Program-made: the position numbers and the translations under genes
Shown here: one piece after another, positions 1 through 30,462 of the stretch
How the letters are laid out: each line of letters begins with the position of its first letter
Position numbering within the stretch: position 1 is the stretch's first letter
Notes under the pieces: model-generated
Database searches by the model: none
What the model was told of the DNA's origin: nothing
What the model saw: the letters and a program-made list of their open reading frames with translations, nothing else
DNA from: a virus
Length of the DNA stretch: 30,462 nucleotides
IMG/VR virus record: IMGVR_UViG_3300031951_000838
Span: 1 to 30,462 of that record
Direction: 5' to 3' (one strand)

Positions 1-60
1 GTCACGCGTAGAATTTTCCCCCGGGCCGGAATTCCGGGCCGCTGCGGCGGCGGGGGATGA

Positions 61-489
61 ATGGAGCATCCCATGCCGGCCAAGCGCGGACGGCCCGCCT
101 ACAAGCCCACGAAGGCCATCCGCCGCGAGGTCGAGCAGATGCTGGCCTGCGGCATGGCGGGCAAGGACATCGCTTCGGCGCTGTCGATCAACGAGGACAC
201 GTTCCACAAGCATTTCGCAGAGGAGGTCCGGATCGGCCGCGCCAAGTGCCGCGCCGAGGTGATCTCGATGCTGTTCAAGGCCGCGCGGGCGGGCAACGTG
301 GCGGCGCAGAAGAAGCTCTACGAGCAGACGACGCTGGCGGCGGCCGAGGAGGCGATCTCGAACCCGGCCGCGCCGCGCGCCGAACCGCCGGGCAAGAAGG
401 AGCTGGCAGCCGACGCCGCGAAGACGGCGGGCTTCGGCACCGAGTGGGGCGATGATCTCGCTTTCGCCACGCCGGCGCGCGCGAACTGA
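61..489 (+). CDS. Terminase small subunit (putative)
   Basis: Small DNA-binding subunit of the packaging motor, expected to recognise phage DNA and deliver it to the large subunit. The 142-residue product has a basic N-terminus and a helix-turn-helix-like stretch around residues 20-55 (GKDIASALSINEDTFHKHF), followed by an alpha-helical segment (about 60-95) of the kind that oligomerises in small terminases, and a low-complexity Ala/Pro tail. It lies 2 nt upstream of a clear large terminase, which is the strongest argument for the assignment. Two ATGs are possible, at 61 and 73. The second has a GGAG at 63-66 with good spacing and gives MPAKRGRP, a common opening for such proteins, so the true start may be 73. 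The family is divergent; the call rests on position, size and HTH character. Confidence 0.8.
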   Translation: MEHPMPAKRGRPAYKPTKAIRREVEQMLACGMAGKDIASALSINEDTFHKHFAEEVRIGRAKCRAEVISMLFKAARAGNVAAQKKLYEQTTLAAAEEAISNPAAPRAEPPGKKELAADAAKTAGFGTEWGDDLAFATPARAN

Positions 490-491
490 CG

Positions 492-2192
492 ATGGGCAAT
501 CCCTGGCGCACGGCGCTTCCCGATTGGGAGGCGCGATTGCTTGCGGGCGAATCGCTGATCCCGCCGGGCCTGCCGCTCAACCTCGCGGAAGCCGAGCGCG
601 CGGTTCGGGTGTTCGATCGGTTGAGGGTGCCCGACGTGATGGGCCAGCCGCGCTTCGCGGACGCGGCGGGCGAATGGTTCCGCGCGATCGTGCGCGCGCT
701 GTTCGGCGCCCTGAACGACGAGGGCACGCGCCGCGCGATCCAGGAGGTGTTCCTCCTGGTGCCGAAGAAGAACGCGAAATCGACGCAAGCCGCGGGCCTC
801 ATGCTCACGGCGCTGATCGTGAACAAGCGCCCGAACGACGAGGCGATGTTCCTGGCGCCGACCAAGGAGATCGCCGACATCTGCTACGGCCAGGCCGAGC
901 GCATGATCCGCGCCGACACCGAACTCTCGAAGCTCTTTCACGTCCAGCGGCATATCCGGCAGATCACGCATCGCCGCTCGGACGCCACGCTCAAGATCAA
1001 GGCCGCCGACACCGACGCCATCACCGGCTTCAAGGGCTCGAAGGCGCTGATCGACGAGACGCACGTCTTCGCCGCCCACGCTCGCGCGCGCGACGTGTTC
1101 CTCGAAGTCCGCGGCGGCCTGGCGGCTAAGCCCGACGGCTTCCTCGTCCAGATCACGACGCAATCGAAAACCGCGCCCTCGGGCGTGTTCCGCGACGAAC
1201 TCGAACGGGCGCGCAGCGTGCGCGACGGCAAGCTCGATCTGCCGCTGCTGCCCGTGCTCTACGAATTGCCCAAGCGCCTGCAGGAACCGGCCAAAGACGG
1301 GGCGCCCTCGCCTTGGATGGACGCCGCGCTGTTCGGCGCGGTCAACCCGAATTTGGGCCGCTCGGTCGATCCGGCGTTCCTCGAGCGCGGCCTGCGCACG
1401 GCCGAAACCGAAGGGCCCGGCGCGCTGGCGCTGTTCGCCTCGCAGCATTTGAACGTCGAGATTGGCGTGGCGCTGTCGACCGACGGCTGGGCCGGTCAAT
1501 CGGTCTGGCATCGCGGCGTCGAGCCGGGCCTGACGCTCGAAGCGCTGCTGGCGCGATCCGAAGTCGCCACACTCGGCATCGACGGCGGCGGGCTCGACGA
1601 TCTGCTCGGCATCGCCGTCGCTGGCCGCGAGAAGGGCGCGAAGCGCTGGCTCGTGTGGACGCACGCGCTGATCGGGCCCGACGCGTTGAAGCGCCGCAAG
1701 GCCAACGAACCGCACTACCGCGATTTCCAGGCGGACGGGGATCTGACGATCGTCGACAAACTGCCCGACGATCTGGAGTTCGTGAAGGGCGTCGCCCAAC
1801 GCTGCCTGGATTCGGGCGTGCTGGCGCAGGTCGGCGTCGATCCGGCGGGCGTGGGCGGCATCGTCGACGCGCTGGGCGAGCTCGGCATCTCCGAGGAATC
1901 GAAGATGCTGGTCGGCGTGCCGCAGGGCATCCGGCTAATGAACGCGGCCAAGACGGTGGAGCGCAAGTTGTCCGACCGCACGCTTCTCCATTCGGGCTCG
2001 CGCCTGATGGAATGGTGCGTGTCCAACGCCAAAACGCGCGCGACGTCGACCGCCGTGCTGGTCGAACGCGCGGCCTCGGGCTTCGGCAAGATCGATCCAC
2101 TTATGGCGGCGTTCAACGCGGCGCACCTGATGTCGTTCAACCCCGAGCCGGGCGGCGCGGGCGTCGTCGAGCAAGGCTTCATCGAGGTCTGA
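492..2192 (+). CDS. terL: Terminase large subunit, HK97-type (Terminase_1 family)
   Basis: ATP-driven packaging motor and headful or cos nuclease. The product is 566 residues. The N-terminal ATPase shows a deviant Walker A, VPKKNAKST (about residues 90-98), which resembles the PRKNGKS form of HK97-like terminases. Walker B with the catalytic acid is ALIDETH (185-191; D188, E189), and a TTQS coupling motif sits near 222-225. The C-terminal RNase H-like nuclease begins with the first acidic strand LGIDGGGLDD (361-370), with later acidic residues in VGVDPAG. Length fits the family (about 500-600 residues). It starts 2 nt after the small subunit gene and ends 5 nt before the portal ATG, so the three are co-transcribed. 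No frameshift or missing motif was seen. Confidence 0.96.
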   Translation: MGNPWRTALPDWEARLLAGESLIPPGLPLNLAEAERAVRVFDRLRVPDVMGQPRFADAAGEWFRAIVRALFGALNDEGTRRAIQEVFLLVPKKNAKSTQAAGLMLTALIVNKRPNDEAMFLAPTKEIADICYGQAERMIRADTELSKLFHVQRHIRQITHRRSDATLKIKAADTDAITGFKGSKALIDETHVFAAHARARDVFLEVRGGLAAKPDGFLVQITTQSKTAPSGVFRDELERARSVRDGKLDLPLLPVLYELPKRLQEPAKDGAPSPWMDAALFGAVNPNLGRSVDPAFLERGLRTAETEGPGALALFASQHLNVEIGVALSTDGWAGQSVWHRGVEPGLTLEALLARSEVATLGIDGGGLDDLLGIAVAGREKGAKRWLVWTHALIGPDALKRRKANEPHYRDFQADGDLTIVDKLPDDLEFVKGVAQRCLDSGVLAQVGVDPAGVGGIVDALGELGISEESKMLVGVPQGIRLMNAAKTVERKLSDRTLLHSGSRLMEWCVSNAKTRATSTAVLVERAASGFGKIDPLMAAFNAAHLMSFNPEPGGAGVVEQGFIEV

Positions 2193-2197
2193 TCCGC

Positions 2198-3421
2198 ATG
2201 TTCGACTTCTTCGCCAAGCTGTTCCGGCGCCCGCGCGCGTCCTGGGGGGATCCGGCGTTCGCCGGCGAGAACCCGTTCGGCTGGCCGCGCGATGCGGTGT
2301 CGAGCGAAACGGCGATGCGCCACGCGGCGGTCTATCGCGCGGTGTCGTTGATCGCGGGCGCGGTCGCGCGCCTGCCGGCCTACACCTACCGTTTGCAGAA
2401 GGACGGCGACCGCGAGCGCAACGAAACCCACCCCACGGCCTATCTGCTGCTGAAGCGCCCGAACCCGCGCATGTCGCGGACCATCTTCTGGCGCCAGGTG
2501 GCGACCGAAATGCTGCTCGAAGGGCAGGGCATCGTGTGGATCCAGCGCCGTCAAAGCGGCGCGCCGATGGCGCTCTGGCCCATCCCCTGGCGGCGCACGA
2601 CGGTCCAGCTTTCGGGCGGACGGCTGGTCTACCGGCTCACGCTCGACGGCGGGACCTCGATCGCCGCCGACCAGGACGACGTGCTGCACATCCCCGGTTC
2701 GAACGACTGGGACGAGACCGAGTGCAAGACCCCGATCCGCTCCTACGCCGACGCCGTCGCCGTGGGCATCGAGGCCAACGGCTACGCGCGGCGCTATTTC
2801 GAGAACAACGCCACGCCCGACGGCTACATCAAGTACCCGAGCAAGCTGCGCGACGCCAAACAGGCCGACGAAATCCGCGCCTATTGGCGCCAGAAATTCG
2901 GCGGCGAGCGGCGCTTCGCGGGGCCCGCGGTGCTGACCGAGGGCGGCGAGTTCCACAACATCGCCATCAACGCCAAGGACGCTCAGCTGCTCGAAGCGCG
3001 GCGCTTCTCGGTCGAGGATATCGGCCGCATCTTCGGCGTGCCGCGCTTCCTGCTGGCGCTGGACGAAACCTCCTGGGGCTCGGGCATCGAGCAGCTCGGC
3101 ATCCTGTTCGTGCGCTACACGCTCGCCCCGCATCTGACCGCGATCGAGGACGAGTGCAACGCCAAGCTCTTCGGCACCGACGCGCATTTCGTCGATTTCG
3201 ACGAGCGCGAGCTGATGCGCGGCGACACCAAATCGATGTTCGAAAGCTACCGGATGGCGATGGGCGGCAACAACGGCCCCGGCTTCCTCACCCAAAACGA
3301 AGTCCGCCGCGATCTCAATCTGCCGCGCGACGAAGCCGCGTCGTCCGACGAACTGCTCACCTGGTCGCGCGCGAGCGCGCCGAACGGAGGCGAAGATGCG
3401 AAAACTCCTGGCGATGCTTGA
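2198..3421 (+). CDS. Portal protein, HK97 family
   Basis: Dodecameric portal that forms the DNA entry vertex of the capsid and the docking site for terminase and tail. The ATG at 2198 gives 407 residues starting MFDFFAKLFRR, a usual opening for HK97-type portals (about 380-430 aa). Family-like stretches include AVYRAVSLIAGAVARLP, a WRQVATEMLLEG segment, EDIGRIFGVPRFLL and a late FLTQNEVRRDLNLP, the last two being typical of Phage_portal proteins. A longer open frame runs upstream inside the terminase gene, but it has no portal character before this ATG. A GAGG at 2183-2186 may serve as ribosome binding site. The 3' end overlaps the protease gene by 26 nt, indicating coupled translation. Confidence 0.95.
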   Translation: MFDFFAKLFRRPRASWGDPAFAGENPFGWPRDAVSSETAMRHAAVYRAVSLIAGAVARLPAYTYRLQKDGDRERNETHPTAYLLLKRPNPRMSRTIFWRQVATEMLLEGQGIVWIQRRQSGAPMALWPIPWRRTTVQLSGGRLVYRLTLDGGTSIAADQDDVLHIPGSNDWDETECKTPIRSYADAVAVGIEANGYARRYFENNATPDGYIKYPSKLRDAKQADEIRAYWRQKFGGERRFAGPAVLTEGGEFHNIAINAKDAQLLEARRFSVEDIGRIFGVPRFLLALDETSWGSGIEQLGILFVRYTLAPHLTAIEDECNAKLFGTDAHFVDFDERELMRGDTKSMFESYRMAMGGNNGPGFLTQNEVRRDLNLPRDEAASSDELLTWSRASAPNGGEDAKTPGDA

Positions 3422-4142
3422 CGCGAACCGGGGCAAAGGCGCCGGATTCCGCGCGGAAGACAAGGACGGCACCGCCGTTCTCTACGTCTACGACGCCATC
3501 GGCCCCTGGGGCGTGGAAGCCGCGCCCTTCGTGCAGGCGGTGCGCGGGCTCGGCGCCAAGAAGATCGAGCTGCGCGTCAATTCCCCGGGCGGCGACGTGT
3601 TCGACGCCCGCGCGATGAAAAACGCGTTGGAGGATTTCGACGGCGAAATCGTCGCCTATGTCGACGGCCTCGCCGCCTCGGCCGCCTCCTATCTCATGCT
3701 CGCCGCCGACGAAATCGTGATGGGCGAGGGCGCGTTCGCCATGATCCACAAGGCCTGGGGGCTGACGATCGGCAACGCCGACGAACACCGCGCCCAAGCC
3801 GCCTTGCTCGACAAGGTGGACGACACGCTGGTCGCCGATTACGTCGCGCGCACCGGCAAGGGTGCGGACGACATCCGCGCCAAGATGGCGGCGGAAACCT
3901 GGTTCACGGCCGAGGAAGCCGTCGCCTTCGGCCTCGCCGACCGCGTCGCCGCCCCGCCCAAGCGCAAGGACAAGAACAAGGAAGCGTCGGCGCGTTGGGA
4001 CCTCTCGGCCTACGCCCAACCCCCGGCGGCCCTGATCGCACCGGCCCCGCCGCCCGAATCGCCCGCCGATCCGCTCGCCCTTCTGGCGACGGAACGCGAG
4101 CGCTGTCTCGCCCGCCTCGGTCTCTACGAGCGGGTCGTCTGA
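3396..4142 (+). CDS. Prohead protease, ClpP-like (S14-type)
   Basis: Head maturation protease expected to cleave the N-terminal scaffold part of the capsid protein during procapsid maturation. The 248-residue product has the ClpP fold signature: an oxyanion-region NSPGGDVFDA (about 62-71), the nucleophile in GLAASAASYL (S95 by alignment to the ClpP AASMG motif), and the catalytic histidine in MIHKAWG (H118). An acidic DKVDDTL segment (139-145) can supply the third residue. The last 45 or so residues are Pro/Ala-rich and outside the fold. Many HK97-like phages use the S78/U35 protease instead; ClpP-like versions occupy the same portal-protease-capsid position. Start overlaps the portal gene by 26 nt; AACGGAGGCGAAG lies just upstream as ribosome binding site. 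Confidence 0.94.
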   Translation: MRKLLAMLDANRGKGAGFRAEDKDGTAVLYVYDAIGPWGVEAAPFVQAVRGLGAKKIELRVNSPGGDVFDARAMKNALEDFDGEIVAYVDGLAASAASYLMLAADEIVMGEGAFAMIHKAWGLTIGNADEHRAQAALLDKVDDTLVADYVARTGKGADDIRAKMAAETWFTAEEAVAFGLADRVAAPPKRKDKNKEASARWDLSAYAQPPAALIAPAPPPESPADPLALLATERERCLARLGLYERVV

Positions 4143-4143
4143 G

Positions 4144-4160
4144 TTTCCGCAGCGCGGAAA
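4144..4160 (+). promoter_or_regulatory. Hairpin in the major capsid gene leader
   Basis: A perfect 7-bp inverted repeat, TTTCCGC (4144-4150) and GCGGAAA (4154-4160), with a 3-nt loop lies directly after the protease stop codon. A second possible stem, GCCGGC (4165-4170) with GCCGGC (4177-4182), follows before the capsid ribosome binding site. Together they fill most of the 65-nt gap. No T-run follows, so this is not an obvious intrinsic terminator. A role in mRNA processing or stabilisation of the capsid message is inference. Confidence 0.4.
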
Positions 4161-4207
4161 GCGCGCCGGCCGCGTCGCCGGCAGTGGTCGAAGAAAGGAC
4201 CAAGAAA

Positions 4208-5458
4208 ATGAGCGTTTCCATCCAGGCGCTGCGCGAACACCGCAACGTCAAGGCGAAGGAGGCCCGCAACCTCCTCGACAGCAACACGGGCGATGCGTGG
4301 ACGCCCGCCGTCAAGGCCCAGGTCGACGCGTGCTACGCCGAGATCGACCGCCTGGACGAACAGATCGAGCGCCACGAACGCGCGCTCCAAATCGAAGCCG
4401 GCCTGAAGGACGCAGTCGACGAGCGCGCCGCCAAGGCGGGCAAGTCGGTCGATCAGGTCAAGCACGAGGATGCGCGCGAGCGCAAAGCCTTCTCGCGCTG
4501 GATCCAGGGCGGGATGGACGCGCTCGACGTCGAAGGCAAGGAATTGATGGCCAAGCGCGCCGTCACCATCCAGGCCAACCAGTCGGTCGGCACGGGCTCG
4601 GCCGGCGGCTTCTCGGTGCCCCCCTCGTTCCTCGAGGAAATCGAGATCGCGATGCTGGCCTTCGGCAACGTGATGGGCGTCTCGCGCGTGATCCGCAGCG
4701 CCATCGGCTCGGACTTGCCGGTCCCCGCGCTGAACGACACCAACAACACGGGCCGGATCATCGCGGAAAACGCGGCTCTCACCAACACCGCGCTCGTGCT
4801 CTCGCAGGTCAACATCCCGGTCTTCATGTACTCGTCGGACTCGATCCTGATGAGCTACCAGATGCTCCAGGATTCGATCCTGTCCGAGGGCGAAATCACG
4901 CGCCTGATCGGCGAGCGCCTGGGCCGCATCACCAACCTGCACTTCACCACGGGCACGGGCACGGGCCAGCCGCGCGGCGCGGTCACGGCTTCGACCGTGG
5001 GCCGCACCGGTGCGGCGGGCACGACCGTCACCGCCACCTACAACGACCTCGTGCTGCTGCAGGAATCGGTCGACGAAGCCTACCAGCCGAACTCGCGCTG
5101 GATGTTCCACCAATCCACGCGCCGCATGCTCAAGCAGCTCGTCGATACCACCGGCCGCCCGCTCTGGCAGCCGGGCGTCTCGGCCGGCTTGGGCCAGTCC
5201 GAGCCCGACACGATCCTCGGCCGTCCCTACACGATCAACAACCAGGTGGCGGTCATGGCCGCCAACGCGCGCTCGATCCTGTACGGCGATTTCTCGAAGT
5301 ACTACGTGCGCGTCGTGCGCGACATGCAGATGCGCCGCCTCGACGAGCGCTACGCCGACAACCTCCAGGTCGGCTTCTTCGCCTTCGGGCGTTGGGGCGG
5401 CAACCTGGTCGATGCGGGCACGAACCCGATCCGCTGCTTCGTCAACAGCGCCACGTAA
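4208..5458 (+). CDS. Major capsid protein, HK97 fold
   Basis: Main shell protein. The 416-residue product has the two-part layout of HK97 gp5: a charged, coiled-coil-prone N-terminal region (about 1-100, rich in E, K, R, A) that serves as internal scaffold (delta domain), then the shell-forming part beginning near GGFSVPPSFLEEI (133-145). Family-like segments include LPVPALNDTNNTGRIIAENA, the tip of the E-loop region, and a C-terminal GDFSKYYVRVVRDMQMRRLDE strand typical of Phage_capsid members. Cleavage by the upstream ClpP-like protease would be expected around residues 100-125, but the exact site cannot be read from sequence. The start is supported by AAGAAAGGA upstream. The gene has long gaps on both sides, unlike the rest of the operon. 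Confidence 0.96.
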   Translation: MSVSIQALREHRNVKAKEARNLLDSNTGDAWTPAVKAQVDACYAEIDRLDEQIERHERALQIEAGLKDAVDERAAKAGKSVDQVKHEDARERKAFSRWIQGGMDALDVEGKELMAKRAVTIQANQSVGTGSAGGFSVPPSFLEEIEIAMLAFGNVMGVSRVIRSAIGSDLPVPALNDTNNTGRIIAENAALTNTALVLSQVNIPVFMYSSDSILMSYQMLQDSILSEGEITRLIGERLGRITNLHFTTGTGTGQPRGAVTASTVGRTGAAGTTVTATYNDLVLLQESVDEAYQPNSRWMFHQSTRRMLKQLVDTTGRPLWQPGVSAGLGQSEPDTILGRPYTINNQVAVMAANARSILYGDFSKYYVRVVRDMQMRRLDERYADNLQVGFFAFGRWGGNLVDAGTNPIRCFVNSAT

Positions 5459-5469
5459 CGACGGGCGAG

Positions 5470-5494
5470 GGGGGCGGTCCGCAAGACCGCCCCC
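5470..5494 (+). terminator. GC-rich hairpin after the capsid gene (possible partial terminator)
   Basis: Ten-bp perfect stem GGGGGCGGTC (5470-5479) and GACCGCCCCC (5485-5494) with a 5-nt loop CGCAA, 11 nt after the capsid stop codon. The following sequence, GTCGCTTTCCC, has only a short T-run, so termination would be weak. A leaky terminator or 3' stabiliser would raise capsid mRNA above that of downstream genes. The structure is seen; the effect is inferred. Confidence 0.55.
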
Positions 5495-5527
5495 GTCGCT
5501 TTCCCGTCCCCCGAACCCGAGGTTCCC

Positions 5528-5878
5528 ATGCGCGTCCGTCTTCTCTCCCCCTATCCGCTGATCGTCGCCGCCAACGGCCGTCCGATCGACCCGCCCGCCA
5601 TCGTCGAATTGCCCGACGATTTCGCCCGCGCGCTCGAAGCGCAATTCCTGCTCGAAGCCGCGCCCGACGCCGACATCACCGCCGAGGCGACGGTGCTCGG
5701 CCTGACCGATGCGCCCGCCCCGGCGCCCGCAGAAGCGCCCGCGCTGGCCGATCTGACCAAGGCGAAGCTGGTGGCGCTGGCCAAGGACGAGCTCGGCCTC
5801 GATCTCGATCCCGATCTCAAGAAGGACGATCTGATCGCCGCCATCGAAGCCGAGCGCGCGGAAAAGGCGAAGGCCTAA
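5528..5878 (+). CDS. Small head-region protein with C-terminal SAP/HeH-like helix-hairpin domain
   Basis: The 116-residue product begins with a beta-rich segment (MRVRLLSPYPLIVAANGRPI), has an Ala/Pro-rich linker (about 60-74), and ends in a helix-turn-helix-like block (about 75-110: DLTKAKLVALAKDELG, then LKKDDLIAAIEA). This C-terminal block resembles the HeH/SAP/Rho-N type of small helical domain (LTKAEL...LGI...kkdel...I) found at the end of many phage head and connector proteins, where it may bind DNA or another virion protein. GAGG lies 8-9 nt before the ATG. It sits between the capsid protein and a large structural protein, so a head-associated role is likely. The exact function is unknown. 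Confidence 0.75.
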   Translation: MRVRLLSPYPLIVAANGRPIDPPAIVELPDDFARALEAQFLLEAAPDADITAEATVLGLTDAPAPAPAEAPALADLTKAKLVALAKDELGLDLDPDLKKDDLIAAIEAERAEKAKA

Positions 5879-5884
5879 CCGCCG

Positions 5885-7891
5885 ATGGCCCTCGAAACCA
5901 TCCTCGTCAAGGACGCCGCCGGCACCGACCGGGGCGTCGTCGTCGACAAGATCGGCGCCGGCGAGGATTACGTCCAGATCCAGAAGATGGCCTACGGCGC
6001 CGACGGCGCTGTCGTGCCGCTGGCCGAAAAGCCCGCGACGGAATCCAAGCAAACCGACGCGAACGCCGCCCTCGGCGCGCCCGCCGACGCGGAATCGACC
6101 TCGGGCGACGGCACGATCGTCGGCTTGCTCAAGCGCGCGCGCACGCTGCTCGGCAACATCGCGACCAGTTTGTCGGGCACGCTCGACGTGGTCGGCGAGG
6201 TCGCCGTCGCAAACTTCCCCGCCACGCAAACGGTCGCGGGCACGGTCTCCGTCTCCGGCGTCGCGTCGGAAACGACCCTGGCGGCGCTGAATGCGAAGAT
6301 CCCGGCGTCGCCCGCGACCGAAGGCGGCAATCTCGCCACGCTCGTCGCGCGCGCGGCGCCGCTTTCGACCAGCGTGCCGTTCAACGGCGTCGCCGCGCCG
6401 CCGGTGCGCCCGGTCGGTCAGGACGTCTGGGTCTCGTCCTTCGCGGCCGTCGGCGCGTCGGTGCTGTCCCCGGATTTCGTCGCCCCCATCGTCGGGTCCG
6501 GCGTCACCTACAACCAAGGCGCGGGCTCGCTCAACATCCTGACCGGCACCACGGTCAACGCGGAATTCCTCACGCGCTCGACGGTTTCGTGGCGCGGCGC
6601 GCTTCGCCTGCGCGCGTCGATCGTCGCCTCGCAGCGCATCGCCAACCAGAACCTCGCCATCCTGCTCGCCGATCTGGTGGGCGAGAACTGCGCCTACAAC
6701 ATCGTCAACGCCACGACGGTCGACGTGACGCTCGCCGCGCACGGCTTGACGGCGCAGAATGTCGGCCAGTTCATGAACCTGGGCGGCATCACCGGCGGCA
6801 CCGACCGCATCCCCGGCCGCTACGCGATCGCGTCCATTCCCAACGCCGACACGATCCGCTTCACGGTCGCCGGCTGGCCCGCTTCGGGCACGGGCAATCT
6901 CACGCTGTTCGGCTGGAACTTCGTCCGCAACCTGGTCAACGGCGTCACCCCGACCAACCTCGCTTTCACCACCCAGCGGCGCGGCTGGGCGGACGCGGAC
7001 ACGACCGCGACCATCAACACCACGGCTTCGCCCGGCACGATCGTCCAGAACGATCTGACCGGCCGCGAAGCGTTCCTGATGGATACGCTGCGCGCGTCGC
7101 TGTCGAACGTCACCACGCGCGCCAGCCGCTACGAAAACCTGCCCGACGACGACGTGCCGCTGTTCGTCTGGATTTGGAACTTCAACGGCTCGACCGCGCC
7201 GGCTTCGACGACGACCTGGACGCTGGGCTTCGTCGCCGTCGAGAAATTCGCCAACCACCCGGTCTACCTGCAGGGCGCCCGCGCCAACGGCTCGGCCAAC
7301 CCGTTCCCCGTGACGCTGGTCGGCTCGGCGCTCAACGCCAACCAATCCGTCAACGTGGCGCAGATCGGCGGCACCGGCGCGGTCAATGGCGGCGTCGCCG
7401 GCACGCTGGCGGTCGGCGGCAACGTCGCCGAAGACACGGCCGCCACCTCCAACCCGCTCATCATGGGCGGCGTGGCGCGCACCGCACTCCCCGCTTCGAC
7501 CGTGGTCGGGGGCGACGCGATCCGCTCGACCTTCTCGACCTCGGGCCAGCTCGTCCAAAAGCCCTACGCCGTCCCCGAGCTCGATTTCGTGTTCAACGGC
7601 ACGGTCACGACCAACACGCAGACCGCGATCCGTGCGGCGCAGGGCGCGACCGTGCGCCAGAACATCACCCAGATCATCTATCAAAACACCAACGCCACGG
7701 CGACGACGCTGACAATTCAGGAAGCGTCGAACACGCTGATCCAGGTGTCGTGCCCGGCCAACATGGCCAACCCCGTGTCGCTCCCATTCCCCACGCCGTT
7801 GCGCTCGGGCTTGAACGCCGCGCTGAACTACACGGCCGGCACCACGGGGGCGAACGTGCTGCTCAACGTCACCGGCTTCAACTCGAACTGA
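5885..7891 (+). CDS. Large structural protein, probable head decoration or head fibre
   Basis: A 668-residue, beta-rich, Gly/Ala/Thr/Val/Asn-rich protein with few charges. Near residues 98-125 it has VAVANFPATQTVAGTVSVSG, a repeat-type motif (NFPATQ-V-GTV) common in phage surface proteins. The middle (about 275-350) resembles small beta modules (VTLAAHGLTA... then ADTIRFTV). Near 510-560 comes NVAEDTAATSNPLIMGG followed by GGDAIRSTFSTSGQLV, which matches a frequent virion-protein module of the form VA-D-AADSGNPV-IGG...GDRV...G-LV. There is no signal peptide or enzyme motif. Its place between capsid and connector genes argues for the capsid surface. A misplaced tail or receptor-binding protein is the alternative. 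Only cysteines near residues 266 and 616 were noticed. Confidence 0.7.
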   Translation: MALETILVKDAAGTDRGVVVDKIGAGEDYVQIQKMAYGADGAVVPLAEKPATESKQTDANAALGAPADAESTSGDGTIVGLLKRARTLLGNIATSLSGTLDVVGEVAVANFPATQTVAGTVSVSGVASETTLAALNAKIPASPATEGGNLATLVARAAPLSTSVPFNGVAAPPVRPVGQDVWVSSFAAVGASVLSPDFVAPIVGSGVTYNQGAGSLNILTGTTVNAEFLTRSTVSWRGALRLRASIVASQRIANQNLAILLADLVGENCAYNIVNATTVDVTLAAHGLTAQNVGQFMNLGGITGGTDRIPGRYAIASIPNADTIRFTVAGWPASGTGNLTLFGWNFVRNLVNGVTPTNLAFTTQRRGWADADTTATINTTASPGTIVQNDLTGREAFLMDTLRASLSNVTTRASRYENLPDDDVPLFVWIWNFNGSTAPASTTTWTLGFVAVEKFANHPVYLQGARANGSANPFPVTLVGSALNANQSVNVAQIGGTGAVNGGVAGTLAVGGNVAEDTAATSNPLIMGGVARTALPASTVVGGDAIRSTFSTSGQLVQKPYAVPELDFVFNGTVTTNTQTAIRAAQGATVRQNITQIIYQNTNATATTLTIQEASNTLIQVSCPANMANPVSLPFPTPLRSGLNAALNYTAGTTGANVLLNVTGFNSN

Positions 7892-7901
7892 CGAGAACGC
7901 C

Positions 7902-8084
7902 ATGTCCGCCCCTTCGGTCGATATCGAAACCCGCGCCTTCGACGCCGATCGCGGCGGCTGGATCGTGCAATGCGTCTCGATCATCGCCGGCGTCACGCGC
8001 CGCGGCCCCGAATTCGTGGCACTTCCCGACACCGCGACCGAAGCCGAACTGCAAGCGGCCATCGTCGCCGCCTACGCCCCATGA
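7902..8084 (+). CDS. Hypothetical small phage protein
   Basis: A 60-residue ORF with no recognised domain. It starts 10 nt after the large structural gene; ACGAGAAC is a weak ribosome binding site. The product (MSAPSVDIETRAFDADRGGWIVQC) looks like two beta strands followed by a helix (ATEAELQAAIVAAYAP). Its stop overlaps the ATG of the next tiny ORF (ATGA), and its codon use matches its neighbours, which supports it being real. Function unknown; a small head or connector accessory is possible from position only. Confidence 0.6.
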   Translation: MSAPSVDIETRAFDADRGGWIVQCVSIIAGVTRRGPEFVALPDTATEAELQAAIVAAYAP

Positions 8085-8242
8085 GCCTGCTGCTGCTGCT
8101 GCGCACGAACGACGGCGAAGCGCCGCCGTTCCGCCCCGATCCGGTGGCGCGCCCCGCGCGCGCGGCGTCCTCGGCGCGCGGCTCGGTTTCCGCCGCGACC
8201 GCCCGCATCGGCCGCCCCGCTTCGTCGCCCCGCCCGGAATGA
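8081..8242 (+). CDS. Hypothetical tiny protein, Leu-run then Pro/Arg/Ala-rich
   Basis: A 53-residue ORF whose ATG overlaps the previous stop (ATGA). It opens MSLLLLLRTN, the leucines coming from five consecutive CTG codons, and continues as a disordered Pro/Arg/Ala/Ser-rich tail. No domain is recognised, and the leucine run is too short for a confident membrane segment. It ends 7 nt before the connector gene. The ATGA coupling favours expression, but composition is low-complexity and it could be a spacer ORF. Small proteins of this kind are frequent just before the connector gene in alphaproteobacterial prophages. Confidence 0.5.
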   Translation: MSLLLLLRTNDGEAPPFRPDPVARPARAASSARGSVSAATARIGRPASSPRPE

Positions 8243-8249
8243 CCGCATC

Positions 8250-8876
8250 ATGATCGACACGATCGCCGTCACCGTGGCGCCGGCCGCCAAGGATTTGACC
8301 CTGCTCGCCACGGTCAAGACCGAATTGTCGATCACCGGCACGACGCAAGACGCGTGGCTGACCGACGCGATCCGCCAGGCCTCCGACGCCATCGCCGCGT
8401 TCTGCCGCCGCCCCGAAGGATTCGGGCGCGCGACCTACGCCCAGACCTGGCGCGCCGAGCGTTCGAACGAGCGCGCCGAATCCCTGATCCTGGCGCGCGA
8501 TCTGGCGCCGTCCATCGTCTCGGTGGTCGAGGACGGCACGACGCTCGCCTCGACCGACTATCTGCTCGACGGCTCGCTGCTGCGCCGCCTTTCGGCCGAC
8601 GCGCCGATCGACTGGCGCGCGGCCAAGATCGTCGCCACCTATCAGGCGGGCTGGACGCTCCTGACCGATCTGCCCAACGACGTCGAACGCTGCTGCCTCG
8701 ATCTCGTGGTGCGCGCCCAGCAAGCGCGCGGTCGCGACCCGGGCCTGCGCTCGGAGCGCATCCTCGACGTGATCGCCCAAAGCTGGGACACGCCCGGCGG
8801 CGACGGCTTCAAGGACGGCCTGCCGCGCGACGTGGCCGAACGCTTGGCTCCGTACATTCGCTGGGCCGTGGCGTGA
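8250..8876 (+). CDS. Head-tail connector protein, gp6-like
   Basis: Adaptor ring that joins the portal to the head-completion proteins. The 208-residue product has the expected start for this family: a helical block with VAPAAKDLTLLATVKTELSI, then TTQDAWLTDAIRQASDAIAAFCRR, which corresponds to the helical bundle of gp6-like connectors (Phage_connect_1/YqbG type: L-evK-hL.....D..L...I..A...I...). A beta-hairpin insert (VVEDGTTLASTDYLLDGSLLRRL) and AAKIVATYQAGW follow, also typical, and the C-terminal helices end with DVAERLAPYIRW. It is longer than minimal gp6 proteins (about 100 aa) but matches the long alphaproteobacterial form of about 200 aa. It is preceded by the short ORF pair and followed by the head-tail joining gene. 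Confidence 0.85.
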   Translation: MIDTIAVTVAPAAKDLTLLATVKTELSITGTTQDAWLTDAIRQASDAIAAFCRRPEGFGRATYAQTWRAERSNERAESLILARDLAPSIVSVVEDGTTLASTDYLLDGSLLRRLSADAPIDWRAAKIVATYQAGWTLLTDLPNDVERCCLDLVVRAQQARGRDPGLRSERILDVIAQSWDTPGGDGFKDGLPRDVAERLAPYIRWAVA

Positions 8877-8901
8877 GGCGGGGCGGCGTGAGGGGTGGGG
8901 C

Positions 8902-9240
8902 ATGAGCGCGGGCGCCAAAGTCGCCGCCGCCCTGGCCAAGTACGGCCGGCCGATGACGCTGTCGTGTCTGGCGAGCACGGGCCGCACGGCGGCGAGCGTG
9001 ACCGTCAACGGCGTCGCGCAAGGCTTCAAACCGGAGGAGTTCGTCGGCGACGTGATCCGCGGCGATCAGCGCGTGCAGATTTCCGACGCCGAGATCGCCG
9101 CCGCGTCGTGGCCCGGCCCGCCGCGCAAGGGCGACAAGATCGTGATCGACGGCCGCGCGTGGATCTTGCGCGCCGACGCCGAAACCAAGTTCCTGGGCAC
9201 GGCCGCGCTTGCCCATGTGTTGCACGTTAGGGGCGGGTGA
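8902..9240 (+). CDS. Head-tail joining / head closure protein (putative)
   Basis: The 112-residue product fits the size and place of head-completion (stopper) proteins between connector and gp10-like protein. It is mainly beta: SVTVNGVAQGFKPEEFVGDVIRG, then RVQISDAEIAAASW and the late PPRKGDKIVIDGRAWIL, a pattern (DG/GR preceding a strand, GDKIVIDGR) often found in this group, where a small beta-barrel caps the portal channel. GAGGGGTGGGGC just upstream of the ATG is a plausible ribosome binding site. The stop overlaps the next start by one base (TGATG). Sequence similarity to any named member is weak to the eye, so the call is mainly positional. Confidence 0.75.
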   Translation: MSAGAKVAAALAKYGRPMTLSCLASTGRTAASVTVNGVAQGFKPEEFVGDVIRGDQRVQISDAEIAAASWPGPPRKGDKIVIDGRAWILRADAETKFLGTAALAHVLHVRGG

Positions 9241-9878
9241 TGGCCGGGTTGGCCGCCGATTTCCGCCGCTCGCTGGCCGTCGCCCAAGACGGTCTCGAGG
9301 AACAGGTCCGCGCGCGCCATGTCGCCGCCGCGCGCGCGATCCTCGATCGAACCCTCGCCGAGCGCCCGATCCGGCCCTCGGTCGAAACGGTCGTCGACGG
9401 CAAGAAGGGTGCCGCGCTCGAAGCCGTCAAGGTTCCGGGCGTGATTTTCTACCGCTTGGGCGTGCTGCAGGAAGTGATCGAGTTCGCGCTCGGCAAGGCG
9501 GCCGAATTGTCGCCCGTCCGCTCGGGCCGCTACCGCCAATCCTGGCTCGCGATGCGCGCCGACGAGCGGCCCTACGAAGGCGGCGCGCTCGGTCCCGACG
9601 AGATCGTGTTCGTGGTCAACCCCCAGCCTTACGCGCGCAAAATCCAGGTGCGCGGCGCGCGCATCGTGGGCGTGGCGCCGGGTATCGCCGAGCGCCTGGC
9701 CAACGCGGTCCGCGCGGCGTTCGGCGACGCGATCCGCGCCGAGGTGAAGTTCATCGCCCTGCGCGACGGCTACGCGCTCAAGCGCGCCGGCGGGTTGCGC
9801 AAGGGGGTCGGGCGCAAAAGCGGCGGCCAAATGGTCTACCCGGCCGTGATGCTGCGCCAGCGCGCGTCCTTCGACTGA
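9240..9878 (+). CDS. HK97 gp10-like tail completion / minor structural protein (putative)
   Basis: The 212-residue product sits where HK97 gp10-type proteins occur, between the head stopper and the tail terminator. It contains the usual phrase of that group: AAELSPVRSGRYRQSWLA (about 97-114; compare aPvdTG-lr-S), a central VVNPQPYARKIQV segment (compare N...YA...E) and a C-terminal basic part. The gene could start at GTG 9237 or at the immediately adjacent ATG 9240; the ATG overlaps the previous stop as TGATG and is chosen. The N-terminal 85 residues are extra compared with short gp10-like proteins and are helical and charged. It probably helps join tail to head. Confidence 0.75.
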   Translation: MAGLAADFRRSLAVAQDGLEEQVRARHVAAARAILDRTLAERPIRPSVETVVDGKKGAALEAVKVPGVIFYRLGVLQEVIEFALGKAAELSPVRSGRYRQSWLAMRADERPYEGGALGPDEIVFVVNPQPYARKIQVRGARIVGVAPGIAERLANAVRAAFGDAIRAEVKFIALRDGYALKRAGGLRKGVGRKSGGQMVYPAVMLRQRASFD

Positions 9879-9893
9879 GGCGAAGCGAAAAAC

Positions 9894-10301
9894 ATGGCTC
9901 TTCCCGAAGCTCTCGCCGCGATCAAGACCCGGCTGACCACGCTCGGCCCGGCGCTGCCCTTGATCGACGAGAACTCGAACGAACGCCCGCCCGACGGCGC
10001 CTGGATGCTGCTCGAATTCGTCGGCTCGTCCCCTCGCGTCGCCGGCATCGCCGCCACGGGCTCGCATCTGTTCCGCGAGTTCGGGACCGTGCTGATCCAT
10101 GTCTTCGTGCCGCGCGGCACCGAGACCGCCACGCTCGACGGCCATGTGGCCGCGATCTCGGCGCTGTTCCGGACCGCGAACGCCGACGGCGTCTTTTACG
10201 ACGGCGCGCCCCGCGTCGATCCGAATCAACCCGCGTCCGACGACGGCGCGTTCTTCGGCCGCACCGTCGCGGTCGATTTCCGCCACGACCACATCGCGTA
10301 A
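9894..10301 (+). CDS. Tail terminator protein (DUF4128/gpU-like, putative)
   Basis: Tail terminator proteins cap the growing tail tube and set its final length together with the tape measure. This 135-residue product has a matching pattern: an N-terminal helix (ALPEALAAIKTRLTTL), a strand with GAWMLLEFVGSS, then FREFGTVLIHVFVPRGTET, a helix (GHVAAISALFRTA) and late strands (FFGRTVAVDFRHDHIA). This alpha/beta arrangement and length (about 130 aa) fit the gpU/DUF3168/DUF4128 group. Position immediately upstream of the tail tube gene is the normal place for it. The gap to the preceding gene is 15 nt with GAGGCGAAG as ribosome binding site. Confidence 0.82.
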   Translation: MALPEALAAIKTRLTTLGPALPLIDENSNERPPDGAWMLLEFVGSSPRVAGIAATGSHLFREFGTVLIHVFVPRGTETATLDGHVAAISALFRTANADGVFYDGAPRVDPNQPASDDGAFFGRTVAVDFRHDHIA

Positions 10302-10319
10302 CCGAAAAGGATTCTCCCC

Positions 10320-11540
10320 ATGCCCATCGCAATCGGCGTCGCGAAGTCCCTTCGCGTCAAGAAGGAATCGGCCCTCAACAGCGCGCCGGGCGCTTCGGGC
10401 GCGCAGCTTCTGCGCCGCGTGACGAGCGAGTTCTCGCTCGACAAGCAAAGCTACCAGTCGGCCGAAATCCGCCCGGACTATCAGGTCTCGGATTTCCGCC
10501 ACGGCGGCCGCTCGGTCACGGGGCGGCTCAACGGCGAAATGTCGTGCCTCACCTACGCCGACTTCCTCGCCGCCGCCTTGCGAAATTCCTGGGCGGCCGG
10601 CGCCACGACCGGCGCGCTGACCAACGTCACCGCCGCCGCCACCCCGCCGCACTTCACGCGCGCCGCCGGCTCGTTCCTGACCGACGGCTTCAAGATCGGC
10701 GACGTGGTCCGCTGGTCGGGCTGGGCCACGACCGGCGCCACCAACAACGCGCGCAACTACCGGATCACGGCGCTGACGGCCACGGCGATGACCGTCGCCG
10801 ATCTCAACTCGGCGACCTCGACCGTCGGCGCCAAGGCCTCGGGCGATAGCGTGACCTGCGTCGTCCCGGGCCGAAAGCTGATCGCGCCGCTGACCGGCCA
10901 CACGAACGATTCCTTCTACTTCGAGGAATGGCACCCCGACATCACGCAGTCCGAGCGTTTCGGCGGGTGCCGCGTGTCGCAAATCGACCTCGGCCTGCCG
11001 GCCACCGGCATGGCGACGGTCGCCCTGCAATTCCTCGGCGTCGACATGACGAGCGCCACTTCCGCCTACTACACCTCGCCCACCGCCGCGACCTCGACGG
11101 GCATCCTCGCCGCCGTCAACGGCAAGCTGCGCGTCGGCGGGGTGGACATCGCCACGGTCACCGGCCTCAACCTGACGATCAACGGCAACATGTCGAGCGC
11201 CCAGGTCGTGGGCTCGAACGTCTCGCCCGACATCTTCCCGGGCTCGATCGTCGTCGGCGGCTCGTTCACCTGCTATTTCGAGGACGGGGCGCTGCGCGAC
11301 AACTTCATCAACGAGGACGAAATCTCGCTTTTCTCGTACCTCACCGCGACCAACGCCAACGCCGCACCGACGCTCGGCCTCTATCTGCCGCGCCTCAAGC
11401 TGGGCCAAGCGCAAAAGACCGACGGCCAGCAGGGCATCGTCCGGAACTACACCTTCCAAGCGCTGCTCAACGGCGCCGGCGGCGCGGGCATCGCCTCGGA
11501 CGCGACCACGATCGCGATCCAGGACACCGAAGTTCCGTAA
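10320..11540 (+). CDS. Major tail tube protein
   Basis: Forms the stacked rings of the non-contractile tail. The 406-residue product has the features of the long Phage_tail_tube group: an N-terminal beta region with LRRVTSEFSLDKQSYQSAEIRPDYQVSDFRHG split around residues 31-62 (this E-I-R-...-Q-...-D-R-G pattern is characteristic), a middle beta sandwich and a C-terminal TEVP end. About residues 103-180 look like an inserted small beta module (FLTDGFKIGDVVRWSGW, then NARNYRITALTATAMTV), a type often found inserted in phage structural proteins and probably displayed on the tail surface. ACCGAAAAGGATT precedes the ATG. The gene is followed by the longest non-coding gap in the late operon. Confidence 0.9.
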   Translation: MPIAIGVAKSLRVKKESALNSAPGASGAQLLRRVTSEFSLDKQSYQSAEIRPDYQVSDFRHGGRSVTGRLNGEMSCLTYADFLAAALRNSWAAGATTGALTNVTAAATPPHFTRAAGSFLTDGFKIGDVVRWSGWATTGATNNARNYRITALTATAMTVADLNSATSTVGAKASGDSVTCVVPGRKLIAPLTGHTNDSFYFEEWHPDITQSERFGGCRVSQIDLGLPATGMATVALQFLGVDMTSATSAYYTSPTAATSTGILAAVNGKLRVGGVDIATVTGLNLTINGNMSSAQVVGSNVSPDIFPGSIVVGGSFTCYFEDGALRDNFINEDEISLFSYLTATNANAAPTLGLYLPRLKLGQAQKTDGQQGIVRNYTFQALLNGAGGAGIASDATTIAIQDTEVP

Positions 11541-11545
11541 ACGAA

Positions 11546-11632
11546 TCGCGGCGCCCGACGCGCCGCGACAGACGCGGGCTTGCGCCCGCTTTCGGCCGAA
11601 AGGCGCTGCGGCTCGTCGGGGGCCGCAGCGCC
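11546..11632 (+). promoter_or_regulatory. Three consecutive hairpins after the tail tube gene
   Basis: The 114-nt gap holds three perfect inverted repeats in a row. TCGCGGCGC (11546-11554) pairs with GCGCCGCGA (11560-11568). GCGGGC (11574-11579) pairs with GCCCGC (11584-11589), followed by a short TTT. GGCGCTGCGGC (11602-11612) pairs with GCCGCAGCGCC (11622-11632). None has a long T-run, so full termination is unlikely. Partial termination or protection of the tail tube mRNA 3' end fits the need for much more tube protein than chaperone. Confidence 0.5.
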
Positions 11633-11654
11633 ACCCTCCCCGACAGGTGACATC

Positions 11655-12083
11655 ATGACCGACGTTTTCGATCTCGGCGCGCTCGTCTATGGCGACGCGG
11701 CGCAACTCGCCATCCGCACCCGCGACGGCGCCCCGACCGGCTGGAAAGTGACCGTCTGCGGTCCCGGCCACCCGAACCATGCCGACATCCAGCGCCGCTT
11801 GAGCGCCTTCCGCGACGCGCGCGCGCGCCAGGAAGCGATGGCCAAAAAGCGCAACGACATCTTCGTGCCGAGCGCCGAGGAGGACGCAGAGCTGTGGCGC
11901 GACCTGTTCGCCCGCCGCGTGCTCGCCTGGACGCCGGTCAAGTTCGACGGCGCCGATTTCCCGTGCGACGAGGCCAATCGGCGCGCGATCTTCGCCGAGC
12001 CGCGCTTCGCCTGGATCGCCGAGCAAATCAACGAATTCGCGTCCGACCTCGCAAATTTTACGAGGAAGACCGCCGCGGCTTGA
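11655..12083 (+). CDS. Tail assembly chaperone, unshifted product (gpG-like)
   Basis: The 142-residue product fits the upstream chaperone made between tail tube and tape measure. It starts MTDVFDLGALVYGDAAQLAI and includes AEDEELW-type charged helices typical of this role; there is no enzyme motif. The ATG at 11655 is preceded by ACAGGTGA, while an upstream in-frame start at 11580 lies within the hairpin region and is less likely. The last codons before the stop contain AAATTTT in the correct phase, where ribosomes can slip into the -1 frame and join the next ORF. In lambda the same arrangement gives gpG and gpGT, which bind the tape measure and recruit tail tube protein. Confidence 0.85.
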   Translation: MTDVFDLGALVYGDAAQLAIRTRDGAPTGWKVTVCGPGHPNHADIQRRLSAFRDARARQEAMAKKRNDIFVPSAEEDAELWRDLFARRVLAWTPVKFDGADFPCDEANRRAIFAEPRFAWIAEQINEFASDLANFTRKTAAA

Positions 12084-12092
12084 TCGCGGCGG
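12053..12092 (+). promoter_or_regulatory. Programmed -1 ribosomal frameshift site: slippery heptamer plus hairpin
   Basis: AAATTTT at 12053-12059 is read as (GC)A AAT TTT in the chaperone frame, which is a textbook X-XXY-YYZ slippery heptamer. After a one-base backward slip, reading continues as TAC GAG GAA GAC and stays open to 12433. Ten nt downstream lies a perfect 8-bp GC-only stem, CCGCCGCG (12070-12077) and CGCGGCGG (12085-12092), with a 7-nt loop holding the stop codon of the unshifted frame. Motif, phase, spacing, hairpin and gene position all agree. Confidence 0.88.
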
Positions 12093-12433
12093 CGAGGGCG
12101 CAATTCGCGCTGGCCGCGCGCCAGCCCGACGGCGCCAGCCTGCGCGATCACCTCGAAGCGGTCGCGCGCGCCACGGGCGTCCGGCCTCCGGAACTCGACC
12201 CGCCGCCGGTCCCGGCCGGGCTCGCGCATGTCTGGCGCTGGTTCGGCGATCTGTCGACCGGCCGGCGCCTCGGCGCTTTCGGCCCGGCCCCGCTCGGCTG
12301 GGACGACATCGCCGCTTGGGCCGCGCTCGCCGGCGCCAAGCCCACGCCCGCCGATCTCGACGCCTTGCGCGAACTCGACGCCGCCTATCTCGACCGCGTC
12401 TACGCCGATCTCCAAGGGAAGACCCGCCCGTGA
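12059..12433 (+). CDS. Tail assembly chaperone extension, reached by -1 frameshift (gpT-like)
   Basis: This frame has no ATG of its own between the slippery site and its end, and is best explained as the C-terminal part of a fusion beginning at 11655. The fusion would have 135 residues from the first frame plus 124 from this one, 259 in all, with the junction reading LANF-YEEDRRG. The extension is helical and ends VWRWFGDLSTGRR, then GPAPLGWDDIAAWAAL, an order seen in alphaproteobacterial phage and GTA chaperones (W-DI-AW). The stop overlaps the GTG of the tape measure gene (GTGA). A separate start at TTG 12080 is possible but has no good ribosome binding site. Confidence 0.85.
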   Translation, partial: YEEDRRGLIAAARAQFALAARQPDGASLRDHLEAVARATGVRPPELDPPPVPAGLAHVWRWFGDLSTGRRLGAFGPAPLGWDDIAAWAALAGAKPTPADLDALRELDAAYLDRVYADLQGKTRP

Positions 12434-14613
12434 GCGCACCCCCGCCCGTCACCGAGATCGACATCCGCACCCAGGCGGCCGAGGCGGGGCTGAAGCGCCT
12501 CGACGCGGCGTTCAAGGGCGCCGGCGCGTCGTCGGACGCCTTTGCGGCGACGCTCGACGAGCAGCAGCGCGCCTTCCTGCAGCTCACCGCGCGCACCGAC
12601 GCCGCCGCGCGCGCCCGCCTGCAATTCGAGGCGGCCGAGCGGCGCATCGGGGCGGCGTTCGACGCGGGCAAGATCGGCGTCGGCCAATACAACGCGGCCC
12701 TCGATCAGCAGATCGTCAAGCTCCAGCAGGTCGCCCAGCGCCAGCAGGTCTTCGCCCAAGCCGCGACCGGGGCGGCGGGGGCGGGGCGCAATCTGGGTGC
12801 GACGATCGGCCAGGCCGGCTTCCAAATCCAGGACTTCGCCGTCCAGGTCGGGGCGGGGCAATCGGCGCTCACCGCTTTCGGGCAGCAAGGCTCGCAGCTT
12901 CTCGGGATCTTCGGCCCGGCGGGCGCCATCGCGGGCGCCGCGCTGGCGATCGGCGTCATCGCCCTGAAGCTGATCGATTGGAAGACCGAGGCCGACAAGG
13001 CGGCCGAAGCCACCGAAAAGCTCGACGAAGCGACCAAGGCCGCGACGGACACGATCGACCGTCAGGTCAAACTCGGCCGCGATCTCGCCGACCAGCAGGG
13101 GCGCGAACTCGACCGCACCGCCGATCTGGCGCGCTACTACGCCTCGCTCGACGGCACGCTGCGCGAGTACGAGCGCACGCGCCTGCGCTTGCGCAAGATC
13201 GAGATCGAGGAGCGGCTCGACGCCTCGCGTCAATCGGCCCGCGCGGCCATCAGCGGCACCCGCCGCACGATGACCGACGCCGCCGCCGGATTCGGCGTCG
13301 CCGATCTGGACGCGCTGGCCGAGCGCGTGCGTCGCGCCACGGGCGATGCGGGCGCGCAAGGCGCGCGCGTCGCCGAAGCGTTGGCGGAGTTCGAGCGCGG
13401 CGGCGACATCGCCAAGCTCTACACGCGCCTGTTCGAGGCGGCCACGCAAGCCGAGGGCGGTTTCAGCAAGGAATTGCGCGCCGCGCTTCCGGCCTTGGCG
13501 GAGGCGGCGGAGCGCAGCCGGGGTGCCGCCGAAGCCATCGACGCGCTCAATCGGGCGATCGACCTCACCGGCAAATCGACCGAAGAACTCGCGGCGCTGT
13601 CCGCCGACACGACCAAGGCGCGCGAAGCCGCGGCCCGCTCGGCGCGCGACACCGCGCGCGAAGCCGAACGCGAGGCCGAGGCGGCGCGCAAAGCCCAGCT
13701 CAAGGCGCTCGAAGACGAGGCCAAATTCTGGGAGGCCAACGACCGGGCCGCGCGCGATGCGCTCGACGCGCAACTCCGCCGCGCCCGCGCCTTCGACGAG
13801 TGGCTGGCGGCGCTGGAGCGCGAAGCCGAGCTTGCGGGTCAGACCAAGGAAATCCGCGAGGAAGAGCTGAAACTGATCGAAGCCCGCGCCAAGGCGGGCC
13901 GCGATCTGACCGCCGACGAGGAAGCGCGCGTGCGCCTTGCGGTCGCCACGCGCCAAGCGGGCGAGGCCGAGCGCAAGGCCGCCAAGGAAACCGCCGACTT
14001 TATCGAGAATTCCTTCGACCGCGCGTTCGACCGGATCGGCGACGCCGCCGCCGCCATGGCGCTCGACGGCAAGAACGCCTTCGCCAGTCTCGCCAATGTC
14101 GGCCGCGCGGTCGCGGCCTCGCTCTACGCCGATTTCCTGAAGCTCGCCCTCGTCAACCCGATCAAGAATATGGTCTTCGGCGGCAACGCGCCGACCTTGG
14201 GCGGCGGCGGGTTCTTCGACGGGCTTTTCGGCGGCGGGTCGGCCGGCGCGGGCGCGGGCAACACGCTGGCCACGACCGGCGGCGCGGGCTTCTCCGGCGG
14301 CACGTTCGCCACGGGCGGGGATCATCCCGGCGGCCTGCGCATGGTCGGCGAGCGTGGGGCCGAGATCGAGGCCACGGGCCCGGCGCGCATCTGGTCGGCC
14401 GAGCAGACGCGCGCCTTCCTGCAAGGCGGGCGCGGGCGCGTGGTGATCAACGACAACCGCGCGGCGGGATCGCCCGACCTCTCGATTTCCGAAACCGGCG
14501 ACGGCGACGTCGTCGTCACCATCGACGAGCGCATCCGCGCCGCGACGCCGCGCATCGTCGAATCCAGTGTGGTCGCGGTCGCATCGCGCATGCGGCGCGG
14601 GAGCTTCCCGTAA
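12430..14613 (+). CDS. Tail tape measure protein
   Basis: Sets tail length and is carried in the tail tube. The GTG at 12430 overlaps the previous stop and gives 727 residues. The protein is largely alpha-helical and rich in A, E, R, K and D, with long coiled-coil-prone stretches (about 195-260 and 390-540), and one hydrophobic segment near 158-180 (GPAGAIAGAALAIGVIALKL) of the kind that contacts the host membrane at DNA entry. The C-terminal part has the typical end of lambda-type tape measures: AFASLANVGRAVAASLYADFLKLAL (about 550-575, split by FLK), a Gly-rich stretch with GGFFDGLFGGG, and GLRMVGERGAEIEA (about 635-648). By the usual rule of about 0.15 nm per residue, the tail would be near 100 nm long. 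Confidence 0.93.
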   Translation: MSAPPPVTEIDIRTQAAEAGLKRLDAAFKGAGASSDAFAATLDEQQRAFLQLTARTDAAARARLQFEAAERRIGAAFDAGKIGVGQYNAALDQQIVKLQQVAQRQQVFAQAATGAAGAGRNLGATIGQAGFQIQDFAVQVGAGQSALTAFGQQGSQLLGIFGPAGAIAGAALAIGVIALKLIDWKTEADKAAEATEKLDEATKAATDTIDRQVKLGRDLADQQGRELDRTADLARYYASLDGTLREYERTRLRLRKIEIEERLDASRQSARAAISGTRRTMTDAAAGFGVADLDALAERVRRATGDAGAQGARVAEALAEFERGGDIAKLYTRLFEAATQAEGGFSKELRAALPALAEAAERSRGAAEAIDALNRAIDLTGKSTEELAALSADTTKAREAAARSARDTAREAEREAEAARKAQLKALEDEAKFWEANDRAARDALDAQLRRARAFDEWLAALEREAELAGQTKEIREEELKLIEARAKAGRDLTADEEARVRLAVATRQAGEAERKAAKETADFIENSFDRAFDRIGDAAAAMALDGKNAFASLANVGRAVAASLYADFLKLALVNPIKNMVFGGNAPTLGGGGFFDGLFGGGSAGAGAGNTLATTGGAGFSGGTFATGGDHPGGLRMVGERGAEIEATGPARIWSAEQTRAFLQGGRGRVVINDNRAAGSPDLSISETGDGDVVVTIDERIRAATPRIVESSVVAVASRMRRGSFP

Positions 14614-15239
14614 TGCCCGTGTCCTTTCCCCTGACGCTGCCACCCCCGGGGCCGGCGAGCGTCGAATTCGGCGTTCGCTCGGTGGTCGCGACGACCGAAT
14701 CCCCATTCACCCTGGGCCAGGAAGTCCAGGAATTTCCGGGCCAAGCCTGGATGGCGCGCGTCGTGGTCGGGCCCGTCACCGGCAACGCCGGGATCGCCCC
14801 CTGGCGCGCGTTCTTCGCCGGGCTCAACGGCAAGGCCGGCACGTTCCTGCTCGGCGATCCCATCGGCATCGCGCCGCGCGGGGTGGCGACCGGCACGCCC
14901 CAGGTGGACGGCACGCAAAGCGCGGGCGCCAAGACGCTCGCGACCAAGGGCTGGACGAATTCGACCGCGAACATCCTGCGCGCGGGCGACTTCATCCAGA
15001 TCGGATCGGGCGCGACCACGCGCCTGCATATGGTGACGGTCGACGCGAGCTCGAACGGCTCGGGCCTCGCCACGCTCGATATCTGGCCCGCGCTTCGCCG
15101 CGAAGGCATCGCCAACAACGCGACGATCTCGCTGTCGAATTGCAGGGGCACGTTTCGCCTGGCGCAGAACGTCAATCTCTGGCGCCTCGAAGCCCCGTTC
15201 AAGGGCTCGTTCTCGTTCGAAGCGATGGAGGCCGTCTGA
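14613..15239 (+). CDS. Distal tail / tail-tip protein (position of GTA g12, lambda gpM/L region)
   Basis: The 208-residue product starts within the tape measure stop codon (TAATG). It opens MPVSFPLTLPPPGPASVEFGV and contains WMARVVVGPVTG, WRAFFAGLNGKAGTFLLGDP and a C-terminal FRLAQNVNLWRLEAPFKGSF, a pattern seen in tail proteins that follow the tape measure in alphaproteobacterial siphophages (G-f-lgdp... and ...G-fsFEa-E). In gene transfer agents this place is taken by the distal tail protein (DUF2460). A ring at the tail end linking tube and tip is the likely role. I am sure it is a tail protein, less so of the exact family. Confidence 0.75.
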   Translation: MPVSFPLTLPPPGPASVEFGVRSVVATTESPFTLGQEVQEFPGQAWMARVVVGPVTGNAGIAPWRAFFAGLNGKAGTFLLGDPIGIAPRGVATGTPQVDGTQSAGAKTLATKGWTNSTANILRAGDFIQIGSGATTRLHMVTVDASSNGSGLATLDIWPALRREGIANNATISLSNCRGTFRLAQNVNLWRLEAPFKGSFSFEAMEAV

Positions 15240-15799
15240 TGCCTCGCACGCTGACCCCCGAGATGTCCGCCGAGATCGCGGCGCGCTTCAAAAGCCCGAT
15301 CCTGTTGGTCGAGATCGAAACCGCTTCGACGCCCGTGCGCGTCTGGACCGGCGCGGGCACGCTTTCCTGGGATTCGAAGACCTGGGAAGGCACGGGCGCC
15401 TTCGGCGGCGTCCAGCCCGCCGAGGAAACCGCCGATCTGCGCGCGTCGGGCGAAATCTACACGCTCTCCGGCGTGCCGTCGGCGCTGCTGTCGGCGGCGA
15501 TCGGGGATCTGCGGCCCAATCTGCCGTGCCGCCGCTGGCTGGGCTTCGTCGACGCCGCCGGCGCGTTGATCGCCGATCCGATCCTGCTGTTCGAAGGCTC
15601 GGCCGCCGTGCCGACGACCGACGATTCCGGCGAGACGCTGACCATCGCGCTCTCGGCCGAAAGCCTGCTCAACACGCTCAAGCGCCCGCGCGAGACGCGC
15701 TACACGCCCGAGGATCAGCGCACGCGCAGCGCCGGCGACAAGGGCTTCGACTACGTCGCGGCGCTTCAGGATCGCACCATCAAATGGGGGCGTTCGTGA
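15239..15799 (+). CDS. Tail-tip hub protein, DUF2163-like position (GTA g13 / lambda gpL-like)
   Basis: The 186-residue product starts within the previous stop codon (TGATG). It has the order typical for the first half of tail-tip proteins in this place: a SPILLVEIETASTPVRVWTGAGTLSW segment (split around residues 21-45), then WEGTGAFGGVQPAEETADLRA, a beta-rich middle with LLFEGSAAVPTTDDSGETLTI, and an end with TRYTPEDQRTRSAGDKGFDYV, a phrase that recurs in phage tail-tip proteins (ry-peDqr....D-gF-yv). It probably forms part of the tail-tip complex with the neighbouring peptidase and J-like protein. The 3' end overlaps the next gene by 4 to 16 nt depending on which start is used there. Confidence 0.78.
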   Translation: MPRTLTPEMSAEIAARFKSPILLVEIETASTPVRVWTGAGTLSWDSKTWEGTGAFGGVQPAEETADLRASGEIYTLSGVPSALLSAAIGDLRPNLPCRRWLGFVDAAGALIADPILLFEGSAAVPTTDDSGETLTIALSAESLLNTLKRPRETRYTPEDQRTRSAGDKGFDYVAALQDRTIKWGRS

Positions 15800-16314
15800 A
15801 AGGCGGGGGCGTGAAAGGCGGGGGCTTGAGCCGGCTCGACGGCTGGCCCGAGATTCTCGCCGCCCATCTGCGCGCGGCGATGGCGCGCGAGTTCGCGTGG
15901 GGCGCCCACGATTGCTGCGCCTTCGCGGCCGACGGCGTTCTCGCCATGACCGGCATCGATCCGATCGCGCCCGCTCGCGGCCGCTACGCCGACGAAAAGC
16001 GCGCCGCCGTCGTCGTTCGCGATATCGGCGGCGCGGGCGTCCCCGAGGCCGCCGATGTGCTGCTGTCGGCGATCGGCGCGCCCGCCATCGCCCCGACCTT
16101 CGCGCAACGCGGCGATCTGGTCTTGATCGACGCGCCCGTTTTTTCCGCCGAAAGCTTACGCGCGCAAAACGGGTTGGCGGGCGGCGTTTTGCGCGCGGAA
16201 ACACGCGGCTGGTGCATGGGGCTGATCGCGCTCGACGGCCGCGTCGCCGTCGCCGCACCGATGGGCCTGTCGTTCTTTCCGGCGCGCCAAGCCGCGCGCG
16301 CCTGGAGCATCTGA
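15784..16314 (+). CDS. DUF6950-like / NlpC-P60-type tail peptidase (putative)
   Basis: Probable tail-tip cysteine peptidase that opens peptidoglycan during DNA entry, like lambda gpK or GTA g14. The product has AWGAHDCCAFAADGVLAMTG (H42, C44, C45 from the first ATG), the hallmark of DUF6950-type proteins, and a late GDLVLIDAP strand. The conserved second-half histidine of NlpC/P60 enzymes is not obvious: the matching position reads CMGLIALDG, so activity is uncertain. Start choice is open. ATG 15784 gives 176 residues, GTG 15796 and GTG 15811 lie in a perfect tandem repeat, and TTG 15826 gives LSRLDGWPE, where homologous proteins usually begin. All are in frame. Confidence 0.78.
   Translation: MGAFVKGGGVKGGGLSRLDGWPEILAAHLRAAMAREFAWGAHDCCAFAADGVLAMTGIDPIAPARGRYADEKRAAVVVRDIGGAGVPEAADVLLSAIGAPAIAPTFAQRGDLVLIDAPVFSAESLRAQNGLAGGVLRAETRGWCMGLIALDGRVAVAAPMGLSFFPARQAARAWSI
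15796..15825 (+). repeat. Tandem 15-bp direct repeat at the peptidase gene start
   Basis: GTGAAAGGCGGGGGC occurs twice without spacer, at 15796-15810 and 15811-15825. Each copy holds a possible GTG start and a Shine-Dalgarno-like AAAGGCGG that could serve the start after it (GTG 15811 or TTG 15826). In frame it encodes VKGGG twice. It is either a duplicated translation start region or a short Gly-rich N-terminal repeat. Confidence 0.8.
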
Positions 16315-16315
16315 A

Positions 16316-19300
16316 ATGCGCCTGTCCTTGCTTCTCGCGACGACCGCGCTGGTGGCCGTCCCCTTCGCGGCGGAAGCCGCACCCCCCGCCATCGCCGCCG
16401 TCACCGCCGTCGTCGCGGCGGGCGCGGCCTATTCGTCGGGCATCGTGCTGTTCGGCACCACGCTGGTCGGGGCGGGCTGGGCGGCGGCGGCGGTGGCCGG
16501 TGCGGCGTCGCTCGCCTTGGGTTTCGTCAGCCAGGCGCTCACGCCCAAGCCCAAGGCGGCGCAAGCGCCGACCATCGCCTTCGAGGCGCGCGACCGCACC
16601 TTGGCGATCCGCCAGCCGATCGTCACGGGCAAAATCCATCTGGGCCGCCTGCGCGTGTCGGGCGCGCAGACCCTCATCGAAAGCGCGGGCTCGAACAACG
16701 GCACGCTGCATCTGCTGGTCACGCTGTCGGTACGCCCGCTCGGGCGGCTCGAGGAACTCTGGCTCGACGACGAGCAAGTCCCGCACGACGGCGCGCATGG
16801 CGACGGGATCGGCGGCAACGCGACCGGGAAGTTCGCCGGCAAGGTGAAGGTCTGGTACGGCGACGGCACGGTCTCGGGCGACGCGACGTTGAACGCGGCG
16901 CTGACGGCCGCCCTCGGCTCGCAATGGACGGCCGACCACAAGCAGTCCGGGTGCGCCAAGCTCTACGTCCAACTGACCTGGGACGAATCGCTGTTCGCCT
17001 CGGGCACGCCCAACGTGTCGGCGGTCGTGCGTTGCGCGCCCTTGCGCGACCCGCGCACCGGGGCGACCGTGTGGAGCGACAACTGGGCGCTGGCGATGGC
17101 GCATTACCTGACCATCCCGGAAACCGAAGGCGGGTTCGGCGCCGATCTCGCCGAGATCGACGACGACGCGCTGATCGCCGCGGCCAACGCGTGCGACGAG
17201 ATGGTCGCGGTGGCCGCGAAAACCACCACGTTCACCGCCGATGCGGCGTCGAACGATCTGACTTTGGCGGACGGCAAGGCGCGCTTGCGCACCGGCATGC
17301 GCGTGCGGGTGTCGAGCGCGGGCACGCTGCCGGGCGGGCTGGCGGCGGGCACCGATTACTTCGTGTGCGAGCACGCGACGCGGCGCATCGGCTTGGCCAC
17401 CAGCCTTGTGAACGCCCGCGCGCGGACCTTGATCGACCTCACCTCGGCGGGCACGGGCACGCACACGATCGAGGCGCGCGCGGAGCCGCGCTACACGGCC
17501 AACGGCACGATCGACACCGCCGACGAGCCCGAAAGCATCCTCGGGCGCCTGCTCTCGGGCGGGGCGGGAAAGCTCATCCGCGTCCAGGGCAAATGGGAAA
17601 TCCACGCCGGCGTCTGGGCGGGCGCCACGCGGCCCGCGCTCGCCACGGACGACGTCGTCCAAGGCTTTTCGGTCGCCTGGCGCCGGTCGCCCGACCAGCT
17701 CGTCAACGGCGTCAAGGGAACCTTCGTCGATCCCGACAGCGCCTGGCAGCCGACCGATTTTCCGGCCGTGTCCGTCGCCGCCTATGTGACCGAAGACCAG
17801 GGGCGCAAATCCTGGCGCTCGGACACCGAGCTTCCCTTCACCGTTTCGCCGTCGATGGCCCAGCGCATCGCGCGGATCGAGCTGGAGCGCAACCGCCGCC
17901 AAGTCTCGACGAAATGGATCTGCAAGCTCACCGCGCTCGACATCGCCGCCGGCGACACGATCGCCGCGACGTATGCGCGTTACGGCTGGACCGACAAGAC
18001 TTTCGAGGTCGGATCGTTCAAGCTCGTCGTCCTTGACGACCGGGGCGCGCCCGCGCTGGCGGTCGAGCTTGGTCTGGCCGAGATCGACGCGAACGTCTAC
18101 GCCTGGAACCCGGCCGACGAGATCGATCTGCCGCCTTCGCCGCGCACCAATCTGCCGAGCCCCGGCGTCGTCGCCGCACCCACGAGCCTCGCGCTGTCCT
18201 CGGGCAGCGCGGAGCTCGACCGCCGCGTGGACGGCACGGTGTTCTCGCGCCTTCGGGCCGATTGGACGGCGCCCGCCGACGCCTTCGTCACCGGCGGCGG
18301 GCTGATCGAAATCCAGCACAAGAAATCCGCCGACACCGACTGGCAGCCGAGCGAGTTCACGCAAGGGGCGGCGACCTTCTATCGCATCCTGGACGTCGCC
18401 GACGGCGTCGCCTACGACGTTCGGATTCGGGCGCGGAACTATGTCGGCGCGCTTTCCGCCTGGGTCGCGGCGACCGGCCATGTCGTGCTCGGCAAAACCG
18501 CCCCGCCGTCGGACGTGACCGGGTTTTCGGCGGCGGCGAACGGCACGGCGGCCGTGCTGCGCTGGTCGCCGATCGCCGACGCCGATCTCGACGGCTACGA
18601 CATCCGCTTCGCGCCCGCCGGGGTGACGCTGTGGAATTCCGCCACGCCCTTGAGCCAGGCGACGGGGGCGACGTCGATCACCACCATCGCCGTTCCGCCC
18701 GGCGATTGGACCTTCTTTATTCGCGCCCGCGACAATTCCGGGAACCTGTCGACCAACGCCGCCACGGCTTCGGCTACGATCGGCGCGATCCCCGTGGGCT
18801 CGACCAACATCGTCATCGCCACGCGGCCCCAGGCGCCCGATTGGCTCGGCGTCAAGACCGACTGCCACGTCCATTGGACCGGCGTGCTGGTGCCGGATTC
18901 CACGGAACTCGCTTCGGACATGACCGACGCGGAGCTGTGGGACGAGTTCGCCGCCTATCCGGTCCCGGTCGCGCGCTACGAGGCGCCGGAAATCGATCTC
19001 GGCGCGGATTATCGGGTTCGCACCTACGCCGCCACGTCCGCGCGGCTGGGCGCGGGCGAAACCGCCGGGGCCGCCATCGCCCAGCTCGAACAGGATTATC
19101 GGCTCGACGCCGGCAGCTATGACGGGTTCGAGGCGTGGAGCATCGGCACCAACGATCTGCGCTTCGCCAAGCAGGCCATCGAGCTGCGCGCGGCCGACGG
19201 CAAGTCCGTCGCCGTCGCGTTTACCCCGACCATCGACGCGGCCGTGCGCTCCGACGAAAGCGGCACGAACGTCGCGGTCGCGTCGGGCGGCACGGCGGTC

Positions 19301-19474
19301 ACGTTCGGCCGCCGCTTCTTCAATCCGCCGAACGTGCAGGTCACGCCCGTCGGCGGCACGGTCCAGCAAGCCTGGGCCGAAAGCGTGACGGCGACGGGCT
19401 TCACGATCCGCACCGCCAACGGCACGGGCACGCCCACGGCGGGCAACGCCAACTGGCAAGCAACCGGAGTCTAG
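16316..19474 (+). CDS. Tail-tip host specificity protein, J-like, with fibronectin type III domains
   Basis: The 1052-residue central tip protein probably carries receptor binding. The N-terminus has two hydrophobic stretches (about 1-22 and 25-75), which are usual in J-like proteins and are not good evidence for export. Next comes the tip-hub region (about 80-400; RQPIVTGKIHLGRLRVSGA, LSVRPLGRLEELWLDDEQV, ARLYVQLTWDESLF-type stretch). A region around 500-600 ends with AVELGLAEIDANVYAWNPADE. Two fibronectin type III-like domains follow (about 614-722 and 726-822; PPSDVTGFSAAANGTAAVLRW, GYDIRFAP). The last 200 residues end in FGRRFFNPPNVQVTPVGG and TATGFTIRTANG, resembling small lectin-like or gp53-like C-terminal folds. 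Size and gene order match lambda J. Confidence 0.9.
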   Translation: MRLSLLLATTALVAVPFAAEAAPPAIAAVTAVVAAGAAYSSGIVLFGTTLVGAGWAAAAVAGAASLALGFVSQALTPKPKAAQAPTIAFEARDRTLAIRQPIVTGKIHLGRLRVSGAQTLIESAGSNNGTLHLLVTLSVRPLGRLEELWLDDEQVPHDGAHGDGIGGNATGKFAGKVKVWYGDGTVSGDATLNAALTAALGSQWTADHKQSGCAKLYVQLTWDESLFASGTPNVSAVVRCAPLRDPRTGATVWSDNWALAMAHYLTIPETEGGFGADLAEIDDDALIAAANACDEMVAVAAKTTTFTADAASNDLTLADGKARLRTGMRVRVSSAGTLPGGLAAGTDYFVCEHATRRIGLATSLVNARARTLIDLTSAGTGTHTIEARAEPRYTANGTIDTADEPESILGRLLSGGAGKLIRVQGKWEIHAGVWAGATRPALATDDVVQGFSVAWRRSPDQLVNGVKGTFVDPDSAWQPTDFPAVSVAAYVTEDQGRKSWRSDTELPFTVSPSMAQRIARIELERNRRQVSTKWICKLTALDIAAGDTIAATYARYGWTDKTFEVGSFKLVVLDDRGAPALAVELGLAEIDANVYAWNPADEIDLPPSPRTNLPSPGVVAAPTSLALSSGSAELDRRVDGTVFSRLRADWTAPADAFVTGGGLIEIQHKKSADTDWQPSEFTQGAATFYRILDVADGVAYDVRIRARNYVGALSAWVAATGHVVLGKTAPPSDVTGFSAAANGTAAVLRWSPIADADLDGYDIRFAPAGVTLWNSATPLSQATGATSITTIAVPPGDWTFFIRARDNSGNLSTNAATASATIGAIPVGSTNIVIATRPQAPDWLGVKTDCHVHWTGVLVPDSTELASDMTDAELWDEFAAYPVPVARYEAPEIDLGADYRVRTYAATSARLGAGETAGAAIAQLEQDYRLDAGSYDGFEAWSIGTNDLRFAKQAIELRAADGKSVAVAFTPTIDAAVRSDESGTNVAVASGGTAVTFGRRFFNPPNVQVTPVGGTVQQAWAESVTATGFTIRTANGTGTPTAGNANWQATGV

Positions 19475-19477
19475 ATC

Positions 19478-20716
19478 ATGGTCGCCCCCTACATCGCGCC
19501 CGACAACACGTCGCAGAACGGCGCGGCCTACAAATCCAATCTCGACAACGCCATCGTCGCCGGCGCGCGGGTCGCGGTCGCGTTCCTGCCCCAGGCGCAG
19601 GCGTCGCCGAACATGACCGTGCGCGTGCTGGCCGGCGCCCTGCTGAACGGCACGACGCTGACCGAAGTGGCGGCGCAGAACACGGGAACGGTCGTCGCAC
19701 CCGTCACGCATCCGCGGATCGATCGCGTGGTGCTCAATCCCGCCACGGGCGCCGTCTCGGTCGTCACGGGCGTCGAGAATGCGTCGCCCGTCGCTCCGGC
19801 CATCCCGGCCGACCGTTTGCCGCTCTGCCGGTTCCAGCTTGCGACGAGCACGACGCAGATCACCAACGCGATGATCGTCGACGAGCGGGTCGGGGCGGGG
19901 GGCGGAACCATCCCCGACTTGTCGGTCACGGCCCGCAAAGAGAGCGACGATCCGTGGTCGAGCGTGGCCTCGGCTTCGACCGTCGATCTCGGCGCGATCA
20001 ACTCGCGCAACGCGCTGATCACCGGCACGACGACAATCACCAGCTTCGGCAACACGGGCGGCGAGGGGCGCGCCTACCGCGTGCGCTTTGGCGGCGCGCT
20101 GACGCTGACGCACAACGCGCCCTCGCTGATCCTGCCGACGGCGGCGAACATCGTCACCGCCGCCGGCGACACGGCCGAGTTCGTCAAGGAGTCCGGTACG
20201 GGCAATTGGCGTTGCACGGATTACCAGCGCGCGAACGGCCAGCCGCTGGCCGGGGCGGGCGCCATGGTCGGCACCCCGCAGATCGCGACCTACACCACCA
20301 ACACCAACCTTACGACCACGATTCCGCATGACGACACGATTCCCCAAAACACCGAGGGAACGCAGATTCTATCCCTGGCGCGCGCGGCGGCGAGCGCGTC
20401 GAACCGCATCCGCATTCGCGTCACCGGCTTCGGCTGGTACACCTCGGGCGGCTCGGCGATCACGCTGGCGATCTTCCAATCCGGCTCGGCCAACGCGATC
20501 CAGGCGACGGGCTATCGCAACGGCCCCGGCGGCGACAGCTTCGGCCCCCTCGTGGCCGAAGTGGAGTTTTCCCCCGGCTCCACGTCGTCGGTCACCTATT
20601 CCGTGCGCGTCGGTGCGGATAGCGGCAACGCGCGGATGAACGGCAACGTGACCACGGGCCGGTTCTTCGGCGGGGCCGCCGCCACTACGATGATCGTCGA
20701 GGAGTTCACGCCATGA
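19478..20716 (+). CDS. Tail fibre-like / receptor-binding structural protein
   Basis: The 412-residue, beta-rich product starts 3 nt after the J-like gene. The N-terminal part (about 1-140: YIAPDNTSQNGAAYKSNLDNAI, HPRIDRVVLNPATGAVSVVTG, PAIPADRLPLCRFQLAT) matches a type of phage tail fibre N-terminus in which a parallel-fibre segment is followed by TTQITNAMIVDER. The middle (about 165-260) is a pectin-like Gly/Thr/Asn-rich beta segment, and the last 140 residues form a separate beta domain (IRIRVTGFGWYTSGGSAITLAIF) that could bind the receptor. No chaperone-cleavage domain was seen. It is likely to set host range together with the J-like protein. Confidence 0.8.
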   Translation: MVAPYIAPDNTSQNGAAYKSNLDNAIVAGARVAVAFLPQAQASPNMTVRVLAGALLNGTTLTEVAAQNTGTVVAPVTHPRIDRVVLNPATGAVSVVTGVENASPVAPAIPADRLPLCRFQLATSTTQITNAMIVDERVGAGGGTIPDLSVTARKESDDPWSSVASASTVDLGAINSRNALITGTTTITSFGNTGGEGRAYRVRFGGALTLTHNAPSLILPTAANIVTAAGDTAEFVKESGTGNWRCTDYQRANGQPLAGAGAMVGTPQIATYTTNTNLTTTIPHDDTIPQNTEGTQILSLARAAASASNRIRIRVTGFGWYTSGGSAITLAIFQSGSANAIQATGYRNGPGGDSFGPLVAEVEFSPGSTSSVTYSVRVGADSGNARMNGNVTTGRFFGGAAATTMIVEEFTP

Positions 20717-21132
20717 CCTACGCCATCCTAAGCGCCCGATACGCCGACGAGTCACACCAAACGGCCGTGATCGAAACCGCCGAAGCGGGGTCCGTGGCGA
20801 TCTCCTCGGTCGACACGCCCGCCGAATGGGCCGCGCTGCTCGAATGGGCCGATGCGCCGGGCAACGCGATCGCGGGCTATGTCGAGCCGCCGCCGTCGGT
20901 GCCGCGCATCGTGTCGCGCGCGCAAGGACGTATCGCGTTGCTGCGCGCGGGCCTGCTGGGCGCGGCCGAAACGGCCATTGCCGCCTCGGTCGACGCGGAG
21001 CTGCAAATCTGGTGGGCGGACGCCCAGGAGTTCCGGCGCGATTCCCCCCGCATCGCGGCCGTCGGTACGGCGCTGGGTCTGACGCCGGCGCAGATCGACG
21101 CGCTGTTCGTGTCCGCCGCGACGGTGACGTGA
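20713..21132 (+). CDS. Tail fibre assembly-like protein (putative)
   Basis: The 139-residue product overlaps the fibre gene stop by 4 nt (ATGA). The N-terminal half is a short alpha/beta region (AILSARYADESHQTAVIET). The C-terminal half has the recurring pattern of small proteins found after fibre genes: GRIALLRAGLLGAAETAI, WWADAQEFRRDSPRIAAVG and LGLTPAQIDALFVSA, comparable to phage XkdW-like or DUF4376-like C-termini in which a helix pair ends in fr-dSp-v-a---alglt--qlD-lF. It could be a chaperone or a minor fibre component. Function is inferred from location and C-terminal pattern only. Confidence 0.65.
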   Translation: MTYAILSARYADESHQTAVIETAEAGSVAISSVDTPAEWAALLEWADAPGNAIAGYVEPPPSVPRIVSRAQGRIALLRAGLLGAAETAIAASVDAELQIWWADAQEFRRDSPRIAAVGTALGLTPAQIDALFVSAATVT

Positions 21133-21461
21133 TGGCCGATCCGCTCCCCGAAAATCTGCGCCTGATCCATCGCGACGATCTGAAGGTCCTCGCGAAGGAG
21201 GCCGCGCAGGAAGGCGTGCGCGACTTCCTCGAGGAAATCGGCGTGCGTCGCGACGAGGCGCATTTGCTGCGCGCCGCCGTCGAGTTCCAGAAGACGCTCG
21301 ACCGCGCCAAGGGCGAGATCGGGCGCGAGCTGATGAAGACGCTGGCGCGCGCGTTGCTCTGGGTGACGGCGATCGGGCTTGTGGTCGCGGGCGCCAAGGC
21401 GCTTGGGATCGGCTTGCCCGCCTGGATCGCCGCGAGCGCGGCCTTGCCCGACAAACACTGA
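21132..21461 (+). CDS. DUF6127-like small membrane protein (possible second holin or tail accessory)
   Basis: The 109-residue product starts within the previous stop (TGATG). It has a charged helical N-terminal part (LRLIHRDDLKVLAKEAAQEGVRD split around residues 9-32, then EEIGVRRDEAHLLRA) and a single hydrophobic helix near 73-95 (ARALLWVTAIGLVVAGAKALG). This layout (R-dL..L...AA.eGa...L..iGL...da...i.elR.ll...r.ak..... one TM) matches the DUF6127 type found just before lysis genes in alphaproteobacterial prophages. The N-terminus would face the cytoplasm. It may assist lysis or anchor a lysis protein; no experimental function is known to me. Confidence 0.68.
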   Translation: MADPLPENLRLIHRDDLKVLAKEAAQEGVRDFLEEIGVRRDEAHLLRAAVEFQKTLDRAKGEIGRELMKTLARALLWVTAIGLVVAGAKALGIGLPAWIAASAALPDKH

Positions 21462-21471
21462 GGACCCCTCG

Positions 21472-22185
21472 ATGACCGTGATCCCTCTCGGTCGCGCCGC
21501 TGGCGCGTCCGGCGCCTTGCCGCGCCCGCAATTCGCCGATGCGCTCGGCCGCGCCTTGACCGCCGCCGGCTGCGCGGATCGCGCACGCCACGGCGCGTTG
21601 TTGGGGCCGCTTGCCATCGCCGCCGCGCGCTTCGAGATCGTGCGCCGCGAGCGCGTCGCCCACTGGCTCGCCCAGCTCGGCCACGAGAGCGCGGATTTCA
21701 CGAAGATGGAGGAGGACCTTTTCTACACCGACCCCGCGCGCCTGCGCAGCGTGTTCCCCGCGCGCTTCGGCACGAACGCGACGGCCGAACCCTACGCGCG
21801 CAACCCGGAAGCGCTGGCCAATCTGGTCTATTCGAACGTCAACGGGAACGGGCCGATCGCCTCGGGCGACGGCTGGCGCTATCGCGGGCGGGGGCTGATC
21901 CAGCTCACGGGCCGCGCGAATTATCGCGAGGCGGGGCGGGGCATCGACCAGCCGCTCGAGTCCGAGCCCGATCGCGCGGCCGAGCGCTGGACCGCGAGCC
22001 TGATCGCGGGCTGGTTTTGGTTCGACAAGGCGCTCAATCGCATCGCCGATCGCGGCGCCGACGGCCTGGAAGACGTCACGCGCCGCATCAACGGCCGCCG
22101 GATGCTCGGCCTCGCCGATCGCCGCCGACGCTACGAAGCCGCGCGGGCCGCGCTGACCCCGTTCCCCGAATTGCTGGAGGTTTAA
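21472..22185 (+). CDS. Endolysin, glycoside hydrolase family 19 (chitinase-like)
   Basis: Cleaves the beta-1,4 glycan bonds of peptidoglycan at lysis. The 237-residue product has the GH19 core: HWLAQLGHESADFTKMEEDL (about 64-83) with the two candidate catalytic glutamates E72 (in GHES) and E81 (in MEEDL), and then GDGWRYRGRGLIQLTGRANY, the substrate-cleft signature of the family. A C-terminal TRRINGRRMLGLADRRRRYE motif is also typical. There is no signal peptide, so release depends on a holin, and the next gene codes for a holin-like protein. ATG 21472 is preceded by GAGGACC; a longer frame upstream overlaps the previous gene and lacks GH19 features. Confidence 0.94.
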   Translation: MTVIPLGRAAGASGALPRPQFADALGRALTAAGCADRARHGALLGPLAIAAARFEIVRRERVAHWLAQLGHESADFTKMEEDLFYTDPARLRSVFPARFGTNATAEPYARNPEALANLVYSNVNGNGPIASGDGWRYRGRGLIQLTGRANYREAGRGIDQPLESEPDRAAERWTASLIAGWFWFDKALNRIADRGADGLEDVTRRINGRRMLGLADRRRRYEAARAALTPFPELLEV

Positions 22186-22770
22186 ATGCTGCAGGCCTTG
22201 ATCCCGCTCGCGCTGCAATTCGTGCCCGGCCTGGTGGGCGCGGCGTTCGGCAAAAACGCGGCGGCCGTCGCGGCGTCGGTCGGCGAAGCCGCGCAATCGG
22301 TGTTCGGCACCGACGACAAGGACAAGATCGAGAAGGCGATCGCCGCCGACCCGAAACTCGCCTGGGCGTTCAAGGAGAAGCTGCTCGATCTGCGCGACCG
22401 GGAAGGCCAGCGCGAGCACGACGAGCGCATGGCCGAGATGGAGGGCGTGAAGAACGCGCGCGATCTGTTCAAAAACGGCGGACAGCAGGTCGCGAGCAAT
22501 CTCGCTTACGTCACGGTCGCGGCGTTCTTCGTGATCAACGGGGCGATGCTGTGGGGCTATTACGCGCTGCTGACGCAGGGCGTGCAGATCAAGAACCCCG
22601 AACTCGTCATCGCGATCGCCAACGCGGTCGGACTGCTGGCGGGGTTCATCAACTCCAAGGCCGAGCAGGTCTACGGGTTCTTCTTCGGCTCGTCGGTTTC
22701 GGCGCGCGCCAACGCCGCCGCCGCCGGCGCGGCACTCGGCGACATCGCCAAGAAGGCGGCCGGGCGATGA
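22186..22770 (+). CDS. Holin, 3TM GTA-type (putative)
   Basis: Likely forms the membrane lesion that releases the endolysin. The 194-residue product has three hydrophobic segments: about 4-21 (ALIPLALQFVPGLVGAAF), 106-129 (LAYVTVAAFFVINGAMLW) and 140-156 (LVIAIANAVGLLAGFIN). Between the first and second is an acidic/basic helical linker (DKIEKAIAADPKLAWAFKEK, then EHDERMAEMEGVKNARD). This order, with D-P-e-A-..... before two closely spaced C-terminal membrane helices, matches the GTA_holin_3TM family. It begins immediately after the endolysin stop (TAAATG) and ends with ATGA overlap into the next ORF. The call is by layout. Confidence 0.8.
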   Translation: MLQALIPLALQFVPGLVGAAFGKNAAAVAASVGEAAQSVFGTDDKDKIEKAIAADPKLAWAFKEKLLDLRDREGQREHDERMAEMEGVKNARDLFKNGGQQVASNLAYVTVAAFFVINGAMLWGYYALLTQGVQIKNPELVIAIANAVGLLAGFINSKAEQVYGFFFGSSVSARANAAAAGAALGDIAKKAAGR

Positions 22771-22979
22771 GCGGCCTGCGCGTCGCGGCTCCGACCGCGC
22801 CGCCATTGCAGGCCGATTTCGTCTACTACGCGATCCAGCCGGTGTCGCGCCTCAATGCCCGGCAGGCGATGGACGCGCACCCGGAAAGCTGCGTGTGCGT
22901 TCTGGTCGGCGGGGCTTTCGGCTTGATCCCGCTGGCCCAGCTCAAGGCGTTCGTCTCGATCGCCGAACGCTCGAAGTAG
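22767..22979 (+). CDS. Hypothetical small protein at the end of the late operon
   Basis: A 70-residue ORF overlapping the holin stop by 4 nt (ATGA), the last gene before the terminator. The product (ADFVYYAIQPVSRLNARQAM, ESCVCVLVGGAFGLIPLAQL) has a short hydrophobic patch near residues 45-60, with two cysteines in SCVCV, but no clear transmembrane helix or lipobox. It is not an evident Rz or spanin. Translational coupling and last position suggest a lysis-related or accessory role, which is inference. Confidence 0.6.
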   Translation: MSGLRVAAPTAPPLQADFVYYAIQPVSRLNARQAMDAHPESCVCVLVGGAFGLIPLAQLKAFVSIAERSK

Positions 22980-23009
22980 GCGCATGCCGAACGCCGTTCG
23001 CTAAGATTC

Positions 23010-23030
23010 CCGACCATCCGGGATGGTCGG
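23010..23030. other. Near-perfect palindrome in the convergent intergenic region
   Basis: CCGACCATCC (23010-23019) is followed after one base by GGATGGTCGG (23021-23030). The 10-bp arms make it a near-perfect 21-bp dyad. No T-run follows on the plus strand (it continues AAAAC), and on the minus strand the T-run precedes rather than follows it. It could be a weak RNA hairpin or a protein-binding operator-type dyad. Nothing tells which. Confidence 0.55.
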
Positions 23031-23040
23031 AAAACTTAAC

Positions 23041-23085
23041 AGGCCCCGTCTCGGTTCCTCGCGGAATCGGGGCGGGGCCTTTTTG
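23041..23085 (+). terminator. Rho-independent terminator of the late operon
   Basis: An 8-bp GC-rich stem, AGGCCCCG (23041-23048) with CGGGGCCT (23073-23080), is followed by TTTT (23081-23084). The long apical region can fold further (TTCC with GGAA). It lies about 60 nt after the last late gene and just before the 3' end of the oppositely oriented nuclease gene, so it separates the two convergent units. Confidence 0.85.
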
Positions 23086-23089
23086 CGTT

Positions 23090-23494
23090 TCAGGGGCACC
23101 AGGGCCGCCGGCGGCCGTCCCAGCGCCGCGCCAGGCCGGCGGCGATCAGCGCCTCGCCTAGATCGGCGCCGCCGACAGCGACGCGGGCGAGGGTGCGGCC
23201 GTAGCGGTCGCGCGGCCGGCGCGGATCGGGAACGATCTCGACCGGCCCCGCCGCCAGGCGCTCGGCCACGAAGGCCCGCGCGCGTCGGGCCAGCGCGCTC
23301 TCGGCCGCGCAGGCGCCGCGCAGCTCCGGCGTGTCGACGTTGACCAGGCGCACGCGCTGGCCGGCGCAGTCGATCGTGTCGCCGTCGACCGCGCGGCAGG
23401 CGACGGGTTCACCCGGCGGCGGCGCTTGCGCCGGTCGGGGCGCGCACGCGGCGAAGCTCATGAGAGACAGCAGGATCGCGAGCACTCGAATCAT
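23090..23494 (-). CDS. Thermonuclease (staphylococcal nuclease-like), predicted lipoprotein
   Basis: Calcium-dependent endonuclease of DNA and RNA, probably held outside the cytoplasm. The 134-residue product from ATG 23494 has a lipoprotein-like signal (RVLAILLSLMSFAAC, lipobox-like FAAC with C17). The SNase core follows, with all key residues of the staphylococcal enzyme: VDGDT (37-40), RLVNVDTPE (R49, D54, E57, matching R35, D40, E43) and DRYGR (R100, matching R87). A longer upstream frame (to 23638) is rejected because the signal sequence lies at the inner ATG. GGAGGG is 14 nt upstream, rather far. The gene points away from the integrase and converges on the late operon. It is likely a moron or lysogenic conversion gene. 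Confidence 0.88.
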   Translation of the reverse strand: MIRVLAILLSLMSFAACAPRPAQAPPPGEPVACRAVDGDTIDCAGQRVRLVNVDTPELRGACAAESALARRARAFVAERLAAGPVEIVPDPRRPRDRYGRTLARVAVGGADLGEALIAAGLARRWDGRRRPWCP

Positions 23495-23630
23495 GGTGCC
23501 GAGTGTAGCCCTCCAAAGGGAAAAGTCCGGCTTCGCGCGTCGAGCTACGGAAACCACGATAGCAACCGCCTTGATTTCAAACGGTCTTCTTTTCAAGGAC
23601 GGCAAGTACGCCGAGATGTAAATCAATGGC
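23495..23630. other. Intergenic region between integrase and nuclease; candidate attP region
   Basis: This 136-nt gap is clearly less GC-rich than its surroundings (for example TTGATTTCAAACGGTCTTC near 23571). It holds two pairs of inverted repeats nested around its centre: CGGAAACC (23548-23555) with GGTTTCCG (23639-23646, just inside the integrase gene), and TTGATTT (23571-23577) with AAATCAA (23620-23626). Space next to the integrase 3' end is a usual site for attP, but no tRNA fragment or core sequence could be identified. It should also hold the nuclease promoter, for which I see no convincing boxes. Confidence 0.35.
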
Positions 23631-24716
23631 TTAGCCACGGTTTCCGGCCGGTTGTCGAGCGGTTGTCAGATCGATCACGACCGGCCGGGCCGCCAGCCAG
23701 CGGGCGAGCTTGGTGAACGCGGCCAGGGCCATCGCATCGGTCCTGGCCGCGTAGGCTCTGAGGGTGCTCCGGCCGCCCAGCACATGCCCGGAGATCGAGG
23801 CCGCTTCGGCGTCGGTGCATCCGGCCTCCAGCAGCCGCGTGATCGCGGTTCCCCTCAAATCGTGGAAGTGGCGATCGGCGTCGGCCAGGCCCGCGCGCGC
23901 GACCGTGCCGCGCCAGACCGCGTTGAAGTTCGGCGTCGACCACACGATCCCCCGCGCCTGCGTGCGCAGGATCGGCCCGGCCTCGGGCCAGCGCGCGCCG
24001 CCGGCGCATTCGTCGAGCAGTTCGCCCAGGGGCGGCAAGGCCGCGATCGGCAAGCGCACGATCGGCGGCGGGATCATCTTCGCCGTCTTCGCCGGCGAGA
24101 AGGTCAGCCACCCGTCGCGAATCATCGACCAATCCAGCCGCCGCAGATCGCCGAGCCGTGCGGCCGTGAGCAGCGCCAGACGGATCATCCGCGCGAGATC
24201 GGGCGGGGCCGCCGCCAGCAGCGCCGCGAGCCGGTCTTCGCTCCAGGTCTTGTCGGCGCGCCGCGGGCCTTTGATCAAACGCTCGAGTCCGGTCGCGTGG
24301 TTGACCGCGATCCGCCGGCGCTCGTAGCCCCAGGCGAGCAGCGTGCAGAGCACGCCCACGATCTTGTCCGCCTTGAACGGGTGCGACGCGAAGCGATCGC
24401 GCAGGGCGTAGAACTCGCCGCGCGCGCGGGGATCCTCGATGTCGGCGACGGTCATCCAGCCGATCGCGTCTTCGATCAGCCCGAGATAGTAGATCGTGGC
24501 GGCGCGCCAGGATTCGGAGAGGCCGAGGAATTCGGGGGCCTTGGTGTAGTCGCGCGCGAGGCCGCGAATCGCGTGACCGCTGGCGGCGAGAAAGCGCGAG
24601 GGCTGCGCCGGCGCGCGCGCGTATTCGTAGACTTTGATCGTGCCGTCGGCGAGACGCTTACGGACGCGCTTCGGCGCGTTGCGTCCAGCGGGCTTTGCGG
24701 GCGGCGAATTCGTCAT
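23631..24716 (-). CDS. int: Tyrosine recombinase integrase
   Basis: Site-specific integration and excision of the phage genome. From ATG 24716 the product has 361 residues. The N-terminus reads KRVRKRLADGTIKVYEYARA, an arm-binding type start found in alphaproteobacterial prophage integrases. The catalytic set is complete: R187 in TAARLGDLRR, a lysine near 210 in SPAKTAK, H285 and R288 in HFHDLRGT, H311 in ISGHVLGG and the nucleophile Y322 in LRAYAART. Starts at ATG 24725 (giving MRRM) or TTG 24752 are also in frame; none has a clear Shine-Dalgarno sequence. The start lies inside the upstream HTH gene, so the two are translationally coupled. It is the last gene of the leftward operon. Confidence 0.95.
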   Translation of the reverse strand: MTNSPPAKPAGRNAPKRVRKRLADGTIKVYEYARAPAQPSRFLAASGHAIRGLARDYTKAPEFLGLSESWRAATIYYLGLIEDAIGWMTVADIEDPRARGEFYALRDRFASHPFKADKIVGVLCTLLAWGYERRRIAVNHATGLERLIKGPRRADKTWSEDRLAALLAAAPPDLARMIRLALLTAARLGDLRRLDWSMIRDGWLTFSPAKTAKMIPPPIVRLPIAALPPLGELLDECAGGARWPEAGPILRTQARGIVWSTPNFNAVWRGTVARAGLADADRHFHDLRGTAITRLLEAGCTDAEAASISGHVLGGRSTLRAYAARTDAMALAAFTKLARWLAARPVVIDLTTARQPAGNRG

Positions 24717-24909
24717 GCGGCGCATGCTTGGCGATCCCGGAGAGGCGGTCAAGGGCCGCGTCGACGGCGGCGCGGTCCCAGCGTTTCAGGCCCGGCACCG
24801 GCCCGGGGATCGAGCCCGCGCGGATCAACCGGCTCAGCGTGGTCGAGCGGACGGCGAGATACGCCATCAGCTCGCCGCGCGACATCAACCGGTTGGGCGG
24901 GGCGGTCAT
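24658..24909 (-). CDS. AlpA/excisionase-like HTH DNA-binding protein (putative Xis)
   Basis: An 83-residue protein with a winged-helix type HTH: a helix pair in LMSRGELMAYLAVRSTTLSRLIRAG (about 8-32, split by YLA), a short wing (SIPGPVPGLKRWDRA) and a final helix (AVDAALDRLSG). This is the layout of the MerR-like helix_turn_helix_17 group that includes AlpA and phage excisionases. It overlaps the integrase gene by 59 nt and follows the Cys-rich gene by ATGA overlap. Small DNA-binding proteins just upstream of int commonly act as recombination directionality factors, so Xis is the favoured role; a transcription regulator is the alternative. Confidence 0.8.
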   Translation of the reverse strand: MTAPPNRLMSRGELMAYLAVRSTTLSRLIRAGSIPGPVPGLKRWDRAAVDAALDRLSGIAKHAPHDEFAARKARWTQRAEARP

Positions 24910-25229
24910 GCCGGCTCCCCGTCCATTTCATCGTCCTCGTCTTCCGTTCTGGCATGATAAGCGTCCAGATCGGCGTCGGTGATCCCGAGGGACTTCTGCA
25001 GGGCTTCGAGGTACTTGGCGCGCGGCGACGGCTCCTGACCGATTTGACGGCAGACTTCGCGACCGCTCCGCGCGTTGAACAGGCTGGCGAGCACGGTCGG
25101 GCACGCCGCCGCGGCGCCGTCTTTGCGGTCCGGGCAAGCGCCGTTCGGGGGAGTGGCGTCGTACCAGAATGTGTAGACCCACAGCCCACAGGTCTTGCAC
25201 GTGCCTTCGGCTTCGGTGAGCACGGTCAT
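24906..25229 (-). CDS. Small cysteine-rich protein, possible zinc-binding
   Basis: A 107-residue protein from ATG 25229, which overlaps the stop of the upstream ASCH-type gene (ATGA). Four cysteines (11, 14, 32 and 43; CKTC, ACPDRK, ACPTV) could form a C-x2-C-x17-C-x10-C metal site. The C-terminal half is helical (PRAKYLEALQKSLGITDADLDAY split by its centre) and ends very acidic (EDEDDEMDGEP). No named family is recognised. The longer open frame to 25373 lies within the neighbour and lacks its own start signal. A regulatory or protein-interaction role can only be guessed. Confidence 0.72.
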   Translation of the reverse strand: MTVLTEAEGTCKTCGLWVYTFWYDATPPNGACPDRKDGAAAACPTVLASLFNARSGREVCRQIGQEPSPRAKYLEALQKSLGITDADLDAYHARTEDEDDEMDGEPA

Positions 25230-25912
25230 TCGGCCTTGACCTCGGGCGCGCCCGCCGAAGCGGCGATAGCCGCGAAGGTGGGGCTGTCGATGTTGGCGCG
25301 CACGACCTTGAACGTGACGGCGCCGACCCAGGGGTTCGCGGCCCAGGAATCGGGGCCGTTGATCGACGACCAAAGCAGCTCAAACCGGCGCCGATCAGAC
25401 ATCGCGGACCCGTCTTGGAAGGGTTCGCCATAAACTGTCCGCGAGCCTTCCGCGATCGCGTCGCCTTCGCTGATGGCTTGCAGGCGCTCGACCTTGACGG
25501 CTTCGACGATCAGCGTGATCCGGCTGGCCCAGCGCGGCATGTGGATCGAGGGGCGCCAATCGCGATCCCGGGCGGCGCCGTCGATTTTAAAGTTCGCCGG
25601 GTCGGACAACGCGGCCCAAATCTCGAGGCATCGTTCGGCGCTCTCGTCGGTCGTCGGCTTCGCCCAACTTGTGGCGTTGTCGGCGGCATATCGAATACAC
25701 GGCGTGCCGTCTTCGAGCCAATCCCAATACTGATGATTCTCTCTCACATAGACCCGCTGATTGCGCTCGCCGCGATCCCACTCGACGGCGAGTTTGCCCC
25801 AGGTCGTGAGGCGGCCCTTGTCGTCGAACTGGTAGCGCCGCGTCTGGGTCTTGCGCCCGGCGAGCAGGGCGAGCACCATGGGCGCGCTGAAAATGATGGG
25901 GCGGTCGGTCAT
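25226..25912 (-). CDS. ASCH-type (PUA-like) phage protein
   Basis: The 228-residue product from ATG 25912 begins RPIIFSAPMVLALLAGRKTQTRR, the well-known opening of a widespread phage protein family with an ASCH/PUA-like fold. It continues with VYVRENHQY (about 54-62), IHMPRWASRITLIVEAVKVE and RLQAISEGDAIAEG (about 140-170), and closes with NPWVGAVTFKVV, all usual for the family. ASCH domains bind RNA or act on modified nucleosides, but the function of this phage branch is not established to my knowledge. Sometimes such genes carry the label morphogenetic protein without proof. ATGA overlaps on both sides place it firmly in the leftward operon. Confidence 0.85.
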   Translation of the reverse strand: MTDRPIIFSAPMVLALLAGRKTQTRRYQFDDKGRLTTWGKLAVEWDRGERNQRVYVRENHQYWDWLEDGTPCIRYAADNATSWAKPTTDESAERCLEIWAALSDPANFKIDGAARDRDWRPSIHMPRWASRITLIVEAVKVERLQAISEGDAIAEGSRTVYGEPFQDGSAMSDRRRFELLWSSINGPDSWAANPWVGAVTFKVVRANIDSPTFAAIAASAGAPEVKAE

Positions 25913-26136
25913 GCGATCCGCCAGATTCTGAAGCCATCCTCCATTCGACGGCCCGTGAACTTCTTCGGCTTCAGACGCTTGTTGAGGCGTGACACGACTT
26001 GATGCTTGTGCTCGGTCATCGACGACACGAGCCACGAGTCCCCGACGTTGCACGCCATTGCGGCTGCGGTATCGGTGCCAATCCATTTCTTTGCTTTGGG
26101 CGGGATCGGGACGCCGCTTTCGATCGTCTGGCTCAT
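25909..26136 (-). CDS. Hypothetical small protein (DUF7303-like pattern)
   Basis: A 75-residue protein overlapping both neighbours by 4 nt (ATGA). It reads PIPPKAKKWIGTDTAAAM, then NVGDSWLVSS and a C-terminal KKFTGRRMEDGFRIWRI. The pattern, a PIP start, GDSf-V, then K(k)f..R...G.RvWR(i/v), recurs in small phage proteins encoded near replication or recombination genes, described as DUF7303-type. The fold may be a small alpha/beta DNA-binding type, given the many basic residues in the second half (SRLNKRLKPKKFTGRR). Function unknown. Confidence 0.7.
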   Translation of the reverse strand: MSQTIESGVPIPPKAKKWIGTDTAAAMACNVGDSWLVSSMTEHKHQVVSRLNKRLKPKKFTGRRMEDGFRIWRIA

Positions 26137-27173
26137 CGCGGCACCTGCGGACTTGTCCGCCGAAGCCCATCGGGCAAAGGCGGATACTCGTCATGCGTGC
26201 GGCCGTCGAGCGTCCGGCCGGCGGCGTGCTTGCCGAGGCGCTCGAAATTCGCGCCATTCACGCAGTAGGGATTCTCGCTGGCGACGTACCCGTCGGGCAG
26301 TTGGTCGTCGGCGACGAATTCCCCCCATTGCTTGAAGAAGAACGGCACGCCGGCGGCTTCGCATTGGTCGCGCAGGCTCCGCGCCCAGTCGGGGTGCATC
26401 GGGCGCGCGTCGGGCCCGCTCTCGCCGCCGACCACGACCCAGTCGATTCCCGAGTAACGCCGCTCGTCGGCGTAAGGTCGGTGATGCCAATTCAGAGCGT
26501 CGCCAAAAAGTCCGGCGCCCATGTCGAATCGGATCGCCGCCAAATCGACCGGCCCGAGCAGCGGCTCGGCCGAGATCCAGCGCAAGGCCGCCGGCGTGTC
26601 GAGCAGCAGCGGGATGCGTTCGTCGGCGCGGCGTTGGTCCTCGACCGACATGCCCAGCCAGACGTTCGGCAAGGGCCAGCCCAGCGTGATCTCCGACGGT
26701 CGCGATGCGCGTTGGGCGGCGGCGTGGCACACGTCGAGGCCAGCTTGCGGGATGTGGTGCATCCAGTCTTGGGCGCGCCGGCGCGAATAATCCCGCATCC
26801 GATCCGCGCGCTTCGTCAGCACTTGGAACGTATGCTGCCGGCAGAGCGCCATCACGGCGAAGACCTTGTCGATGTAGTCGTCGGGCACGGCCTCGTGGAA
26901 CAGGTCCGACATCGAGTTGACGAAGATGCGCCGCCGGCGCCGCCAGGACAGCGGCTTGGTCAGCGCGCTTTCGACCAGGGCGATTTTGCCCGTCCAGACC
27001 GGGCCCGCCTTCGACGGTTTGGTCAGTCCGACATAGTTCGGTTGCGGCATCGTCGCGAGACGCGCCGCGACCTTCATCGCGTAGCAATTCGTGCAGCCGG
27101 GCGAGACCAGGTCGCAGCCCGCGACCGGATTCCACGTCGCCTCGGTCCATTCGATTCGCGAGTTATCGGACAT
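26133..27173 (-). CDS. Phage Gp37/Gp68 family protein (DUF5131)
   Basis: The 346-residue product has the clear signature of this phage family: IEWTEATWNPVAGCDLVSPG (about 7-26) continuing CTNCYAM, with C20, C27 and C30 (C-x6-C-x2-C). It goes on with WTGKI, KPLSWRRRRRIFVNSMSDLF, FQVLTKRADRM, LPNVWLGMSVED, RWISAEPLLGPVDL, WVVVGGESGPDARPMHPDW and FFFKQWGEF. The three-cysteine motif and the barrel-like strand order recall radical SAM enzymes, although the first spacing is longer than the usual C-x3-C-x2-C. The substrate is unknown; nucleic acid modification or repair is a reasonable guess. It overlaps the upstream ORF by 11 nt and the downstream ORF by 4. Confidence 0.92.
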   Translation of the reverse strand: MSDNSRIEWTEATWNPVAGCDLVSPGCTNCYAMKVAARLATMPQPNYVGLTKPSKAGPVWTGKIALVESALTKPLSWRRRRRIFVNSMSDLFHEAVPDDYIDKVFAVMALCRQHTFQVLTKRADRMRDYSRRRAQDWMHHIPQAGLDVCHAAAQRASRPSEITLGWPLPNVWLGMSVEDQRRADERIPLLLDTPAALRWISAEPLLGPVDLAAIRFDMGAGLFGDALNWHHRPYADERRYSGIDWVVVGGESGPDARPMHPDWARSLRDQCEAAGVPFFFKQWGEFVADDQLPDGYVASENPYCVNGANFERLGKHAAGRTLDGRTHDEYPPLPDGLRRTSPQVPR

Positions 27174-27378
27174 GGCTGGGCGCCTCTTTCACGGGCTTGG
27201 TCGTCACGTCGATCACGCGGCCCACCCGATACGCGGCGCGGTTGGGCGCGGTGTTCGGGACGTAGATCGTCAAGGTCCGGCAGGCCGCGTACGTCGCGAG
27301 CCCGACGAAGGCCTGGCCGGTCAGCTTGATCGCGTCTCCCGCGTTCTCAGTCGTCAGAATTTCCATGCGAGTCTTCAT
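27163..27378 (-). CDS. Hypothetical small protein between recT and the DUF5131 gene
   Basis: A 71-residue protein from ATG 27378 (overlapping the recT stop as ATGA); ATG 27366 (MEILTTENAG) is a second possibility. The sequence is beta-rich in the middle (CRTLTIYVPNTA) and ends in KPVKEAPSHVR. Its 3' end overlaps the DUF5131 start by 11 nt. The frame stays open upstream to 27495, but that part lies inside recT and has the composition of a shadow frame. No domain is recognised. The ATGA coupling supports translation. Confidence 0.65.
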   Translation of the reverse strand: MKTRMEILTTENAGDAIKLTGQAFVGLATYAACRTLTIYVPNTAPNRAAYRVGRVIDVTTKPVKEAPSHVR

Positions 27379-28397
27379 TGCCCGCCCGCCTCCGCTTCGT
27401 TGATCTCGACGCGGCGATCCGTGATCGCTTGGCGCACGTTCTTCATCCGGATCGTCGCCAGCTTCTTGATCGCGTCGGCATGCGCTTCCTCCCACGCGTT
27501 GACGGCGTCGTTCGTCGCGATCCCGGCGAGCGTCGCGCGCACCGCGTCGAGATCGCCGCCCGGCGGGAAGGGCGGGGTGGCGGCGCTATCCCTGCCTTCG
27601 CGCATCGCCTTGGGGTTCGCGCTCGTCGCGCCCGGCGGAGACTGTTCCGGGGCTTCGGTAGCAGGGCCCAGTTCTTTCTCGTCCTCGCCTTCGTCGGCCG
27701 CGCGCGTGTCGCCGGTCTGGGCGAAGCGCTCGGTCATCCGGTCCGCCGCGCGCTCGTCGGCCTCGGTCGGCCGTGCCGCGGGCTCGGCCGCAGGCGCGAA
27801 CTGCTGGCGCGTGGGCGCGGGCGGCGGGGTGACGTCGATCATGCTCGCGCGCTCGAAATCCTCTTCGTCCATGATTCCGGCGAAGCCGAACGCAATGCGC
27901 GCCGCCTGGATCATCGCGCGGTGCCGCAGCATCCGGTGCGGTTGATTGTTCCAGGGGTCGGTGTTGCGCTTGCACTCGGCCAGATACTCGGTCGCGCGCG
28001 TCGGTCTCGTGCGGTCCTTGCGGTAGACGATCGCCGTCGTGGCGATCAGCTTACCCTTGTCGTCGTGCACCTCGTCGAACTCGATACCGTCGTTCTGCGG
28101 ATGCCGGTTCATCAACTTGATCCAGCCGTCGACGCCGACGATCGGCACGATGCCGCCGCCCTTCGCGGGGAAGGCGTATATCTCCTTCGTCAGCGGGTTC
28201 AGGTCGTGCTCGCGCGCTACGACGAGGAAAGCGGCGAACTGTTCGCGCGTGCAGCCTTTTGGCACCACGGTTTCGCGCAAGGTTTGCTCAAAGGTTTGCG
28301 GCTCCATGCCGTAGCGATTGGCGACCTCCATCAGGATCGAGCGTCGCGTGGCGAGCGCGGTCGTTTGTGGGGCGGGGGTTTCTGCGGTCTGGGTCAT
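27375..28397 (-). CDS. recT: RecT-family single-strand annealing recombinase
   Basis: Anneals complementary single strands during phage recombination or replication. The 340-residue product from ATG 28397 contains the RecT/Bet core at about 18-190: QFAAFLVVAREHDLNPLTKE (54-72), IVPIVGVDGWIKLMNRHP (83-100), ATEYLAECKRNTDPWNNQ (135-152) and HRAMIQAARIAFGFAGIMDEED (159-180, split around ARI). The remaining C-terminal part is disordered and Pro/Glu/Ala-rich (about 190-290) and ends in a helical segment (281-340), a layout usual for phage annealing proteins. AAGGAA is well placed upstream of the ATG. A frame extension to 28454 overlaps the neighbour and is not needed. No partner exonuclease is visible in the window. 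Confidence 0.94.
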   Translation of the reverse strand: MTQTAETPAPQTTALATRRSILMEVANRYGMEPQTFEQTLRETVVPKGCTREQFAAFLVVAREHDLNPLTKEIYAFPAKGGGIVPIVGVDGWIKLMNRHPQNDGIEFDEVHDDKGKLIATTAIVYRKDRTRPTRATEYLAECKRNTDPWNNQPHRMLRHRAMIQAARIAFGFAGIMDEEDFERASMIDVTPPPAPTRQQFAPAAEPAARPTEADERAADRMTERFAQTGDTRAADEGEDEKELGPATEAPEQSPPGATSANPKAMREGRDSAATPPFPPGGDLDAVRATLAGIATNDAVNAWEEAHADAIKKLATIRMKNVRQAITDRRVEINEAEAGGQ

Positions 28398-28413
28398 GTT
28401 GGGGTTCCTTCGA

Positions 28414-29178
28414 TCAGCGGACGGTCGCGGTGGTGTGCAGGAAGATGCGCGCACCCTTGAGCTCGCGCCCGCCCGCGCGCACGAAACCGTTGATCGCGGT
28501 TTGCAGCGCGTCGGCCGGCAGATAGGGGCGCAAGGCTTCGAGATTGATCGCCGCGCGATCTTCGAGTTCGCCCTTCCAGACCTCGCGCAAGCTCGCTACC
28601 GAGCCCACTTCCCCGCGCGTGCGCGAGAACTCCGCGGGCTTCGCGGCGGCGGCCTTCTCCGCGATCTGCGCTTCCTGTTCCTTGGCGACGGCCTGATCCA
28701 TCGCGGCTTGCGCGGCGTGCGACCGGCGCTCGGCTTCGGCGGCTTGGGCCTCGCGCGCGCGGGCCTCGGCTTCCTCGCGCAAGCGGCGGGCCTCGGCTTC
28801 GGCCTGGCGGCGGCGCTCGGCTTCCTTGGCCTGGAGGTACGTCGTCAGCTTGCGTTCGACCGCGCGCTTGATGGCGTCGAGCGGGTCCGACACGCGGGCC
28901 TTGAAGAACGTATCGACGGCGCGGCCGGCCGCCAGATGCGGTTCCTTCGCCTCGGTGCGCGCGGCCTCGCTGATCTTGATCGCGGCGGAGAGGAGCTTGA
29001 TGAAGTCGCCGACCTTCCCGGCGGCTTCGTCGCCGTCGATTTCCGGCATACGCGCGGCGGCGGCCTGCAGTTCGGCGGCGCGCTCCAGTAGCGGACGATT
29101 GGAGTCCTCCAGGCGCTCGCGAAGCTCGGCGATGGGGTCGGGCGGGTTGTTCGAAAGATAGGCGGCGGGTTCGGCCAT
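28414..29178 (-). CDS. Coiled-coil phage protein upstream of recT
   Basis: The 254-residue product from ATG 29178 (AAGGAA upstream) has an N-terminal helical part, IAELRERLEDSNRPLLERAA (about 16-35), and GKVGDFIKLLSAAIKISEAAR. A phrase KEPHLAAGRAVDTFF and a long Ala/Glu/Arg coiled coil (about 105-185: AKEAERRRQAEAEARRL) follow. The C-terminal globular part ends VWKGELEDRAAINLEALRPY and NGFVRAGGRELKGARIF. This order is common in proteins encoded next to annealing recombinases in proteobacterial phages (L-..r-.e.----f--r-.vYr......i.......l...i). Role unknown; a recombination or replication partner is possible from position. It ends 16 nt before recT. Confidence 0.8.
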   Translation of the reverse strand: MAEPAAYLSNNPPDPIAELRERLEDSNRPLLERAAELQAAAARMPEIDGDEAAGKVGDFIKLLSAAIKISEAARTEAKEPHLAAGRAVDTFFKARVSDPLDAIKRAVERKLTTYLQAKEAERRRQAEAEARRLREEAEARAREAQAAEAERRSHAAQAAMDQAVAKEQEAQIAEKAAAAKPAEFSRTRGEVGSVASLREVWKGELEDRAAINLEALRPYLPADALQTAINGFVRAGGRELKGARIFLHTTATVR

Positions 29179-29202
29179 GTGTCGGGTTCCTTGGGGTTGG
29201 GG

Positions 29203-29547
29203 TCAAAAGGGCAAAGCGACGGCGAGCAGATCGATCGCGCGGCGGGGTTCGGCCTTGGCGTCGCGCGGGCGGAACGCGCGGGCGTGCGCGTGATCGGCGA
29301 TCTGGAATCGGTACTCGGCTTCGTCGATCGCGCGGCCCGAGCGCAGCCAAACGTCGTCGAGTTCGGCGGGTTCGCCCGCGATCTCCGCGACCAGGAAGGC
29401 GGGGCGCTCCATCACGTTCGCCGCGTCGCCGGGCTCGTGCGCGGTCGCGTGGCGATAGATCCGCGCGGGCACTTCGGGGCCGCCCTTCACGAGGCGGATC
29501 AGCCAGTGGCCGGGCGACGGCCGGTCGATGGGGCGGGCTTCCTTCAC
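29203..29547 (-). CDS. Hypothetical phage protein
   Basis: The 114-residue product starts at GTG 29547, which overlaps the stop of the upstream gene (GTGA). It reads HWLIRLVKGGPEVPARIY, then AHEPGDAANVMERPAFLVAEIAGEP, ELDDVWLRSGRAI and EYRFQIADHAHAR. The W-i-RLVKGGp-vPa-I and pl-AeI-Ge-----vW--g--I-ea-Y-f-- pattern is familiar from phage genes between the regulator and recombination regions, but no function is known to me. The frame is open farther upstream (to 29781), but that part lies inside the neighbour and looks like a shadow (many R, H and P). It is followed after 24 nt by the coiled-coil gene. Confidence 0.75.
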   Translation of the reverse strand: MKEARPIDRPSPGHWLIRLVKGGPEVPARIYRHATAHEPGDAANVMERPAFLVAEIAGEPAELDDVWLRSGRAIDEAEYRFQIADHAHARAFRPRDAKAEPRRAIDLLAVALPF

Positions 29548-29810
29548 TCGCCCCTCGCTTGCTGGGGCGGGCGGGCGCGCTCGATGCTGACGCTCACGAG
29601 CCGATGGTTTGCGGGCAGGATCAGCGCGTCGGCGATGCGTTTGCACGCGCGCTGCTCGCGGGTCGAGACGCGCGACAGCGGCAGATCGGCGGTGTCCGCG
29701 AGCGTGATTGGTCGCTCGATCAGCGTCATCGATTCCGGGTCCGCGTCGCAGCGGCGGGCGGATTCCTCGGCGATCAGGCATGCGGCGATGAGGCAGAGGA
29801 TGGGGGTCAT
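29544..29810 (-). CDS. Hypothetical small protein with hydrophobic N-terminus
   Basis: An 88-residue protein from ATG 29810, which overlaps the upstream stop (ATGA). It begins [20 protein letters not shown], a short hydrophobic stretch that may be a membrane anchor or simply an amphipathic helix, since it lacks a signal peptidase site. The rest is predicted to be alpha/beta with SRVSTREQRACKRIADALIL. No domain is recognised. The frame opens further upstream to 29918 but only as a shadow of the neighbour. Coupling on both ends supports expression. Confidence 0.65.
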   Translation of the reverse strand: MTPILCLIAACLIAEESARRCDADPESMTLIERPITLADTADLPLSRVSTREQRACKRIADALILPANHRLVSVSIERARPPQQARGE

Positions 29811-30091
29811 ACCACCCCCGGGGGTTCGGGTTGCGGGGCGACCGGCACTAGCGAGGGCCATTCCTTCATGATCCGGCCGCGCAGCCGGGGAAGCCGCGCC
29901 TCCGAGCCCAGGACGCACAGCGTCTGCGCCGATAGCGCGCGGGCGTGCTCCGCGTCGAACTCGCCGCGATCCTTGAGCGCGTCAGCGACATCGCCGGGCA
30001 GCCAGCGCCGCCGCAGGCACGTCGCCGCGACCCAATAGCCGCGGGCTTGGTCGGATACGGAGGGGGCGGGCGCGGCCAAAGGGTGCGTCAT
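29807..30091 (-). CDS. Hypothetical small phage protein
   Basis: A 94-residue protein whose ATG overlaps the stop of the repeat protein gene (ATGA). It has a helical middle, [20 protein letters not shown], and a further helix ([20 protein letters not shown]), with Pro-rich ends. The W[15 protein letters not shown] pattern is not assigned to a named domain by me. It lies in the run of short coupled genes at the start of the visible part of the leftward operon. Confidence 0.65.
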
Positions 30092-30462
30092 CGCACAGCC
30101 TCGATCTCGACCAGCCGGCCGCCCTCGCAGCGATACCAGGTCGCGGCCTTGATCCCGTCGCGCCCGACGATTCCGGCGGCGACGGAGACGACCGCGCCTT
30201 TTAGACCGCGCTCGACCGCGAACAACGCCGCACCGTCGATGCCGCGCACGCGACCGCCTTCGCCGGCCGCAGTCGCCACCGAATTGGCGCCCGAAGCGGT
30301 GGCCGCGCCCTGCCAGCCCGAAGCGGTGGCCGCGCCCTGATCGCCCGAAGCGGTGGCCGCGCCCTGATCGCCCGAAGCGGTGGCCGCGCCCTGCCAGCCC
30401 GAAGCGGTGGCCGCGCCCTGCCAGCCCGAAGCGGTGGCCGCGCCCTGCCAGCCCGAAGCGGT
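30088..30462 (-). CDS. Tandem-repeat protein with DUF7666-like C-terminus, 5' end cut by the window
   Basis: The open frame runs from the window edge to the stop at 30088, giving at least 124 residues. The visible N-terminal part consists of six 9-residue repeats, GWQGAATAS or GDQGAATAS, and a degenerate one ([13 protein letters not shown]). A unique C-terminus of about 50 residues follows ([19 protein letters not shown], ending VEIEAVR). Proteins with such repeats and this type of end (G-nGIKp-TwY-l-dG-FvE) are known as DUF7666-like proteins in prophages and probably fold as a stacked beta structure. A GTG at 30279 could be taken as start, but repeats continue in frame upstream, so the real start lies outside the window. 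Function unknown. Confidence 0.8.
30290..30462. repeat. 27-bp tandem repeat array, six full copies plus 11 nt
   Basis: Units begin CCCGAAGCGGTGGCCGCG and run 30290-30316, 30317-30343, 30344-30370, 30371-30397, 30398-30424 and 30425-30451, with a partial one at 30452-30462. The first 23 bases are identical in all six. Only the last four vary (CCAG in copies 1, 4, 5 and 6; ATCG in copies 2 and 3), which changes Trp to Asp in the encoded unit on the minus strand. The sequence stops within the array. Confidence 0.95.

Follow-up and report, generated by a model that had tools for sequence, protein, structure and literature searches.

The overlapping reading frames at positions 11655 to 12433 very probably undergo a programmed -1 ribosomal frameshift of the lambda G/GT type, in the tail module of a long-tailed phage or prophage. 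This reading rests on a slippery motif in phase with the first frame, on matches to tail-chaperone families, on the position between the tail tube and tape measure genes, and on comparison with relatives, in which 112 of 123 homologous junctions are arranged for a -1 shift and 84 of those 112 carry a heptamer. The same proposal had been made in the first-pass annotation, and the relatives bear it out, 66 of 111 -1 members also lacking any start codon for the second frame. The window, by which we mean the whole stretch analyzed, corresponds to a 30,462-base virus record of IMG/VR and has 69.5% G+C; its other genes include those for terminase, head protease, tail terminator, tail tube, tape measure, and tail fibre. 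The features around the junction are as follows.

10320 to 11540, plus strand: tail tube protein gene (Pfam PF18906 Phage_tube_2, E 1.6e-34; PHROG 290, E 1.6e-51).
11655 to 12083, plus strand: ORF1, zero-frame tail assembly chaperone (G-like), 142 amino acids (PHROG 313 'Tail assembly chaperone', E 1.6e-14).
12053 to 12059, plus strand: slippery heptamer A_AAT_TTT (pattern X_XXY_YYZ), in phase with ORF1 (sequence and translation).
12059 to 12433, plus strand: ORF2, -1 frame, T-like domain, 124 amino acids after the slip, ending at TGA 12431-12433 (PF23812 Phage_TAC_18, E 7.6e-16; PHROG 3817 tail chaperonin, E 8.3e-8).
12081 to 12083, plus strand: zero-frame TGA stop of ORF1, within a hairpin loop (sequence and translation).
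12430 to 14613, plus strand: tape measure protein gene (PHROG 19487 tail length tape measure protein, E 4e-14; PHROG 1538, E 7.3e-10).

ORF1 and the -1 frame thus lie between the tail tube and tape measure genes, the position occupied by G/GT-type pairs. The open stretch of the -1 frame runs from 11651 to 12433, overlapping ORF1 and reaching the tape measure gene as claimed earlier, where the GTG start at 12430 overlaps the ORF2 stop. The match of ORF2 to PF23812 scores 58.4 bits against a cut-off of 27. ORF1 has no Pfam match, and a PDB sequence search returned no match for either ORF. The 3' end of ORF1 reads ...GCA AAT TTT ACG AGG AAG ACC GCC GCG GCT TGA, and the 135 codons up to TTT plus 124 in the -1 frame give a predicted fusion of 259 residues, the length stated in the first-pass annotation. 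Its expectation that standard annotation would miss or split such a fusion holds in at least one relative, Bradyrhizobium phage OP596612.1 (L003), in which the two ORFs are listed separately and the first is misnamed. There, ORF1 (4983-5432) is called a 'branched-chain amino acid ABC transporter' and ORF2 (5498-5791) is a separate hypothetical gene starting well downstream of the slip site; both seem to be annotation errors.

We infer the slippage itself, its efficiency, and the roles of the two products from the sequence. Most ribosomes would read ORF1 to the TGA at 12081-12083 and release the 142-residue chaperone, while some would slip back one base on A_AAT_TTT. In such tandem slippage, tRNA-Asn would re-pair from AAU to AAA and tRNA-Phe from UUU to UUU, a perfect re-pairing, and translation would continue in ORF2 to 12433, yielding the fusion with the junction ...LANF-YEEDRRGL.... 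By analogy with lambda, ORF1 would coat the tape measure protein and the ORF2 domain would recruit the tube subunit. A GC stem downstream of the heptamer probably stimulates the slippage, as stems do in IS elements.

The heptamer is in the correct phase, as had been noted, with the zero-frame reading A_AAT_TTT. AAATTTT occurs once over both strands of the window; since 0.86 copies are expected, its mere presence is unremarkable. However, among 4,350 sampled codons of the window ORFs, AAT and TTT are rare (23 AAT to 143 AAC; 15 TTT to 131 TTC), so the AAT-TTT pair stands out. Measured in E. coli, tetramers of the form U_UU.Y rank with the most shift-prone, and heptamers of the form H_HH.U_UU.Y, A_AA.U_UU.U included, with the efficient ones (PMC4066793). 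A 121-nt fold also places the heptamer itself inside a small 5-bp stem, CCTCG/CGAGG (12047-12051 with 12061-12065).

For comparison, relatives were gathered from viral contigs and genomes using the tail tube protein as query, and PF23812 prophages from 289 genomes were added; profiles of ORF1 and ORF2 then placed both ORFs, and removal of identical junctions left 123 distinct homologous junctions. As lone queries, ORF1 and ORF2 retrieved almost no relatives. One candidate relative, L002, was rejected as an unrelated, tape-measure-like chance match. ORF2 overlaps the end of ORF1 out of frame in all 123 junctions, 112 times in the -1 frame and 11 times in the +1 frame. The strict in-phase XXXYYYZ heptamers found in 84 of the 112 -1 junctions, against approximately 5 expected by chance, are AAATTTT (44), AAAAAAC (11), TTTTTTG (10), AAATTTC (10), and others in smaller numbers. 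A further 27 have only a Y_YYZ tetramer, nearly always U_UUU, leaving a single -1 junction (L213) with neither; it reads GGG AAC TTC CTG CGG GAC TGA. Strict in-phase heptamers occupy 96 of 1,839 codons (5.2%) in the overlap, compared with 22 of 7,826 (0.28%) upstream in ORF1, an excess too large for sequence kinship, which the comparison ignores, to matter.

The sister of the window (support 100/100) is L064, which lies in an Azospirillum MAG, has a tube protein 76% identical, and carries G_GGT_TTC at the heptamer position; OP596612.1 has A_AAT_TTT at the same site. Another group (L005, L009 to L012, and the prophages L290 to L292, L294, L296, and L297) carries A_AAA_AAC with the stop mostly right after AAC and strong stems starting just beyond it. 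Alignment of homologues, the check suggested at the outset for both heptamer and stem, gave a split answer: the heptamer is conserved far above chance, and the window's stem register is not.

That stem consists of the following elements.

12070 to 12077, plus strand: 5' arm of the GC hairpin, CCGCCGCG, following a 10-nt spacer after the heptamer (8 bp, 100% complementary).
12085 to 12092, plus strand: 3' arm of the GC hairpin, CGCGGCGG, fully complementary to the 5' arm.

The arms agree with the perfect 8-bp stem originally described, ten nucleotides on from the heptamer, and the 7-nt loop contains the TGA at 12081-12083. RNAfold gives the hairpin -17.6 kcal/mol as a 9-bp stem. The fold energy at this site corresponds to a z of -1.33, or of -1.82 against synonymous recodings (rank 0.04), making the stem strong in absolute terms and only mildly unusual for a GC-rich composition. 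It begins 10 nt after the heptamer, outside the usual 5 to 8 nt downstream at which the stems of -1 motifs lie in E. coli work (PMC4066793). At the window's own register, 45.0% of cells are paired across relatives versus 43.4% in shuffles (119/500), with no covariation, and this stem was therefore rejected as a conserved element. Rfam returned no match.

A stimulatory stem is nevertheless likely as a tendency of the family. In 78 dereplicated relatives, the sequence after the slip codon folded more strongly than its synonymous recodings (mean z -1.26, with 35% at rank <0.05), compared with z values of -0.15 to -0.78 and 5 to 21% at rank <0.05 for folding 60 to 210 nt further on. Of 45 significant folds, 36 have their first paired base 5 or 6 nt downstream of the slip codon. 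Across 31 members aligned without gaps, the register +5..14/+31..40 has 63.0% of cells paired versus 55.2 ± 1.7 in shuffles (0/500) and 28 double changes versus 16.0 ± 2.9 (0/500), and slid registers reach 29 to 46% paired; the register was picked after viewing folds of some of the same sequences, and the shuffles ignore relatedness. We regard this test as moderate evidence for a family stem with compensatory changes. RNAalifold on 31 sequences gave no consensus structure. An apparent trade-off between weak slip sites and strong stems (Mann-Whitney p 0.002 in the stop-at-24 class) was gone in phylogenetically independent pairs (median p 1) and was discarded.

The position of the stop within the loop had been suggested to give the hairpin a special role, slowing termination at the TGA and thereby raising frameshifting. 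A dedicated element of this kind is improbable. The stop is indeed enclosed and unpaired in 11 of 15 stop-at-24 relatives with a significant fold, and in L064, too, a stem surrounds the TGA. Of 21 significant cases in the stop-at-12 and stop-at-15 classes, however, 17 have the stop in a stem arm. Moreover, while the slip codon occupies the A site, the stop still lies 21 nt further along, past the decoding centre, so that termination cannot yet be a competitor. Together with the 10-nt spacer and the absence of covariation at the window's own register, these results leave both the special role and slowed termination unsupported. Spacing best explains the stop in the loop, as a by-product: at shorter slip-to-stop distances in relatives, the stop usually falls in a stem arm.

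A second explanation, in which the heptamer is incidental and ORF2 is made as a separate protein by termination-reinitiation, centers on one further feature.

12080 to 12082, plus strand: TTG in the ORF2 frame overlapping the ORF1 stop (cTTGA), a candidate reinitiation start (sequence).

ORF2 lacks an ATG of its own, as had been observed, but this possible TTG start had been overlooked. The TTGA overlap is accompanied by a weak Shine-Dalgarno-like GAGGAAG at 12062-12068, and coupled TTG starts occur in GC-rich bacteria. The relatives make the explanation very unlikely. At the homologous codon, 36 same-spacing relatives have CTG (27), CTA (5), TTA (3), or TTG (1), so that leucine is kept and the start is not. 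In 66 of 111 -1 members, L064 among them, the ORF2 frame contains no ATG, GTG, or TTG between the point where it opens and the 15th codon after the slip codon, and in 52 -1 members it opens at most 30 nt from the slip codon. Reinitiation therefore cannot be the mechanism of the family. The conserved region of ORF2 (FY..L...L) also starts upstream of the TTG at 12080. A minor contribution of reinitiation in this window is possible.

RNA polymerase slippage on the A/T run, another way to produce the fusion, is highly implausible here: transcriptional slippage on long runs is known from phages and IS elements, and some relatives (L061) have runs of eight T, but the three A and four T of the window are short for polymerase slippage and the codon phase is conserved, a need of ribosomes alone. 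That a sequencing or assembly error split one gene can practically be dismissed, even for a metagenome-derived contig, with the -1 overlap and slippery motif recurring in more than 100 independent junctions and in one annotated phage genome.

The programmed -1 frameshift can be set beside known systems. The lambda G/GT frameshift was reportedly described by Levin in 1993 and by Xu, Hendrix, and Duda in 2004, 2013, and 2014. It shares with the present pair two overlapping ORFs between the tube and tape measure genes, a -1 slip near the end of the first ORF, and chaperone families. It differs in its heptamer, GGGAAAG rather than A_AAT_TTT; moreover, the window has a GC stem downstream, and no lambda-like protein family is detectable in it. 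Lambda requires its short product, which binds the tape measure protein, and its fusion, whose additional domain binds the tube subunit, in a ratio of approximately 30:1 (PMC5009743). The tail assembly chaperone frameshifts catalogued by PRFect involve the same gene, the same -1 logic, and a slip near the stop, at an average slip-to-stop distance of 26 nt in the training set versus 24 nt from the slip codon here (PMC10885494). That set comprises actinobacteriophages, whereas the present family consists mainly of uncultured viral contigs and proteobacterial prophages. The -1 motifs of IS3/IS1-family elements and E. coli likewise use U_UU.Y tetramers and X_XX.U_UU.Y heptamers, but in other genes and with stems 5 to 8 nt downstream, compared with 10 nt in the window (PMC4066793).

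Outside the window, the relatives differ in the direction of the shift, which is +1 in one subclade. The 11 +1 members (L021, L042, L074, L076, L080, L081, L086, L106, L166, L171, and L172) each carry a TTT with C or T as the next base and a TGA exactly 12 nt downstream of the first T of that codon, so that the Phe tRNA could re-pair in the +1 frame, from UUU to UUC or UUU. In ten of them, the first 20 codons of ORF2 contain no start codon. We read the shift as +1 rather than -2: the sequence cannot separate the two, but the sites offer no -2 re-pairing. On the tail-tube tree, the +1 state needs at least three changes, and a single clade is rejected (p-AU 2.6e-55, a value weakened by the definition of the group after the data had been seen). 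L161, a -1 member with A_AAT_TTT that is known from one contig, is nested among the +1 members L086, L074, and L076, from which it differs by AAT/AAC and a 2-nt indel. Another -1 member, L032, whose junction is identical in three contigs, is also nested within the +1 group, and a tree of ORF1 plus ORF2 shows the same nesting. In this family, then, the shift at one conserved Phe codon has probably changed direction repeatedly, from -1 (A_AAU_UUU) to +1 (AAC_UUU_Y) or back; altering the codon before it together with a 2-nt indel would replace the slip mechanism while keeping the fusion.

The +1 sites resemble the UUU_CGN site of influenza A PA-X, proposed as a class of +1 site active in eukaryotes (PMC3498833), in that they use UUU_C, often as UUU_CGA, where the Phe tRNA could move from UUU to UUC. 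The likeness concerns the relatives rather than the window, and the published sites belong to eukaryotic viruses. Differences in direction between distant phages have been reported (PMC5009743); for flips among close relatives, we found no report among the open-access papers searched.

These results add a well-supported tail-chaperone frameshift for the Phage_TAC_18 family, in which annotation splits the fusion. The frameshift itself is an old, well-known phage trick, and the opposite direction in close relatives is the more unusual point. If the pattern among the relatives is true, the +1 site would be a phage counterpart of UUU_CGN in PA-X, and natural close pairs such as L161 and L086 would carry opposite slip directions in the same gene, so that the determinant of slip direction could be addressed with few mutations.
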